From Sphaerochaeta associata (GTDB lineage Bacteria; Spirochaetota; Spirochaetia; Sphaerochaetales; Sphaerochaetaceae): DNA of 64,000 nucleotides. Position 1 is the first letter of the stretch; every line of letters begins with the position of its first letter. The translations under genes were made by a program, and so were the position numbers. The notes below the pieces were generated by a model. The model did no database searches. It saw only the letters and a program-made list of their open reading frames with translations, and was not told the origin of the DNA. The stretch covers positions 868,001 to 932,000 of the forward strand of contig NZ_CP094929.1 in NCBI RefSeq assembly GCF_022869165.1. The letters are read 5' to 3'. This document shows positions 1 through 64,000 of this stretch, piece after piece.

Positions 1-369
1 AGTACCACCGCCTACACCAACAAGCAGGACGGGGAGAAGAACAGGTTCGGAGAGGCACTGGTGCTCTCGATTCTGAAAGTGCTTTTACCTCCACACCGTG
101 ACAACATGCTTGCTGCTGACTTTCTGGTGCACCGTATTGGAACGAGGGGGGCCTTCTCCTGGGTGGCGGTAAGGCCTGATACGCTCATCGATGCAGAGAA
201 TCCCAGTGAGTATGAACTCTTTTCTCACACCAACCGAAGTCCTGTCTTCAATGCAGGAAAAACCAGCAGGATCAATGTAGCCGCCTGTATGGCGGAGCTC
301 TTGACCGATGAGCAATTGTGGGAGCAGTGGAAGTACAAGACGCCGGTGCTCTATAATAAGCTTGGCTAG
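1..369 (+). CDS. NAD(P)-binding oxidoreductase/epimerase-like protein, C-terminal part (cut by window start)
   Basis: The frame is open from base 1 and stops at 367-369, so only the last 122 residues are present. It begins STTAYTNKQDGEKNRFGEA and contains the segment WVAVRPDTLIDAENPSEYE, followed by a conserved-looking tail with NAGKTSRINVAACMAELL. That arrangement resembles atypical short-chain dehydrogenases (NAD(P)H-binding, NmrA/epimerase type): 'VRP..L.D' after the substrate strand, then a helix lining the active site. The nucleotide-binding GxxGxxG end lies outside the window. The substrate cannot be told. The next gene starts 16 bases downstream on the same strand, so the two may be co-transcribed. 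Confidence 0.6.
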   Translation, partial: STTAYTNKQDGEKNRFGEALVLSILKVLLPPHRDNMLAADFLVHRIGTRGAFSWVAVRPDTLIDAENPSEYELFSHTNRSPVFNAGKTSRINVAACMAELLTDEQLWEQWKYKTPVLYNKLG

Positions 370-385
370 AGGGGGAATTACAGCG

Positions 386-976
386 ATGGGAAACACTACA
401 AAGCGTACCAAGAGTGAGGGAAGTGCGAAATCCTACCCCCTCAGCGGCGTGCAGGCGTTGCAGGTTCTGAGCATGTTGAAGCAGAGGCATCCTGAGCTTG
501 AGAGTGAGATTTCTGAGCTCTCTTCTCGTGTGTTCAACGATATTTGCACCGAGGATGTTGCACAAGAGGTGTATTCCGCACTCAACTCCCTGGAAGCTCA
601 TGATTGCTGGGAAGCGTCTGGCAGGCAGTGGGGTGGAGGGTATCGTGATGAGTATGAGGTTGCAGATGAAATGGTCAGTGAAGCCTTTTCCCCCTTTCTG
701 TTTCAAATCAATACGTTTCATACCACCGGTGAATTTGCTTCAGAGTTGGCATACATTCAGGGCGTATTGATGGGCCTTTACCGGTTTCAAAAGGAAGCAA
801 CCACCGACTTCAGCGACTATACCGAAGACTATCCTGAATCGTTTGCGACGGATATCCTCGGCGATTGGTGCAAGCGTCATCCGGATGACAGTTCGTCTCG
901 GGAGCTGCTGCGTGTCTTTCTCAGCGACCAATGTCCCGATTGGGCTAAAGTCCTGCAAGCCATTCTCGCAAGGTGA
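386..976 (+). CDS. Hypothetical protein (196 aa)
   Basis: I chose the ATG at 386 because GAGGGGG lies just upstream (368-375). An in-frame upstream start at 308 would overlap the preceding gene. The product is soluble, acidic and predicted mostly helical, with no signal peptide or membrane segment. The centre carries a run rich in Glu, Tyr and Asp (GYRDEYEVADEM, about residues 84-95). The pattern of helices, for example FASELAYIQGVLMGLYRF, recalls helical-repeat regions seen near SWIM/SNF2-type proteins, but I recognise no family. It is convergent with the 615-residue gene on the other strand, 61 bases away, with no obvious terminator between them. Confidence 0.6.
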   Translation: MGNTTKRTKSEGSAKSYPLSGVQALQVLSMLKQRHPELESEISELSSRVFNDICTEDVAQEVYSALNSLEAHDCWEASGRQWGGGYRDEYEVADEMVSEAFSPFLFQINTFHTTGEFASELAYIQGVLMGLYRFQKEATTDFSDYTEDYPESFATDILGDWCKRHPDDSSSRELLRVFLSDQCPDWAKVLQAILAR

Positions 977-1037
977 TCGGCTTCATGCTAGCGGAGTTCG
1001 GTCCGAAGATAATGAAAGAAATATGATGTACAGACCA

Positions 1038-2885
1038 CTACAGCGTATTCAAATACCCATGTTCCATCAGGAGCTTTTGGAACGCTTTCTGGTTTCCTTT
1101 TCTCACCACCACTTTGTTGTCTTCAGCCCTGATCAACAGCTTCTTGAACGCCGGATCGGTGGCGAACATTCTCCGTATCTCAGGATCGTCGGGAAAGGTG
1201 TAGAGCAAGACCTGCTCCCCATGGCAGAACAACGTGGAACGTTTCTCAAGTGATGCAAAGAACTGCTTCCATCGATCAGAAGGATCCGGGTCGATGATCA
1301 GTTTGAATTTATCTATGCGGCTGACGATATCGGAGGAGGAAGAGCAACCTCTGATGAAAGAAGCCTCGGTAATCCTGAACCGTTCAACACCCAAGGGGAT
1401 ACCGATCTGTTCAAGGAACAACCTGCGCTCCAAGGACTTTCCCTTGAAGGTGACCAGCAATAGTTCCTTGTCGGTGATGGTCTCGAATACCTGCTTTTTG
1501 GGCTGGGGACGCTGCTCGACCATATTCATGCACCATGCTCCAAACTCAGTCAACCTGACACTGTCCAAGGCTTCATAGGGGGTGAGCGGGTGGAGTTTCT
1601 CATTCTTGGTGAGCAGGAGTGGCGGCTGTGTTTCCGTAATTTCGAGGATGCCCAGGGATGCAAGGAGATAGAGATAGGCGTTGAACAGCGGCCGTTCGAA
1701 CAAAGGTCTTTGCAATACCGTCGTTGGACGGAAACCCTTGTCGTCGTAAGACCCATACTCAGCGAATGGAAACTGAATTTTCTGTCCGCGGATGGATAGT
1801 GCAGTGTCCAGGACGTCCTCGTTGAAAAAACGCATGCGAAAGCCACGAACGGTGAATAATTGGAAGAGCTCTTCAACACTATACCAGCCATCATCCGGCT
1901 TCAAGCATGTAAGCATGTTCACCATCCCTTTTCGTGAAGCAAAGTCGATGGCAACTGAATGGGCGTAGTTCCAGTTAAGGCTGCATTGGTCAACCAGGGA
2001 GCAATACTCGAAGTAATCACTGAATATGAAGCCAGACATGGACGGGGCTTTAAAGAACATTCGTTGTACCAAGGCTTTAATCGTCGCCATGGAATCTTCG
2101 GGTCTTTTCAGTTTGCCTGTTTCAAAGGCAAGAACAAACTTGGCAAGCAACACCAAGGGGTCGAGATTATACGCCGATGAAAGAGGGAAGGGAGGGAGCC
2201 CGCACAATGACCGCAGGTCCTTGATCTGTACTTTTAACAACCCTTTTCTGATGATGGTTTTTGTATCCCGCTCCTTAAGAAGTGGGATCATCGACTCAAT
2301 GAACAAGGGAAATACTTCGTGTATCTGGGCTTGGACACTGTATACCTCACCTCCTGCGCTCGGTGAAGGTTGGGGAGTGTAGTCCTCTTCCTTGTATAAA
2401 AATGGTCTAAAATGGTTTACGAAAAACTCCTCAAGCTGCAGGACATTCTTGCTGCGGATAGTAAACAGCCCAAGGCGCAATGTTGGATTGAGTGTGTAAC
2501 GGTCCAGATAGTAATAGTGGTAGCGGTTGGTGTCTTCAATGATAAGATTCTCATCCACCGACCAATCCTGGCTTCGGATATCGATGAATGGGTTCAGGCA
2601 CCCTGCCTTGATCAGCTTCTGCAGGTAGATAGGCAGGCTGGTAAAGAATGCATCAAATGCTTCTTGCGTGGCAAAGTCAAGTGATTGGGCAAAATGGTCG
2701 CATTGTTCCGACTTGTAACTTATCTTCTGGGCCTTCCCTATGAGACACCTTTGGAAGGTGGATAGCTCCTCTTGTGTGAATCGATTCAATGCAATTGAAA
2801 TGGTTTTGGCTGTTGCCGAAAGTTTGACTTTGGGTGTCAGGTCCAATTCCAATCCGTAGTGAACACTTTGTTTTTTTGCTGCCAT
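1038..2885 (-). CDS. Conserved hypothetical protein, partner of SNF2 helicase (615 aa)
   Basis: This gene begins only 3 bases after the stop of the SNF2 helicase gene, so the two are almost certainly one operon. The protein has a basic N-terminus, no signal peptide and no membrane segments. It has long alternating helical and strand stretches and a middle part that looks like winged-helix repeats (for example GWYSVEELFQLFTVRGFRM). The C-terminal 150 residues include LIIDPDPSDRWKQFFASLEK and a basic end. I recognise no catalytic motif. The tight coupling suggests a DNA-binding or substrate-recognition partner of the ATPase. That role is inferred from position only. Confidence 0.65.
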   Translation of the reverse strand: MAAKKQSVHYGLELDLTPKVKLSATAKTISIALNRFTQEELSTFQRCLIGKAQKISYKSEQCDHFAQSLDFATQEAFDAFFTSLPIYLQKLIKAGCLNPFIDIRSQDWSVDENLIIEDTNRYHYYYLDRYTLNPTLRLGLFTIRSKNVLQLEEFFVNHFRPFLYKEEDYTPQPSPSAGGEVYSVQAQIHEVFPLFIESMIPLLKERDTKTIIRKGLLKVQIKDLRSLCGLPPFPLSSAYNLDPLVLLAKFVLAFETGKLKRPEDSMATIKALVQRMFFKAPSMSGFIFSDYFEYCSLVDQCSLNWNYAHSVAIDFASRKGMVNMLTCLKPDDGWYSVEELFQLFTVRGFRMRFFNEDVLDTALSIRGQKIQFPFAEYGSYDDKGFRPTTVLQRPLFERPLFNAYLYLLASLGILEITETQPPLLLTKNEKLHPLTPYEALDSVRLTEFGAWCMNMVEQRPQPKKQVFETITDKELLLVTFKGKSLERRLFLEQIGIPLGVERFRITEASFIRGCSSSSDIVSRIDKFKLIIDPDPSDRWKQFFASLEKRSTLFCHGEQVLLYTFPDDPEIRRMFATDPAFKKLLIRAEDNKVVVRKGNQKAFQKLLMEHGYLNTL

Positions 2886-2888
2886 TAC

Positions 2889-5699
2889 TTACCCCAACAA
2901 CTGTTCGATGTCCTCTTCGGACAACGCCTTGACTGCATTAGAATCGGAGGCAAGCAATGAGGATGCAAGATCCGCTTTTCTCTGTTGCAATTCCAAGATT
3001 TTCTCTTCGATGGTGTCCTTGGCTATCATGCGGTAGCAGAACACCGGATTCACCTGACCGATTCTATGCGTCCGGTCTATGGCTTGGTTCTCCGCCGCCC
3101 TGTTCCACCAGGGATCGACGATGAAGACGTAGTCAGCGGCAGTGAGGTTCAGCCCAAGGCCTCCTGTTTTCAAGGTCATCACAAAGACTCCGATCGACGG
3201 GTCGTTTTGGAAGCGCTGGACCAACGATTGTCGGTCGACGGTGGCTCCTGTCATGACCAGATGCTCAATCCCGATCGAGGTGAGGTCTTCGCTGATCAGT
3301 TCAATGGTCGCCAGGAAGTTGGTGAAAATCAGGCATTTATGACCCTCTTCCACCAATGAGGCGATAACATCCTTGCAGTAGGCCCGTTTGGCCGAAATTC
3401 CAGGATACGCTCCATCGGCTTCAGGCACCGATGCCAAGCGACGCAGCTCGGTGAGCGCCTGAAGGATCATGAAGGTGTTCTTGGCGATGCCTCCCTGTGA
3501 GATGGCATCCTTGACCCTCTCTTTCAACTCCTCTCTTCGCTTGTTGTACACGGCCATATGCTGACTGTCCAGTTCGATGTACGCAGTTTGTTCGGTCTTT
3601 TCAGGCAGATCCTTGAGGACGTCCTTCTTTACTCGTCTGAGCATGAATGGGTAGAGTCTTGTCTTCAAATCCTTGAGGGCATCGGGATCTTGATTTTCCT
3701 GGATGGGTTTCATATACGTCTGCAGGAATTCCTGTTGACTGGAGAAAAACAGAGGGTTGAGAAAGTGAAAGAGGCTGTACAACTCGGACAAGCCATTCTC
3801 AATGGGGGTTCCACTGAGGGCCAGGCGGTGTTCTGCTTTCAGAGAGAGCACTGCGCTGGTTGTCTTGGTCTCCAGGTTCTTGATGGTCTGCGATTCATCG
3901 AGAATGATGTAAAAGAAATGCTTCTTGGCAAGGTCCTCGCTGTCATTTCTGATGGTGGCATAGCTGGAAAGGATGATTTGCGTCTTAGGGTCCTCAAGTT
4001 GGGATACCTGCCTTGTCGGTCCGTAATAGAGCGTACAGGCAAGTTCAGGTGCAAATCGATTAAGTTCGTTCTGCCAGTTGTAAATCAGCGAACGCGGTAC
4101 CAGGATGAGAGTAGGAGCATGGGAGGCCTTGTGATAGAGCTTTCTGAGCAATGCAATTACCTGCACCGTTTTCCCAAGGCCCATTTCGTCGGCCAAGCAG
4201 GCCCCCATGTGATGCTTCTGTAGATACTCCATCCATTGGACGCCGTAGTGTTGATAGGGCCTAAGGGTTCCTTCCGCCAATTCATACGCTTCGGGTTTTT
4301 CACCCAATGCATTGTATCCTTGGTAGAATGTCCGAACACGGTCAGCTCCTTCTCCGTGAATGGATAGTTCTGCTTCCTTTTCCAAAGCGGGAATGTCGAA
4401 GAACGAGACACGCACGGTCTCCTTCTGCTTGGACTGCTGGTGAACCAGTCGTTCAAAGCGTTTGAGCTTTCGCATGTCCGGATATACGCGAGATCCGTCA
4501 CTGAGGGTTATGAAGCCGCTTTTTCGATACTCGGACAGAAAACGGGTGAAGGAGAAGGTTTCCTGTTCCACCGAGATGCTGGCATCGCCTTCAAAATAGT
4601 CGATGCCGCTTCCGAGGGAGAGTTTCAGTGTTGGTTTGGAGAATTTGACTTTGTACTTGCTCAATATGGAGGCTTGGAAGAGTGAGAATTTGGAGATGAG
4701 CTCTCCCATGTGCAGTGATAGGAACTTCTGGGCAAAATCGCCTTCCAGGATGAAATGCCGTTCTTCCTCGAATACCGCACTCTTTGTTTCCTTTCCCATG
4801 GTTGCGAGTATGGCCCGAAACTCTTCTGCAGGATCGCGGGGATACACCACCTCTGAAAGTGTCAAGCGCCTTTCGGTCTCATCGATGTGGACGACCTTGA
4901 TGATATCCTGTTCTTCAAAAAAACCAGGTGGATACGATTCGAGGTGGATGATCGGAAGAATGTGCAGGTATCCGTAGGCATCTATCTCCTTGAAGAACAA
5001 GCTTGCACTTGCCTCGATGGGGTGGCTGTTCTGGATTGTATACCCCTCATAGGCGAGGGTGATGGTGGGAAATTTGGAGAGAACCAGGGAGAGATAGGCT
5101 TGGAGATCGGAGGATTTCATATCGGCATTCAGTAAGCTCCACTCATGCCAATAGGGACCCAGATCCTCACAATGATAGACTTGATTGCCAAGCACGACGT
5201 GCTCGCATGAGATTGGATGGATTGCCGTCTGCAGGGGGCTCTGTTCGGAAAGAAGAATTCTGGGGCTTGCAATTATCCAATTCTCCTTGGGGGAGGTGAG
5301 CAACAGTTGTACACGTGCTTCCTCATTCTCTGCCTGCAGGATGTGGTTGGTCTCATCAAGCAATAGACGGGAGCGGACGGCGAGCTCCATGAGCCTGGGG
5401 CCGGGGTCGTGCACGGTGATACCGACTTCATCTTGATACAGGGCATCCCAACGAAGATACTTCTGCTCTTTCTGATGCATGAGGGAGAACTCCCTCAGAG
5501 CATTGCGAATGACTCCGGTGTAGCGGTGGTAATCGGGTTCACAGGCATTTGCCTTGGAATCTTTGAGTTGCAATGCCCAACTCTCTTGTTCCTTCACCAG
5601 ATGGAAAAAGAACGATCCGCTTGATTGTTTCTCTTGTTGGGATGGTATTCCCGCTGGGGTCTTCCTTGGTCTGCCGCGCTTGGGTTCTGTCTCTGCCAT
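2889..5699 (-). CDS. SNF2-family ATPase/helicase (936 aa)
   Basis: This is a double-stranded-DNA translocase of the Swi2/Snf2 family. The C-terminal half has the full set of motifs: I/Walker A DEMGLGKT (about residue 506), LVPRSLIYNW (Ia), DESQ (motif II, about 602), SGTPIENG (motif III, about 632), TLKTGGLGLNLTAADYVF (motif V) and DRTHRIGQ (motif VI, about 878). The N-terminus has an AT-hook-like KRGRPRKTP at residues 7-15, which would bind AT-rich minor grooves. Residues about 40-450 are an unclassified substrate or nucleic-acid-binding region. No nuclease domain is evident. It is followed 3 bases later by the 615-residue partner and diverges from the acyltransferase gene. The cellular role is unknown; repair, transcription recycling or anti-invader functions all fit. 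Confidence 0.92.
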   Translation of the reverse strand: MAETEPKRGRPRKTPAGIPSQQEKQSSGSFFFHLVKEQESWALQLKDSKANACEPDYHRYTGVIRNALREFSLMHQKEQKYLRWDALYQDEVGITVHDPGPRLMELAVRSRLLLDETNHILQAENEEARVQLLLTSPKENWIIASPRILLSEQSPLQTAIHPISCEHVVLGNQVYHCEDLGPYWHEWSLLNADMKSSDLQAYLSLVLSKFPTITLAYEGYTIQNSHPIEASASLFFKEIDAYGYLHILPIIHLESYPPGFFEEQDIIKVVHIDETERRLTLSEVVYPRDPAEEFRAILATMGKETKSAVFEEERHFILEGDFAQKFLSLHMGELISKFSLFQASILSKYKVKFSKPTLKLSLGSGIDYFEGDASISVEQETFSFTRFLSEYRKSGFITLSDGSRVYPDMRKLKRFERLVHQQSKQKETVRVSFFDIPALEKEAELSIHGEGADRVRTFYQGYNALGEKPEAYELAEGTLRPYQHYGVQWMEYLQKHHMGACLADEMGLGKTVQVIALLRKLYHKASHAPTLILVPRSLIYNWQNELNRFAPELACTLYYGPTRQVSQLEDPKTQIILSSYATIRNDSEDLAKKHFFYIILDESQTIKNLETKTTSAVLSLKAEHRLALSGTPIENGLSELYSLFHFLNPLFFSSQQEFLQTYMKPIQENQDPDALKDLKTRLYPFMLRRVKKDVLKDLPEKTEQTAYIELDSQHMAVYNKRREELKERVKDAISQGGIAKNTFMILQALTELRRLASVPEADGAYPGISAKRAYCKDVIASLVEEGHKCLIFTNFLATIELISEDLTSIGIEHLVMTGATVDRQSLVQRFQNDPSIGVFVMTLKTGGLGLNLTAADYVFIVDPWWNRAAENQAIDRTHRIGQVNPVFCYRMIAKDTIEEKILELQQRKADLASSLLASDSNAVKALSEEDIEQLLG

Positions 5700-5861
5700 A
5701 GTCCTTGATTATGCATACGTTGGAAAAGGCATGCAAGGTGAAAGCCCCAGCTGGAGCTGCTTTCCCACCAAGGAAAGAATTGCCACCGACGCAGTGACCA
5801 GGCTGGCTGATAATGAGAGTCTCTATGGTTGTACTTGGGATATTCTCAAAGGTTTTAGATT

Positions 5862-7025
5862 ATGTCATTATATGGTATGGAGAAAACACGTCAGTACTGG
5901 GCAGACTGGATGAGAGTCTCAATTATTCTCACTCTGATCGTATACCATACGTCTTTGACCTTCAGTGCCTTGGGAAGTACCTATATATACCGTGAGATTG
6001 ACAGCCCTACTGTAATCCCATTCCTACTCTTGACAGCTCCATTGGACAACTTTTTCATGGCAGCTTTGTTTTTCTTGGCAGGCTACGCAGCGTTCTTCGC
6101 ATTGAAAAAGAGAACAGCGAGCGAGTTTGTACAAGAGAGGGATGTTCGATTAATGATTCCCGTTGGATTCGTCACGGCGCTTCTTATCCCATTCCAAGTG
6201 TATTTCAAGTATCTGCAAGAAGGTTTTACCGGGAACTTTGGCTCTTTTATGAAGACGTATTTCCCTTCCGGCATATGGGTATATGGTTGGGGCCATCTCT
6301 GGTTTCTCTTCTATCTCTTCGTATTCTCAATGCTCTGCCTTCCGTTGTTCATGTATTGGAAGACACATCCAGGACAATTGCTGAAGATCTCAGCCTTCAT
6401 GACCAAAGGAGTCCATTTTCTCATTCCCCTGACGTTCATCGCCACTATGGATGCCCTGTTGCGCCCATTATTCAACACCGGCAGGTTCATTCTCTGGGGC
6501 GATTGGGCAAACGATGTGCTCTATTTGTCCTTTTTCATCCTAGGGTATGTGTTCTCCTCCGATGAGCGACTTCAGAGAAAAATCTTTGGGTGGCGACTTC
6601 CTGCCTTGTATATTGCCATCCCCTGTCTTCTCGTGATACTGACGTTGTATTACCTCGATGCAACAGAGCGGGTCCAACCGTATTGGCATACATGGCTTTG
6701 GTCTTCAATGAAAGGCATCTATGAGTGTTCCATGATTGTTGCACTTACCGGTTTTTTCCATACATACCTGAATACAGAGACCAAGGCTGTTCGGTACCTG
6801 AGCAAGGCATCTTTTTCTTATTACCTCTGGCATTTTCTGCCTGTGACGGGCATGACGTGGTTTGTCTTGAAGTCCGACTGGCATCCTTATCTTCAATTCC
6901 TGGGGATTGTACTTCCATCGTATCTGTTTATTTTCATTGTCTATGAGTTGGTGAACAGGAGGCTTTTTAAAACGATACGGAAAGTGATGCACCCCTGGTT
7001 TACCACCTCGAGGCAAAGCTCCTGA
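5862..7025 (+). CDS. Acyltransferase 3 family membrane protein (387 aa)
   Basis: This is an integral membrane protein with about ten hydrophobic segments, typical of the acyltransferase-3/OafA-like family, which transfers acyl (often acetyl or succinyl) groups to surface glycans or other exported molecules. The N-terminus carries the family pattern RQYWADWMRVSIILTLIVYH, in which the His near residue 28 is the usual catalytic one. FFMAALFFLAGYAAFFALKKR follows. The start at 5862 has only a weak AAAGG upstream; an in-frame ATG at 5877 is nearly as good. It is divergent from the SNF2 gene. Given the cyclic glucan synthase nearby, modification of periplasmic glucans is one possible role, but this is inference. 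Confidence 0.85.
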   Translation: MSLYGMEKTRQYWADWMRVSIILTLIVYHTSLTFSALGSTYIYREIDSPTVIPFLLLTAPLDNFFMAALFFLAGYAAFFALKKRTASEFVQERDVRLMIPVGFVTALLIPFQVYFKYLQEGFTGNFGSFMKTYFPSGIWVYGWGHLWFLFYLFVFSMLCLPLFMYWKTHPGQLLKISAFMTKGVHFLIPLTFIATMDALLRPLFNTGRFILWGDWANDVLYLSFFILGYVFSSDERLQRKIFGWRLPALYIAIPCLLVILTLYYLDATERVQPYWHTWLWSSMKGIYECSMIVALTGFFHTYLNTETKAVRYLSKASFSYYLWHFLPVTGMTWFVLKSDWHPYLQFLGIVLPSYLFIFIVYELVNRRLFKTIRKVMHPWFTTSRQSS

Positions 7026-7046
7026 CCTCTGATGCCGTGAGCTGCG

Positions 7047-7489
7047 TCACAGTATGTCCTTCGTTTCTTCGGCAAGCCGGCTGAGAAATGCACGCATGAA
7101 GGAGCTCCGTTCTTCAATTATCAGCTTTGTGCCATCCAAGCAGATGTGCTGTTTGATTTTTTCCATTCTTGCTGTGGTGGAGTCATATGCTTTTCTCTTT
7201 GCTTCCGTTGTGATGGTTGACAATGCATTCGGCGATGTGCTCGATGCGTGCGTGATCCTTAATTGTGTCCTGCAGATAGGCTTTGGCGACTTGTGCCGAC
7301 CTCACTGCATGATCGACTCCTTCCATTTTCCATGCAGCACCCCAATCATGCATCAACACAGCAATATGCACAATTTCGTGATCATAGATTCGTCCCTCAC
7401 TGATTGTCTCAATGATCGCCAACCAACCGCAGGGAGTGATTCAAACCGTATTCTTTGGACAGAGTTTGAATATCGTCAATGATGCCCAT
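7047..7489 (-). pseudogene. Degenerate HD-domain phosphohydrolase
   Basis: Three pieces of one HD-superfamily protein lie in order but in three frames. The N-terminus starts at ATG 7489 (MGIIDDIQTLSKEYGLNHS, with the first metal-binding His) and shifts frame near 7422. The middle carries VHIAVLMHDWG (the HD motif) and NHH, and ends at the stop 7183-7185. The C-terminus (about 7047-7190) encodes EERSSFMRAFLSRLAEE, as in the family tail. The segment that normally carries the later Asp (DADxLD region) is missing. Two frameshifts plus a deletion of roughly 50 codons make this a dead gene. The tail converges on the acyltransferase gene. Confidence 0.75.
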
Positions 7490-7597
7490 CAAATACCTTT
7501 TTCAATATGTAGTGTCTTACACGGTGCAAACAACCCTTGATAGCAAAAGGTTTCTTCGCTGTGCTTGGAGGTTGAGTACTGGTTATAAAAAGAAAAA

Positions 7598-7619
7598 CGG
7601 AGGACAAGTACGTCCTCCG
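7598..7619 (-). terminator. Rho-independent terminator of the outer-membrane barrel gene
   Basis: The arms CGGAGGAC and GTCCTCCG pair perfectly around a 6-base loop. Read on the minus strand, the hairpin is followed by a T-rich run (7584-7597). It lies about 20 bases after the stop of the gene ending at 7640. Confidence 0.92.
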
Positions 7620-7639
7620 CTCCATATTCATGCCTAATA

Positions 7640-8584
7640 TTACAGCAAGAAGTAATGTACTCCAATATACGCATTGGAACTTCCAAGCAATGAAGCCTTG
7701 CTACCGTATAACTCAGCTCCAACATATGCAAACAAATCTTCGGTGAAATAGTATCCGGCCTCTCCACGAGCCATGTAGGAATAATTCAAGCCTGAGCCAT
7801 CGGAAAATCCATTCTGAGTCCAAAGTTTATCGGCGGTAATACTCGCTGAGAATTCGGTAACCAATTTTAGTTTCTCGCTGATATATGCAAGTGATCCCAT
7901 GAATTGGTTGCTTGCCGATACTTCAAAAGTGTCAAACGTAGACGGCATGCTGATGGTGGGGAAACCCAATAGCACATACCCCTGCACCCAAAGATGGTCA
8001 CTCAGCTGTGCTCCAGATTCAAGAATTCCTGATATTCCAACATTCAGGTCTGTGGCAATAGCAGCATCTTCGAACAACTGGCTCACGAAAACCCCGCCAC
8101 CGATATCCACCCCAAGGCGAAGTCCTTTGACTAGATCCCTAAAGTGTTGGTGAACAGTGACTTCCTTGGCTTTGTTGTAGGGATACCAAGTGAAATACGC
8201 ATCGGCTGTTAGGAACGAGCCATACGAATCGTCCTGGCTGCTGGACAGGTAAAGGCCGGTCTGCATGAGTTGGTTTTGCTTTTCATTGAAGCGGAAATCA
8301 AGCCAGCTTGCACCATACGGTCTTACTGCACTGAGCTCGCTTCCAAACTCATATGGTACATAGGTGCTGAGATACGTTCCCCCCGTCAGGTTGTCAGTCG
8401 ATTGCCTGCCAAATAGATACTCAGCATAGGGCTTACCTACATACACAAACTCACTTGGAGTACGTATATCAAGCAGATCACTCACTTCCGCCCACATCCC
8501 CGCACGAAGTATTTGGTCAGCAGCGAACAGGGGACCAGAGACGGCTGCTAAAGCTACGAGTAGGATAATTGCAATTTTCTTCAC
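7640..8584 (-). CDS. Predicted outer-membrane beta-barrel protein (314 aa)
   Basis: I chose the GTG at 8584 because TGGGAGG sits 6 bases upstream and it begins a clear signal peptide (VKKIAIILLVALAAVSGPLFA, cleaved after FAA or FAAD). The mature part alternates short amphipathic strands with turns rich in Gly, Ser, Asn and Tyr. It ends in an aromatic-rich strand finishing IGVHYFLL, consistent with barrel assembly. I know no specific family; it resembles small spirochaete porin-like proteins. It has its own terminator and a 14-base palindrome in its 5-prime leader, so it looks monocistronic and regulated. Confidence 0.75.
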   Translation of the reverse strand: MKKIAIILLVALAAVSGPLFAADQILRAGMWAEVSDLLDIRTPSEFVYVGKPYAEYLFGRQSTDNLTGGTYLSTYVPYEFGSELSAVRPYGASWLDFRFNEKQNQLMQTGLYLSSSQDDSYGSFLTADAYFTWYPYNKAKEVTVHQHFRDLVKGLRLGVDIGGGVFVSQLFEDAAIATDLNVGISGILESGAQLSDHLWVQGYVLLGFPTISMPSTFDTFEVSASNQFMGSLAYISEKLKLVTEFSASITADKLWTQNGFSDGSGLNYSYMARGEAGYYFTEDLFAYVGAELYGSKASLLGSSNAYIGVHYFLL

Positions 8585-8607
8585 AGGAACCTCCCAGGGA
8601 AATTCTC

Positions 8608-8621
8608 TCCATACGTATGGA
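8608..8621. promoter_or_regulatory. Perfect 14-bp palindrome in the leader of the outer-membrane gene
   Basis: TCCATACGTATGGA is a perfect palindrome 24 bases upstream of the GTG start and just upstream of the ribosome-binding site. It could be an operator or a hairpin in the mRNA leader. A second palindrome, TATGAAAGTTTCATA, lies at 8668-8682. Confidence 0.5.
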
Positions 8622-8713
8622 AATCCTAGCACGTCTCGAAGCAAAGCACACGGTAAATATCGGTAATTATGAAAGTTTCATATTCCAATCAGGCTAAACA
8701 TATCCTCGACACT

Positions 8714-11700
8714 TTATGTTGACGTACCAGCTTCGCTGGGAATCTTCCATTCGATCGAGTGCTCTTGTTGGTCATCAACAAGGATGATATGTTCATCCTC
8801 CTGCAGCACCCCATCAACACGAACTTCTCTGCTTGCCCCTGCAGCCATCTGCACAACCTTGATGTGATACATCGTCTTTTGAAATCGATAGTGCAGTACA
8901 AACTCCTTCCAATCGGGGGGGAGCAGGGGGTTCATCTGCAATGTATTGCTGGTGAGGGTGAACCCTAGAAGAGATTCCAATATGAGTCGATACATCCAGC
9001 TGGCAGAACCGGTATACCATGACCACCCACCACGACCGGCATGCGGCGCACACGAATACACATCTGCAGCCATCACATAGGGATCTGATTTGTACACATC
9101 CATCAAAGCAGCAGTTTTCGAATGTTCTATCGGGTTGATCATGGAGCATAGCTCCCATGCTCGCTTTGCATCACGCAATTGGGCGAAGGCCATTGCAACC
9201 CAAATTGCTCCATGGGTGTACTGTCCTCCATTTTCACGAACACCGGGGACATACCCTTTGATATATCCGGGTTCCAGATCGGAAGTATCGAAAGGCGGAT
9301 CAAGAAGCTGTATGACACCCTGCTCCTGTTTTACCAGGAATTCATATACGGAATTCATTGCTTGGTGCGCGCGCGCTTGTTCTCCTGCTCCAGAAAGGAC
9401 AGCCCAACTCTGTGAAAGTGAATCGATTTTACATTCAGCATTCTTCGAGGAGCCAAGCAGTCTACCATCATCAAACCAAGCTCGATTGTACCAAGCACCA
9501 TCCCATGCGCTATCATGGAGATGCACCTTCAATTCATATGCTTTCTTCCGGCAAAGAGCAGCGAACTTATCGTTCTTTCGGTGTGATGCAACATCACTGA
9601 ATTGCATCAATAAGGAGTATTGGAAAAACCCCAGCCATACACTTTCACCCTTACCTTCCTTCCCAACCAGATTCATCCCATCATTCCAATCTCCGGACCC
9701 CATGAGAGGCAAGCCGTGTACCCCTCGATGGAAACCAAAGCTGATCGCCCGGGTGCAATGGTCGTAGAGACTCGCAGTTTCCTTGCTTGTTCGCGGCATA
9801 TCGTAGGAAGACTCTTCGCCTGCCTTGAGCTTCGGCCCTTCAATGAAGGGGACCATCTCATCGAGAATTGTTTTATCGCCGGTGATCGATAGATACCGGA
9901 TTGTTGCGAGGGGGAGCCACAGGTAGTCATCGGAACAATGTGTTCGCACACCCCTTCCCTTGGGTGGATGCCACCAATGCTGCACATCGCCTTCGGCGAA
10001 TTGGCGGGAAGCGCTAAGCAAGATGTGGGCGCGTGCAAGCGTAGGGTCGGCATAGATGAGTGCCATGATATCCTGGAGTTGATCGCGGAAACCATACGCT
10101 CCACCTGATTGGTAGAACCCGCTTCGACCCCACAACCTGCTGGAAATCATCTGATACACCAACCATCCATTTGCCAAAGTATCGAGGGCGCTGTCCTGAG
10201 TCTCAATCTGGATGACCGATACTGTCCGGTCCCAAAAATCACGAACTTCATCAAGTGCCAAACGTGCTGAGTATAAGGAGTTGTAGCGGTTGACCAGTGA
10301 TTTTGCGTCCTCACTGTCTCTTCCCGCCCCTAAGGTGAACACCACAGCAATTTCCTCCCCTTTCTCAAGCTGCAAAGGCACTTGAATCACAGCACAGGGG
10401 TCGTATCCAGGCCCAAGGGACTCGGAAAGTTTCTTTTTTGTCAGAGCGTCAGGATTGGCAAGCGTTCCATTGCGCCCGATAAATTCAATTCGGTCACCTG
10501 TTGTCGTGTGATTGTTTCCTGTGGCATGAAGAAACACCGTGGTACCGGCGAAATCGGGGGTATACCAGTTTTGTGCAAAGATTGCCCCGGAATCCTTTTG
10601 TAATTCAGTCACCACGTGCATTGCAGATTTCTCCCTGAGGCTGCCGAGTACCAATTCCACGTAGTTTGTTGCTGATAATCTACGGGTTCGCTGAGAATCG
10701 TTGCGTAGGGTGAGCATTGCAAATTTCACGGATGCTTTTTGAGCAACGAATACCGTGAGATGTGAATGAATTCCAGACTGTGAATATTCGAAAGTACTAT
10801 ACCCGAAGCCATGACGGCAGACGTAACGTCCATTGCCTGTACGGGGGGAAGGGGTGGGTGACCAATATTCACCACTCTCCTCGTCACGGATATAGTACGC
10901 TTCCCCGCTGGTATCACTTACTGGATCGTTATACCAGGGAGTCAAACGAAATTCGTGAGCATTTCCCATCCAGGTATATGATGTCCCTGACTCAGTGATG
11001 ACCGTGCCGAAATCTGGATTTGCAAGTACATTGGACCAGGGAGAGGGCGTTTTCGTATCTTTACCCGTAACGATGGAATACTCTTTTCCCCCATCCGAAA
11101 ACCCCCCGATTCCGTTGGAAAATTGCAATTCCAAATCTGAGAACGAGGGGGAAGCCTGGGTAGGGTTCTTTACTCCGCGTATCGGTCTCAACCTGGGTAT
11201 CAGCAATTTCTTGGTGCTTTGTTCCATAATCTGATTTTCCAGAGAGCCGCTGCCGTCATCCAGTACGATTCGCGAGACTGCATTCACCAATTGCCGGTCT
11301 TCCAGCGAAAATTGGTCGGAACCTCGTATGAAAATTCCTCCCGGCCGGTCGATTATGGTTTTTCCTCCAACCGCGGTGACCATTGCAAGAATTTGCTCTT
11401 GGAGTTCCTGTCGGTATCCTTCAGTTTCCTCATGCAGGATCATCAAATCCACTTCAAGACCTTTTTGATGCCAATAGGAATGCGCCTGCACCAGTTGCTG
11501 AACCATACTGATATTTGCAAGGTTTTTAATCGTAAACAACACAATGGGTACATCACCCGATAAAGAGTACCCCCATAACCCTGATTGACCGCGCTTGTTT
11601 GCAATAAGTGATGCAGCATCGGAACGGAGTCGGGAATTGGCATAGAGAATGGAACCGGCCATCTGATCATAGAAAAGTGCTGCTTTGGGGTTGCTGTTGA

Positions 11701-14700
11701 TCTGCTTGAGAGCTACCTGGCTGTGTGCTTGGGATAGTTCGAATACTCGATGGGAAAACCATTTTCCTTGATACTTCTCTGCAAGCTGCAGCGTTGCTTC
11801 CTTGGAATCGCTTATACCTGTGACAATATCAATCGTCACAAAGGACTCTGGTTCCAATACTATTGTCTGACGGATGGCCACAATCGGGTCCAATACCGAG
11901 CCCTGTGTTCCCGAAAGGGGCCCAAGGGTTTGCATTGCCTTGGGAGATACCACCGAGTTTCCCCGTCCGATAAAGCGCATGCGATCCGTTTCATACGAAG
12001 TTGCCAGAACCTTCGCATCATGTACCTTCATGAGGTGAAACAGAGAGGGTGTGCTCTCCTGTGGCGATCGTGGACGGCGGGAGCAAAGTATGGCCTGCAA
12101 TTTTTCAACTATTTCAGTTTGAACAAATAGGTTGCTGAAACTTGGGTGCGCAGCGTCGGTTTGGGCGTCGGCAAGAACAACTTCTGCGTAGCTGGTTACC
12201 TCGATGGTTTGTTTTGCGAAGGATCGATTGGTTATGGTGAGCCTACGCAACTCTATGGAATCTTCAGGGGAAACTGCAATTTCCGTATATGTATCGAATT
12301 CGTGGTCCCGCCGACGAAATTCCGCACGCCCCTCGGAGAATATCACTTCATATTTTTCTGGGTTCTTCAGCGTAGGCTGGAAGGTATTCGACCAATACTC
12401 CTGGGTGGCTTCATTACGGATATACACGAACGTGCCCCAATTGTCCCGGGTGGTGTCTTCATGCCAGCGTGTAAGTGCCAGCTTGTTCCACCTGCTATAG
12501 CTTCCTCCTGCCGTAGTAACCATTGCATGATAGGTATCACTGGACAGCAAATGCACTTCCGGAATTCGTGTCTGATATGTGTTGAAAGTACGTGAGATAG
12601 TCTTCGATTCTTTCAGCAGCACCCGCTTTTCAGGCACATTCATCTCTTGTGAATATATGAACGTCGGTCTAGGACTCTTCTCCTCAAGCAGCAAACTTGT
12701 CGCTTGTATCATGGGAATCGATTCGAATCTTTTTTGCATAGGACCGTCCAGCAAGTGAGCCACAAACGAGAGAAAACTCATTCCTTGATGATGAGCCATG
12801 AAAGACTGCACGACGGCATACTTTTGTCCGGCCGGTAGGCGTGATTTCGTGTAATCGATGGCTTCATACATTCCGTAGGCACCCTCAAATCCGCTTTTGG
12901 ATAATACAAGCAGATTTAGACACGCTTTGTAAGGTGCAATCATCAGAGAGAGGGCTGTAGCATAGGGTGCCACCACCAAATCATTGAGTACTGTTCGTTT
13001 CAAACCCAATCCTGGAACACCAAATGCCCGGTATTGATAGTTGAGCAAGACGTCATACGCGTTGTAACCCGACTCTGAGATACCCCAGGGAATGCCCTGC
13101 AAGTGTCCATACTCAATCTGTTTCCGTACTGCAGCCTTGCACGTCTGGTCGAGAATTGTTCCCTTGAAGGAAGGCATCACCAACAGAGGCATCAAATACT
13201 CAAACATTGAGCCGCTCCATGAGTAGAGCATGGTTTCACTACCTGATTTGGTGATCAATCGGCCAAGGGAGAACCAGTTTTCCTTTGGTATCTGCTGCTG
13301 TGCAATTGCAATAAAACTCGTGAGTCTTGCTTCCGATGCAAGGAGATCATAGTATCCGGAGTCCTTGCGATGGCTATCGACTGTATAGCCGATCGTAAAC
13401 AGATTCCGTCGTTTATTATACAGAAAGGTGAAATCCATGGATGCCAGATTCTCAATCTGCAGTGCAAGCGCGTTGATCAATGAAAATCGCTCTTCGGCAT
13501 GGGTCCGGCCCAGAGCGATCAGTTCGATGAATCGAGGGATTCTTCCGTTGAGCGCCTCTAGAACGGTGCCTTCAAGAACATAGGCTTCCCGCAAGCTTGA
13601 AAACACACAGAGTTTCTGAAACTCACCCTCATTCTCGAAGAGGGATGCGTGGCTTACCCAGGGGAAAAGGAACTCACACTCATCCAGAGCATCGTGGCAT
13701 TGCTTGATGAGCATTCCTACCCACCATTTCAGCATGGGGTCTTTTTCGTCTTCAAGTGCCACATGGATTTCTTCGGCTGTTTTGCTTAGTTGTTCAAGCT
13801 CCGTCCATACGCCGGACATCGTTTGTGCGGGAGTATGCAGCACCGAATCAAGGTGCTTTTGGAACGTGAACAATACTGGATGGGATGATTCTCCAAGGAT
13901 TTCTTGGAGAACCATCGCAGTATCTTGCAGACCTTTCCAAATTTTTGTCTCAGAGAATTGCTCGTCGGCAAGCGATGCTATGCCGGCGCGCAACGTGAGA
14001 AGATGCGAGGCGAGGTTGCCGCTATCAACGGTTGAGATATATCGAGGGGCAAGAGGCTGCAATGTTATGGTGTCATACCAGTTGTAAAAATGCTTCTTGT
14101 ACGTTTCAAGCATTTGCAGTGTCTGAAGAGTGAGGCTGGTGCGCTCAAGCAGCAGACCATCGGAAATGTACCCGAGATCCCTGGCTCCCAGATTGGATAG
14201 AAGCGCGAGTCCAATATTTGTCGGTGAGGTCCGATGAGCAATTTTCGGAGTAGGTATTTCTTGGAAATTATCAGGAGGGAGCCAATTGTCTTCCTCTTTT
14301 ACAAAGGTTTCAAAAAATGCCCAGGTTTTTCTTGATAGTCTATGAAGATAGGCATTCTGATTCTCTGATAGCGTTTCCTTCTTGTTCACGATTGGTTTGC
14401 TGAATTCCCAGACAATCCCTGCAGAACACGACCAGAAAAGAAGTACGGGGGCAGCAGCAAGCAGTGCAGTCGGTGCAAGCACTGTAAGATAGAAGAAAAG
14501 CACGAAAGAAACGACAGGAGCAATCCACATGAGAAGAACGGAAGAGCCCAGTGTCTGATATCCTCCATGGGTATTGGTTTCTGAAGGATTCCACTGCAGA
14601 AGATGCCGGTGTGAGAAACCCATCCTCCAGACGGTTCTTAGGATTGCACGTACGCTGACATAGGCATCATACGGCATACAAGCCAAATCAAAAATAGCCG

Positions 14701-17407
14701 AGAGCAGATGTCTGGAAAATGCATGCATCGTAGAGGTGATATGGGACGCAAGAGGCATGTCATAGGGTTTTTGGAATACTGACACCGCCGAAATTACTAG
14801 AGGAGGGAGAAACAGGAACCCTAGAACTGAAAGTGTCCAGAGCAGCGGGTTGGCTAGGGTCGTCCATCCGACGATAAGAAGGACGGTTAGGATGATTGAG
14901 GTGATGCTTCTTCTGAGATTATCGAGAATTTTCCATTTTGAAAGCCAGGACAAACTATTTTTTTCCGTGAGTTTCCTGCTTGTCGGTACATGGGGGAAAA
15001 GCCAGGCCAACAGCTGCCAATCGCCTCGGATCCATCGCTGGCGGCGGTCCATATCCGCGCGATAGGTCGTAGGGATGTTTTCGAACAGCTGGATGTCGCT
15101 GACCAAGCCCGACCGGGCGTAACATCCTTCCTGCAGATCGTGACTGAGGATGCGATTCTCTGGAAATCTCTCCTTCAAGGCAAAATCGAAGGCTTTTACA
15201 TCATAGATTCCCTTGCCGATAAAGGAACCTTCATCGAAGAGGTCCTGATACACATCAGAGACGGCACGGGTGTACAGATCTAGGCCGGGGTTGCTTCCGA
15301 TGAGTCGGGAATACCGTGATTGCGCAATCGCTGAAAGATTTGCATTGATCCGTGGCTGCAAAATCGCATGACCGTCAATGATTCGTTTCCGCTTCAGATC
15401 GTATTGCGGGCGGTTGAGAGGGTGGGCCATGGTCGCCGCAAGCTCCTTGACCGAGTCCCGCGGCAAGGTGGTGTCTGTGTCCAGGGTAATGATATATTTC
15501 ACCGATTTGAGTTGCGCCAAGTCCCCAACGATGAGATCGAAAGGGCTTTTCTGATTTGAACGAATAAGCGCATGCAAGTCTGCCAATTTGCCTCGTTTTC
15601 GTTCATACCCAATCCACATCTTCTCTGAGGTATTCCATTTCCTCCCTCGGTGGAACAGGAAGAATGGTTCGCCATCAGCAGTTCCATACAATTCGTTCAA
15701 CGCTTTGATGTTCTGTTGTACATGGGATGCAAGTTTCTTATCCAGCGGCAGGGTTTCTTCTTTGGCATCCAAGAAATCGGTCAACAGTGCATACAGTGCA
15801 TTGCTGTCACGGTTTGCCAAGAACCGTACTTCCAAGGCTTCGGTGAGAGATTCGATTGCATGGTCGCTCGAGAGCATCGAGGGAACCACAACCAGTGTGC
15901 GTGATGAAGGAGGTATACCTTTCGAGTAATCCATCCGTGGCAGAGTCCTGCTGGGAATAATCAAAGTCACCATCCAATTCACGAGTGCAGTGGAAAATGT
16001 CCCTGCACCGATACAAGCCAAAAGGCCGGCACAGAGCAATTTCCAACCTGACAGCCCTTCGTGCCAGCCTATGGACATCAACAACCATGCAGCGATGACT
16101 GAAATACTGCCGATCGATCCACTATACATCAATAATTTCGCATGCATTCCCACGACGAAAGTGAACCGGTACGCCTTCGATTCTTTGTGAATGGCTTGTT
16201 TTGTTGAGACTAGGCCCTTATCCAGCAGGTAATACCCTACATGGGACAATCGCTGGTCATCCTCGTTTCCTTTCGTATGTTCCTGAGCCAGAGCAATGGC
16301 TAGAAGTGCCACATGCTGTTCATCCAGACCGCTATGCTTGGCGAGTCTTTCTACTGCATGTCGATACTTGTCACGTGTTTGGAAATCCATCTGTGCATAC
16401 TGTTCAGAAGGATCTGTTCGCAATGCTCTCTCTACGTGGCTTGTAGATTCAACAAAATCCTTCCAATCATTTGCATCGAGGGAACGAAGACTCCCTATGG
16501 TATTGCTGATATTGACTTGGTCGGCTGTCTGTTGCTGGATTTCCGATTGGACAAGGGATTCTATAGTCATTCCCGACTCAGCGAGTTTCTGTTCGATCCA
16601 AGTCAGGGGCAAGTCGAATAAGGTACCTTTTCCGTAGAGTTTTTGCGAAAATTCCGCAACGAAGGAACTGTTGAGCAAAGGTTTTGAACGAGCCATGTCC
16701 GCAACCAGGATAAACAGACTATTCGGGTCCGATTCAATGTGTGCAATTATTCTCTCTGCCCAAATAGCCGCCTGTTTTTTGGCAACAATCTCTTTGGATA
16801 TCCTGATGGCGATTCTCCGAAGATTTTCAATGAGGGCCAAACGAAGCATGATCGGAACCGCCCATAATTCACCGAGCGTCAAATTTGAAACCGTTTGATA
16901 CGCATTGATGAATCCCGGAAGGGTTTCTGTGTCAACGTATCCATCGCCATGGGAAATAATCTCAATGGCGATGGCATACACACGGGGTTGTCCTTTGACT
17001 GTGCCATTCTGCAGTCGGGGAAGCTCCCTGCTGTAGTTCAACGGCAGGTCGCGTCTGGTGGTTAGGATGATGTTTTCAATCAAATAAAAGTTATCGAGCA
17101 GCCAATCACCTGCAGGAACTATCCTTCTGTTTGCATTTATCGTCTCAGTCAGTAAGTTCCTGACATCTTCCAATACTGCCTGGTTGATATCCATCCGCTT
17201 GAGAAATCCATTCCGGCAATGGCCGGCGTTGCTGAGTACATGTGATTGTGCAAGCGTTTTTCCATAGGTTTGCATCTGCTCAGGGTTGAATAATTCAGAA
17301 TGCAAGGGTTCTTCTGTCTCATAGCTTTGCCGGAAGAAACGAAGAGTTCGAGTCTTGAATAAGGGGAGAATACCATTGAGCAATTTTTTTGTTACGTTAC
17401 TTTTCAT
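8714..17407 (-). CDS. ndvB: Cyclic beta-1,2-glucan synthase (NdvB/ChvB type, about 2,897 aa)
   Basis: This giant inner-membrane enzyme would make cyclic beta-1,2-glucan from UDP-glucose, for the periplasm or cell surface. Order of parts: N-terminal helical region; membrane segments (about 440-490); GT84 glycosyltransferase with DTDTT (about 644) and QRWIRGDWQ (about 792); a second membrane cluster (about 835-1000); a glycoamylase-like domain with GISESGYNAYD (about 1442); then tandem GH94/carbohydrate-binding phosphorylase modules with the catalytic Asp in GSGDWNDGMN (about 2574). All expected domains are present and the length matches rhizobial homologues. I prefer ATG 17407 (GAGGGAGCG just upstream) to an in-frame ATG at 17431. 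It lies alone, 184 bases downstream of the RNase R stop. Confidence 0.93.
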   Translation of the reverse strand: MKSNVTKKLLNGILPLFKTRTLRFFRQSYETEEPLHSELFNPEQMQTYGKTLAQSHVLSNAGHCRNGFLKRMDINQAVLEDVRNLLTETINANRRIVPAGDWLLDNFYLIENIILTTRRDLPLNYSRELPRLQNGTVKGQPRVYAIAIEIISHGDGYVDTETLPGFINAYQTVSNLTLGELWAVPIMLRLALIENLRRIAIRISKEIVAKKQAAIWAERIIAHIESDPNSLFILVADMARSKPLLNSSFVAEFSQKLYGKGTLFDLPLTWIEQKLAESGMTIESLVQSEIQQQTADQVNISNTIGSLRSLDANDWKDFVESTSHVERALRTDPSEQYAQMDFQTRDKYRHAVERLAKHSGLDEQHVALLAIALAQEHTKGNEDDQRLSHVGYYLLDKGLVSTKQAIHKESKAYRFTFVVGMHAKLLMYSGSIGSISVIAAWLLMSIGWHEGLSGWKLLCAGLLACIGAGTFSTALVNWMVTLIIPSRTLPRMDYSKGIPPSSRTLVVVPSMLSSDHAIESLTEALEVRFLANRDSNALYALLTDFLDAKEETLPLDKKLASHVQQNIKALNELYGTADGEPFFLFHRGRKWNTSEKMWIGYERKRGKLADLHALIRSNQKSPFDLIVGDLAQLKSVKYIITLDTDTTLPRDSVKELAATMAHPLNRPQYDLKRKRIIDGHAILQPRINANLSAIAQSRYSRLIGSNPGLDLYTRAVSDVYQDLFDEGSFIGKGIYDVKAFDFALKERFPENRILSHDLQEGCYARSGLVSDIQLFENIPTTYRADMDRRQRWIRGDWQLLAWLFPHVPTSRKLTEKNSLSWLSKWKILDNLRRSITSIILTVLLIVGWTTLANPLLWTLSVLGFLFLPPLVISAVSVFQKPYDMPLASHITSTMHAFSRHLLSAIFDLACMPYDAYVSVRAILRTVWRMGFSHRHLLQWNPSETNTHGGYQTLGSSVLLMWIAPVVSFVLFFYLTVLAPTALLAAAPVLLFWSCSAGIVWEFSKPIVNKKETLSENQNAYLHRLSRKTWAFFETFVKEEDNWLPPDNFQEIPTPKIAHRTSPTNIGLALLSNLGARDLGYISDGLLLERTSLTLQTLQMLETYKKHFYNWYDTITLQPLAPRYISTVDSGNLASHLLTLRAGIASLADEQFSETKIWKGLQDTAMVLQEILGESSHPVLFTFQKHLDSVLHTPAQTMSGVWTELEQLSKTAEEIHVALEDEKDPMLKWWVGMLIKQCHDALDECEFLFPWVSHASLFENEGEFQKLCVFSSLREAYVLEGTVLEALNGRIPRFIELIALGRTHAEERFSLINALALQIENLASMDFTFLYNKRRNLFTIGYTVDSHRKDSGYYDLLASEARLTSFIAIAQQQIPKENWFSLGRLITKSGSETMLYSWSGSMFEYLMPLLVMPSFKGTILDQTCKAAVRKQIEYGHLQGIPWGISESGYNAYDVLLNYQYRAFGVPGLGLKRTVLNDLVVAPYATALSLMIAPYKACLNLLVLSKSGFEGAYGMYEAIDYTKSRLPAGQKYAVVQSFMAHHQGMSFLSFVAHLLDGPMQKRFESIPMIQATSLLLEEKSPRPTFIYSQEMNVPEKRVLLKESKTISRTFNTYQTRIPEVHLLSSDTYHAMVTTAGGSYSRWNKLALTRWHEDTTRDNWGTFVYIRNEATQEYWSNTFQPTLKNPEKYEVIFSEGRAEFRRRDHEFDTYTEIAVSPEDSIELRRLTITNRSFAKQTIEVTSYAEVVLADAQTDAAHPSFSNLFVQTEIVEKLQAILCSRRPRSPQESTPSLFHLMKVHDAKVLATSYETDRMRFIGRGNSVVSPKAMQTLGPLSGTQGSVLDPIVAIRQTIVLEPESFVTIDIVTGISDSKEATLQLAEKYQGKWFSHRVFELSQAHSQVALKQINSNPKAALFYDQMAGSILYANSRLRSDAASLIANKRGQSGLWGYSLSGDVPIVLFTIKNLANISMVQQLVQAHSYWHQKGLEVDLMILHEETEGYRQELQEQILAMVTAVGGKTIIDRPGGIFIRGSDQFSLEDRQLVNAVSRIVLDDGSGSLENQIMEQSTKKLLIPRLRPIRGVKNPTQASPSFSDLELQFSNGIGGFSDGGKEYSIVTGKDTKTPSPWSNVLANPDFGTVITESGTSYTWMGNAHEFRLTPWYNDPVSDTSGEAYYIRDEESGEYWSPTPSPRTGNGRYVCRHGFGYSTFEYSQSGIHSHLTVFVAQKASVKFAMLTLRNDSQRTRRLSATNYVELVLGSLREKSAMHVVTELQKDSGAIFAQNWYTPDFAGTTVFLHATGNNHTTTGDRIEFIGRNGTLANPDALTKKKLSESLGPGYDPCAVIQVPLQLEKGEEIAVVFTLGAGRDSEDAKSLVNRYNSLYSARLALDEVRDFWDRTVSVIQIETQDSALDTLANGWLVYQMISSRLWGRSGFYQSGGAYGFRDQLQDIMALIYADPTLARAHILLSASRQFAEGDVQHWWHPPKGRGVRTHCSDDYLWLPLATIRYLSITGDKTILDEMVPFIEGPKLKAGEESSYDMPRTSKETASLYDHCTRAISFGFHRGVHGLPLMGSGDWNDGMNLVGKEGKGESVWLGFFQYSLLMQFSDVASHRKNDKFAALCRKKAYELKVHLHDSAWDGAWYNRAWFDDGRLLGSSKNAECKIDSLSQSWAVLSGAGEQARAHQAMNSVYEFLVKQEQGVIQLLDPPFDTSDLEPGYIKGYVPGVRENGGQYTHGAIWVAMAFAQLRDAKRAWELCSMINPIEHSKTAALMDVYKSDPYVMAADVYSCAPHAGRGGWSWYTGSASWMYRLILESLLGFTLTSNTLQMNPLLPPDWKEFVLHYRFQKTMYHIKVVQMAAGASREVRVDGVLQEDEHIILVDDQQEHSIEWKIPSEAGTST

Positions 17408-17615
17408 CGCTCCCTCATTGACGGCTTTCATGCTATTTCCAGTATAGCCGCCGGGGAGGGTTTTGTTTGTTCGCTACCGCACAGACTTGCGAATTGGAGA
17501 ACCGAATACGTATTTACATCTCTTTCCTGAAACAACCTTTCCTTCTGCATGGATGGATATTCTCCACCTCAAGGTCTTGGTATAGGGTGGCACCTATTCG
17601 TAGCGATCCATCGCA

Positions 17616-19583
17616 CTACACAAGTATGAAGTCGGCTCGTTTTTCCTCTTTGGATACACTTTTTATCTTTATCTTGACCGTATCGCCCACACGATAGACT
17701 TTTCCTGTATTCCTTCCCGTAAGTGTGTATTCTTCCTTGTCATACTCGTAGTGGTCTTCCTTGAGCTCGGACACATGCACCAAACCCTCAATGGCATAGT
17801 GAGACAGCTCAACAAACATCCCGAAACTCGCCATACCGGAGATGACTCCGTCGTAACTCTCTCCGACCTTCGATGAGAGAAATTCCATCGACTTGAGCTT
17901 GATGAATTCTCGTTCAGCCTGGGTTGCTCGAATTTCCCGTTGCGAGCAGTGTTTGCAGATGGACTCAAGCTTTGCAAGCAGTGCAGCGGAATCAGATCCC
18001 GTCAGCTTTTTCTTGCCTTTTTCCAGGCTTGTATAGTATTTCAGCAAACGATGAACCACCAGGTCGGGATACCTTCGAATCGGTGAGGTGAAATGGGTGT
18101 AGGCACTAAAAGCCAAGCCGAAGTGCCCTTCGTTCTTTGTACTGTAGTAGGCTTTCGACATGGATCTGAGTGCAACTTTTTCAATGAAATATCTATAGTC
18201 GAGGTTTTCTATGACATCAAGGATTTTTCGGTAGTCATCAGATTCCAGTTCTTTATCAAGCTGGTATTTCAGCCCCATCCGCTCAAGAAGTTCAAAAAAA
18301 CTTCGTATGGCCTGCTCATCGGGTTTCTCGTGGACTCTGTAGACAAACGGCTTTTCGATAGCTTGCGTTGCAATATGATGGGCGACGATGCGGTTGGCAA
18401 CAAGCATGAATTCTTCAATAAGGCGATTTGCTTCAATTCTCTCGCGTGGCCTGATGGCATAGGGAACTCCCTGTGAATCGAGGGAGATGGCTGGTTCGGA
18501 GATATCGAAATCTATTGAGCCCATCTCTTCTCTTGCTTTGCGAAGTATGAGAGACAGCATGACCATGAGATGAATGGTTTTTGCATGAGCATGCTTTTTG
18601 CCTTCGATTATCTCTTCAACCTCTTCATAGGTGAAACGCTGTGCACTGCGTATGATTGTTTCCCTGAATCGATAGTCCTGTACAATACCCCGGGAATCAA
18701 TTTCCATGATCACCGAATAGGCGAGGCGGTCGGTGTGCGGCTTGAGGCTGCAGAGATCGTTTGACAGACGCTCGGGGAGCATTGGGATTACGTTGTTTAC
18801 GAAGTAGACGGAAGTCCCCCGTTCGTACGCCTCTTTGTCGATTGCAGACTTTTCAGGCACGTAGTAGGAGACGTCTGCGATATGGACACCGAGTTCGAAA
18901 CGCCCGTTTTCCAATTGCGTAAGAGATATTGCATCGTCAAAGTCTTTTGCTGATTCCGGATCGATGGTAAAGCAAGGGGTAGAACGGAAATCTTCACGCT
19001 TTTTGCTTTCGTTCTGCATATCAAAATCAGCAAGAGCTGAGAGTTCTTTTGTCACCTCGTTGGGAAATGGAATCTTCAGATCGTTGTTTCGGGCAACCAT
19101 AAGAAGATCCATTCCCTTGTTTTCCGGCTTTCCGAGCGTATCGACGATGGTTCCCAAAAACGTGTGATCATCTTCATTCCACTTCGTTCTTATTACCACA
19201 ACCAGATCGCCATTCTTCGGTATACTTCCACTCTTGTCCTTGGGTATGATGATGGGATTGTTGTATCGTTCGTCGCTGGGAATAACAGACCCGCCTTCCT
19301 TGCCCTTTTTATAGACTCCAATGATTTCTTGTTTGTGCAAGGTGAGAATTTGTATGATTTTCCCTTTGGGGCTCTTGCCGCGTACCTTTTTAATAATCTC
19401 AACCAAGACAAGGTCCCCGTCCATGGCATTGAGCATGTTTTCCACCGGGATGAAGATATCTGTGCCTTTCTTTACGATGACAAACCCAAATCCCTTCGCG
19501 TGTACCGAGAGATAGCCGCGTATTGTTTTCTGTCGTGGGTTTTGTGTTTTCCTGCTATCTTGAGTTTCTGACTTTTTGGGCAC
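17616..19583 (-). CDS. rnr: Ribonuclease R (655 aa)
   Basis: This is a processive 3-to-5 exoribonuclease of the RNB (RNase II/R) family that degrades structured RNA. The N-terminus is basic (MPKKSETQDSRKTQ) and followed by cold-shock-like OB folds (GYLSVHAKGFGFVIV, about residues 24-38). The RNB catalytic core begins with FTIDPESAKDFDDAIS, whose Asp residues bind Mg2+ (about 205-220), and includes FTSPIRRYPDLVVHRLL. A C-terminal S1 domain (about 570-650) has GVISGMASFGMFVELSHYAIEGLVH. The protein ends soon after S1, without the long Lys-rich tail of the E. coli enzyme. Confidence 0.95.
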   Translation of the reverse strand: MPKKSETQDSRKTQNPRQKTIRGYLSVHAKGFGFVIVKKGTDIFIPVENMLNAMDGDLVLVEIIKKVRGKSPKGKIIQILTLHKQEIIGVYKKGKEGGSVIPSDERYNNPIIIPKDKSGSIPKNGDLVVVIRTKWNEDDHTFLGTIVDTLGKPENKGMDLLMVARNNDLKIPFPNEVTKELSALADFDMQNESKKREDFRSTPCFTIDPESAKDFDDAISLTQLENGRFELGVHIADVSYYVPEKSAIDKEAYERGTSVYFVNNVIPMLPERLSNDLCSLKPHTDRLAYSVIMEIDSRGIVQDYRFRETIIRSAQRFTYEEVEEIIEGKKHAHAKTIHLMVMLSLILRKAREEMGSIDFDISEPAISLDSQGVPYAIRPRERIEANRLIEEFMLVANRIVAHHIATQAIEKPFVYRVHEKPDEQAIRSFFELLERMGLKYQLDKELESDDYRKILDVIENLDYRYFIEKVALRSMSKAYYSTKNEGHFGLAFSAYTHFTSPIRRYPDLVVHRLLKYYTSLEKGKKKLTGSDSAALLAKLESICKHCSQREIRATQAEREFIKLKSMEFLSSKVGESYDGVISGMASFGMFVELSHYAIEGLVHVSELKEDHYEYDKEEYTLTGRNTGKVYRVGDTVKIKIKSVSKEEKRADFILV

Positions 19584-19860
19584 TGTGTACGCTCCTTGGG
19601 TTTATACGTGAAGAGTCTGGAATTGTGAATATTGAATAGTCCGCTATCGCTCGCTCCCTGCTCCTGCAGTCCATCGTTCTCTGCAAACATAGATTGAAAA
19701 TCTACAGCTATACTGTAGCATGGGAAACCTTGCCTAGAAACCTGTGTATGTGCTGGATGGACGATAAGAAACGACGGGGGTATTCAGGTATGGGTAAAGT
19801 GTTTCGACGCAGAGCAACCCCGTTTGGAAACCAACCTTACCCATGCATTTGGATAATAAA

Positions 19861-19885
19861 GGCGGAGGACACAAAGTCCCCCGCC
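19861..19885 (-). terminator. Terminator of cstA
   Basis: GGCGG-A-GGAC and GTCC-C-CCGCC pair around ACAAA. Reading on the minus strand it is followed by TTTATT. It lies about 85 bases beyond the cstA stop. The rest of the 384-base gap up to the RNase R start (19584-19860) shows no further gene or clear signal. Confidence 0.85.
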
Positions 19886-19967
19886 TGATGCTCCAGAATT
19901 TCAACTACAGTGCATGCTGTTGTGATTCCAGACGAATTTGGTGTTTCAGTACTCAGTTACAAGGTGC

Positions 19968-21656
19968 TCAAGCAGCAGCTTTTCTCTCCTTCTTGTCTGC
20001 ATCAAAGAACAAGGTGTGGACTGACTTGCATGCGATGACCAAACCCAATCCGACAAGCAGAATGGCAAAGATGAGTTGCATGCCATCAGAAAGGAGCTGG
20101 AAGTTGCCGCTGATCAGTCTGGTGAAACGCACGATGATAATCTGAGTCAATGCAGTGAAGGTGACACCAAGCATGAAGAACATGGGAATCCAGATCATTG
20201 AGCCTTTTTTGCTTGTTTTTTTCAGGAAAATGGCAATCGCACACAGAGCCAAGGCACTTACCAGTTGGTTGGCGGAGCCGAAAAGCGGCCAGATCTTTGC
20301 GTATCCATTCACCGACAGCATGTAACCAAAGAGCAGGGTGAGAATGGTTGCAACATACTTGTTGGTAAGTGCTCGTTGCCAAACGCCCATGTGTTCTTCA
20401 TCGGTGCTGCTGTCCATGAACAGTTCCTGGAAGGAGAGTCGACCAATTCTTGCTACTGAATCAAGGCTGGTCAGGGCGAATGCGCTGATCGCCAATGTGA
20501 TGATGGTATTGCTTGCAAGGGTAGGGATGCCTGCCTTGGCCAAAAAGCCTGCAACCGCCATGGCGAAGATTTGGGGAGGAGTACCGGCGGGAAGGGCTCC
20601 ATTGGAAAATACCGCTCCTGCACAGATAAGGGAGATGACGGCGACCAAGGATTCCAGGAGCATGGCTCCGTAGGCAATGGGGAGCATGTCTTTTTCATTG
20701 CGTATTTGCTTGGAGGCGGTTCCACTGCTTACCAGACTATGAAACCCGGAGACAGCACCACAGGCGATGGTAACGAAGAGGATGGGAAACATCTGTTGTC
20801 CGTTTACCAAAAAGCCGGAAAAAGCAGGGAGGTTGATCGTTGGGTTTGCTACAAAAATACCCACCACGGCGGCTGCTATCATGAAGACCAAGAGAAAGCT
20901 GTTCAAGAAGTCCCGTGGCTGCAACAGTGCCCATACGGGGACCACCGAGGCCACCATGATGTAGGCGAACACCAGATACAACCAGAGGGTTTTCTGAATG
21001 TAAAGGGGGAAAGCCAGGCCGAAGAGTATGCATGCTACCAAGGAGAGGATGGCCACCAACGTCGTAACCATGTTAGTGGGTTTGCGGAATCGGATGAAGA
21101 ACCCAAGTCCAACCGCCACTGCGATGAAAGCGGTACTGGTGGTGGCGGTTGCACCATTGATGACGTTATGGGAGAGATCGGCATTGAAGCCATTGAAGGT
21201 TCCGGCAACAATATCGGCGAAGGCTGCGATGACCAGGATGGAAAAGAGCCAGACAAAGAGCAGGAAGAGACGCTTTCCCAGCTTGCCGACATACAGTTCG
21301 ATGATATAGCCGATGGAGCGGCCCTTGTTGCGTACCGAGGCGAAGATGGAACCGAAGTCCTGGACGGCTCCGATGAATATTCCTCCCACGAGTACCCAAA
21401 GGAGAACGGGGACCCACCCGAAGATGGCTGCTTGAATGGGGCCGTTGATCGGTCCGGCTCCTGCTATGGAAGCGAATTGGTGTCCGAAGACCACTTGTCT
21501 GGAGGTAGGTACATAGTCCACTCCATCTTCCATTTCCATGGCCGGGGTTTTGCGCTTTGCATCAACTCCCCATTTCTTTGCCAGGTACCGACCATAGACA
21601 AGATACGCACCTACAAGTACGACGATGGACAGAACGAGCATAACTATACCGTTCAT
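19968..21656 (-). CDS. cstA: Carbon starvation protein A / pyruvate or peptide transporter (562 aa)
   Basis: This is a multispanning inner-membrane transporter of the CstA/BtsT family, known for pyruvate or peptide uptake in other bacteria. The N-terminal family signature is clear: YGRYLAKKWGV, then DGVDYVPTSRQVVFGHQFAS and IAGAGPINGPIQAAIFGW (about residues 22-85), with more than a dozen hydrophobic segments. At 562 residues it is the shorter CstA form; E. coli CstA is about 700. The ATG at 21656 is preceded by AGGAGGACCCA. It is transcribed alone with its own terminator. No LytS/LytR-type two-component genes are nearby. Confidence 0.93.
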   Translation of the reverse strand: MNGIVMLVLSIVVLVGAYLVYGRYLAKKWGVDAKRKTPAMEMEDGVDYVPTSRQVVFGHQFASIAGAGPINGPIQAAIFGWVPVLLWVLVGGIFIGAVQDFGSIFASVRNKGRSIGYIIELYVGKLGKRLFLLFVWLFSILVIAAFADIVAGTFNGFNADLSHNVINGATATTSTAFIAVAVGLGFFIRFRKPTNMVTTLVAILSLVACILFGLAFPLYIQKTLWLYLVFAYIMVASVVPVWALLQPRDFLNSFLLVFMIAAAVVGIFVANPTINLPAFSGFLVNGQQMFPILFVTIACGAVSGFHSLVSSGTASKQIRNEKDMLPIAYGAMLLESLVAVISLICAGAVFSNGALPAGTPPQIFAMAVAGFLAKAGIPTLASNTIITLAISAFALTSLDSVARIGRLSFQELFMDSSTDEEHMGVWQRALTNKYVATILTLLFGYMLSVNGYAKIWPLFGSANQLVSALALCAIAIFLKKTSKKGSMIWIPMFFMLGVTFTALTQIIIVRFTRLISGNFQLLSDGMQLIFAILLVGLGLVIACKSVHTLFFDADKKERKAAA

Positions 21657-22095
21657 TGGGTCCTCCTGAATGAGTCTTATTTCCTTGGGAAAATATGATG
21701 TTTAGCATGTGAGCTTCAGCCTTCATTTGTCAAGCAAGGGAAGGAGCGTATAGAGAAAAATTATCAATTTTTCTTGGCTGGTGGCCAATATTAAAAGGCT
21801 GAATATCTCTATAGAACGATTAAAATTGTCTATAAGTAGTTATTCCATGGGAATTTCCAGAGAATCTGAGGATCTCCAACTTGGTGGAGCCTGCAGTACT
21901 CGGTGGTAAACCACAACGACCGTTGCTCTATTTGATTATGAGTACCGTTTGAAAAATGTATGAAACAGCTGTCAGAAATGACCGCGTTCTTCTCCTTTTC
22001 TCGACCCGATAAAACCGAGCCTATCGATGCTCGATCGTGATATTCATCTCTTGTGAAGTTCTCTATCTGCATGGGTTGATACAGAACAAGAAAAA
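21657..22095. other. Intergenic region upstream of cstA
   Basis: No convincing gene is present. It holds a possible -35 (TTGACA, minus strand, about 21729-21734) and a perfect inverted repeat AGAAAAATT-ATC-AATTTTTCT at 21754-21774, a candidate operator or hairpin for cstA. An open frame at 21830-22129 on the minus strand shows no protein-like features and was not called. Confidence 0.45.
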
Positions 22096-22132
22096 GATGG
22101 CACCAAGAGGGTATTCCTCCCAGCGCCATCTC
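22096..22132 (-). terminator. Terminator of the Ig-like/ice-binding lipoprotein gene
   Basis: AGATGGC and GCCATCT form the outer stem, GAGGG/CCTCC the inner stem. On the minus strand TTTTTC follows. It lies 53 bases beyond the stop of the gene ending at 22185. Confidence 0.88.
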
Positions 22133-22184
22133 TTGATGAAATGGTTTTACTTCTCGTTATCCAGTATCAACGAGATGAGTCCTA

Positions 22185-24392
22185 CTATTCAATAATAGGC
22201 ACAAACAACGGATCTGTAACCGTATTTGCGATGAGAGTTACATTGGTTTGACCCAGTAACTTACCTGTGATTGAAGCACCGGCTGTAAGAGCAATTACGC
22301 CCTCACCCAAGACAATTCCTTTCATTTTGGAATTTGCCAACAAGCTGACAGCTCCTGTAACCTGCCAGAATATATTTTCCGCCTTTGCTCCATTGGCCAA
22401 TACAATCTCTACCTCTGCAGCTACATTCAGGGCGCCAGTTATCTGGAAAACCCAAATAGCGTCTTCATTCCCTTCTGCATCCAGCGTAAGGTTTACAGAG
22501 AGATCCACTGCAGGAATCGATTTATAGAGCCCGGGGTAAAGAGTTGCACCGCTGGCAATAAGTTCAGGTCTCGGGTTCGGCAATGCTACTATGGCGTCAT
22601 AAGCGGTTCTCATATCAAGAATCGCAGCGCTCAAATTCTCTGGAGTGGGTGTAGTAAAATCTGAAGCATAGATTTTTCCTCCATCCAGCACAAGAGCGGA
22701 TGTAGCATACGTTCCGTCCAACGAGAGAATCTCATCGAAACCAGTAACGGATGTTCTCTCAGCAGGACTTATTCCCAGGTCTCCGGTAATCGCTGTTACT
22801 CCGGTGGTAGTAATCCCGGTCTTAGCCAGTATTACAAAATCATCCGCTGTTCCCATATCCACCCTGGTCAGGGGCACTATCGGAGCTGCTACTGTTGCAG
22901 GGAATACCGCAGTTACCACCCCAAGGTCAATATCGTTGGTCGCTGTAGCTTCGTCAACAGTAAAGAAATTCTCGGTGACACCGGTCAGGGTATATCCAGC
23001 TACAGGTACCAACGTGATGGTAGCTATGTACACTGTATCCTCTTCGAACGTGCCCTCTGGTGCCAATACTGTGGTATCAGCCTTGGCCCATGTCACACTA
23101 CTGCTGGTATACTCTTCAGTATTTGTAATTGCAATGACCGGGCTCTCTCCAGTTACCGGAGCAGTCAAGCCAGTGATTGCCTTGGCACTGATCACTTTTT
23201 CAGTGATGGTAATCCCTAAGGTGCCGACAATATCTGAACCATCATTGGCCGTTGCCTGAACGGTGACCGTCCCCATGCCTGTTGCTGTAAGCAGACCTGT
23301 TTCACTGATGGTGGCAGTTCCGGTTCCGGCTGCAACTGTCCAAGCAACACTCTTGTCGGTTGCATCGGAGGGGAGTACTGCTGCGCTCATCTGCAATGTT
23401 GAACCATTCGCTACCGTGATTGCATCACCTGCTCCTGCGACTGTAATAGTTGTCACATCAATAACGGGTGCGATAGGATCGGTCACAGTGATTGCTAATT
23501 CTCCCACAATACCTGAACCATCATTGGCTGTCGCCTTCACGGTGACTATTCCAACTGCTGTTCCAGTAAGCAGACCTGTCTCACTGATGGTGGCTGTTCC
23601 CGTACCGGCTACAACTGACCAAACAACACTCTTGTCTGTTGCATCGGCAGGAAGTACTGCTGCGCTCATCTGTAATGTTAAGCCATTGGCTACCGTGATT
23701 GCATCACCTGCTCCTGTGACTGTAATAGTTGTCACATCAATAGCGAAAGTGGTCACGGTGATTGCTAATTCTCCCACAATTCCTGAACCATCATTGGCCG
23801 TCGCCTTCACGGTGACTATTCCAACTGCTGTTCCTGTAAGCAGACCTGTCTCACCGATGGTGGCTGTTCCCGTTCCGGCTACAACTGACCAAACAACACT
23901 CTTGTCTGTTGCATCGGCAGGAAGTACTGCTGCACTCATCTGTAATGTTAAGCCATTGGCTACCGTGATTGCATCACCTGCTCCTGTGACTGTAATAGTT
24001 GTCACATCAATAGGCGGCACAACGGCGGCGTTCACAGTGACTTCTAGTTCTCCCACAAAGGCAGAGTCATCGTTTGCAGTTGCTTTCACGGTTACTGTTC
24101 CAGTACTTGTTCCTGTAAGTAGACCTGCTTCACTGATGGTGGCTGTTCCTGTTCCTGCCACAATCGACCATGTTACACTCATATCGGTTGCATCGGAGGG
24201 GAGCACTGCCGCACTCATCTGCAATGTTGAACCATTGGCTACCGTGATTGCATCACCTGCTCCTGTGACTGTGATTCCAGTCACATCCACCGGGGGTGGG
24301 GCGATGTCCGCTGCACATCCCCATAGGAATGTGAGCATTGTGACTAATGCAATGATCGTCACATATTTCGTATACGTTCTTCTTTTGGTCAT
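22185..24392 (-). CDS. Lipoprotein with four Ig-like (Big_2) repeats and a DUF3494 ice-binding-like domain (735 aa)
   Basis: This is a surface or periplasmic lipoprotein. The N-terminal signal ends in the lipobox LWGC (Cys about residue 26). Four bacterial Ig-like repeats of 85-90 residues follow (about 35-395), each with ITVTGAGDAITVANG, LQMSAAVLP and GTGTATIS. A linker domain (about 396-500) contains TVYIATITLVPVAGYTLTG. The C-terminal 220 residues match the DUF3494/ice-binding fold: FVILAKTGITTTG, ITGDLGISP, GATLYPGLYKS, AIWVFQITGALNVAA, NIFWQVTGAVSLL, LGEGVIALTAGASITGKLL. In the family this beta-solenoid binds ice or acts as an adhesin-like module. An anchored adhesive or surface protein is likely here; true ice binding is uncertain. 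It has its own terminator. Confidence 0.85.
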   Translation of the reverse strand: MTKRRTYTKYVTIIALVTMLTFLWGCAADIAPPPVDVTGITVTGAGDAITVANGSTLQMSAAVLPSDATDMSVTWSIVAGTGTATISEAGLLTGTSTGTVTVKATANDDSAFVGELEVTVNAAVVPPIDVTTITVTGAGDAITVANGLTLQMSAAVLPADATDKSVVWSVVAGTGTATIGETGLLTGTAVGIVTVKATANDGSGIVGELAITVTTFAIDVTTITVTGAGDAITVANGLTLQMSAAVLPADATDKSVVWSVVAGTGTATISETGLLTGTAVGIVTVKATANDGSGIVGELAITVTDPIAPVIDVTTITVAGAGDAITVANGSTLQMSAAVLPSDATDKSVAWTVAAGTGTATISETGLLTATGMGTVTVQATANDGSDIVGTLGITITEKVISAKAITGLTAPVTGESPVIAITNTEEYTSSSVTWAKADTTVLAPEGTFEEDTVYIATITLVPVAGYTLTGVTENFFTVDEATATNDIDLGVVTAVFPATVAAPIVPLTRVDMGTADDFVILAKTGITTTGVTAITGDLGISPAERTSVTGFDEILSLDGTYATSALVLDGGKIYASDFTTPTPENLSAAILDMRTAYDAIVALPNPRPELIASGATLYPGLYKSIPAVDLSVNLTLDAEGNEDAIWVFQITGALNVAAEVEIVLANGAKAENIFWQVTGAVSLLANSKMKGIVLGEGVIALTAGASITGKLLGQTNVTLIANTVTDPLFVPIIE
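23491..24013. repeat. Near-identical tandem DNA repeats within the Ig-like lipoprotein gene
   Basis: A unit of about 253 bases at 23491-23743 recurs at 23761-24013 (period 270) with roughly six mismatches by eye. The units encode two adjacent Ig-like repeats. More diverged copies lie on both sides (about 23225-23470 and 24035-24300). Confidence 0.85.
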
Positions 24393-24599
24393 GAAATTAC
24401 TCCTGATTACTTGTTTGCCTGGGACAGAACATGGTTTGCAGTTCTCTCCTGGCGGCCGTTGGAGTCATCAAGGGATTTCACGCACCTCCTCCCATATTTG
24501 GGTTGTGTGAAATTGATACCTTGCAGGGCTCATGGATGAATCGATTGTTGGATTTTCGTCCATACAGCTGATGTACAGTCCCTCAATAAAAAAAAAGCG

Positions 24600-24632
24600 G
24601 ACATCACCAGACCTTCTGCCTCTGGTGTTGTC
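24600..24632 (-). terminator. Strong terminator with no assigned large gene
   Basis: GACATCACCAGA and TCTGGTGTTGTC pair with one internal mismatch around a 9-base loop. On the minus strand the hairpin is followed by CGC and nine T (24588-24596). It lies just downstream of a 29-codon reading frame (24647-24736) and about 210 bases upstream of the start of the Ig-like lipoprotein gene. Confidence 0.8.
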
Positions 24633-24646
24633 AAGTGTTGCTTGTG

Positions 24647-24736
24647 TCAAACTCGCAATTTCGCTTCGATTCCAATCAGGCTGTCTGTGGGGAAAACCTT
24701 CAAAACAAGAATCGAAACAAGTGATTTTCTGCTCAC
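24647..24736 (-). CDS. Possible small protein (29 aa)
   Basis: A GTG at 24736 is preceded by AAGGAGG at ideal spacing. The frame reads MSRKSLVSILVLKVFPTDS and continues for 10 more residues to a TGA. The start resembles a short basic plus hydrophobic signal or membrane segment. A strong terminator follows 15 bases after the stop. It may be a genuine small membrane peptide, a leader peptide, or the stump of a truncated exported protein. No homology is recognised. Confidence 0.35.
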   Translation of the reverse strand: MSRKSLVSILVLKVFPTDSLIGIEAKLRV

Positions 24737-24739
24737 TAC

Positions 24740-25433
24740 AAACCTCCTTGGCGATATGTATTTCTTTGGAATAGTACGATCATTTTTTTCAATCTATAGA
24801 TTCAATGACCATTTTCCGAAGATTGGATTCTCAATTTTCCCAAGCGTCCGAAGCAAAGTTTGAAGCTATGAGGACTGCTTTTAGTTGGACAATTGATGCA
24901 ATTGCAAAAAGGTATCAATCAGCACGGAAAGTTTTGAACAATGCTCAGGTGTGGTATGGAAGTTCTACTTTGCTTCAGTACCCTGTAATACTAAAGATAT
25001 ACTTGGAATCAAATCACGTCTGTGCGCAACAGCACATAAGGCTTGGTTATGAAAAATATAAGTTTTGATGTGAGCTGCTGGTTTTTGTCTAAACATATGC
25101 AACTCATTGAACTGTATCAATTAAATATGGTAATACCCTGGTAAATTCAAACTCATCAAGTACACATATATCCAAGCAGATGTGCTCAATGCGGTTGCCG
25201 AGCGCATACTTCTTGAAACAGTCACTACTAATCAGACTGACCAATTATGCATATTTGCTCATTCACCATTCATCTTTTTTTTCTTCAAAAAAAAGTCGTC
25301 ACTTCCAAAGCATAGTATGTTCATACCAGCTGTCTTAGGAGGTCTCATCGAACCTATATGGTACATCCATGCTATGGTTCTCAGCATTGTAACTCTATAC
25401 TATGTATTTATAGTGCTTGGATGTGCAAATTCC
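24740..25433. other. AT-rich region without a supported gene
   Basis: Open frames here (such as 24805-25068 plus) lack ribosome-binding sites or protein-like composition. An open frame continuous with the SGNH hydrolase begins at 25182 and encodes a hydrophobic stretch (GLIEPIWYIHAMVLSIVTLY) preceded by low-complexity Phe/Lys codons. It could be a decayed membrane segment or chance. Nothing else is visible. Confidence 0.4.
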
Positions 25434-26135
25434 ATGAGCAAAGATATTCAAAAAATTCGCATTTTCGGAGATTCAATATTGAAAGGGGTTGTATATAGTG
25501 AAGAAGACAATCGCTATGTGCCGCTTCAGCAGGATGGATTCGAGCAACTCGGGATGACCCTTGGTATCGAATTCCAAAATAGTGCTATGTTTGGTTGCAC
25601 GATCACAAAAGGTATGCAGTTACTCCAGAAGGCTATTGGCAAGGGATTGGACTGTGACAGCGTGCTGCTCGAGTATGGTGGGAATGACTGTGATTTCCTC
25701 TGGGATGAAGTCTCGGCACAGCCGAACGGCGAACACCAGCCAAAGACACCGTTGCTGGCGTTCGGTCAGACGCTGAAGGCGATGATAGCTAAATTGAGGG
25801 CAATTGCGGTTGAACCGATTCTTATGACACTCCCTCCCATCAATTCCGATAGGTATCTCGACCATATCTGTAGAGGCGGCTTGGATCGAAAACGAATTCT
25901 GGATTGGCTCGGCGATATATATAATATCGAACGATACCAAGAACTCTACTCGTTACGAGTAGCAACCGTTGCTTTAGCGACACAAACACAGCTTATTGAT
26001 ATCCGTAGCGGCTTTTTGGCAAGAAGGAACTGTAGTTCTCTCATTTGTATAGATGGTATACATCCCAGTGCAAAAGGTCATGAACTCATTATGGACTTGC
26101 TGAAGGAGTCTCACTTGGTGAGGATTTCAGCGTAG
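25434..26135 (+). CDS. SGNH/GDSL-family hydrolase (233 aa)
   Basis: This is an esterase/lipase-like hydrolase of the SGNH fold. Block I is IFGDSILKG (catalytic Ser, about residue 13), block III EYGGNDCDF (Asn), and block V DGIHPSAKGH (Asp and His). Clostridial and spirochaete relatives begin very close to KIRIFGDSILKGV, which is why I chose ATG 25434. No good ribosome-binding site precedes it, and the frame is open back to 25182 with a hydrophobic segment, so a longer membrane-anchored form is possible. The substrate is unknown; acyl or acetyl esters are typical. Confidence 0.8.
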   Translation: MSKDIQKIRIFGDSILKGVVYSEEDNRYVPLQQDGFEQLGMTLGIEFQNSAMFGCTITKGMQLLQKAIGKGLDCDSVLLEYGGNDCDFLWDEVSAQPNGEHQPKTPLLAFGQTLKAMIAKLRAIAVEPILMTLPPINSDRYLDHICRGGLDRKRILDWLGDIYNIERYQELYSLRVATVALATQTQLIDIRSGFLARRNCSSLICIDGIHPSAKGHELIMDLLKESHLVRISA

Positions 26136-26648
26136 GGTAGTAGCATCCCTACCATCTATGATTATCCATTGCCCACAGGAATAGCATGTCCAATATGGGT
26201 ATAGAGCCTTGCATGAGAAGTCCTGGCGGCACAGAGCTACCCTAAGTCCAAGGATTCCTTTCATGGGTTGAGGACAAGCGAGGCTGCTCTGCAGCAACCA
26301 GGAACCAGAGGCTTTCAGCCATTCACTCATGCTTGAGGTTCGTTCAGTTCAGATGTCCCGAGCATCTGTCTACATGTAACAGGATACTGTGGATCCGGTT
26401 CAAGAGAACTGCTGCAAAGACAATGAACTACCTGACCGTCGATGGACTGAGACTCCTGCTAAGGATGCCGAACCAACGTACCGCACAAGGCTTGAGAGAT
26501 CTGGCCTTGTTAAGCTTGATTTATGACTCAGGGGCTCGGGTCCGTCCAGGATGAATCCGTGGAAGGTCCTCTTCTTGAGATCCAACCCGAATGTCCGCTC
26601 GTACTGCACTACATCAGATAATGGTCATAGTTCGTTATAGGCCATTAA
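26136..26648. other. Mobile-element graveyard between SGNH hydrolase and beta-lactamase-like gene
   Basis: There is no intact gene. The section holds a tyrosine-recombinase fragment (26375-26548, plus strand). Next to it, on the minus strand at about 26530-26609, is a short frame reading QYERTFGLDLKKRTFHGFIL, which loosely resembles the N-terminus of IS110-type transposases. A minus-strand frame at 26127-26330 containing CYSCGQW is unassigned. Confidence 0.45.
26375..26548 (+). pseudogene. Tyrosine recombinase/integrase fragment
   Basis: The frame encodes KTMNYLTVDGLRLLLRMPN and then GLRDLALLSLIYDSGARV, the start of the catalytic domain of XerC/transposon-type tyrosine recombinases, ending just after the first catalytic Arg (GARV). 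Both the N-terminal DNA-binding part and the H-x-x-R...Y half are missing. It is a dead remnant of a mobile element. Confidence 0.7.
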
Positions 26649-27851
26649 CTAACTATCAGAACCATAGATATAGGTATATTTAAGATAGTTTCTGATATCA
26701 TTAATGAAATTCACCGTGGTATCCTCATTGTTGGCATTGGTGAAAATAATTATTGCGGCATTCAGATTCGCAAATATCATCATGTGGCAATAAAAAGTCC
26801 CTTCGCTCCCATAATGATAGAATATTGAGTCTGTCGTAAAGTCGTTATACCATCCCATGGCATAGGGGTTTCTTCCCATCAGTAAATACTTGAAAGTTTC
26901 AGCTTTAACGATGCCATCAACCGTATGTAGCCCATTCATGAATTGCCTTACGTATTTTGAAAAATCCAGAATATTTACATTGATGTTACCTGCGGGCGAA
27001 GAAAGAGGATCATTATATATTTCCCGCTCAGATGCTGCGACTGGTTGTAATCGCTTATTAGTTATCAGACGATGACCCCATGGTTGTGAAGGGCCGATGC
27101 GGTTTGGCCGTTCAAAGCCGATCTCAATCTCCAAGTCAGATGCAAGTTCTTGTGCGAGGATTTCCCATGTTTTTCCGGTCACTTCCTCAAGCATGCAACC
27201 GGCAATGATATAGCCAGCGTTCCCGTAATTCACGCCTTCTGTCTCAACTGGTACCAATGACAATGCGTATTTACTGAAATCTCTGCGGCGCTCAGAGTCG
27301 GATCCATAAAAATTGGGGATATCTTCATAGATGAGATTTCCTGCTTCATCAATTTGAGTTTGGTGTGCGTTCAATGGCTGAAGGCTGTGATTGTGAGATA
27401 ATAAATCAGCAAGTGTGATGTCCTTGTATGCGGAGTGCATATGTTCTTGCCAAGTTGGAAACACAGTAAGTATTTTAGTATCCCAATTGATCAATCCAGC
27501 TTCAACACATTGTGCCGCCATCAGTGAAGTGTATGATTTACCCAATGATCCTATCTGAAAGCGGTGGGTGGCTTTTATAGGATTCCCTGATCCAATGAAG
27601 GTCTCCCCCAATGTACCGGTCGTAACTCCTTGATCGTCAATGACCGCCCATGCACATCCAGGTACTGCATAGTAGTCAAGGCATCCTGCCAGCCCAAATT
27701 CTTTCACTTGTGAGAAAGACAAAGCTGGACGAGTTTCATACTCATTTACACTTGATTGACAAGAAGTCAGGATATACCAAGGTATAATTACGCCAAAAAT
27801 AATCAGCATCGTTCGCATTGGGATCTTTGGAAATGTATGTTTCAAAGCCAC
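26649..27851 (-). CDS. Beta-lactamase-fold serine hydrolase, lipoprotein (about 400 aa)
   Basis: This belongs to the class C beta-lactamase/penicillin-binding-protein-like family of serine hydrolases (Pfam Beta-lactamase). The active-site S-x-x-K is SLGK in HRFQIGSLGKSYTSL, and YGNAGY supplies the Y-x-N motif. The third motif is probably around YHYGSEG (HxG). The N-terminus has a membrane signal ending in ILTSC, a lipobox, so it is probably anchored at the cell surface. I favour GTG 27851 (GGAG upstream); a TTG at 27878 and an ATG at 27818 are alternatives. Family members are esterases, D-amino-acid or peptide hydrolases. The real substrate is unknown and antibiotic hydrolysis should not be assumed. 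Confidence 0.85.
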   Translation of the reverse strand: MALKHTFPKIPMRTMLIIFGVIIPWYILTSCQSSVNEYETRPALSFSQVKEFGLAGCLDYYAVPGCAWAVIDDQGVTTGTLGETFIGSGNPIKATHRFQIGSLGKSYTSLMAAQCVEAGLINWDTKILTVFPTWQEHMHSAYKDITLADLLSHNHSLQPLNAHQTQIDEAGNLIYEDIPNFYGSDSERRRDFSKYALSLVPVETEGVNYGNAGYIIAGCMLEEVTGKTWEILAQELASDLEIEIGFERPNRIGPSQPWGHRLITNKRLQPVAASEREIYNDPLSSPAGNINVNILDFSKYVRQFMNGLHTVDGIVKAETFKYLLMGRNPYAMGWYNDFTTDSIFYHYGSEGTFYCHMMIFANLNAAIIIFTNANNEDTTVNFINDIRNYLKYTYIYGSDS

Positions 27852-28069
27852 AATCTTGCTCCGTTTAATACTTGCCAAAAGTGTTGAAACTCGCTTTTCA
27901 CTCTGTTGGGAAACAAGCTTTCCTTAATCCGATTACCTCAGACCAATGAGTGAAACATACATAGGATCAGGTTTTATTGTCAATGTAGAGGAAACCTGGC
28001 AAGCCATCGGATTTCGGCCTTGAACTGACATCGGCGCCAGGATAACTTCTTGCTATAGTTGGTACAACA

Positions 28070-28462
28070 CTAGTCTTTTACTTGCAAACTAAGAATCTCT
28101 TTCATCGGCTCAAAATCCCTGTCATTGTGAAGAAGCTCAAATCCATGTTCAATGCAGAACGTTGCAATAAGGACATCATTCGTCTTGCGTACGGTAACGC
28201 CTTTCTTTCTCAGCAACCGGATGTTCTGTGCCGCCTTGATGGACATCTCTTTTCCGACAAAGTCATAATACTTTAGAGCATCCATAAGCTTCTTGGCAAT
28301 CTGGAATTGATTGTTGTCCCGGAATCCTCGTAAAAACTCCACCATTATCAAATCACCCGTAACAACCCGACTCTCCTGCAATGCTTTGTCCAGGATATCG
28401 GTTTGGGCAGTACGTACCCCATTCACATAATCAATCCATACCGAGGTGTCTACGACGATCAT
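28070..28462 (-). CDS. vapC: VapC-type PIN-domain toxin (130 aa)
   Basis: A PIN-domain ribonuclease toxin. The N-terminus MIVVDTSVWIDY carries the first acidic residue. VEFLRGF supplies the conserved Glu, TNDVLIATFCIEHG the central Asp, and LLHNDRDFE the last Asp pair. Its ATG overlaps the vapB stop (ATGA), the classic translational coupling of vapBC pairs. VapC toxins cleave initiator tRNA or other RNA and are neutralised by VapB binding. Confidence 0.92.
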   Translation of the reverse strand: MIVVDTSVWIDYVNGVRTAQTDILDKALQESRVVTGDLIMVEFLRGFRDNNQFQIAKKLMDALKYYDFVGKEMSIKAAQNIRLLRKKGVTVRKTNDVLIATFCIEHGFELLHNDRDFEPMKEILSLQVKD

Positions 28463-28653
28463 ACGTCGATCCTCATTGCCTCAAGGTCTCCTTCCCAGGA
28501 TAACGTACCCCTGAGTTCCCGGATTTTTTCTTGCTTTTTCATGGTAAAAGGGAGTTTCAATCCTTGTTCAACTGCATCCTTTTTCGTTTTGCAGCCAGAT
28601 ACCATAAAAGCCTCGTTCATCAACCGGTCATCAATGACGATATTCGTCCGCAT
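28459..28653 (-). CDS. vapB: VapB-type antitoxin (64 aa)
   Basis: I chose ATG 28653 because AGGAGG lies 6 bases upstream; the longer open frame to 28740 has no such site. The protein is the short VapB form: an N-terminal ribbon-helix-helix-like MRTNIVIDDRLMNEA for DNA binding, GCKTKKDAVEQGL, and a C-terminal toxin-binding tail with IRELRGTLSWEGDLEAMR. It overlaps vapC by four bases. It probably represses its own operon through the inverted repeat upstream. Confidence 0.9.
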   Translation of the reverse strand: MRTNIVIDDRLMNEAFMVSGCKTKKDAVEQGLKLPFTMKKQEKIRELRGTLSWEGDLEAMRIDV

Positions 28654-28672
28654 CACAGCCTCCTGAGAAAGG

Positions 28673-28700
28673 TGTGTATAACTATTAGATATCATACACA
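28673..28700. promoter_or_regulatory. Inverted repeat, probable vapBC operator
   Basis: TGTGTAT (28673-28679) and ATACACA (28694-28700) form a perfect 7-bp inverted repeat 20 bases upstream of vapB, separated by 14 AT-rich bases that could hold the -10. VapBC complexes usually bind such repeats. The remaining bases to 28808 show nothing clear. Confidence 0.55.
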
Positions 28701-28808
28701 TCGTCCCATAAGCGTCAAACCTGCTGCTTTTCTTGGACAAGAGCTGTTGTTTCCTAATCTTCCTTACGTCTACAGACTGTTTTGCATTTTATATACATTT
28801 GAAAAAAA

Positions 28809-28869
28809 CCAGGTGTAACCCCCACCATAAAAAGAGGTGATTTGTGGCTACAGCGGGGGGTGCACCTGG
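28809..28869 (-). terminator. Displaced copy of the radC downstream hairpin
   Basis: CCAGGTGTAACCCCC pairs with GGGGGGTGCACCTGG with two mismatches. The element matches the hairpin after intact radC (30613-30679) in position and arm sequence. On the minus strand a T-rich run (28802-28808) follows, so it may still terminate abiE transcription. Confidence 0.7.
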
Positions 28870-28884
28870 ATAATTGTCTTTCTC

Positions 28885-29013
28885 TTAGAACAAATTACCT
28901 TCCAGCATGGAAAGAAAGCCCTCCTCCCCGAAGATCAGATGGTCCAATATCTTGATGCCCAGAATATCGCCTGCCTGCATGTGGAGTTGCTCGCTGGTAC
29001 TCAATGGCTTGGC
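28885..29013 (-). pseudogene. Displaced 3-prime end of radC
   Basis: The frame encodes MQAGDILGIKILDHLIFG then EEGFLSMLEGNLF and a stop, matching the last 30 or so residues of the intact RadC at 30696-31379. DNA identity is around 90 percent over about 100 bases. Upstream it diverges (PLSTSEQLH instead of PSMEDKDVTRRLR) and breaks off just before the abiEii stop at 29017. It looks like the original gene end pushed away by insertion of the AbiE segment. Confidence 0.8.
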
Positions 29014-29016
29014 TAG

Positions 29017-29841
29017 TCAGGAAGGCAGCGGCCAAAGCAGGCTGTGAAGTATTCCGATAATCGCTTCATAAGTAATATTTTGGGCATAGGGGAATTTACT
29101 ATGATATTTTCTCCATCTTTCACGCAGATCTGGGCTTTCGGAAATGTTGTTGAATATTCCCTCTGTATTGGCCAGGGTAGCTTTGCTTTCTCGGTGAGTA
29201 GCCGTAGCAGATAGAGCTTCCCAAAATTGTGCTTTGTCATACTTTTGTGTGGTGCCCAATATATACATGTCATAATAATCTCTCGGACGCGTGCTGAAAA
29301 TACCGCGACTTAGAATAGTCTCAACTTTCTCTGCCATAACCGTCTCTATGTTATAACCCCAAATACTGATACGGACAGATTCATCAAACATTCCACTGAA
29401 TTCATAATGCACGGCGGAAGGTGTCAGGGCATCTCCGGTAGAGATGTCGATTGAAAGAGGTGTTGTGATTGTGTCGTATCTTGCATCGATTCGAACACAA
29501 AAACCGCCGTAGCGGTCATCCTTGCGGATAGATGTTACGGAAACAATAGAAAAAGTGACTTCATCATCCAAATCCACACTGCAGATGCTTTGGATGGTAT
29601 GCATTATTTGATCTTCTGCGAAGGGCAAATTACGGAGTGTTGTGTCCAAATCCATGGTTGAGCGGATATCCAAGCCCACAATGGTTGCAATAAGCATTCC
29701 TCCCTTGATTACAAATTTGTCTTTGAACTCAGAGTTGGATAAACGTTCCAAGAATCGTTCGAACATGTAGTTCTGCAAGACAACTTGTGCTGCAATACCA
29801 TGTTCCTTCGCATAGTTGTTGATTCTGGCCTTCAGGCTCAT
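29017..29841 (-). CDS. abiEii: AbiEii-type nucleotidyltransferase toxin (274 aa)
   Basis: Toxin of a type IV AbiE toxin-antitoxin/abortive-infection system, a nucleotidyltransferase-fold protein. Visible motifs are FVIKGGMLIA (motif I, about residues 43-52), STMDLDTTL with the paired catalytic Asp residues (about 61-69), the conserved Lys in AEKVETILSRG, and RPRDYYDMYIL. These match the family well. It follows abiEi by 11 bases in the same operon. The system stops phage spread or stabilises a mobile segment; the molecular target of this member is not known. Confidence 0.92.
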   Translation of the reverse strand: MSLKARINNYAKEHGIAAQVVLQNYMFERFLERLSNSEFKDKFVIKGGMLIATIVGLDIRSTMDLDTTLRNLPFAEDQIMHTIQSICSVDLDDEVTFSIVSVTSIRKDDRYGGFCVRIDARYDTITTPLSIDISTGDALTPSAVHYEFSGMFDESVRISIWGYNIETVMAEKVETILSRGIFSTRPRDYYDMYILGTTQKYDKAQFWEALSATATHRESKATLANTEGIFNNISESPDLRERWRKYHSKFPYAQNITYEAIIGILHSLLWPLPS

Positions 29842-29852
29842 GGATGAAGAGT

Positions 29853-30446
29853 TCAGAGTAATACCTCCATATATTGCTTTAGTGTTTTATCAACCCGTAG
29901 ACTCTTTGCATACTCTGCAAGAAGGTTTAAGTTTTTGCTCTTGGACGCAGCATAGTTTTTTACCGAACTAATTACCGTTTCCTCATCACATCGGCTCCGG
30001 CTGCGTAGTAAATCACATATAGTGCGTTCCATATTGTAGCACCGTACCGTATTACCGAACGTTGTCTTTCTTAAGACCATTCCAAGAGTATGCAGTTCCG
30101 GCTTGATATAAAAACACGTGCAAGAATTCTTGAGCGAGGCAGGTAGCACTGAATCACTTGGGATGGTGACGATATGACGGAACGGTGTGCGCTCTGATTG
30201 TCCGTTTAAAAAGAGTGCAGAGTCATGGGAGAAAATAATTTTTGACGAGCGAAGCATGAGGGCATGCATATCGTCATGCAACTTACCAGGAAGCGTGTAG
30301 ATGCCAGGGCCTCTTCTTTCCAAAAGGCCGGCATGAACATATTTCGTAAGCAGTGTTTTTGAAAATCCTAGCTGCAACACTTGTGATGTGGTAATCACAT
30401 TGTTGTTTTTCTTGATTTCATCGTGTATTCGGTGATTGATTCCCAT
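29853..30446 (-). CDS. abiEi: AbiEi-type antitoxin (197 aa)
   Basis: Antitoxin and autorepressor of the AbiE pair. The N-terminal winged helix (residues 1-60) has NNVITTSQVLQLGFSKTLL and YVHAGLLERRGPGIYTLP, as in AbiEi family proteins. The C-terminal domain includes CYNMERTICDLLRSRSR and VISSVKNYA, the usual antitoxin region. The ATG at 30446 is preceded by AAGGAGGGTTCC. A 9-bp inverted repeat with an AT-rich promoter region lies just upstream, as expected for an autorepressor. Confidence 0.92.
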   Translation of the reverse strand: MGINHRIHDEIKKNNNVITTSQVLQLGFSKTLLTKYVHAGLLERRGPGIYTLPGKLHDDMHALMLRSSKIIFSHDSALFLNGQSERTPFRHIVTIPSDSVLPASLKNSCTCFYIKPELHTLGMVLRKTTFGNTVRCYNMERTICDLLRSRSRCDEETVISSVKNYAASKSKNLNLLAEYAKSLRVDKTLKQYMEVLL

Positions 30447-30466
30447 GGTTGGAACCCTCCTTGGTG

Positions 30467-30516
30467 AGTTTACTTATGTATAGATATTATGCTCTATATC
30501 AATATAAAAGTAAACT
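30467..30516. promoter_or_regulatory. Probable abiE promoter and AbiEi operator
   Basis: AGTTTACTT (30467-30475) and AAGTAAACT (30508-30516) are a perfect 9-bp inverted repeat separated by 32 bases. Between them, on the minus strand, lie TTGATA and a TATACA-like -10 about 16 bases apart. AbiEi antitoxins are known to bind inverted repeats around their promoter. Confidence 0.65.
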
Positions 30517-30612
30517 TTATCGGTACTAGGAAACTTCCCGGTAAATGTAATCCTCTTCTTTGTTTGTTATCATGCTGGTATTTGGTTCTTTTTCTAAAGT
30601 CCCAGCAAGAAA

Positions 30613-30679
30613 ACCAGGTGCAACCCAAAACCAGTAGAGAAGATTTGGTTTTATGGCCACAGTGGGAGTTGCACCTGGT
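30613..30679 (-). terminator. Hairpin/terminator downstream of radC
   Basis: ACCAGGTGCAAC and GTTGCACCTGGT form a perfect 12-bp stem enclosing a smaller stem (AAAACCA/TGGTTTT). On the minus strand TTTTCTT follows. It ends radC transcription before the abiE promoter. Confidence 0.85.
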
Positions 30680-30695
30680 AAAAAGCTTTTCCTTG

Positions 30696-31379
30696 TTAGA
30701 ACAAATTACCCTCCAGCATGGAAAGAAAGCCCTCCTCTCCAAAGATCAAGTGGTCCAATATCTTGATGCCAAGGATGTCTCCTGCCTGTCTGAGCCTTCT
30801 TGTTACATCCTTGTCCTCCATGCTCGGCTCGAGATTGCCGCTGGGATGGTTGTGGGCAACCACGATTGCCGTTGCTCGTTGACGGACTGCTTCGGTAAAG
30901 ACTTCTCTTGGATGAACCAACGTTCTATTAACCAACCCAACCGAACACACATTGACCGAAAGAACCTCATGCGCCCCATTAAGGCAGATGCTTAAAAAGT
31001 GCTCCTGCATCCTGGAAGCGTAGTGCTGAACAAGTGGGTAGATTTCAGACGGAGTGGAGATCTGACGCCGCTTGGGAGGCAGTCGTCTTCTTCCCAACTC
31101 CAAGGCAGCCCCTATCAACGTGGCTTTCGCAGTACCGAGACCTGAGATGTTCATCAGCTCGTCATTGGTGACTACCGCTTTTTTATCGAGCAACTCCATC
31201 AGGTCCTTGGCGATGGCGTTCACCGACCGTTCCTTGTTACCGCTTCCAATAAGAATAGCCAACAGTTCCTGGTCGCATAGGGCTTCCGCTCCGCGCAGGA
31301 TCATCCGCTCCCGAGGCCTGTCGCACACCGCCATTTCCTTGATTCTCTGTTCAGTAGGTTGAGTAATAAAGTATTTCAT
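30696..31379 (-). CDS. radC: RadC-family protein (JAB/MPN domain, 227 aa)
   Basis: RadC proteins have an N-terminal helix-hairpin-helix part (LLAILIGSGNKERSVNAIAK, SGLGTAKATLIGAALELG) and a C-terminal JAB metalloprotease-like domain with the metal motif HNHPSGNLEPS. All are present and the length is normal. Despite the name, a role in recombination repair is doubtful; many copies sit on mobile or defence regions. I chose ATG 31379 over an in-frame GTG at 31385 because of TTAGGTG at good spacing. The 3-prime end is repeated at 28885-29013. Confidence 0.93.
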   Translation of the reverse strand: MKYFITQPTEQRIKEMAVCDRPRERMILRGAEALCDQELLAILIGSGNKERSVNAIAKDLMELLDKKAVVTNDELMNISGLGTAKATLIGAALELGRRRLPPKRRQISTPSEIYPLVQHYASRMQEHFLSICLNGAHEVLSVNVCSVGLVNRTLVHPREVFTEAVRQRATAIVVAHNHPSGNLEPSMEDKDVTRRLRQAGDILGIKILDHLIFGEEGFLSMLEGNLF

Positions 31380-31448
31380 ACACACCTAAGGCAAAGAAGG
31401 TGTCGTTTTGCTTGAGTCCTTTCCGAAGATTGTGGTACAAATGCATAT

Positions 31449-31892
31449 ATGCAACAAACGTATCGCATCGGAGAACTGGCAAGAAAGTGCAACGTGACCG
31501 TTCGTACCATCAGGTACTACGAGTCACTCGGCCTCTTGAAGACCAACCATCGCAGTGATGGGGGGCAGCGTTACTATACCGATGCCGATGTTGTGTACCT
31601 GAATCGAATCGCCGAGCTCAAGGAACTCGACTTCTCCCTCAGCGAAATCAGGACCATCATCCTGATGGGTGGTGAAGACACAACCGGACAGAAGCGAAGA
31701 AACGAGTTGCTTCGCCAGTATCGCAGCAAGCTCAGCGAAGCAATGGAGCGACAGGCGGCCATCGAGCGGCGTGTGGCAGACCTGTCCTGGCACATCCAGC
31801 AACTGGAAACCAACGACGACTTCCAGCAGTGCCCCGGCTTGATGTGCAAAAATTGTACCTTCAAGGACCGTTGCCGGTTCAGGGAGCTCTAG
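31449..31892 (+). CDS. MerR-family transcriptional regulator with Cys-rich tail (147 aa)
   Basis: The N-terminal winged helix is typical MerR: YRIGELARKCNVTVRTIRYY, then ESLGLLKTNHRSDGGQRYYT. A dimerisation coiled coil follows (about 75-120). The end carries QCPGLMCKNCTFKDRCRF, four Cys in a C-x4-C-x2-C-x5-C spacing that could bind a metal ion or an Fe-S cluster, as in SoxR-like members but with different spacing. The effector is unknown. It is divergent from radC and overlaps the convergent sugar isomerase gene by 14 bases. Confidence 0.88.
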   Translation: MQQTYRIGELARKCNVTVRTIRYYESLGLLKTNHRSDGGQRYYTDADVVYLNRIAELKELDFSLSEIRTIILMGGEDTTGQKRRNELLRQYRSKLSEAMERQAAIERRVADLSWHIQQLETNDDFQQCPGLMCKNCTFKDRCRFREL

Positions 31893-32685
31893 ACAGCAAG
31901 TACTCTCCTACAATCCGGGCCTGCCTGATGGCTTGGCGTTTCAATTCCAAGGGAAGGTGCTGGTTGAAGAACATGCACTCATAGGTCAGATCACCGGTGT
32001 ACTTGATCTCATGCAATGCCTTGATCACAGCATCCCAATCGATGGTTCCGTAGAAGGGCAGCAGATGCTCGTCCTCCTTGCCCTTATTATCGGCAATATG
32101 GGTGGCCACCAAGTACCTTCCCATTTGACGGATGTCGTCGGCAAGGTCATGACCCCGCTGGTGGGCATGCCCTGTGTCGTAGCAGATGCCGACAGAGCGG
32201 GAGTTGAAAGATCCCACCAGCTGTACAAGCTGTTGGACTTGGGTCATCTCATCATCGGCGTTCAAGTTCTCGAACGCAAGGATGACGTTCTTTTGCTCGG
32301 CTTCATCTACGTATTTCTTATAAGCTCTATCATTTTCTTCGACTCCCCCTTTGGTGGGGTGAACTACCAGAATGGGAATACCCAAATACTGGCAGATGTC
32401 CAGCGAACGAGTGAGCAACTCATCAAGTATATGACCGTCGGGTGAATAGGGTGCATGGGCTTGGTTGAAAACCAGGGCATGCTGGCCCTTCAGGTCCTTC
32501 AACTTGCCTGCATACTGTTTCCACTCTTTGCCGGCCAGGCTTGCCTGGGGATTGAGCATTTCGCAAAGATTCAGGTCCAGCACCTTGAAGTCCTCCTTGG
32601 CATAGAGGCCAAGGAGGTGGACCATCTCAATTTTGCTTCCATCGCGATTGAAGCTGATAAGGTTGGTACTGGTTGCTATTCTCAC
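31879..32685 (-). CDS. Sugar-phosphate isomerase/epimerase-like TIM barrel (268 aa)
   Basis: This belongs to the xylose-isomerase-like (AP endonuclease 2) superfamily. Typical metal-site segments are FENLNADDE (Glu after the strand), GICYDTGHAH (Asp and His), VATHIADNKG and GDLTYECMFF (last Glu). The GTG start shares its first base with the stop of the upstream binding-protein gene, so it is the last gene of the ABC transporter operon. It probably converts the imported sugar or polyol derivative. The exact reaction is unknown. Confidence 0.85.
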   Translation of the reverse strand: MRIATSTNLISFNRDGSKIEMVHLLGLYAKEDFKVLDLNLCEMLNPQASLAGKEWKQYAGKLKDLKGQHALVFNQAHAPYSPDGHILDELLTRSLDICQYLGIPILVVHPTKGGVEENDRAYKKYVDEAEQKNVILAFENLNADDEMTQVQQLVQLVGSFNSRSVGICYDTGHAHQRGHDLADDIRQMGRYLVATHIADNKGKEDEHLLPFYGTIDWDAVIKALHEIKYTGDLTYECMFFNQHLPLELKRQAIRQARIVGEYLLSRAP

Positions 32686-34025
32686 TACTGCTGCATCCTT
32701 AGAAATTCGGCGAAGTAGCTGTTGATCTCAGCTTCCAGCTCCCTGCTGGTCTGCTCGGGACTCTTGTTTTCGGTAAGCATCTTGAGGATGCCGCTCTGGA
32801 AGGCGTAGTAGATCTGATACGCACTGGGGACCCAAATACCCTGCAGCTTCGGATTGCTGTCCAATAACTGCTTGATCGCAACTCCATAGTGCTGATTTGC
32901 CTTCAAGTGCGCCTCAAATTCTGGTAGGGAGTAGGTGTCACGGTTCACAGGGAAGTACCCGGTTGCGATGTGCCACGTATACTGCTGCTGTGCACTGGTA
33001 GCAAACTTGACGAACTCCCAGGCCGCCTTCTCATTGCCAGAACCGTTGTTCAAGGCGTAGATGGCACCACCGCCTACATTGACGCCGCCGGTTGCCCTTT
33101 CATCGACCATCGGAAAGGGAGCAACCCCGATCTCAAATCTGTCGCCTACCATGGAGTGGATGGTGGTCAGGTTGCTGGTCGAGGCTACGATCATGGCAAC
33201 CCTCCCGCTGGCAAATGCTCCATTGAGGTCGCTGGTCAGGTTCTCCAAGGCCCCTGTTGCATATAAAGCCTTCCATTTTGTCAGGAAGTTGACCATCGTC
33301 CCGTTCTCGTGGAACAACACCTTGGTGGGATTGCCTGTATGACCGTTCTCAAAGTCGGTCAGATAGGAGAGTCCATTCTGCTGGCCAAGCCATACCATCA
33401 ACTCATAGGTGGTCGGCACATTGGCAAAACCATAACGCGTTACCTTTCCCTTCTCATCAGTTACCTTGAGCTTGCTGGCAACACTGGCAAGGTCGTCGAG
33501 GGTACGGGGAGCTGTAGTGATTCCCGCTTCATCGAAGGCGGTCTTGTTGTAGTAGAGCAGGATGGTTGAGCTGTTGAAGGGCATGGCGATCATCTTTTGC
33601 TTGTACGTGATCGAGAGTCGTGCCGCTTCCATGATCTGAGAAAGGTCAAAGCCGTCCGCCTTTGCCAAATCCTCCATGGCGATAAGGTTGGGAGTATCAC
33701 GGATATCAAGGACGGCAGCACCATCGAGCTGGACCAGATCGGGCAGGTCCCTGGTCGAGGAAGACTGCCAGATTGCTTTTGCCTTGGTCAGTACATCGTT
33801 GGCCTTTCCTTGGTAGACAGCCTGGACTTGGATATTCTTCTCTTTACCCACCGTGTTGTTGAATTCAGCTACGAGGGCTTCTGCGGCTTTGCCGGCAAGG
33901 CCGCTGTTTGGATGCCACCAGGTGATGGTGGTTATTGCATCAGGTTGGTTCTCTACCTGACCGAGGGCAACGAGGCTTTGGGTGGCCAAGAGGACTAGTA
34001 GCACATAGATGAACATTCGTTTCAT
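32685..34025 (-). CDS. Sugar ABC transporter substrate-binding protein (446 aa)
   Basis: An extracellular solute-binding protein (family 1, UgpB/maltose-binding type). I chose ATG 34025 because it opens the signal peptide MKRMFIYVLLVLLATQSLVA with GGAGATAACC before it; the frame runs further upstream only through the permease gene. The mature protein starts TTITWWHPNSGLAGKAAEAL, like UgpB-type proteins (FWHSM.G), and contains TGGVNVGGGAIYALNNG. Ligands could be glycerol phosphates, phosphodiesters or oligosaccharides. It is preceded by two permease genes in one operon. Confidence 0.88.
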   Translation of the reverse strand: MKRMFIYVLLVLLATQSLVALGQVENQPDAITTITWWHPNSGLAGKAAEALVAEFNNTVGKEKNIQVQAVYQGKANDVLTKAKAIWQSSSTRDLPDLVQLDGAAVLDIRDTPNLIAMEDLAKADGFDLSQIMEAARLSITYKQKMIAMPFNSSTILLYYNKTAFDEAGITTAPRTLDDLASVASKLKVTDEKGKVTRYGFANVPTTYELMVWLGQQNGLSYLTDFENGHTGNPTKVLFHENGTMVNFLTKWKALYATGALENLTSDLNGAFASGRVAMIVASTSNLTTIHSMVGDRFEIGVAPFPMVDERATGGVNVGGGAIYALNNGSGNEKAAWEFVKFATSAQQQYTWHIATGYFPVNRDTYSLPEFEAHLKANQHYGVAIKQLLDSNPKLQGIWVPSAYQIYYAFQSGILKMLTENKSPEQTSRELEAEINSYFAEFLRMQQ

Positions 34026-34027
34026 GG

Positions 34028-34834
34028 TTATCTCCCTGCAAAGCGTGTACTCACGCTGGATTGAATTGGTTTGTGCATCGCAACAAAGGCGATGAGAATC
34101 GGGGTGATCAACAAGGTGATGGCGGCAAACTGCGGACCATAGTCGAGGTTTTCGGAGAACCCGAGCATCGTAAGTCCCACCTGGACGGTTCTCATGCTCT
34201 CCTTGTTGGTGACCAGCAAGGGCCACAGGTAGTCATTGAAAATGGTGCTGAAGCTGTGGATCGACAAGGTGATCACTACAGCCTTGCTGATGGGAATCAG
34301 GAGGGTGGTAAGAAACCGCAGGTCGCCGCAACCTTCGATGACAGCCGCCTCGCGGTATTCGCTGCTTACCGTTTTAAAGTACTGGCGCAACATGAAAATA
34401 TGAGTCGGAGCAAGCAGCGTGGTGCTGATGATCCCCAGGTATGTGTCGGTAAGCCTGAGCGATCGTATGGTCGAATAATTGGCTAAAAGGAGGGCATCGG
34501 AGGGCAGGAGCATGGTTGCTACTATGAGGACGAACAAGGCATCCCTTCCTTTGAAGGTGAAGAAGGAGAACGTATAGGCGGCAAGGATGCTCACTGCCAT
34601 TCGTAGGACGGTGCCAAGTGAAGCTGTGACCAACGAATTGGCTAAAAACTGCTCCAGATTGGACTCGCTGAAGGCCCGCTGATAGTTCTCCAGGTTCGGT
34701 ACTGAAGGCAGGAGCCTTGCAGGAATGCTGGTAAAATCGGCATAGGTGAAGAATGAGGCGCTGATGGAGTAGAAAATGGGGAATACGACTATCAGCGAAA
34801 GCAAGGTGGCCACGAGGGCTGTAAGTTTTTTCAT
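34028..34834 (-). CDS. Sugar ABC transporter permease, UgpE/MalG-like (268 aa)
   Basis: Inner-membrane permease with six hydrophobic segments. The EAA loop that contacts the ATPase reads EYREAAVIEGCGDLRFLTTL, close to the consensus EAAxxDGAxxxxxFxxI. Its start overlaps the previous permease stop by four bases (ATGA) and the binding-protein gene follows two bases after its stop. No ATPase gene lies in the operon. Confidence 0.92.
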   Translation of the reverse strand: MKKLTALVATLLSLIVVFPIFYSISASFFTYADFTSIPARLLPSVPNLENYQRAFSESNLEQFLANSLVTASLGTVLRMAVSILAAYTFSFFTFKGRDALFVLIVATMLLPSDALLLANYSTIRSLRLTDTYLGIISTTLLAPTHIFMLRQYFKTVSSEYREAAVIEGCGDLRFLTTLLIPISKAVVITLSIHSFSTIFNDYLWPLLVTNKESMRTVQVGLTMLGFSENLDYGPQFAAITLLITPILIAFVAMHKPIQSSVSTRFAGR

Positions 34835-35697
34835 TGGTAGTAGACCCTCCTTCGTTCCATATGAAGCAGCAACAACAGGGCCGAGAGGGTAAGAAGAAAT
34901 ACCACCGTAGCGATTGCCGATCCCATTGCGTAGTTGCCGCTCTTGAACCCTTCCAAATACATTTGGTAGACCAACGTCTGGGTCGAGCGGAAGGGACCAC
35001 CTTCGGTGAGAATGAGAACCGGGGAGGAAATGAGCATGGCATCCTTGATGTTTGTCATCAACACAAAGATAAACGTTGGGGCGATGAGGGGGGCTTGGAG
35101 ATAGCGAAAGATTTGGAAGCCGTTGGCTCCCTCGATTTTGGCTACTTCATGCAGCTCGGAGGGAACATTACGAAGTGCTGCATGCAGCAAGAGAAAATTA
35201 AGCCCGATATCCAGATACACCCCGGCCATCACCAGCAGGGCCATGGCTGCATGTTTGTCATTGAACCACTGAATGTCTGTTCCAAACAATTGGTTGATGA
35301 TGCCGATGGAAGGGTTGAACATCATTTTGAGAATCATCATGGAACTGGAAAGCCCGACGGCCATGGGGAGGAAGAAGAATACCTGATTGAGTGCAGCCAG
35401 TTTTCCTTTTCTGTTGGAGAGCAGCGCCGCCCCCAGGCAGATGATCAGATTGGTGGGAACAAAATAGAGGGTGAATCGCAGCGTATTTGACAAGCTTGCT
35501 TGAAAGCTTTGGCTTGCGAACAGCCTCTGATAGTTCTCAAGTCCGACGAAGGTGAGTCTTTGCCCCTGCAGGGAGACGGTATGAAGGCTGTTGAGCAAGG
35601 TAAGGATGAAGGGACGATACGCAAAGACCACCGCAAGGGCGAGCGCAGGCAGAATAAGGGCATAGGGTTTGATCAGCGAGGCGTTTCTCTTCTTCAT
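34831..35697 (-). CDS. Sugar ABC transporter permease, UgpA/MalF-like (288 aa)
   Basis: First gene of the ABC operon. Hydrophobic segments are LILPALALAVVFAYRPFIL and several more. The EAA loop reads ELHEVAKIEGANGFQIFRY. It pairs with the downstream permease to form the channel. It must borrow an ATPase encoded elsewhere, as MsmK-type shared ATPases do in other bacteria. A weak promoter (TTGCGT, 18 bases, TAGTAT, minus strand) lies just upstream. Confidence 0.92.
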   Translation of the reverse strand: MKKRNASLIKPYALILPALALAVVFAYRPFILTLLNSLHTVSLQGQRLTFVGLENYQRLFASQSFQASLSNTLRFTLYFVPTNLIICLGAALLSNRKGKLAALNQVFFFLPMAVGLSSSMMILKMMFNPSIGIINQLFGTDIQWFNDKHAAMALLVMAGVYLDIGLNFLLLHAALRNVPSELHEVAKIEGANGFQIFRYLQAPLIAPTFIFVLMTNIKDAMLISSPVLILTEGGPFRSTQTLVYQMYLEGFKSGNYAMGSAIATVVFLLTLSALLLLLHMERRRVYYQ

Positions 35698-35808
35698 TAC
35701 TTGTTTGTTCCCGTGCTGATACTACCGCCTTTGTTGACAAAAACGCAAGCAGGACAAGGACCTAATTATTGTATTTGGAAAGAAATACCTTACGTAAAGA
35801 ATGAGTGC

Positions 35809-35861
35809 GTCAGCTTTTTGGTCTCTAAAGCTGACGTCTCGTAATGGAAGGTTAGCTTTAG
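35809..35861. other. Three related arms forming alternative hairpins
   Basis: CGTCAGCTTT (35809-35818) pairs with AAAGCTGACG (35827-35836), and the overlapping CTAAAGCT (35825-35832) pairs with AGCTTTAG (35854-35861), which covers the stop codon of the barrel gene. The two hairpins are mutually exclusive. No T-run follows, so simple termination is not clear. Confidence 0.5.
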
Positions 35862-37528
35862 AAATGCAGCTTCAGACCGAAGACGAGTTGAAGGTCGCTT
35901 GCATATGAATTATAGCTGTTGGTGATTTTGTTTAGGATGCGTCTCCCGATCCAATCGGCATGAGCATAGAGTTCAAGATTCCTCCACCCGGTATAGTAGG
36001 TTCCTTTCAGTCCGACAATGAGGCGTTCGGTGACGGAATCTCCTGAAGGTGAGGGCCCGGATATATTAGGAGCTTTTCCATTACTTACATCGACGGCATC
36101 ATCTGGATTAACGTAGTGTGCAGATGTGTAGGTCAGCTCTCCCTGGCGGTGAATGGTGACCGAACCTTCCGCTGAGAACAGGTTGGGTCTGAAATAGGTC
36201 AGCTTGGTCTGCAAGACTTGGCTGTCGGAGCCGTACGAATAGCCTAAATAGTCGATGATCATCGGCTGAAGATGCGCTTGGTGTTTCATCAAATCTCTGG
36301 CTACCAAGAAATCGACGTTCTCTCTTCGATAGAAAGCTGGATCTATAGAGGCAAATTCAGTTTGGGCGGTCCAGTATCCTGTAGATTGATTCCATGTGTA
36401 GGCAACGCCTCCAAGATAGGCAAGGGCATTTGCCGTCTTTGCTTTCTCACTAGAGAGCTGGAATTGGTCGAGGGCAAACTGTCCATGAATCGACAAGCCC
36501 TTTGCAGGAGCTATGTCAGCTTCAATACTGGCAATGGCATTCACGTTATCAGCGTCGAAGATGTTATGATAAATGTATGTCGGATCGAGGTACTGAGGCG
36601 ACATAGTGTCGGCATTCGCCATGATGTTCTCCGAGATGGAGAAGCGTGCCCAAGAGAGCGGACGGAACTCGATGCGGTGACCTAAGAATACTCGGTTGCC
36701 TGCATTATTTAAACTGAGGTCGGGAAAGAAGAGATAGAGCAGCTGCAGCTTGGTATTCACACTGAAGAAGGAGGCCGAAAGGCTGGTGTGGTTGGAGATG
36801 TGGTCTCCAATTACCAAGTTTCCGCTGCTTCCCTGTCCCCAGGAAACGGGCCCCCTGCCCAGGCTTATTGCATACCAAGGTCCTGCATAGGTGAGCTGGC
36901 TGCGTCTGGGAAAGTCGGCCTCCAGTGCCTTGTCAGCATTTGGGATGTTGGTATTGAAGATGCGTCGATAGAGATATGCTGAAGTAACCAGTTCCGCTGA
37001 ATTTGGATCGAGAATAGCACCAATACCAGGAGCGGCAATATCTTCTGTATCATCTTTGTCAGTATATCCACCCACGCCTGCCTGCAACGAGGTTTCAAAG
37101 AGAAAGGACTTGCTGAATTGCAGGGTTATGGTGAGGTCGAAGAGGGGCTGTCTCTCATCGTAGCTGTAGATCCAGTCTTCAAAGGTCTTGAAGTCGGTGC
37201 TGTTGGTGTGGGTGTAGGCTTCCAGGGCTATGGTAGGAGTGACTCTGGATGAGAAGCCGTCGGTCTTGTTTGTTTGGATTCTCTGCCATGCCTGCTCTTT
37301 CAGTTCTTCATAAGGGCTTTGTTCGGGGAGTATGTTCAATATTTGAACAGCCTCGTTGGTATTCCAAGGACGGGAGGCGGAGGGCAGGGGAAATCCATGA
37401 AGGCGGTAGAGAAGGTCTATTTCCTGATAGATCGGAGAGTCGAGGGGGATTTGTGATGGAGAGTATGAGCCGAAGAGCAGGCTTGCTGATATCAGAACAA
37501 GTGCGATGAAACACGTGCGAACCTTCAT
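35858..37528 (-). CDS. Outer-membrane beta-barrel protein, capsule-assembly Wzi-like (556 aa)
   Basis: The signal peptide is MKVRTCFIALVLISASLLFG. The N-terminal 100 residues (IYQEIDLLYRLHG, NTNEAVQIL) look like the helical region before the barrel in Wzi/capsule-assembly proteins. The rest alternates strands with turns and includes YAISLGRGPVSWGQGSSGNL, a feature typical of the Wzi family, and ends LQLVFGLKLHF with a terminal Phe. Likely role: surface polysaccharide attachment or an uncharacterised porin. It is transcribed just upstream of the ABC operon but with a 160-base gap, so it is probably separate. Confidence 0.72.
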   Translation of the reverse strand: MKVRTCFIALVLISASLLFGSYSPSQIPLDSPIYQEIDLLYRLHGFPLPSASRPWNTNEAVQILNILPEQSPYEELKEQAWQRIQTNKTDGFSSRVTPTIALEAYTHTNSTDFKTFEDWIYSYDERQPLFDLTITLQFSKSFLFETSLQAGVGGYTDKDDTEDIAAPGIGAILDPNSAELVTSAYLYRRIFNTNIPNADKALEADFPRRSQLTYAGPWYAISLGRGPVSWGQGSSGNLVIGDHISNHTSLSASFFSVNTKLQLLYLFFPDLSLNNAGNRVFLGHRIEFRPLSWARFSISENIMANADTMSPQYLDPTYIYHNIFDADNVNAIASIEADIAPAKGLSIHGQFALDQFQLSSEKAKTANALAYLGGVAYTWNQSTGYWTAQTEFASIDPAFYRRENVDFLVARDLMKHQAHLQPMIIDYLGYSYGSDSQVLQTKLTYFRPNLFSAEGSVTIHRQGELTYTSAHYVNPDDAVDVSNGKAPNISGPSPSGDSVTERLIVGLKGTYYTGWRNLELYAHADWIGRRILNKITNSYNSYASDLQLVFGLKLHF

Positions 37529-37635
37529 GGTATAGTCCTCTGTTCAAGTGTGCTTGTGTGTACTGTAGAGCATGAGAGGCAAAATGAAAAGGTTTCCTAC
37601 TTTTCAGAGCAGGGAGAGTATGAAATACTGCGGGT

Positions 37636-39420
37636 ATGAATATACCACAAGACTTGGAAAGCCGTTGTAATCTCTACAGTTCTCAATTTGACTTGGTAGT
37701 CTCAATGTTTGACGATTATGCATCCGATGATCATGCACTCAATGAGAGCACAGATGCATTGGAGTCGTTCCTTACTCAGAAGGAACCTCACAATGATGAG
37801 TACAGGTATTCCATACTTAACCAATATATGTTGAGCCAAACGCTTGGGAAAGCTAATCAGCATGGAAACCTATTGCAGAACTATGGTGCTGTGCTGCCTC
37901 CACAGACCCGGCAGGTTTTTGAACATTGGGTGGCCCATCCTGCGTTCTATCTTGCCTTCAAGATTGTCGAAAGGAAGAAAAAGGACTTGTTTGAGATTGT
38001 GGATTTGCTGACAGATGCCCGCTACTTGTTCTCCTCTCCTGGTTTGGATTCCATGCAGGACAAGCGTGAAACTCGCAATGCTACCTATGTCGCCGTGATG
38101 TTGGATAATGGCCTCTGTCTACAGAGTGCCGGAATGATACATTATGGTTCATTACTGGCTGATGACATTGTCTTTACCTGCCGATTGTTCGATGCCGACT
38201 TGTATGCAAAGGCTGGCTTGGATGGGGTTTTGAAGGAGTATCCACAGGTCTTCTATTATTGGGATAACATCTCTATCATTCCTTCGATTACCTTGAAAGA
38301 TGCAGAGATGCTTATCCACATGGCATATGTGGACGAGGTCGACTATGACTTCCAAAGGCCGTTCTGGTCGATTGAATCGAAGGAAGGTGCAACTCAATAC
38401 ATGCTGCAAGAAGCCGATGAAGCTATGGTTGAGCAGTATGGACATTCTTTTTTGCTTGAGCAACCGGGGTTATATAATTTTCGCATATTCAAACTGAAGC
38501 AGCGTTGGCTGATATTCGCCTTTGCAGCGGACGCGTTTTCCTTGCTCTGCCGGATTGTCGGCCATCCTGGCACAGAGCCTCTGGTCCGGCTTTCGATCCC
38601 CTTGGCACTACAGTTGGAAAAGGATCATCCAATGCCCTGGCAGCCCTTCAAGCTGGTTGGAGAAGAGGATGATGAAGATCTAGATGAGGATGAAGCGGTA
38701 AAATCCGCAGACGAAAGGGAAATTGCCGCCTTGGACAGGGTGATGGGCAGATACATCGAAGCCTTGAATAACGGAAAAGATTTCAATGTTGAAAAAGAAG
38801 CTCGCAAAGCGGGTGTTGATGCTGAGCTCGTACAGGAGTTCATCACTCAGATGCACAAGACAATTGCAAAATACTCCTATAATGTGCCTAGGGAAGAAAA
38901 ACAGTTCGAGCTTGATGGGTGGCCGGTACCGCCGGCCTCTCAGCGAAGGGATTTTGCCGATGACTTGTATGATTCCTCCCTATTCCTGCTTGATGAAGCT
39001 GATGAGCTGATCGAGAGATTCCACGGCTACACCCAGGACCGCTATCGTCAGGAAGTCAAGGAGGAAGGTCTCATCGGCTGCATCGAGGACCTGTTTGTAA
39101 AAGAGTTTGAGGATGAGACTCTTGGGTATACAAGCCTGAATACCTTGCTGTGGATTATCTTGAACCTTGGGGAGAAACCTCTCTTGGTTCGCTCCCTTGC
39201 CTTGGAAGCGTTTAAGCTCTTCCCCCTGCTTCACCGAGCGTATGAGTTCAATGTGTATGTGGAGCTGGTAAGCAAGGTGGTATTCAAATGCTTTATCCAG
39301 ACGTCGCTGTGTAGTGTTGCCGAGCGACCGCGGGGTGAGAAACGAACGAGAGGCCTGTATACCATACAAGCCTCCCCGATGTTGAGGACCCTGATTTCAC
39401 CGATTGCCTACTCGGTATAG
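37636..39420 (+). CDS. Conserved hypothetical protein (594 aa)
   Basis: A soluble, acidic, mostly helical protein that I do not recognise. It has a very acidic stretch EEDDEDLDEDEA around residue 350 followed by helical segments (EIAALDRVMGRYIEALNNGK, NVEKEARKAGVDAELVQEF). The final 40 residues (SVAERPRGEKRTRGLYTIQ and on) look unlike the rest and are encoded by a stretch containing an inverted repeat (AGGCCTGTAT/ATACAAGCCT, about 39351-39373). The true end may therefore lie slightly upstream in another frame. It overlaps the convergent gltS gene by 13 bases. Confidence 0.65.
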   Translation: MNIPQDLESRCNLYSSQFDLVVSMFDDYASDDHALNESTDALESFLTQKEPHNDEYRYSILNQYMLSQTLGKANQHGNLLQNYGAVLPPQTRQVFEHWVAHPAFYLAFKIVERKKKDLFEIVDLLTDARYLFSSPGLDSMQDKRETRNATYVAVMLDNGLCLQSAGMIHYGSLLADDIVFTCRLFDADLYAKAGLDGVLKEYPQVFYYWDNISIIPSITLKDAEMLIHMAYVDEVDYDFQRPFWSIESKEGATQYMLQEADEAMVEQYGHSFLLEQPGLYNFRIFKLKQRWLIFAFAADAFSLLCRIVGHPGTEPLVRLSIPLALQLEKDHPMPWQPFKLVGEEDDEDLDEDEAVKSADEREIAALDRVMGRYIEALNNGKDFNVEKEARKAGVDAELVQEFITQMHKTIAKYSYNVPREEKQFELDGWPVPPASQRRDFADDLYDSSLFLLDEADELIERFHGYTQDRYRQEVKEEGLIGCIEDLFVKEFEDETLGYTSLNTLLWIILNLGEKPLLVRSLALEAFKLFPLLHRAYEFNVYVELVSKVVFKCFIQTSLCSVAERPRGEKRTRGLYTIQASPMLRTLISPIAYSV

Positions 39421-40826
39421 AAAAGGTGCTTCCCCTTGGCAAATGACCTCTTTTTGGCGATCAAGAGGTAGGCGACAAAGGATGCAAGCATATAGAACGC
39501 ACTGATGCCGATGGCCAGGGCAAAGAGCGCTGGATTGTTCTTGGTGACACTGAAGGCCGGCAGGTTGATGCTCAGGATAATGGGAATGGCCAGGATGAAG
39601 ACGATGCCCACCGAGTAGAGATAGTCGGTGGCCACCGGGGTTTCGAACTCCTGGTCGACTACACGCAGCAGTGCCAGACCGGTGGGGAGTGTTCCTGTTC
39701 CCGTTCCATAGATGACCAACATCCTGAAGAACTGATGGTCGTCGTAGATTCGGGAGCAGTACCAAGGCAGGATGACGAGGGTGATGAACATGCCTGTAAG
39801 GGTGAGGATGAGAATGGGAAGCCAGTAGCCTTGGACGGTGACCAAGGAGATGGCGCCCAGACTCGAGGCAACGGTCATATCGACCGACAGCCCGCTGATA
39901 CGATTGCACGTTGCGTTGTCGATGGTGGTTTCCACCTTGAAAAAACGCATGATCATCTTCACACCCAAGGCACAGAATGCACTGAAAATGAAGTTGATGC
40001 CCCAAAGACTCTCTGCAAGATCGGCTCCCAAAGGCCCTATGAGGTTGAGCAGAACCGTCAAGCCGGTGAGAAAACCCCAGCTTATCAAGTAGGTGGCCAT
40101 GACCAGGGCGATGTGGTAGGTCAGCGAGTCAAGCGATTCACCGTCGGTAGAGAGATAGGACCCTATTGGTCGTTCATGGTCGAGGCGACTGAAGAATCCG
40201 GTGCGTACGCTCTTGGTGTTGATGCGCTGTGCATGCTCCTTGCCGATCCAGCCGTGTTTCAGGCCTTGGTTGATCAGAACAACACCGCCGAAACTGCCGA
40301 TTAGAAAGCCGATGGCCGCCATGGTCAATCCTACCGATGAGGCCCCCCTGAATCCCATTTTCTCCCAACCGATTCCTATGGAGTAGGCTTGTCCGGGTCC
40401 CAGCTCGAAGCCGAGGGGGAGGGTGAAGCCGAAAGCAGGGTTGAGGTCCGGTTTGAAGGTGGCGATGATCAGGGCTGTCATCACTAATCCAAAGAAGCAT
40501 TGCAGGCCGTACTGGCCCATGACGGCAGTGACGTTGGCTGCCAAAGTCCGTTTTGCCTTCCCGTCCTTCTTCTGCTTGCCTGTTACACGAAGCAGCATGG
40601 AGATGAAGGAGATGTTCAAGAGGTGATAGACGATCTCGCCAAGGAAATCATTCCTGAGCCCCCAAACCGGTGCCACGAAGTTGTAGAAGACCAATAACAA
40701 GATTCCGGAGATGATGGGAGCCGGGATTAGGAACCGTTGAAAGAAACGTATTCTCGATCGCAGCAGAGCTGCCAGCAACAGCGAGAATGAGATGATGCCG
40801 ATGTGGTAGAAAAAGTTCCAGTTCAT
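39408..40826 (-). CDS. gltS: Sodium/glutamate symporter-like transporter (472 aa)
   Basis: A multispanning inner-membrane protein of the GltS (ESS) family, which imports glutamate with Na+. The hallmark FELGPGQAYSIGIGWEKMGF (about residues 141-160) corresponds to the GGPGTA-type re-entrant motif, and VASSLGAISLVTVQGY to the second inverted half. About 12 membrane segments are visible. At 472 residues it is longer than E. coli GltS (about 400). Its ATG overlaps the stop of the acyltransferase gene (ATGA), so the two are co-translated. The substrate might differ from glutamate. Confidence 0.8.
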   Translation of the reverse strand: MNWNFFYHIGIISFSLLLAALLRSRIRFFQRFLIPAPIISGILLLVFYNFVAPVWGLRNDFLGEIVYHLLNISFISMLLRVTGKQKKDGKAKRTLAANVTAVMGQYGLQCFFGLVMTALIIATFKPDLNPAFGFTLPLGFELGPGQAYSIGIGWEKMGFRGASSVGLTMAAIGFLIGSFGGVVLINQGLKHGWIGKEHAQRINTKSVRTGFFSRLDHERPIGSYLSTDGESLDSLTYHIALVMATYLISWGFLTGLTVLLNLIGPLGADLAESLWGINFIFSAFCALGVKMIMRFFKVETTIDNATCNRISGLSVDMTVASSLGAISLVTVQGYWLPILILTLTGMFITLVILPWYCSRIYDDHQFFRMLVIYGTGTGTLPTGLALLRVVDQEFETPVATDYLYSVGIVFILAIPIILSINLPAFSVTKNNPALFALAIGISAFYMLASFVAYLLIAKKRSFAKGKHLFYTE

Positions 40827-42013
40827 GCTTGGTCTCCCTCAATGCTCTTTCGTTTTGCTTGATACATCTCCACGTACTTGAGAATGCATCCTCGTTTGAA
40901 AATCCTGATTCGGTAGAGCGTATTGTCGTGGTAGAGTTCCAATGTATTCTTGGCGTTGATGATCATCGACTGGATATCGGCAAACCTGAAGAACAGGTTC
41001 CTCCCTGACTTGGAAGAGATGCTCATCCCCTCGGGCTTCATCTGAAGCGTGAACTGTTTTTCCAAGGTGATAAGCTTCTTTTCATCTCCGGTTTGCAGCA
41101 ACACCCCTTTATCCGGAGGGAAGGCAAGAGAGGAGCTTACGGGCAAGCCGATGTACTGCTTCTCCCATGCATGCCAAGCGGCGATGTCGTCGAAGTGGTG
41201 GGTGCCTTGGGTCGTATGCAGCTTGTCGTAGGGGTCCAGTTTAGCAGAAGACGCACAATGCGTACAGGTGATGGTAGTGCCTTTGCTTGTGATCGTACCT
41301 GCTTGTTTACACTCGGGACAGAGGTAGAGCACCTGCTCAACGCCTTCGGCTGCGCGTTTTGACAGATAGGGAACCCGGTTTTTCTCCTGCCAATCACGGT
41401 AGGAGAATCCAATGTCGGAGAGGAGTTTCGCATAGAGTTCTGCTACCGACATCCCGCTGATATGGTCGGGCATGATCGGCGGAAGAACCCGCAGACACAC
41501 CTTGCCTTTTCGTTTCTTGTCGGCCCATCGGGGTTTCAGTCCGTAGAAACCCTCGAGGTGCATGACAACAATCGGAACTTTGAACATGCGGACCAGCTTG
41601 GCGATCGCTTGGTCGAATCCTACCGGTTCTCCGTCCCAGGTGCGGGTTCCTTCAGGAAACAGTCCAACGATATCCCCCTGCTTGAGGGCATCCCCGATTG
41701 CGCGGATGGTAAACAGGTCACTGCGTCCCTGCTGTTTGGATATCGCTCCAACCCAGCGCTCAAGCATGGGCCTGAGCCCGAAGAGCTTGAAGAGGTATGC
41801 ACCCGCCACCCAGCGGATGTGTACGGGGGAAGCTGAGCTGATGAAGAGGGAATCCATGGTGTGGACGTGGTTGCCGATCACCAGAAACGGAGGCTTCAGC
41901 GTACGCAATTGCTCCATGCCAACCGATTCGACACGATTATGTTTGAGAAGATAAGCGCCATACGTCGGCTGTGCAATCCGTATAAATAATGGCTTTTTGG
42001 ACACTATTCTCAT
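40823..42013 (-). CDS. PlsC-type acyltransferase with C-terminal zinc ribbon (396 aa)
   Basis: The N-terminal half is a 1-acyl-glycerol-3-phosphate acyltransferase domain: GNHVHTMDS (H-x4-D catalytic motif, about residues 47-55), LFPEGTRTWDG (substrate-binding motif, about 118-128) and VPIVVMHLEGFYG. Unusually, residues about 230-255 form a zinc ribbon (LCPEC, CTHC), followed by a PH-like C-terminal part (KLITLEKQFTLQM, IYRIRIF-type strands). It is likely to act at the membrane in phospholipid synthesis or glycolipid acylation. It is first in an operon with gltS. Confidence 0.85.
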   Translation of the reverse strand: MRIVSKKPLFIRIAQPTYGAYLLKHNRVESVGMEQLRTLKPPFLVIGNHVHTMDSLFISSASPVHIRWVAGAYLFKLFGLRPMLERWVGAISKQQGRSDLFTIRAIGDALKQGDIVGLFPEGTRTWDGEPVGFDQAIAKLVRMFKVPIVVMHLEGFYGLKPRWADKKRKGKVCLRVLPPIMPDHISGMSVAELYAKLLSDIGFSYRDWQEKNRVPYLSKRAAEGVEQVLYLCPECKQAGTITSKGTTITCTHCASSAKLDPYDKLHTTQGTHHFDDIAAWHAWEKQYIGLPVSSSLAFPPDKGVLLQTGDEKKLITLEKQFTLQMKPEGMSISSKSGRNLFFRFADIQSMIINAKNTLELYHDNTLYRIRIFKRGCILKYVEMYQAKRKSIEGDQA

Positions 42014-42312
42014 CTATGTATAAATTCTATATGTTCTGTGGATGGTTGTCTATCAACAAGTGTCTGAAAGGTGTGGATTATTTGTGAAAAAAATATGTAT
42101 TGATGTGCCATCACCAACTTCCTGTCAAGGCCATACGGCTTGTTTTTGGGTTCTCATTACTGTTGGTTGTGGGGGATGGGTGTTGAAACTTTATCAATTT
42201 TTGCTGAAGCATTTCTTCTTTCAAAAAGATAAAGCAAACCAATTAGGTTGTAATTATATGCCTTGTAAGGTAAAAAATGAGAATGAAGGTTGCAAGCAAG
42301 GTTTCTTTTTTC

Positions 42313-42347
42313 TTGCAAAACAGCCTGATTCCTGTTTAATATTAAAC
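42313..42347 (+). promoter_or_regulatory. Promoter and palindromic operator of the LacI-type gene
   Basis: TTGCAA (42313-42318), an 18-base spacer and TAATAT (42337-42342) form a good sigma-70 promoter. The -10 lies within GTTTAATATTAAAC (42334-42347), a perfect 14-bp palindrome, 23 bases before the ATG. This suggests autoregulation. The rest of the 357-base gap (42014-42312) is AT-rich with no gene seen. Confidence 0.6.
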
Positions 42348-42370
42348 ATTGAATGCAATGAGGTACCTTG

Positions 42371-43432
42371 ATGCGCAAGAAAAAAGTCACCCTACAGGAC
42401 ATCGCAGACAAAGTTGGCATATCTTCTGCCAGTGTTTCCATGATTCTTGCCTCCAAGAGCCTGAATCGCTTCTCTGATGAGACGATCAACGCAGTCTATA
42501 CCGTCAGTCGACAACTGGGCTATGAGTGCAAACACTCCAAGGAGGACCGTAAGGTCGTCATCATTGTCTGTCCCTCGGTCATAAATCCCTATTTTGCATC
42601 CATCATCCAGGGGATGGAGCAGGAAGCCAAGGTGCGTGGACTGGGTACCATGCTGTTCACCACCTATTGGGATCTCGACAAGGAGAAGCGAATCTGTGAG
42701 TTTGCCAAGGAACCTTCAGTCGGCGGGGTGATCTTTGCCATGATTCCTCAACAACCCGAGCTTGTTCGAGAATTGAACAAGACCGTACCGGTGGTGGCCG
42801 TCGGCGACAAGCAGAACGACATCGGTCTCGATACAGTGGATGTAAACAACTTCAACGCAGGCATCTTGGTAGCCAATCATCTGCTCTCTTTGGGTCATCG
42901 CAGGATTGCCTACCTCTCTACCAGTCTCAACAGCGAGCACAGCGCCCGGGTCAGGCGCTTCGAGGGACTGAAGGCCGCCATCAAGCAGTTCGGACAAACG
43001 GCCAAACTCAGTCTCTACACAGCCGAGGTATCCTCGCTCACCGAGCTCAACACCCTTGATATCGAGCACCAGACAGGCTACGCCCTGGCAAAACGCTGCA
43101 TGAAGGAGACTCCGGATGTTACAGCCATGGTTGCCATCAACGATATGGTCGCCTATGGAGTCATCGATGCCATCAAGGAGAGCGGGGCCTCGATCCCTGA
43201 AGATTACAGTGTCTGCGGATTTGACAACATCTATCCTTCCTCCTTTGCCGGAGTAGGGCTTACCACCGTCGAACACTACATCCTCCAGGGAGGCAAGAGT
43301 GCAGTTCGTCTTCTCTGTGAGAAAATGGATCGGCAGCAACCCCGTACCCTGGAACAAGGTGCGGTAACGCGCGTGGAGTATCAAAATCGCTTGGTTGTTC
43401 GTACTTCGACAGGAACTCCTCCAGTCAAGTAG
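42371..43432 (+). CDS. LacI-family transcriptional regulator (353 aa)
   Basis: The N-terminal helix-turn-helix is VTLQDIADKVGISSASVSMILASK, with the hinge helix after it. The effector-binding domain resembles ribose-binding protein: VIIVCPSVINPYFASIIQGM, NFNAGILVANHLLSLGHRRI, TAMVAINDMVAYGVIDAIKE, DYSVCGFDNI. I chose ATG 42371 with GAGG upstream rather than the TTG at 42368. The effector is probably a sugar. The MFS transporter gene starts 54 bases downstream on the same strand and is a plausible target. Confidence 0.93.
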   Translation: MRKKKVTLQDIADKVGISSASVSMILASKSLNRFSDETINAVYTVSRQLGYECKHSKEDRKVVIIVCPSVINPYFASIIQGMEQEAKVRGLGTMLFTTYWDLDKEKRICEFAKEPSVGGVIFAMIPQQPELVRELNKTVPVVAVGDKQNDIGLDTVDVNNFNAGILVANHLLSLGHRRIAYLSTSLNSEHSARVRRFEGLKAAIKQFGQTAKLSLYTAEVSSLTELNTLDIEHQTGYALAKRCMKETPDVTAMVAINDMVAYGVIDAIKESGASIPEDYSVCGFDNIYPSSFAGVGLTTVEHYILQGGKSAVRLLCEKMDRQQPRTLEQGAVTRVEYQNRLVVRTSTGTPPVK

Positions 43433-43486
43433 GAGACCTTTGACTTCTTTGCGTTTAGGTGCTACATACCAAGCGAGGTTGTTAGT

Positions 43487-44761
43487 ATGCTAAAGCAAAC
43501 ATTCACTAAAAATGTGCAGTATGCAAAGTTTTGTGCATACGGGTTTCTCAAGGACCTGAGGTTTTATGAGCCGTTCATGCTGCTGGTCTTCTTGGACAAG
43601 GGGCTGAGTTATCTTGAGATCGGGACCCTCTATGCGACCCGTGAAGTGCTGATCAACATAACTGAAATCCCTTCAGGTATTTTCGCAGACAGTGTCGGAA
43701 GAAGAATGACGATGGTATTCTCCTTTCTTGCCTATATCCTGGCTTTTATAACCTTCTATTTCGCCGACCGTTTTGAGATTTTGCTGCTTGCGATGATTGC
43801 CTACGCCTTTGGGGATGCCTTTCGTACCGGAACCCACAAGGCGATGATCTTCGATTACCTGAGACTCAACGGGTGGGAGGACCAGAAAACCTACTACTAC
43901 GGGCACACCCGTGCTTGGTCGCAGAGAGGAGCCGCCATATCCGCTCTGATTGCAGCCCTGCTTGTCCTGTATCAAGGATCCTATGCTCCAATTTTTCTTT
44001 TTACCATCATACCGTATGTACTCAACATGTTCCTCATTCTCTCCTATCCAAAGAGTCTTGACGGGAATCGGCATGCCGGCGACAAGCGGGTAGGACAGGA
44101 GTTCGTCACCGTTTTCCGCTCGCTTGTTGTTACCATGAAGAGTCTTTCGATGGTGCGCACCATCTCCAGCCAGGCTCTGTACAGCGGCTACTACAAAGCG
44201 TTCAAGGACTATTTGCAGCCGCTCTTGCAGACCCTTGCCCTGAGCCTTCCGATATTTCTGGCTTTCGAGGTCCAGAAACGGACTGCGTTGGTGATAGGAA
44301 TCGTCTACTCCCTCTTGTACGCAACAACCGCATTTGCTTCCAGTAAATCGGGAGCGTTGGCATCGCATTTCAACGGCTTGGCTACGCCGCTGAACATCAC
44401 CCTGTTGATCGGGCTCTCCCTTGGATTGGTCAGCGGCCTTTTGCTCCATCTTTCCTATGTGGTGCTGGCCGTAGTGCTGTACCTCGGCATTTATATTCTG
44501 GAGAATCTGCGTAAGCCGATGGGAATCGCCTATGTAAGCGAGCGGATGGATCAAACATCGCTTGCATCGGCTCTGTCTGTAGAGTCGCAGGCCGAAAGCA
44601 TGTTCGCAGCTGCAATCGCCCTGCTGCTCGGCTGGCTCAGCACCCTGTTCGGGGTCGGTTTGGGGATTTTGTTTGTCTCAATAATCTGTTTGCTGCTCGG
44701 CCTTGTGCTTCAATTGCCCCAAGAGGGAGCTACAGAGTCTCAGGCTCGCCGAAGGTCATAA
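43487..44761 (+). CDS. MFS transporter (424 aa)
   Basis: Twelve hydrophobic segments in two halves. The first cytoplasmic loop carries EIPSGIFADSVGRRMTMVFSF, the MFS motif A (GxxaDxxGRR). LEN and KPMGIAYVSERM belong to the second half. It resembles a spirochaete/Firmicutes group of uncharacterised major facilitators; the cargo is unknown. It follows the LacI regulator and its 3-prime end overlaps the convergent P-II-like gene by 32 bases. Confidence 0.85.
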   Translation: MLKQTFTKNVQYAKFCAYGFLKDLRFYEPFMLLVFLDKGLSYLEIGTLYATREVLINITEIPSGIFADSVGRRMTMVFSFLAYILAFITFYFADRFEILLLAMIAYAFGDAFRTGTHKAMIFDYLRLNGWEDQKTYYYGHTRAWSQRGAAISALIAALLVLYQGSYAPIFLFTIIPYVLNMFLILSYPKSLDGNRHAGDKRVGQEFVTVFRSLVVTMKSLSMVRTISSQALYSGYYKAFKDYLQPLLQTLALSLPIFLAFEVQKRTALVIGIVYSLLYATTAFASSKSGALASHFNGLATPLNITLLIGLSLGLVSGLLLHLSYVVLAVVLYLGIYILENLRKPMGIAYVSERMDQTSLASALSVESQAESMFAAAIALLLGWLSTLFGVGLGILFVSIICLLLGLVLQLPQEGATESQARRRS

Positions 44762-45053
44762 AACGCTCGACATCGACACAAAAGGCGATTCCTGCTCCCG
44801 GCTCGACAAGTGGCGGTACTTCCTTGATGGCTTGGAGCACCTTTCCGGTCTGACCGGCTCCGACCAGGACAAGAAGCATCTCCTTCTCCGGTACAAGCGA
44901 GTAGCCGAAGAACTTGACATCCTCTTCCTTGCCCGTGCCACGAGCTGAGAGGATGGTTCCTCCCGAGGCTCCTGCCTTTCTTGCCGCCTCCATAACTGCT
45001 TCCGCCATGCCTTTGTTGACAATGCAGGTGATGAGGGTATGGGGTGTGTGCAT
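44730..45053 (-). CDS. P-II-like regulatory protein (107 aa)
   Basis: A GlnB/P-II-superfamily ferredoxin-like fold: HTLITCIVNKGMAEAVMEAA (first strand and helix), then GASGGTILSARGTGKEE (T-loop region), KEMLLVLVGAGQTGKVLQAI and an end with GIAFCVDVERF. The T-loop is short and lacks the usual Tyr-51 uridylylation site. Such proteins are often paired with membrane transporters (for example DUF1538), but none is adjacent here. I chose ATG 45053 because AGGAGG lies 7 bases upstream; the longer open frame has no such site. Confidence 0.78.
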   Translation of the reverse strand: MHTPHTLITCIVNKGMAEAVMEAARKAGASGGTILSARGTGKEEDVKFFGYSLVPEKEMLLVLVGAGQTGKVLQAIKEVPPLVEPGAGIAFCVDVERFMTFGEPETL

Positions 45054-45128
45054 GTGATGCCTCCTAATCGTCGCTATACTGTAGTATTGCTGAAATTTGC
45101 GTTCTAGGAAAGAGGGGAGGAAAAAGAA

Positions 45129-45157
45129 CAACCTCCCGCACATTTAGCAGGAGGTTG
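45129..45157 (-). terminator. Terminator of the leftward TTT operon
   Basis: CAACCTCC and GGAGGTTG pair around a 13-base loop. On the minus strand TTCTTTTTCC follows. It lies 20 bases after the aldolase stop. Confidence 0.9.
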
Positions 45158-45176
45158 TACATGCATCTCTATGCGG

Positions 45177-45932
45177 TCAGTCCCTAAGCGAGGTGATGGC
45201 CGCCATACCCTTGGCAAGCAGGTTGATATCCATCAGGCTCATACGCAGGGTAAGGCCGTGGGGCATCCACTTGCGGGTGAGTTCCTCGGCTGCATGGAAA
45301 CCGAAAATCTTGTGATGCTTCTTAGCCGCTGCCGCAACTTTGGCGATTGCCTCATCCATCTTGGGATGATTGAACTGTCCACTTACTCCCAAAGAGTTGG
45401 AGAGGTCGGCAGGCCCGATCAAAAGTGCATCGATGCCTTCGGTGGCGGCAATATCCTCAATGTTGTCGATCGCCTCTGAAAGTTCAATCTGGGCGATGGT
45501 AAGGATGTTCTCATTCTCCTGCCTCATAAACGCTTCGGGGTTTTTTGCAGCATCGAGGTATTCGGTATGGGCTCCGCTTCCTCCAAGACCACGCTGTCCG
45601 ACCGGGGCAAATTTTGCCCAATCGGCAAACTTGCGTGCTTCGTCACCATTTTTCACCATGGGAACCATGACTCCGGTCACTCCGCAATCGAGAGCCCTCG
45701 AGACATTCCCCTTGGAGAGTTCGGGAACACGCACAAAGCACTCGATGCCTTTGGCGCGTGCGAGGGACGATGCATCAGCGATGGTTTCAAATGAGAAGGC
45801 TCCATGCTCCATATCGAACATCACAAAGTCCAGGCCGGCATTGGCTGCCACCAAGACAATTGCTGGATTGCGAACCATTCTCACCATGGTGCCTACTGCT
45901 GCTTTTCCCTCTTTCAAATCTTTCACTGTCAT
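45177..45932 (-). CDS. HpcH/HpaI-family aldolase (251 aa)
   Basis: A class II, metal-dependent aldolase of the HpcH/HpaI family, which cleaves or forms 2-keto-3-deoxy (sugar) acids to pyruvate and an aldehyde. Active-site signatures are FVMFDMEHGAFS (catalytic His and Glu region), FVRVPE (Arg that binds pyruvate), IAQIELSEAI (metal Glu) and LLIGPADLSNSLG (metal Asp). It is last in the leftward TTT operon, 18 bases after the transketolase-like gene. A paralogue lies at 57438. The physiological substrate is probably a sugar acid. Confidence 0.9.
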   Translation of the reverse strand: MTVKDLKEGKAAVGTMVRMVRNPAIVLVAANAGLDFVMFDMEHGAFSFETIADASSLARAKGIECFVRVPELSKGNVSRALDCGVTGVMVPMVKNGDEARKFADWAKFAPVGQRGLGGSGAHTEYLDAAKNPEAFMRQENENILTIAQIELSEAIDNIEDIAATEGIDALLIGPADLSNSLGVSGQFNHPKMDEAIAKVAAAAKKHHKIFGFHAAEELTRKWMPHGLTLRMSLMDINLLAKGMAAITSLRD

Positions 45933-45950
45933 ATATATTTCCTTATCGAA

Positions 45951-48278
45951 TTATTGTTTTGCCGATGCAAGCTGCTGAGAAAGTGTTTCGAGTCTCTGCT
46001 CCCGTCCCAATGCAAATCTTCTGATCGCTTCCAAAACCCATTTCGGACTCATGTGAGCTTCATCAAGGACCTCATCCAATGAGCCACCGGTTCTCCATCG
46101 ATCATCATGGTCGCTAGAGAGGCAGTACTGCTCACTGACGCTGTTGAACGCCCATGAACTCATCATCCTCCTTGCCTGTGTGGTAAAGAAGGTGGAATCG
46201 GCACGGTCTCCATCAGTGAGCACCTGATCCTGGTACTCCTTGCTTTGCATTTCGAACAGTTCAGTGCTCGTCACACAGACAATCTTGACGTTCAAACCTT
46301 CCTGTTCGAGCGTAGGAAGCAGGGAAAGGATGCTGTATACCACACTGGTTCCCTGTACAAAGATGGTTCCCATCCTCTGTTTGCCCTCTTGGTACGGCCT
46401 GAGCACATAGGCACCCTTGGCGGCTTCGAAATGTGAGGGAATGCCAAGCTTGTTACGATCGGGGATCTCCATTTCGGGCCTGGTGACATGCAAGGCGATC
46501 AGGGGGATGCTGCTCTTGAAAGCTTCTGCCAAAAGTACCGGCACCTCATTGTATTCCCAAGGAAACAAGTTGATGATATGCCCCTTCGGGAAGAGCTGAT
46601 GCACTCCTACGGAGAAAATGCCGAAGTGGGTACGGCTGTCATCCGCCGTCTCGGGACCTGTATGGGCTCCAACCCAGAGGACCTTTCCCACCTTGTGATC
46701 GGCATCCTGGCAGAACTGGCTGAAGAGTCTCATGGGACCATACTTGAGGTAAGAGAATGAAGCATAGGTGGAAACGGCTGTATAAAAGCCGTCGAATTCA
46801 TCCTTGCTCTTGTTGCTGAAATTCAGGGTGGCAACCGAGCTCATCATGCCGGCGTTGGAGAACTCCGTGATTTCGGTTGGGGCCATCACCCCGTCCTTGG
46901 TGCCGACCCGCTCATACCAACCATAGCCGGATTCACCTTCCCAACCGTTGGCAAAGCCCCATAGATTGGTCGAAGCACTCAGGTCTGCTGAGGCGGCGAG
47001 AAACAAGGGACGGTTGTACTTGGTCTTTCCAAGGTAGTTGATATATGCACCCCAGGCTCCCATACCGGCCCTGTTTGCCAATTTCTGGCCGACTTTTCCC
47101 CAGAGTTGTTCAGGATAGTTCTTGCTGTCCCAGAATACCGGGTCATTGAAAGGATTGCCCTGTGTGTTCAGCTTGTAGGTTGCAAGGCTTTGGGGGACGG
47201 CATCGCCGAGCTGTACCAAGCGGTCTGCCAGGTACATGCAAAGGTTGCGGTCGGCGTGCATGACATCAACCACTGCTTGAAGATTTGCACGGAACTCTGC
47301 TTCATCGGCAGGACTCTTTGCATCGACGTTTACAAACCGGGCTCCATACTTTGCTGCAAACTCTTTTCTGAGGTTCCAGAACAGCTCGCTGTTCTTGGCA
47401 TGGGGGGCGCCGTGGCTTGGAGCATCGTACTTGAGATACCCTCTGCCCTTGCGAGTCTTGAACCACAGCATCGAGGGTTGTTTTTCCTGGTTGTCAACAC
47501 TAATCATTGCGTGCAACTGCTGTGTGAGAGAGGAAAAATCAGAACCGTTTTCAGTGCCGAAAACTTTCCAGCCATGAGGAGCGAACCAATCCTCGGGCTT
47601 GCCGGGAAGCACATCGCTGGTCTTGTGTCCATCGATGCCAAAGTCATTCCAGTCCACGAGGAAGTGGAGGTTGTCCAAAGCCATGCCCCAGGCAGTATTG
47701 AGCGTCTCGTGGGTGGCTCCGGGAGTCAGACCACCTTCGCCTTCCATGATGAATACCCTCACTTGTTCGGCTCCGGCTCGCTTGAGAGCGAATGCCAGAC
47801 CTGCTGCTGCAGGGGTACCGTGGCCGGAAGGGCCGGTGTTTGCCTTGAGGAAGGAAGTCTTGCCGTTTGCCTCGGCATGGCCTGAAAGACCGCCGCGGTG
47901 TCTGAAGCCCACCAGGTCCTCCCAGTAGAGTGCTCGGTTCTTCTCATCCTTGACAAGGTATTTTTCATCCCCTGTTTGCCGGTATGCAAAGCGAAGAGCC
48001 TCATTGAGCACAGCCAAGGTGGCATACACGAGGGGAATGGTATGGCCGCAACCGAGTACGAACTTGTCTCCGAACGGCTTGTCGCTGTCGCGGATGTCCC
48101 ATACCATGGCACCGCTGAGCATGAGCGAGAGCAGCATATGTACTTTGGATCGAGATCCACCGGGGTGTCCGCTTTGCCGGTAGTTCAGCGGGATGTCGAT
48201 GAATTGATCCACCAAGTCGGCAGTCTTTTCCCAGTAGGCACGATCTACGGCAGTGCAAGCTATGGTACGATTCATCAT
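45951..48278 (-). CDS. Transketolase-like ThDP enzyme (775 aa)
   Basis: Transketolase-superfamily protein with its own character. N-terminal half: QSGHPGGSRS, DKFVLGCGH, GLSGHAEANGKTSF and GPSGHGTPAAAGLA match transketolase substrate and ThDP sites. The ThDP/Mg motif reads EGEGGLTPGATHE and later VDWNDFGIDG, so the first Asp of the usual GDG is Glu. C-terminal half: HTGPETADDSRTH stands where HDS...DGPTH occurs. At 775 residues it is about 100 longer than ordinary transketolase. It sits between tctA (11 bases) and the aldolase, so it may act on a carbon skeleton imported by the TTT system. Ribosome-binding site AGGAGG precedes ATG 48278. Confidence 0.82.
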   Translation of the reverse strand: MMNRTIACTAVDRAYWEKTADLVDQFIDIPLNYRQSGHPGGSRSKVHMLLSLMLSGAMVWDIRDSDKPFGDKFVLGCGHTIPLVYATLAVLNEALRFAYRQTGDEKYLVKDEKNRALYWEDLVGFRHRGGLSGHAEANGKTSFLKANTGPSGHGTPAAAGLAFALKRAGAEQVRVFIMEGEGGLTPGATHETLNTAWGMALDNLHFLVDWNDFGIDGHKTSDVLPGKPEDWFAPHGWKVFGTENGSDFSSLTQQLHAMISVDNQEKQPSMLWFKTRKGRGYLKYDAPSHGAPHAKNSELFWNLRKEFAAKYGARFVNVDAKSPADEAEFRANLQAVVDVMHADRNLCMYLADRLVQLGDAVPQSLATYKLNTQGNPFNDPVFWDSKNYPEQLWGKVGQKLANRAGMGAWGAYINYLGKTKYNRPLFLAASADLSASTNLWGFANGWEGESGYGWYERVGTKDGVMAPTEITEFSNAGMMSSVATLNFSNKSKDEFDGFYTAVSTYASFSYLKYGPMRLFSQFCQDADHKVGKVLWVGAHTGPETADDSRTHFGIFSVGVHQLFPKGHIINLFPWEYNEVPVLLAEAFKSSIPLIALHVTRPEMEIPDRNKLGIPSHFEAAKGAYVLRPYQEGKQRMGTIFVQGTSVVYSILSLLPTLEQEGLNVKIVCVTSTELFEMQSKEYQDQVLTDGDRADSTFFTTQARRMMSSWAFNSVSEQYCLSSDHDDRWRTGGSLDEVLDEAHMSPKWVLEAIRRFALGREQRLETLSQQLASAKQ

Positions 48279-48289
48279 GCAGGTTCCTC

Positions 48290-49774
48290 CTAGCGTTGAT
48301 TATTTCTCTTTTGACGAATGGTTCTGAAGGCGGAAAAAAGGACGATGAGTATGGTAAGGGTGAGAATGACACCGCTGATCGGTTCGGTGAAGAAGGGAAG
48401 GAAGCTTCCCTGGCTTCTCATCAGACCGCGGCGCAGCTCGGTTTCGATGATGGGTCCCAGAATGAAGCCAAGCAACAGGGGGGTTGCAGGCACTTCGAAC
48501 TTTTTCATCGCAAAACCCAAGACACCAAAGAAAAGCATGGTCCATACGTCGAACATGCGGTTATTCAGGCCATAGGACCCGATTACACACAGGGTAAGCA
48601 CGATCGGGAGCAGAATATGCTTGGGGACGGCAAGGATTTTTACGAATAATCGCATTCCGCCAAATTCACTGATGAGCATGAAAATATTGGATAGCAGCAG
48701 GGCTGTGAAGATTGCATACACGAGCACTCCGTTGTTTTCGAACAAAAGAGGGCCGGGGGTGATGCCGTGGATCATGAAACCCGCCAGCAGGATTGCGGTG
48801 GTGTTGTCCCCGGGGATTCCGAGAGTCATCAGGGGAACGAGGGCTCCGCCGGTGGAGGCATTATTGGATGTCTCACTGGCTACCAAGCCTTCAATGGAGC
48901 CCTTGCCGAAGAGCTCGGGAGTCTTCGATTGGTTCTTTGCAACGCCGTAGGAGACGACGCTGCAGATCGCCCCGCCAAGACCGGGAAGGATTCCGATGCC
49001 GGTTCCGATCAAGGCAGAACGAAGGAAGTTGACTTTCTGTGACAAGAATTCCTTCATCGAGAAACCAAATCCCTTGATGGCATACTCCACAGGTTTTACC
49101 TTCTCTCCAACACCCTGTTCAGACTCTTCGAACAACTGGGCGACGGCGAACAAGCCGATGAGTGCAGGCAGCAGGCTGATTCCTCCGTTGAGTTCCTTGA
49201 TACCGAAGGTGAAGCGTGGGAAGGCTGTGATCGGGGCCATGCCTATGAAGGTGAAGGCAAACCCGAGCAGGGCGCTGAACAAGCCTTTGACCAAGGATTT
49301 GCCTGACATGGTGGAGACGAGGGTGAGGCTGAAAACCCCGATCGAGAAGTATTCAAACGAGGCGAAGTTCAAGGCAACCTCAGCTACCAACGGGGAGATG
49401 AAATAGAGAACCAGCAAGCTGAATACTCCTCCCAAGAATGAGAATACAATGCCGATTCCCAGTGCCTTGCCCGCTTGTCCATTCTTTGCCATAGGGGAGC
49501 CATCGAAACACGTGCATACAGAAGCAGGTGTTCCCGGAATATTGAGCAGAATGGCGGAGATCAGTCCTCCGCTGGTTCCACCGATGTACAGGCCCATCAG
49601 CAATGAGAGGCCTTCCACGGGGCTCATGCTGAAGGTGATGGGCAGGAACAGTGCGACTCCCATGGTTACCGTGATCCCGGGAATGGATCCAAAGAGAATC
49701 CCCAGGACTGTTCCACCGAAGATGAGCAATATGGTTTTTACCGTGAAAACGGCCAGAATACCTTCCAAAATCAT
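48290..49774 (-). CDS. tctA: TTT transporter large membrane subunit TctA (494 aa)
   Basis: The twelve-or-so-segment subunit of a tripartite tricarboxylate transporter. Family motifs visible are FGSIPGITVTMGVALFLPIT (about residues 27-46), GGLISAILLNIPGTPAS, DGSPMAKNGQAGKALGIG and GTGIGILPGLGGAICSVVSY, the repeated half of the fold. Length is typical (about 500). It works with the adjacent TctB and the periplasmic TctC to import a carboxylate with Na+ or H+. It lies 13 bases after tctB and before the transketolase-like gene. Confidence 0.95.
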   Translation of the reverse strand: MILEGILAVFTVKTILLIFGGTVLGILFGSIPGITVTMGVALFLPITFSMSPVEGLSLLMGLYIGGTSGGLISAILLNIPGTPASVCTCFDGSPMAKNGQAGKALGIGIVFSFLGGVFSLLVLYFISPLVAEVALNFASFEYFSIGVFSLTLVSTMSGKSLVKGLFSALLGFAFTFIGMAPITAFPRFTFGIKELNGGISLLPALIGLFAVAQLFEESEQGVGEKVKPVEYAIKGFGFSMKEFLSQKVNFLRSALIGTGIGILPGLGGAICSVVSYGVAKNQSKTPELFGKGSIEGLVASETSNNASTGGALVPLMTLGIPGDNTTAILLAGFMIHGITPGPLLFENNGVLVYAIFTALLLSNIFMLISEFGGMRLFVKILAVPKHILLPIVLTLCVIGSYGLNNRMFDVWTMLFFGVLGFAMKKFEVPATPLLLGFILGPIIETELRRGLMRSQGSFLPFFTEPISGVILTLTILIVLFSAFRTIRQKRNNQR

Positions 49775-49787
49775 GTGATCTACTCCT

Positions 49788-50252
49788 TTAGCCGAGGATT
49801 CCTGCGGGAATCATGACGTTGAATACTTTTACAAACAAAAGATAGGTAGCTGTTGCGCTGATGATGGCGATGATGCCGTAGCGCAGGTAGTGTTGCTTGT
49901 TGCCTCGGTTCAGAATGAGGATTTGCCCGAACATGTAGAGTGTTGAGGCGATGATGTAGCCCAAGATCGGAATCAGGGCAAGATAGAGAATAAGGATTGC
50001 CAGAGTCAGCACAGGTGATAAGGAGGACCCTTTCATGTTGGCAGTCTCTGAGTGTGAACGCACGAAGAGCAGGGTGCGGTTTTGGTATACGAGCAGGGAT
50101 CCGAGGATCATGAATCCAACCGCCGCAATGCGGGGAAAGAACTTTGCTCCGACGCCTACTGCAGCAAAGTCCCTGATACCGTTGCTCATGATCAGGATGG
50201 CGATTCCCAAGGCTATGCTGAAGAATCCCAAGCCGATTGTTTTTTTGTTCAT
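49788..50252 (-). CDS. tctB: TTT transporter small membrane subunit TctB (154 aa)
   Basis: Four hydrophobic segments typical of TctB: LGFFSIALGIAILIM, FFPRIAAVGFMILGSLLV, LTLAILILYLALIPILGY and GIIAIISATATYLLFVKV. I chose ATG 50252 (MNKKTIGLGFF); an in-frame start at 50267 is possible. Sequence conservation in this subunit is always low, so the call rests on topology plus position between tctC and tctA. Confidence 0.9.
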   Translation of the reverse strand: MNKKTIGLGFFSIALGIAILIMSNGIRDFAAVGVGAKFFPRIAAVGFMILGSLLVYQNRTLLFVRSHSETANMKGSSLSPVLTLAILILYLALIPILGYIIASTLYMFGQILILNRGNKQHYLRYGIIAIISATATYLLFVKVFNVMIPAGILG

Positions 50253-50275
50253 GGTGAATACCCTCAATAAGTGTG

Positions 50276-50301
50276 TGCAAGGCCCTTTTCAGGGCCCTGC
50301 A
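50276..50301. other. Stem-loop between tctC and tctB (leftward operon)
   Basis: TGCA-A-GGCCC and GGGCC-C-TGCA pair with one mismatch around TTTTCA. No T-run follows. Its place directly after the binding-protein gene suggests mRNA protection or partial termination that yields more TctC than membrane subunits. The rightward operon has a stem-loop in the same place. Confidence 0.6.
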
Positions 50302-50321
50302 CCGAAGAAGACTCAGCTTTG

Positions 50322-51329
50322 TTACTTCGAAGTGCCTCTGAAAAGGTCCTGGTACTGGGCGAAGTATTCATAGACCTCTTGTGCATGCTTGGTTGCCTGC
50401 TCAGGAGCCATGTAGGTCGGAGTAACAAAGTACTTGGCGGCATCCGCCTGATACTCAGGATTCTCAACGACACGTTTCATTGCTGCGCTGAACTTGTCAA
50501 CAATGCTCTTGGGGGTTCCCTTTGGCATCCCGACAAAGAAAAACTTGTTGAACTCAAGGTCCAAGCCCTGTTCGGCTGTGGTCGGAACCTCGGGGAACAA
50601 CGGATTGCGCTGCTTTGAGGTCAACCCGAGCACGACAAAGTCACCGCTCTTGAAGTAGTCGAGCGTAAGGCCGTACTGGGTGTTGATCACCTGGGTCTTG
50701 CGGCCCTTGAGGGCAACCGTCTTTGCAGCATTGGCGCCGACGTCAACCAGATTCAAATCGATACCGGCTTCAGCTTCCAGAACAATGCCTACCAGGTGGG
50801 GGTAGCCACCGGTCATCATGCCGAATTCCACCTTGCCGGGATTTGCCTTGGCGTAGGAGATGAACTCAGGCAGGGTTTTGAACGGCATGCCGGGGTGGGT
50901 TGCCAACACGGTGGTGTCGTCCAACAGGCCGATGCCGACCATGTCAAAAGCCTCGATGCCGTAATCGACAAGACCTGCGATCTTGGGAATCATTGCCTCA
51001 CCGTGGAAGAAGAGGGCAGTATAGCCGTCGGCATCGGAGTCCAGAACGCGCTGCATGCCGATGGTTCCGCCACCGCCGGTGACGTTTACAACCGCCAGGC
51101 TCTGTCCAAGTTCCTTTTCGAGGTATTTGGAGAAGAGACGGGCATTGAGGTCGGTATCACCTCCGGCTCCTACCGGGACGATGATCTGTATCGGTTTTTC
51201 GGGATACGTGGCAGCAGGATCTGCCTGCGTAGCAACACTCTCTTTGGTTCCTGCAGCGAACAAGCCGAAGCTTGCAAGCAGAGCCAGGACTGTAACGATG
51301 ACAACAAAGCGTAGATGTGTCTGTTTCAT
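50322..51329 (-). CDS. tctC: TTT transporter substrate-binding protein TctC (335 aa)
   Basis: Periplasmic binding protein of the TctC/Bug family. Signal peptide MKQTHLRFVVIVTVLALLAS, then YPEKPIQIIVPVGAGGDTD, the family start where a loop holds the ligand carboxylate. Also present are NVTGGGGTIGMQRVL and GKVEFGMMTGGYPHLVG. The ligand is unknown; Bug proteins take citrate, aromatic acids, amino acids and sugar acids. It is the first gene of the leftward operon, behind a TTGACA promoter overlapped by a palindrome. Confidence 0.95.
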   Translation of the reverse strand: MKQTHLRFVVIVTVLALLASFGLFAAGTKESVATQADPAATYPEKPIQIIVPVGAGGDTDLNARLFSKYLEKELGQSLAVVNVTGGGGTIGMQRVLDSDADGYTALFFHGEAMIPKIAGLVDYGIEAFDMVGIGLLDDTTVLATHPGMPFKTLPEFISYAKANPGKVEFGMMTGGYPHLVGIVLEAEAGIDLNLVDVGANAAKTVALKGRKTQVINTQYGLTLDYFKSGDFVVLGLTSKQRNPLFPEVPTTAEQGLDLEFNKFFFVGMPKGTPKSIVDKFSAAMKRVVENPEYQADAAKYFVTPTYMAPEQATKHAQEVYEYFAQYQDLFRGTSK

Positions 51330-51375
51330 AGATGCTCCTTTCGTGATTTTGTATAGTTTCGATTAACAGATATAA

Positions 51376-51406
51376 ATGATATATCATGTATATTACTAAC
51401 TGTCAA
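51376..51406 (-). promoter_or_regulatory. Promoter/operator of the leftward tctC operon
   Basis: On the minus strand TTGACA (51401-51406) and TATATC (51378-51383) are spaced by 17 bases. The perfect palindrome ATGATATATCAT (51376-51387) covers the -10. The core TGATATATCATTT recurs downstream of the -10 of the isomerase promoter (53158-53169), so one regulator, probably the neighbouring GntR protein (51490-52167), could control both. Confidence 0.7.
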
Positions 51407-51489
51407 ACAAAATTTTTTTACTGGTACTGATTATACAATAATCATTTACTGAAGTAAGTACTGTACTTTCTGCGACTTTTATTTCTCTA

Positions 51490-52167
51490 CTACTTAACCG
51501 AAGAGTTCTTCAAATCCTCGATGAAAGGGTAGTACGAGTCATAGATATGGTCGCGCATCACTTTCTCCGCCTTGTCCGGGTCTTGATCAAGAATGTTGTC
51601 GATCAGGGTGACATGCCAATACCGCTGGATGGCAGGTCTTGCGCGCCTTGATTGCACGGCATTGAAGAGCAGCCAGGTGAAGTTGATCTTCTGAAGGCCG
51701 GCGATGAGGGAGGAAAAGCCTGTACACTCAGCCATCATGACGTGGAAACGGATATGCAACTGGGTGATCTTCTCTGTCTCCGTACCTTCAAAGCGGAGAA
51801 TGTCCAGCTCTTCTGCGAGGGAGCGAAGCGCCTTCTTTTGCTCATCGGTGGCCTTGGTGGCAAGAATCCTTGCCACCTGGCACTCTATGGCTTCCCTGAA
51901 GGCGAACATGTCCATCACCCGTTCGACGGTTGGAATGGTAACGATGGAGCCCCAGTGCGCTTTGTACTCGATCAAGCCATCCTGCTCCAGGCGCTTCATT
52001 GCCTCAAGGATGGGGATCGGACTGACGCCAAGCTCTTGGGCAAGCTGACGGCGAACCAATCTCATACCTGGCTCATATTCGCCTTTCATGATTTTCTTGC
52101 TGATGATCTCATACGCTTTTTCAGCTGCTGTCTGAAAAACCACACCTTTCTGGGCTACCGATTGCAT
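51490..52167 (-). CDS. GntR-family regulator, FCD subfamily (225 aa)
   Basis: The N-terminal winged helix has AYEIISKKIMKGEYEPGMRL, then RRQLAQELGVSPIPILEAMKRL, typical of GntR. The C-terminal helical FCD domain carries the metal/ligand residues in FREAIECQVARILA, LHIRFHVMMAECTG and VMRDHIYDSY. I chose ATG 52167 because GGAGGGAA lies 7 bases upstream. FCD regulators often sense sugar acids or carboxylates. It follows the isomerase gene by 50 bases and is likely to be its co-transcribed autoregulator. Confidence 0.92.
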   Translation of the reverse strand: MQSVAQKGVVFQTAAEKAYEIISKKIMKGEYEPGMRLVRRQLAQELGVSPIPILEAMKRLEQDGLIEYKAHWGSIVTIPTVERVMDMFAFREAIECQVARILATKATDEQKKALRSLAEELDILRFEGTETEKITQLHIRFHVMMAECTGFSSLIAGLQKINFTWLLFNAVQSRRARPAIQRYWHVTLIDNILDQDPDKAEKVMRDHIYDSYYPFIEDLKNSSVK

Positions 52168-52217
52168 GCAATTCCCTCCGTCTTCTGATGCATGATACAT
52201 GTCAAACCTTTTTTTCG

Positions 52218-53141
52218 CTAGTCTTTTATCGGTTTAACCCTGTTCCATGCGAGCAGCAGTGTCCTTTTTGCATTGGCAACCACCAAATCGGGATCCTCGC
52301 TGCCGAATGGCTTCACTTCAAAGCTGACAATCGGGCGCTTCTCCTTGTTCAGGAATCCGATGGACAACAGGCACTGCAGGTAATCGGCCAGTTCCTGTAC
52401 ATCGTTCTCGCCTCCCGGGAACCCGAAGCGGGGGTGCAGGTCTCCATATCCGGGAAGGGAAGAGTCCTTGACGACGCAATTTCCCATGTGGGCGTGGGTG
52501 ATGTATTTCTTGACCGGCATCAATGACTCTTCGATGGTCTCATGGAGCAGGGGAATATGGCTGAGGTCGACCAGCAAGCCAAACTCGGGGTACTCCGTGC
52601 GAATCTCTTTTGCATACCGCTTGGCCAGTGATGCAGGTCCGATGAGGCTCTTCTTATCGATGTCGTAATCGAAGACTTCCAGAGCAATTTTCAAAGTACC
52701 TTTCGATGCTGCATACGCGCAGATTTCCTTGGTGGATGCCACCAATGCCTGATAGGATGCTTCCACTGTTGCTTCTTCATATTTGCCGCTGAGGAAGGCA
52801 AAGGAGCTCGCACCCAGTTCATAGGCTTCATCAATGCCTTCTTTCAAGTTTGCCACTGCCAAAAGCCGTTTCTTCTCATCCAAATCGTTTATATTCATCT
52901 TGGTGGAAAGCAGTCTCGGCTGGGCTCCATAGGCGAGCGTAAGGGCGGCTGTATCTTTCATGAATCGAACCTGCTTCCTTGCTTCACTATCGCGGATCCA
53001 CGTTACTTCCACAGCTTCGAAGAAAGGATCTGCGGCGATTTTCTTGAATGTTTCAACGATCGGACCTTCCCCGCTTGAAACCGGATAGGCCATGAAGTGG
53101 ATGAGGCCGACTTTCATATAGCTGGATAACGCTTCGTGCAT
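52218..53141 (-). CDS. Sugar-phosphate isomerase/epimerase-like TIM barrel (307 aa)
   Basis: Xylose-isomerase-like superfamily. Candidate metal ligands lie in IALEVFDYDID (Glu), LLVDLSHIPLLHET (Asp, His), ITHAHMGNCV (His) and VSFEVKPFG (Glu). The ATG at 53141 has GAGGAG upstream. It is transcribed from a strong promoter in the regulatory core and is followed by the GntR gene. It probably interconverts a keto or hydroxy-acid sugar in the TTT pathway; the exact substrate is unknown. Confidence 0.85.
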   Translation of the reverse strand: MHEALSSYMKVGLIHFMAYPVSSGEGPIVETFKKIAADPFFEAVEVTWIRDSEARKQVRFMKDTAALTLAYGAQPRLLSTKMNINDLDEKKRLLAVANLKEGIDEAYELGASSFAFLSGKYEEATVEASYQALVASTKEICAYAASKGTLKIALEVFDYDIDKKSLIGPASLAKRYAKEIRTEYPEFGLLVDLSHIPLLHETIEESLMPVKKYITHAHMGNCVVKDSSLPGYGDLHPRFGFPGGENDVQELADYLQCLLSIGFLNKEKRPIVSFEVKPFGSEDPDLVVANAKRTLLLAWNRVKPIKD

Positions 53142-53157
53142 GGTATGCTCCTCAAAA

Positions 53158-53202
53158 ATGATATATCAGATATATTGTAAGAGTGATATTCCCGTCTGTC
53201 AA
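53158..53202 (-). promoter_or_regulatory. Promoter/operator of the isomerase-gntR unit
   Basis: On the minus strand TTGACA (53197-53202), a 17-base spacer and TACAAT (53174-53179). Right downstream, at 53158-53169, lies ATGATATATCAG (plus-strand reading), sharing AAATGATATATCA with the tctC site at 51374-51386. Confidence 0.72.
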
Positions 53203-53274
53203 TCAAAAGAGTAGGGTGGTGTGGGCTTGAACTCTGCGTTTTAACATTTTATGCCTTGCATAGATAAGAAAAAC

Positions 53275-53325
53275 TTGACAGCAGCCAGAAAAGGATGGAA
53301 TCTAATAATCAGTGATTATCAGATT
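53275..53325 (+). promoter_or_regulatory. Promoter/operator of the second gntR gene
   Basis: TTGACA lies at 53275-53280. A 27-base near-perfect palindrome occupies 53299-53325 (half-sites AATCTAATAATCA and TGATTATCAGATT around a central G). The same palindrome with two changes lies in front of the rightward tctC gene at 54185-54211. Confidence 0.8.
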
Positions 53326-53339
53326 AGAAGGGGAGCCAT

Positions 53340-54044
53340 ATGGACCAGGTCTTGGACAGTCTTTGCAGGGATGAAGAGGATAGGATGGTGCTCACTCTGG
53401 TGGGTTACATCCGGGAGAAGGGGATGAAACCCGGTGACAAGCTGCCCTCCATCCGGACCTTCTCCAATGAACTTGGAGTTTCCCAGAGCCAGGTGCGGTC
53501 GGGATTCCTGCGGGCGGCTGCAATGGGGGTTCTGAAGATCGTGCCCCGCAGCGGGTGCTACCTGGCCGATGTTTCACTTTCAAGCATCATCGGCCCCTTT
53601 ACCTTATTGTTTGAAGCCATGTACATGAACGTACAGCCCCCTTTGATGGATCTGTATGAACTGAAGACCACCTTGGAACGTGGAATTTCCAAACGGGTTG
53701 CTGCCATTCGTACGATTGAGGACCTTGCAGAGTTGAAACTGTTGCTTGATGCCATGGAGACGGTAACCGAACATGCCGAGATGGTACGTCTTGATGAGGC
53801 ATTTCATGAGAAGTTGGCGAACAGTACGAGAAATCCTCTCTTTATCTCCTTGATGCGGGTCATTCACTCGATGCTTCGCCATAGCAGGTTGTCCTATTCG
53901 GATTTTGTCTCTGAGTTTCCTCAATCAAGAAAGGATCATCGTGCCTTGTATGAGGCACTCCGTGACCAGGATGCCCTGAAAGCTGCCGATATTGCAGAAC
54001 AACATAGTAACCGACGGAAACTTTTATTAGTGAAGAATTATTAG
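53340..54044 (+). CDS. GntR-family regulator, FCD subfamily (234 aa)
   Basis: N-terminal GntR helix-turn-helix: GYIREKGMKPGDKLPSIR, TFSNELGVSQSQVRSGFLRA. The FCD-type C-terminus has LYELKTTLERGISKRVAA, DEAFHEKLANSTRNPLF and DHRALYEALRDQD. The ATG at 53340 follows AGGGGAG. Two copies of a 27-base palindrome, one on its own promoter and one on the rightward tctC promoter, make it the likely autoregulated controller of the rightward TTT operon. Confidence 0.93.
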   Translation: MDQVLDSLCRDEEDRMVLTLVGYIREKGMKPGDKLPSIRTFSNELGVSQSQVRSGFLRAAAMGVLKIVPRSGCYLADVSLSSIIGPFTLLFEAMYMNVQPPLMDLYELKTTLERGISKRVAAIRTIEDLAELKLLLDAMETVTEHAEMVRLDEAFHEKLANSTRNPLFISLMRVIHSMLRHSRLSYSDFVSEFPQSRKDHRALYEALRDQDALKAADIAEQHSNRRKLLLVKNY

Positions 54045-54145
54045 CCATTTCAGTTGAATCTGTGCTGAAAGCGATATAATATATATGATATATAACGTAT
54101 AAAATATTATAATAGAAGTAATTAAACAGATTTTACACATTTTGG

Positions 54146-54211
54146 TTGACAGATGATATATGCATTGTATACTTAGTATATCAGAATCTGATAATCAGTG
54201 ATTAGCAGATT
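54146..54211 (+). promoter_or_regulatory. Promoter/operator of the rightward TTT operon
   Basis: TTGACA (54146-54151), a 16-base spacer and TATACT (54168-54173) form a near-consensus promoter. The GntR-type palindrome (54185-54211: AATCTGATAATCA, G, TGATTAGCAGATT) begins about 11 bases after the -10, where a repressor would block transcription. The spacer also contains ATGATATAT (54153-54161) and a similar motif lies at 54085-54096, related to the site of the other operon. Confidence 0.85.
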
Positions 54212-54290
54212 CCGCCCTTCGGATAGGGTGTAATACACTTGTGGCTTTCTTCTTTCCGTGGGGGAGAATGAAAGGTACGTGGAGGTTCTT

Positions 54291-55277
54291 ATGCGTGGGA
54301 AAAGAGTACTTGTCCTTCTTGCATTGTTGGTAGTGGCGTCTGTCGCCTTGTTTGCACAGGGTGCCCCTGAGGCATATCCCAGCAAAGACATTGAATTCAT
54401 TGTCAGCTCGGGTGCCGGTGGTGGTACTGATGCCATTGCCCGCAAAGTCTCCCAGCTTGCCGAGAAAGATCTTGGAGCAGCAATCTACTTCGTCAACAAG
54501 CCCGGTGCCGATGACGCAGTCGGTCCGAACCTGCTGATGGGTGCAAAGAATGATGGATACACCATCGGCAACCTCAACTATGGCTCGATTATCAATGCTC
54601 CGTTCACCGGTCTTATCAAGGGATATGAACTGTCCAAGGTTCGCTTCTTTGCTCTGATCACCCAGGAGCCCGATGCCCTGATGGTTGGAAAGAACTCCCC
54701 CTATAAGACCTTCGACGCTCTCATTGCTGCTGCAAAAGCCAACCCGGGCAAAATCCGTGTTGCCGACCAGGGTATTGGAAGCCGTGTAAACCTGCTTGCT
54801 CTGAAGATCCAGGACCTTTATGGTGTGAAGTTCAACATGATTTCCTACCAGGGTTCCGCTCCCCAGAGAGAAGCAATCCTCAATGGTGAGGTTGATGCTG
54901 CCATTACCAGCCTTGGTGACTTTGCTCCCATCCTCAACAGTGGTGATGCTCTTGGTGTGATTGAGTTCAGCACAGTGCGCAATGCCGGCTATCCTACTGT
55001 ACCCACCAGCAAGGAGCTCGGTCTTTCCGACAGTCTCCTCTCTGGATCCTTTTTAACCCTCGCTGCCCCTGCTGGAACTCCTGATGACGTAATTGCCAAA
55101 CTGGAAACTGCTTTCGAGAAGGCTGCCACCAGTAAGGAATTTGCAGACTGGTCCGCTACAGTGGGTGTTACTCCTGACTTCAGGAAGGGCGCAGAATTGA
55201 AGGCCTTCCTGGATGGCAAGATTTCCGGTGAGACCAAGGCTCTGCAGGCACTCAAGGATGCAGGTGTTTTGAAGTAA
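54291..55277 (+). CDS. tctC: TTT transporter substrate-binding protein TctC (328 aa)
   Basis: I chose ATG 54291 (MRGKRVLVLLALLVVASVAL, a signal peptide) with GGAGG upstream. The mature start AYPSKDIEFIVSSGAGGGTD is the TctC/Bug family signature. Further conserved parts are NKPGADDAVGPNLLMGAKN and NPGKIRVADQGIGSRVN. It differs strongly from the leftward TctC, so the ligands are probably different. First gene of the rightward operon. Confidence 0.95.
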   Translation: MRGKRVLVLLALLVVASVALFAQGAPEAYPSKDIEFIVSSGAGGGTDAIARKVSQLAEKDLGAAIYFVNKPGADDAVGPNLLMGAKNDGYTIGNLNYGSIINAPFTGLIKGYELSKVRFFALITQEPDALMVGKNSPYKTFDALIAAAKANPGKIRVADQGIGSRVNLLALKIQDLYGVKFNMISYQGSAPQREAILNGEVDAAITSLGDFAPILNSGDALGVIEFSTVRNAGYPTVPTSKELGLSDSLLSGSFLTLAAPAGTPDDVIAKLETAFEKAATSKEFADWSATVGVTPDFRKGAELKAFLDGKISGETKALQALKDAGVLK

Positions 55278-55314
55278 GCGTGTCTTGGACTCTGATTGTA
55301 TTGGAAAGAACAAA

Positions 55315-55341
55315 CTACCGCATGGCATTGCCATGCGGTAG
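55315..55341. other. Stem-loop between tctC and tctB (rightward operon)
   Basis: CTACCGCATGGC and GCCATGCGGTAG form a perfect 12-bp stem with a 3-base loop, 37 bases after the tctC stop. No T-run follows. Position and lack of T-run match the stem-loop of the leftward operon. Confidence 0.75.
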
Positions 55342-55404
55342 GTCTTGAAAACATTGCACAAGGATGAGCCTTGAGCCTGTCTTGTGAATGGAGAAGAACA
55401 TTCT

Positions 55405-55893
55405 ATGAAAACTCTTAAGCCGTATCTGCAAGCAAAGGTGACAATTCCCTTCTTTATGCAGGTTGCCCTTATCATCTATGTAATCAGTGCGTTACAGTTG
55501 GCGCCTCCAATGGTTGATGGCTTGCTCAGCGAGTCATCGTTTCCCTTCTTGATTTTTTTAATTGCATCACCGGCAGCAATAAAGCTTTTTCTTGATGGCT
55601 TGAAAGCTATTAAGAAAGAAATCGCTGAAACCGGCTCAGTGGTTGTTGTCAAAAAAAAGAAAAGTATCAAACCTGCATTGATTGTCCTCATCATGGCTGT
55701 GTTTATCCTGCTGTTTGAAATACTTGGTTTTACCATCCTTGCTCCGCTCTACGTATTTTTCTTTATGTTGATCTATGATGATAAACCCCAGGATATCGTG
55801 AAGAAGATCATCTATGCGCTCTTGATCGGGGTGGTTGTGTACGTCATGTATGTCATCGGTTTCGACATCAGATTCCCTGAGCTTTGGAGGTAA
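55405..55893 (+). CDS. tctB: TTT transporter small membrane subunit TctB (162 aa)
   Basis: Four hydrophobic segments: VALIIYVISALQLAPPM, FLIFLIASPAAIKLFL, ALIVLIMAVFILLFEILGFTI and IIYALLIGVVVYVMYVIGF, with a Lys-rich loop (VVKKKKSIK). ATG 55405 is preceded by GGAGAAG; a GTG at 55384 is in frame but has no ribosome-binding site. Its position between tctC and tctA supports the call. Confidence 0.9.
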   Translation: MKTLKPYLQAKVTIPFFMQVALIIYVISALQLAPPMVDGLLSESSFPFLIFLIASPAAIKLFLDGLKAIKKEIAETGSVVVVKKKKSIKPALIVLIMAVFILLFEILGFTILAPLYVFFFMLIYDDKPQDIVKKIIYALLIGVVVYVMYVIGFDIRFPELWR

Positions 55894-55896
55894 TTC

Positions 55897-57438
55897 ATGG
55901 ACCAAATACTGCAAATTCTGGCAGGAACAACGGTTGTCTTCCAACCCTTGTCCCTCCTCTATCTTTCGATCGGCTTTTTCATCGGCATCATTTTCGGCGC
56001 CCTGCCGGGTTTGACGTCCATGCTCGCAATCGTCCTTCTGCTTCCGATGACCTACACCATGCCGATGACCTATGCCCTGATCATGTGCATGGGTGTCTAC
56101 ATGTCCGGCATCTACTCCGGAAGCATCACCGCAATCACCATCAACATTCCGGGCGCTCCTTCTGCATTGATGACCTGTCTGGAAGGCTATCCGATGATGC
56201 GCAAGGGCCTCGGTGCAAAAGCCATCGGCCATGCTACCATCGGTTCGGCCATCGGTGGTTCGATTGGTGCCCTGTTGCTGATCTTCGTCTCTCCCATGGC
56301 AGTGAGCCTTGCACTGAAGATCAGGACCCCCGGCAAATTCTCCTTGATACTCTTTGCCCTGGTTGTCATCGTCATCGTTGAAAAGAAACGTATGAAGGCA
56401 ATCCTCACCATGGCATTCGGCATCATGCTGGCGACAGTCGGGATGGATCCGCTGAAGTCGGTCTCGCGCTTCACCTTCGGTATTCCCAATCTCATTGAAG
56501 GCATCGATTTGACCACCCTTATCATCGGCGCTTTCGCGATCAGCGAGTTGTTTGACCAGGCTATGGTCAATAATGCCGAATACAAGAAAATCACATCAGC
56601 CGCCAACAGCGTGAAGTTCAAGCGCAGAGAGTTCTTCCCCACCTTCCAGGAGATGAAGGAAGCTGGCTGGAAAACCTATCTCAAGAGCTCCTTGATCGGG
56701 TACATCATCGGTGTCCTCCCCGGCGCCGGAGCCTCGATGGCTGCTTTCGTTTCCTATGTCGAAGCCAAGCGGGTGAGCAAGCATCCCGAACGGTTCGGCA
56801 GTGGTGCAGTCGATGGTCTTGTTGCCGCAGAGACAGCAAACAACGCCATGTGCGGAGGTGCCATGGTACCGATGCTCTCCTTGGGCATCCCCGGCGACGG
56901 GACCACCGCCATCATCCTTGGTGTCTTGATGGTCTATGGTGTCGTACCCGGACCGGACCTGTTGGTCAAGCAGATGCATGTCATGGCTCCCATGTATATG
57001 GCCTTGTTGATCAGTGCTGCTTTGTTGCTGCCACTCAGTCTCTTTCTCTTCGGTCCCTATTACCTGAAGATTGTTCGGATCAATCGGTTGGTTCTGTACA
57101 GTTCCATCGCCTTGATTGCAATTCTCGGAGTTTTTGCTGCGACCTATTCGGCATTCCAGATGGGCTTGGCCTTGGTCATCGGTGTTGTCATGTACTTCTT
57201 CAAGAAACAAGGATACCCGAACGTGCCATTTATCCTGGCAGTAATTCTCGGTCCGCTGGCAGAGCAGTATATGCGTACTACTATGACCATCAGCAGTGGC
57301 AATCCGCTTATTTTCATCACCCATTTTGACAGCTTGTTTTTCCTGCTGCTCACCGTGGCTTTTGCGATTCTTCTCCCGCGTGCCAATAGACGGGCGGATG
57401 CTATGGAAAAGAAGGCTGAAGATAAGGTGAAGCTGTAA
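55897..57438 (+). CDS. tctA: TTT transporter large membrane subunit TctA (513 aa)
   Basis: TctA motifs: FGALPGLTSMLAIVLLLPMT, YSGSITAITINIPGAPSAL, EGYPMMRKGLGAKAIGHA, VLPGAGASMAAFVSYVEAKR and GLVAAETANNAMCGGAMVPM. Length and about 12 membrane segments are typical. GGAGG precedes the ATG. The stop overlaps the aldolase start (TAATG), coupling the transporter to catabolism. Confidence 0.96.
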   Translation: MDQILQILAGTTVVFQPLSLLYLSIGFFIGIIFGALPGLTSMLAIVLLLPMTYTMPMTYALIMCMGVYMSGIYSGSITAITINIPGAPSALMTCLEGYPMMRKGLGAKAIGHATIGSAIGGSIGALLLIFVSPMAVSLALKIRTPGKFSLILFALVVIVIVEKKRMKAILTMAFGIMLATVGMDPLKSVSRFTFGIPNLIEGIDLTTLIIGAFAISELFDQAMVNNAEYKKITSAANSVKFKRREFFPTFQEMKEAGWKTYLKSSLIGYIIGVLPGAGASMAAFVSYVEAKRVSKHPERFGSGAVDGLVAAETANNAMCGGAMVPMLSLGIPGDGTTAIILGVLMVYGVVPGPDLLVKQMHVMAPMYMALLISAALLLPLSLFLFGPYYLKIVRINRLVLYSSIALIAILGVFAATYSAFQMGLALVIGVVMYFFKKQGYPNVPFILAVILGPLAEQYMRTTMTISSGNPLIFITHFDSLFFLLLTVAFAILLPRANRRADAMEKKAEDKVKL

Positions 57439-58217
57439 TGATTGGAAAAAACTACAATGCTGTGAAGGCGAAGTTGCAGCAGGGTGGGAATGTGTTGGCG
57501 GCCTGGGCTCAGGCTGCCAGCAATATTACCACTGAAGTACTGGCGGATGCCGGCATGGAAGCCATCATCATTGACATGGAGCACTCTCCAGTCGATCTTC
57601 CCACCTTGGTGACACAGTTTCAGGCGATGAATGGATACCCCGCTGTCCCGTTTGTACGTGCTCCTTGGAATGACTTTGTGATGATCAAACGGATTCTGGA
57701 TGCAGGGGCCTACGGCATCATCGTCCCCAATATCGAAACTGTTGAGGAAGCAAAGGCTGCCATTGCAGCGGTCCACTATCCCTTGGATGGGGTTCGCGGC
57801 GTAGCAGCCAGTACGAGAGCTGCCCACTTCGGCAATGATCCTCTTTCTTATTTCAAGAAAGCCGATGATTTGGTGATGCTTTTTCTCATGATTGAATCGC
57901 CGAAGGGTATGGAGAACCTTGATGAGATTCTCAAGCTCGACGGCTTCGACGGCATCATGGTAGGACCTGTTGATTTAGCAACCAACCTCGGCTTCTTGGG
58001 AAATGCCCAGGCGCCTCAGGCCAAGGCTGCACTTGAGGAAGTTGAGGCGAAAGTCCTGGCATCTGACAAGTACCTGATGGCGCTCGGTTCGGACTGGGAA
58101 GCCGCCAAGGCAAAGTTTGCAAAAGGGGCTCACATCGTTACCTGTATGAGTGATACGCTTTCACTTGGAGCTCTTGCTCGGGCGAATGTACAGAAGTATC
58201 AGGAACTTACTACCTGA
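57438..58217 (+). CDS. HpcH/HpaI-family aldolase (259 aa)
   Basis: Same family as the leftward aldolase but clearly different in sequence. Signatures: IIIDMEHSPVDLPTL (catalytic His region), VPFVRAPWND (pyruvate-binding Arg), LMIESPKGMENLDEI (metal Glu) and IMVGPVDLATNLG (metal Asp). In galactarate/glucarate catabolism the related GarL makes pyruvate and tartronate semialdehyde from 5-keto-4-deoxyglucarate; the GarR-like reductase further down the operon supports a similar route here. Confidence 0.9.
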   Translation: MIGKNYNAVKAKLQQGGNVLAAWAQAASNITTEVLADAGMEAIIIDMEHSPVDLPTLVTQFQAMNGYPAVPFVRAPWNDFVMIKRILDAGAYGIIVPNIETVEEAKAAIAAVHYPLDGVRGVAASTRAAHFGNDPLSYFKKADDLVMLFLMIESPKGMENLDEILKLDGFDGIMVGPVDLATNLGFLGNAQAPQAKAALEEVEAKVLASDKYLMALGSDWEAAKAKFAKGAHIVTCMSDTLSLGALARANVQKYQELTT

Positions 58218-58229
58218 AGGAGACAACCT

Positions 58230-59210
58230 GTGAAAACGGTACTAATTCCCGAGGATATCGCCGAGGTGGGCAAAGCCTACCTTCGTGAACGGGGCTATTC
58301 CATACGCATGGGCAGAGGGACCGACAAGGCCTCCCTGCTTGCCGATATTGCTGATGTCGATGCGGTTTTGTTTCGCAACGAAGCGTATGACAAGGAAATC
58401 CTCGATGCTGCGAAGCAGGTGAAGGTCATGGCCCGGCATGGGGTGGGAGTAGACAAGGTCGATCTGGCCCATGCCGAAGAATTGGGGATTTGGGTGACCA
58501 ACGGAGCCACTTCAAATTCCAACTCGGTGGCGGAGATGACGATCGGTTTCATCATCGCGCTCGGTCGTAACCTGCTGGAGAGCAACAAAGCCGCCCATGC
58601 CGCCGATTACGGTTTTCGCAACCGCAAGGCGGGCATGGATCTTGAAGGGAAAACGCTCGCGTTGCTGGGCTACGGAAAAATCGGCAAGCTGGTGGCAAAG
58701 AAAGCACATTATGGACTTGGTATGAAGGTGTATGCCTATGATCCCTTGCTCGATCAAATGGATAAACCCGACTATGTCCACAAACTGGACCACTTCGATG
58801 ATGCATTCCGTATAGGAGACTATGTTTCGGCGCACTATCCAGCAAGTGAGCAGAACAACAAGACAATTACCATCGATCAGTTCAGATTGATGAAACAAAG
58901 TGCGTATTTTTTGAATCTTGCACGCGGTGAAATCTTGGTGGAAGCTGACTTGCTTGAGGCGTTGCAACAGGGTTTGATAGCTGGAGCGGCACTTGATGTG
59001 ATGAACGATGAACCGCCTAAGGCGGATAATCCGTTGCTGGCGATTGAGCATTTGTTGCTTACTCCGCATAATGCAGCACTGACAAGCGATGCAAAAATCC
59101 GCATGGCGCTGTTTGCAGCCCAAGGAATTGATGAAGTGTTGTCCGGAAAGACTCCTTCCTGGCCGGTCAACAATCCGCCTGTACCACGAGCATCCATGGA
59201 GGTTCTATGA
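58230..59210 (+). CDS. D-2-hydroxyacid dehydrogenase, phosphoglycerate-dehydrogenase-like (326 aa)
   Basis: NAD-dependent D-2-hydroxyacid dehydrogenase. Catalytic domain start with VMARHGVGVDKVDL; Rossmann motif ALLGYGKIGKLVAKKA (GxGxxG, about residues 148-153); NLARGEILVE with the catalytic Arg; DVMNDEPP (Glu region) and LTPHNAALT with the catalytic His. It lacks a C-terminal ACT domain, so it is a catabolic type rather than the serine-synthesis enzyme. GTG start with GGAGACAACCT. Overlaps the next gene by four bases. Confidence 0.9.
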   Translation: MKTVLIPEDIAEVGKAYLRERGYSIRMGRGTDKASLLADIADVDAVLFRNEAYDKEILDAAKQVKVMARHGVGVDKVDLAHAEELGIWVTNGATSNSNSVAEMTIGFIIALGRNLLESNKAAHAADYGFRNRKAGMDLEGKTLALLGYGKIGKLVAKKAHYGLGMKVYAYDPLLDQMDKPDYVHKLDHFDDAFRIGDYVSAHYPASEQNNKTITIDQFRLMKQSAYFLNLARGEILVEADLLEALQQGLIAGAALDVMNDEPPKADNPLLAIEHLLLTPHNAALTSDAKIRMALFAAQGIDEVLSGKTPSWPVNNPPVPRASMEVL

Positions 59211-59914
59211 AGTATTTGACAGAAGCGCAATTAGAGGAACTCAGACAGTTTGATACCCCGACAGTGTGTAACGCCATCGAAAAGTTCAAGCTGAGAAGCA
59301 AGACCGAAGGATTCACCTCACCGGCCATCAAGGCACTCTTTCCTGATAGAAAACCAATCGTCGGCTATGCCTGCACTGCAAAAATCAGTGCCAGGTATCC
59401 GGGAACCAAGGAGAACGAGGAGACGTTGTATGCGTATTATCAGTCCATTCTCGATTGTCCTTCGACACCCATTTCCATCATTCAGGATATCGATGAAGAG
59501 CCGATCGGCTCCTTCTGGGGAGAAGTGCAGACTACTGTACACAAGGCGCTTGGTTGCATGGGTGTGGTGACCAACGGCGGGGTGCGCGATCTCGACGAGG
59601 CCTACTCGCTGGGCTTTACCTATCTTGCCTCCTGTACCTTGGTTTCTCATGGATACATTCATATGGAGGCAACCGGTACTCCGGTGGAAATCGGCGGCCT
59701 GATCGTGCGTCCCGGCGATCTCATCCATGCCGACAAGCACGGTGCTGTCTTGATCCCCAACGAAGTTGCCGACCAGGTTGCCGATGCCTGCCGTCAGATG
59801 CAACAGGCTGAGCTTCCCGTCCTCAATGGATGCAAGGCGACCGAGGACGGTAAACTGGATCTTGCTGATTTGCGCCTGTGGCGTGCCGAGATGGCAAAGC
59901 TGCGCAGCAAGTAA
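59207..59914 (+). CDS. RraA-family protein (HMG aldolase / oxaloacetate decarboxylase-like, 235 aa)
   Basis: RraA-like fold shared by 4-hydroxy-4-methyl-2-oxoglutarate aldolases, oxaloacetate decarboxylases and the RNase E inhibitor RraA. FDTPTVCNAIEKF is the start, MGVVTNGGVRDLDEA holds the metal/substrate Arg and Asp, and IVRPGDLIHADKHGAVLIP is the second signature. Sitting in a carboxylate operon, it is more likely a metal-dependent lyase or decarboxylase than RraA itself. Start ATG overlaps the previous stop (ATGA) and has GGAGG upstream. Confidence 0.85.
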   Translation: MKYLTEAQLEELRQFDTPTVCNAIEKFKLRSKTEGFTSPAIKALFPDRKPIVGYACTAKISARYPGTKENEETLYAYYQSILDCPSTPISIIQDIDEEPIGSFWGEVQTTVHKALGCMGVVTNGGVRDLDEAYSLGFTYLASCTLVSHGYIHMEATGTPVEIGGLIVRPGDLIHADKHGAVLIPNEVADQVADACRQMQQAELPVLNGCKATEDGKLDLADLRLWRAEMAKLRSK

Positions 59915-59941
59915 CTCACATACTCAAGAAAGGAAACAACT

Positions 59942-60826
59942 ATGAAGATTGGATTCATCGGACTAGGCATCATGGGCAAGCCCATGGCAAAGAACCTGCT
60001 GAAGGCGGGCCACGAGGTGGTGTGCTTCGATGTGAACAAGGATAACGTGGAGAACGTGGTGGCGGCCGGGGCGAAGGCGGCGGCGAGCGCGGCCGACGTA
60101 GCCTCCCAGGTCCCCCTGGTGATCACGATGCTGCCCAACAGCCCCCACGTCAAGAGCGTGGTGATGGGCGAGGGCGGGGTGCTGGAGGGGGCGGCCGAGG
60201 GCCTGATCCTCATCGACATGTCCTCCATCGCCCCGCTTGCGAGCCAGGAGGTGGAGAAGGCCTGCGCGCAGAAGAAGGTGCGCATGCTGGACGCGCCGGT
60301 TTCCGGGGGTGAGCCGAAGGCGGTGGACGGGACGCTTGCGATCATGGTGGGCGGAGAGAAGGCCCTCTTCGAAGAGGTGAGGGAGATCCTGCTGGTGATG
60401 GGCTCCAGTGCGGTGCACTGCGGGCCGATCGGGGCGGGGAACACGACCAAGCTGGCCAACCAGGTCATCGTGGCGCTGAACATAGCGGCGGTGGCGGAGG
60501 CGTTCACGCTGGTGCGCAAGGCGGGTGTGGACCCGCACCTGGTGTTCGAGGCGATCAAGGGCGGACTTGCGGGCAGCACGGTGATGAACGCCAAGGCGCC
60601 GATGATGATGGATTCGAACTTCAAGCCGGGCTTCAAGATCGACCTGCACATCAAGGACCTGGCCAACGCGCTGGACACGGGCCACGGGGTGGGCTCCCCG
60701 CTTCCCTTGACGGCCCTTGCACGCGAGATGATGGAGACCCTGCACGCCGACGGCTTCGGAGGCGACGACCACAGCGCCCTGGCCCGCTACTATGCGAAGC
60801 TGTCCGGCACCGCAATCGGGGAGTGA
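59942..60826 (+). CDS. garR: 2-hydroxy-3-oxopropionate (tartronate semialdehyde) reductase-like enzyme (294 aa)
   Basis: Beta-hydroxyacid dehydrogenase family. N-terminal GFIGLGIMGKPMAKNLLKAG (NAD(P) site), MLDAPVSGGEPKA (substrate-binding loop), GAGNTTKLANQVIV with the catalytic Lys. The length matches GarR/GlxR, which reduce tartronate semialdehyde to glycerate. Related 3-hydroxyisobutyrate dehydrogenases look similar, so the substrate is inferred from the aldolase in the same operon. From about codon 18 on, the third codon positions are almost all G or C, unlike the preceding genes. Confidence 0.88.
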   Translation: MKIGFIGLGIMGKPMAKNLLKAGHEVVCFDVNKDNVENVVAAGAKAAASAADVASQVPLVITMLPNSPHVKSVVMGEGGVLEGAAEGLILIDMSSIAPLASQEVEKACAQKKVRMLDAPVSGGEPKAVDGTLAIMVGGEKALFEEVREILLVMGSSAVHCGPIGAGNTTKLANQVIVALNIAAVAEAFTLVRKAGVDPHLVFEAIKGGLAGSTVMNAKAPMMMDSNFKPGFKIDLHIKDLANALDTGHGVGSPLPLTALAREMMETLHADGFGGDDHSALARYYAKLSGTAIGE

Positions 60827-60828
60827 GC

Positions 60829-61734
60829 ATGGATACTTCCTTCATCAAGGGGATCATCCCCCCGATCGTGACCCCGATCAAAGAGGACGAGACGCTGGAC
60901 GAGACTGCGCTTCGCAAGCTCATCGACTTCGTCATAGAAGGCGGGTGCTCGGGCATCCTGGCCTTCGGCTCCAACGGGGAGTTCTACATGATGGAGGAGG
61001 ATGAGATGGAAAGGGCCCTGTCGGTCATGATGGACCAGGCGGCCGGCCGGGTGCCGGTGTACATGGGCGTGGGAAACATCCGCACCACCAAGTGCATCCG
61101 CCTCGCCCGGATGGGCGCCTCGATGGGAGCGAAGGCCGTCTCGATCCTGCAGCCGATGTTCATCAAGCCCACCGACGAGGAGCTGAAGGGCCACATCAGA
61201 AGCATAGCCGCATCGGTGCCCGATACGGCGGTGCTCTTGTACAACAACCCCGGGCGCTGCGGCTACGCGATGAGCCAGGAGCTGGTAGAGGAGCTTGCAC
61301 ACTCGGTGCCCAACCTTGTGGGCATGAAGGACTCCAGCGGGGACCTGACGCAGACCATCGAGTTCATCAGGCGAAACGCCGACGTGAACTTCCGCGTGAT
61401 GTGCGGCAAGGACACGCTGATCTACTCGGGCCTGTGCGTCGGGGCCGTGGGGGCTGTGTGCTCTACGGCCAACTACCTGCCCAAGCTTGTCTGCTCGATC
61501 TACGACAAGTACGTGAGCGGGGACCTGAAGGGTTCTTTGGAGGCGCAGTGGGAGCTGAACCCGATCAGGCTGGCAACCGACAAGTCGAGCTTCCCTGTTG
61601 CGACCAAGGACCTGGCGAACCTGGTGGGCATGCAGGTGGGAAGCCCGTTTTTGCCCAACCTGAGCTCGCCGCCCAAGCAGATCGAGCACCTGAAGAGGCA
61701 GCTGGTCGACGGCGGCTTCGAGGTGGTCGGCTGA
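60829..61734 (+). CDS. DapA-family lyase/aldolase (301 aa)
   Basis: N-acetylneuraminate lyase/dihydrodipicolinate synthase superfamily. IIPPIVTPIKEDETLDE is the start, GSNGEFYMMEEDE the first active-site loop, VLLYNNPGRCGY carries the catalytic Tyr and LVGMKDSSGD the Schiff-base Lys. Lacking further context it could be KDG aldolase, 5-keto-4-deoxyglucarate dehydratase or a similar enzyme; true DapA is less likely in this operon. I chose ATG 60829 (GGGGAG upstream) rather than GTG 60823. It shares the G/C-rich codon pattern of the previous gene. Confidence 0.88.
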   Translation: MDTSFIKGIIPPIVTPIKEDETLDETALRKLIDFVIEGGCSGILAFGSNGEFYMMEEDEMERALSVMMDQAAGRVPVYMGVGNIRTTKCIRLARMGASMGAKAVSILQPMFIKPTDEELKGHIRSIAASVPDTAVLLYNNPGRCGYAMSQELVEELAHSVPNLVGMKDSSGDLTQTIEFIRRNADVNFRVMCGKDTLIYSGLCVGAVGAVCSTANYLPKLVCSIYDKYVSGDLKGSLEAQWELNPIRLATDKSSFPVATKDLANLVGMQVGSPFLPNLSSPPKQIEHLKRQLVDGGFEVVG

Positions 61735-61758
61735 ACACCTGAACATCAAGGCAAACAA

Positions 61759-61790
61759 AGTGGAGGCTGTCCGAAAGGGCGGCCTTCACT
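61759..61790 (+). terminator. Terminator of the rightward TTT operon
   Basis: A 14-bp stem (AGTGGAGGCTGTCC with GGGCGGCCTTCACT, including three G-T pairs) and a GAAA tetraloop, followed by GTTTTCTCC. It lies 24 bases after the stop. Confidence 0.9.
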
Positions 61791-61943
61791 GTTTTCTCCA
61801 TACAAGAACGAACGAAAGCTTGTCTTTTCCTTGCCATCTCGGTACCTTTATGTTGTTAACAAACAATTCCTTCTTGGTGAATAACTGTGTCACGTGCTGG
61901 CACAGTAAACGATGTATGCTTTGGGTGTACCAGGAGGCATTGC

Positions 61944-62204
61944 ATGAAAACATGGAGCAAGGACCAGCAGGAGTTGACCCGGGACATTCTCAGTCGAGTG
62001 GATGTTGTCGCATTCAGCGTTTCTTTGATAGGGAAAAATAAAGGATGCTATTTGGACCATCTTGATGGTCGGTTCGCCTATAGCACGATAGGGGATGCTC
62101 TTTCGTATCGGTATCGCGTCTTCAACTATGAGACCGATGAATTGGAAGGGGAGTATGAGACAATCGATGCCTTGATCGAAGCAGGTTGGAAGGTAAGCAC
62201 ATGA
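61944..62204 (+). CDS. Hypothetical small protein (86 aa)
   Basis: I chose ATG 61944 because AGGAGG lies 7 bases upstream; the open frame runs further upstream without a site. The product is acidic, mixed alpha/beta, with LDGRFAYSTIGDALSYRY and EYETIDALIEAGWKVS. No signal peptide or metal motif. Not recognised. It overlaps the zinc-ribbon gene by four bases (ATGA), so they form a two-gene unit. Confidence 0.7.
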   Translation: MKTWSKDQQELTRDILSRVDVVAFSVSLIGKNKGCYLDHLDGRFAYSTIGDALSYRYRVFNYETDELEGEYETIDALIEAGWKVST

Positions 62205-62548
62205 ACTATAGCGATGACTACATCAAGCAGGCACACAAGGCAACGTTTGCGAATGAGAAACAGATTCTTGCGAGTGACAGTTGCACCTGTTTCTACTGCG
62301 GTCATACCTTCAATCCACAGGCCGAGCGGAAACTCTACTGGATTGTAGAGCGCCCTCCACGTGATAAGACGCTGCAGTGTCCGATGTGCGGCCTTGACTG
62401 CATGCTCGGCAATGCTTCCTCTTTTCCTATTCATGATCAGTCGTTCATCTTCCAGTGTACCGAAGCGTGGTTCAACGGTATCAGCAGGATCAGCGACGGC
62501 AAGCCGGTTGAGAAAGTCTCATGGGCATCGTTGCTGCTTAATGACTAG
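62201..62548 (+). CDS. Zinc-ribbon protein of unknown function (115 aa)
   Basis: ATG 62201 overlaps the previous stop. Two Cys pairs, CFYC (about residue 30) and CPMC (about 61), form a probable zinc ribbon, with another Cys at the following GLDC. The C-terminus (HDQSFIFQCTEAWFNGISR) looks like a short binding helix. I recall similar cytoplasmic proteins in enterobacteria and spirochaetes without known function. A strong terminator follows. Confidence 0.72.
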   Translation: MNYSDDYIKQAHKATFANEKQILASDSCTCFYCGHTFNPQAERKLYWIVERPPRDKTLQCPMCGLDCMLGNASSFPIHDQSFIFQCTEAWFNGISRISDGKPVEKVSWASLLLND

Positions 62549-62578
62549 GAACACAAGCATCAGGAAACACCTTTTCCT

Positions 62579-62610
62579 GTCCCTCATACCTGGCCGGGGT
62601 CATGAGGGAC
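62579..62610 (+). terminator. Terminator after the zinc-ribbon gene
   Basis: GTCCCTCAT and ATGAGGGAC pair, extended by CACC/GGTG, then TTGTTTTTC. The gap from here to 62738 shows nothing more. Confidence 0.9.
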
Positions 62611-62738
62611 GGTGTTGTTTTTCTTGTATATAAAGAAACAGGAAAGTTGTAATTAATTTTGGAAAAATACAGCGTGACGTGTTTTTTTGTATGTAATTGG
62701 TTTTATGAAAATTCATATAAATCTATTCAGGAAAACAG

Positions 62739-62794
62739 TTGACAACTGACTATGCTGCTTTATACTTGCGCCTAAAGGTACAAGAAATTTGTAC
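62739..62794 (+). promoter_or_regulatory. Promoter and palindromic operator of the arabinofuranosidase gene
   Basis: TTGACA (62739-62744), a 16-base spacer and TATACT (62761-62766). From 62778 to 62794 lies GTACAA-GAAAT-TTGTAC, overlapping TTTGTACAAA (62788-62797). The half-site TTTGTAC resembles AraR operators of Gram-positives, though the regulator here is unknown. Confidence 0.65.
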
Positions 62795-62859
62795 AAAAGA
62801 TAGTGTCTTCAAGAAATATGCAAGAGTTTTTCTTGTTTAGTGATACCCTCCACCATTGA

Positions 62860-64000
<1,141 letters not shown>

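Follow-up and report, generated by a model that had tools for sequence, protein, structure and literature searches.

We propose that GntR2, the second of two neighboring GntR regulators, is very probably an autoregulated repressor of an eight-gene operon that encodes a TTT transporter and an aldolase pathway. It would act as a dimer of the FCD type on two palindromic operators, O1 and O2, one at its own promoter and one at that of the operon, and a ligand would release it from both. Ligand-free GntR2 would cover O2, just past the point where operon transcription begins, as well as O1, which spans the -10/+1 region of the gntR2 promoter. Occupancy of O2 would shut off the operon, and occupancy of O1 would limit GntR2 synthesis. 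A carboxylic or sugar-acid ligand from the pathway would then bind at the FCD metal site, and GntR2 would leave the DNA. We infer binding and repression from the sequence, its conservation, its co-occurrence with gntR2 and its placement relative to predicted promoters. A first-pass annotation had proposed an autoregulated switch for the whole operon, and both the comparative data and the placement of the sites over or just after the promoters favor it. For a spirochaete lineage, the locus offers a clear set of regulator, operators and operon that can be tested. Its features lie in the window, which is the whole 64,000-nucleotide stretch of Sphaerochaeta associata DNA that was analyzed.

Table 1. 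Positions of the regulator genes, predicted promoters, predicted operators and operon in the window.
Feature	Position	Strand	Description
GntR1 gene	51490 to 52200		neighboring FCD GntR regulator
GntR1 word (likely operator)	53158 to 53175; 51370 to 51393		TGATATATCA in ATGATATATCAGATATAT context; ahead of leftward gene 52218 to 53141 and tctC1
gntR2 promoter (predicted)	53275 to 53303	+	TTGACA (53275 to 53280), 17 nt, weak -10 GAATCT (53298 to 53303) overlapping O1
Operator O1 (predicted)	53299 to 53325	.	AATCTAATAATCAGTGATTATCAGATT; ahead of gntR2
O1 left unit	53302 to 53312		CTAATAATCAG; 9/10
O1 right unit	53312 to 53322		GTGATTATCAG; 9/10
gntR2	53340 to 54044	+	winged-helix GntR domain and FCD ligand-binding domain with D152/H156/H200/H222 metal set
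Operon (tctC) promoter (predicted)	54146 to 54173	+	TTGACA-16-TATACT; 11/12 consensus
Operator O2 (predicted)	54185 to 54211	.	AATCTGATAATCAGTGATTAGCAGATT; about +5 to +31 of predicted transcript
O2 left unit	54188 to 54198		CTGATAATCAG; perfect
O2 right unit	54198 to 54208		GTGATTAGCAG; weaker
Operon (predicted target)	54291 to 61734	+	from Pfam, NCBIfam and gene order
Terminator-like hairpin	61759 to 61790	+	14 pairs; end of eight-gene operon

O1 and O2 share 25 of 27 bases, and each keeps 12 of its 13 dyad pairs intact. Both near-palindromes are present exactly where the first-pass annotation had put them. Its claim that their length and symmetry exceed chance held, because dinucleotide shuffles of the window gave no match to the 27-mer with up to three mismatches. 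It had also suggested searching for the palindrome elsewhere in the genome, and a third copy (up to three mismatches) is absent from the whole 3.55-Mb genome. The refuting outcome that it had named, a palindrome common in other places, did not arise. The 27-bp palindrome that it described as half-sites around a central G is there, but its organization is better given as two 11-bp dyads, CTGATWATCAG, that have one base in common and centers 10 bp apart.

GntR2 belongs to the FCD (FadR/VanR) subfamily of the GntR family by its sequence. The Pfam GntR domain was matched at 1.3e-7 (31.6 bits; cut-off, 27) and the FCD domain at 2.7e-20 (73.5 bits; cut-off, 24.3). The Asp-x3-His, His, His set of the FCD domain is present, and none of the four residues (D152, H156, H200 and H222) varies among 12 orthologues; they align with the D/H/H/H residues of CGL2915 (PDB 2di3). 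Therefore, by analogy with the family, GntR2 is probably a metal-dependent, carboxylate-sensing protein. In the winged helix, R39, QSQ49-51, R53 and the wing PRSG69-72 are invariant in the same 12 orthologues despite overall identity down to 40 to 44%. The best NCBIfam match was NanR (NF003011), whose score of 78.2 bits is far below its cut-off of 260; LldR (NF007741; 56.1 versus 311) and GlcC (NF007442; 49.6 versus 301) were likewise below their cut-offs. A predicted GntR2 structure (mean pLDDT, 78) matched GntR-family structures in Foldseek, including the NanR-DNA, DhdR-DNA, Atu1419-DNA and FadR-DNA complexes, with a top E value of 1.7e-9. The TM-scores were about 0.45 to 0.5, probably due to uncertain domain orientation in the model. 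A literature search for Sphaerochaeta plus GntR returned nothing relevant.

The operon encodes TctC, TctB, TctA, an HpaI/GarL-type aldolase, a D-2-hydroxyacid dehydrogenase, an RraA-like protein, a tartronate-semialdehyde reductase and a DHDPS-family enzyme. In NCBIfam, the reductase scored above its family cut-off, and the GarL/HpaI-like aldolase scored below. This gene content suggests that the operon imports a sugar diacid or a related acid. Aldarates and D-glucarate are among the known substrates of TTT transporters (PMC13390454). Because the reductase and the aldolase accompany a TTT importer, the GntR2 ligand could be among the aldarates, which is our guess. Other congeners have an extra gene of the transaldolase/fructose-6-phosphate aldolase family between the HpaI aldolase and the 2-hydroxyacid dehydrogenase (L032, 3980 to 5014). 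In a second genus, the TTT operon can sit apart from gntR2 (L099, 5915 to 7141; also L038 and L039), and a box, CTGATAAACAG / ATCACTGATAAACAGAT, is conserved about 180 nt ahead of the separate tctCBA in these three loci. We considered the CTGATAAACAG box as an in-trans member of the GntR2 regulon and set this aside, given that a divergent PucR/CdaR-like regulator (HTH_30) adjoins the box in G048 and may own it instead.

We compared the distribution of the 27-mer with that of gntR2 in 26 congeneric genomes. Each of the eight genomes with a gntR2 orthologue has the 27-mer (up to three mismatches), and the 18 without one all lack it; the 27-mer always flanks gntR2 or the first gene of the operon. 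If the genomes were independent, the odds of this exact eight-genome coincidence would be 1 in 1.56 million (26 choose 8), but they are not phylogenetically independent, and gntR2 shares one locus with its sites, which means that the co-occurrence is partly inheritance of one block. Therefore, we take it as strong linkage and not as proof. Four genomes of the second genus carry a GntR2 orthologue (42 to 45% identical) and a diverged operator 51 to 63 nt past gntR2. In three of them (G048, G042 and G047), the gene behind the site encodes the HpaI aldolase, in place of tctC. The site follows gntR2 even there, so it goes with the regulator and not with one structural gene.

A site model returned gntR2 loci as the top matches in 12 of 139 genomes of the family. 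The site profile found the second-genus copies at an E value of about 1e-4 per genome, and some of these sites had been used to build the profile, so the matches are not independent. Weak matches elsewhere, among those inspected, lay mostly within unrelated genes or at their borders; we dismissed them as chance. Tandem TGATWATCAG-like words occur between two unrelated genes in G043 (L065, about 1480 to 1560), and partly also in G064; by eye, one flanking gene is AlbA-like and the other ATPase-like. Both genomes lack gntR2.

O1 has TTGACA on one side and the gntR2 ribosome-binding site on the other. Ahead of gntR2, each of the eight congeners has TTGACA, 17 nt and a weak hexamer at the same place, and in the six genomes where the gntR2 site is complete, it overlaps the hexamer; the arrangement was not found in the second genus. 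The operon promoter has a 16-nt spacer in 12/12 genomes. In the window, O2 starts 11 nt past the -10 element, where a bound repressor had been expected to block this near-consensus promoter. Across the 12 genomes it always starts 8 to 11 nt past the -10 element, or at about +2 to +5 of a transcript whose start is predicted from promoter sequence. A protein bound at O2 would block initiation or escape. With operators over or just past the promoters, the position fits repression. The stretch between gntR2 and tctC yielded no terminator. We rejected fixed-phase DNA looping between O1 and O2, because their spacing varies across genomes (881, 882, 886 and 933 bp) and the phase is not constant.

Sequence alone cannot give the sign of regulation, and GntR2 could instead bind the sites and activate the operon or serve as an antirepressor. 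We consider this improbable. The operon promoter, which O2 follows, is near consensus and should need no activator, an activator site would be expected ahead of the -35 element, and the sugar-acid regulators described in this family are repressors (PMC12288454).

The inner structure of the sites points to a difference between the two promoters. At the operon, one CTGATWATCAG unit is perfect in 12/12 genomes, whereas its partner scores 5 to 8 of 10; the perfect unit is the left or the right one, depending on the species. The score of the second unit is best at an offset of 10 bp (mean, 7.3 of 10, versus 2.2 to 5.2; offsets of 7 to 16 bp compared). At the gntR2 promoters, only one of the 12 genomes (L036) has a perfect unit, and about six retain a single unit. 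Among the eight congeners, O1 has the two-unit form in six (one end is trimmed in G091) and one unit in two (L029 and L031). In the second genus, the 27-bp dyad is degraded (7 to 8 of 13 pairs in three genomes) and the perfect unit is retained, so that conservation across genera is limited to one of the two dyads. Upstream of gntR2 in that genus there are single weak units at best, which in three of four genomes are not significant (shuffle P, 0.10 to 0.13). Because O2 alone keeps a perfect unit, we predict from the sequence that the operon is controlled more tightly than gntR2.

Two features of the sites count against the repressor model. The single unit upstream of gntR2 in L029 and L031 and the weak sites in the second genus are one. 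The other is that the unit reads GA..TC at positions given as GT..AC in the FadR-type consensus: in CTGAT-W-ATCAG compared with TKGT-N3-ACMA, the G/C at -3/+3 match, but A/T replaces T/A at -2/+2. We also tried an isolated 17-bp unit, AATCTGATNATCAGATT, as a genome-wide marker and rejected it, because its matches were at background level (15 of 139 family genomes, two at gntR2 loci); within the genus, their frequency resembles that of a reversed control.

A tentative and somewhat doubtful extension of the repressor model is that the overlapping dyads, which lie one helical turn from each other, form a composite operator. One face of the DNA might then hold two GntR2 dimers or a tetramer, and the strength of a site might be tuned by eroding one unit. 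If so, the operon would have a perfect unit and a weak one, and gntR2 would have two weak units or a single one. A single dimer may instead span the 27 bp.

The palindromes could also be operators of another regulator, such as GntR1, which is likewise an FCD GntR and controls a TTT locus 1 kb away. In the rightward promoter region, the sequence at 54076 to 54096 matches the GntR1 word at 15/18 positions. The closest relative (L028) does not share this match, which possibly reflects cross-control or chance. However, the dyad TGATATATCA, which differs from the GntR2 word, is present at the GntR1 loci in all nine genomes with a GntR1 orthologue, and it is likely the GntR1 operator. In two of these genomes (G109 and G080), GntR1 and its word are present, and gntR2 and the 27-mer are both missing. 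Conversely, G111 and the four second-genus genomes lack a GntR1 orthologue but carry gntR2 and a 27-mer-type site. The separate words and the mutual absences make GntR2 the likely binder of the 27-mer, in line with the original assignment of the palindrome to the second GntR, and we regard an operator of GntR1 or another regulator as very improbable. The predicted operator words of two neighboring FCD GntR regulators, CTGATWATCAG and TGATATATCA, can thus be told apart.

Just as improbable is a role for the sites at the RNA level, as leader or mRNA-stability hairpins, in place of one as DNA operators: O2 is inside the predicted 5' leader, which folds better than shuffles (54181 to 54290; z, -3.8; 27-mer alone, -3.0), but the hairpin is gone in the second genus (z about 0 in the two genomes tested) while the left unit CTGATAATCAG is still perfect, only part of O1 would be transcribed because it overlaps the predicted -10 element, and Rfam gave no match. 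A small hairpin of the CCCTTC-GGATAGGG type directly follows O2 in the predicted tctC2 leader, and similar-looking ones occur in other species.

For repression by GntR2, the overlapping double-dyad operator is the sole unusual detail, and the rest of the layout is standard and of a known kind. We know of no solved example of the overlapping-dyad mode for an FCD GntR regulator. DgoR of Escherichia coli, the closest working parallel, serves other metabolic genes and is not known to control a TTT transporter. This GntR/FadR-type regulator of D-galactonate genes is a repressor whose dimers occupy two closely spaced inverted repeats that overlap the promoter (PMC12288454). Common to both would be the family, repression by a sugar-acid regulator, paired inverted repeats and relief by the substrate, which for GntR2 we infer (PMC12288454). 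Unlike those of DgoR, the GntR2 repeats overlap by one base, with centers 10 bp apart. Atu1419 of Agrobacterium fabrum, of the VanR-type FCD group, is similar in having a metal-binding domain, one palindrome per dimer and identical short palindromes at different promoters, its own among them; it binds a 10-bp palindrome, ATGTATACAT, in single units 190 bp apart, and its tetramer loops the DNA (PMC7797058). The GntR2 operators, in contrast, are double units 886 bp apart. NanR of E. coli is an FCD GntR that packs several dimers onto a single operator past the RNA polymerase site, but it differs in its direct GGTATA repeats, its 32-residue N-terminal extension for cooperativity and its sialic-acid ligand (PMC8012715). 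GntR-family sites can carry a weaker extra box 7 to 12 nt from the core center, and SdhR has a nested palindrome, TCTTATGTCTTATATAAGACATAAGA; the GntR2 sites resemble these in their core palindrome, weaker neighbor and nested symmetry (PMC4494728). SdhR is of the HutC subfamily, and the extra boxes of the family sites are reported as half-sites, whereas the congeners here have a full, weaker dyad at 10 bp.
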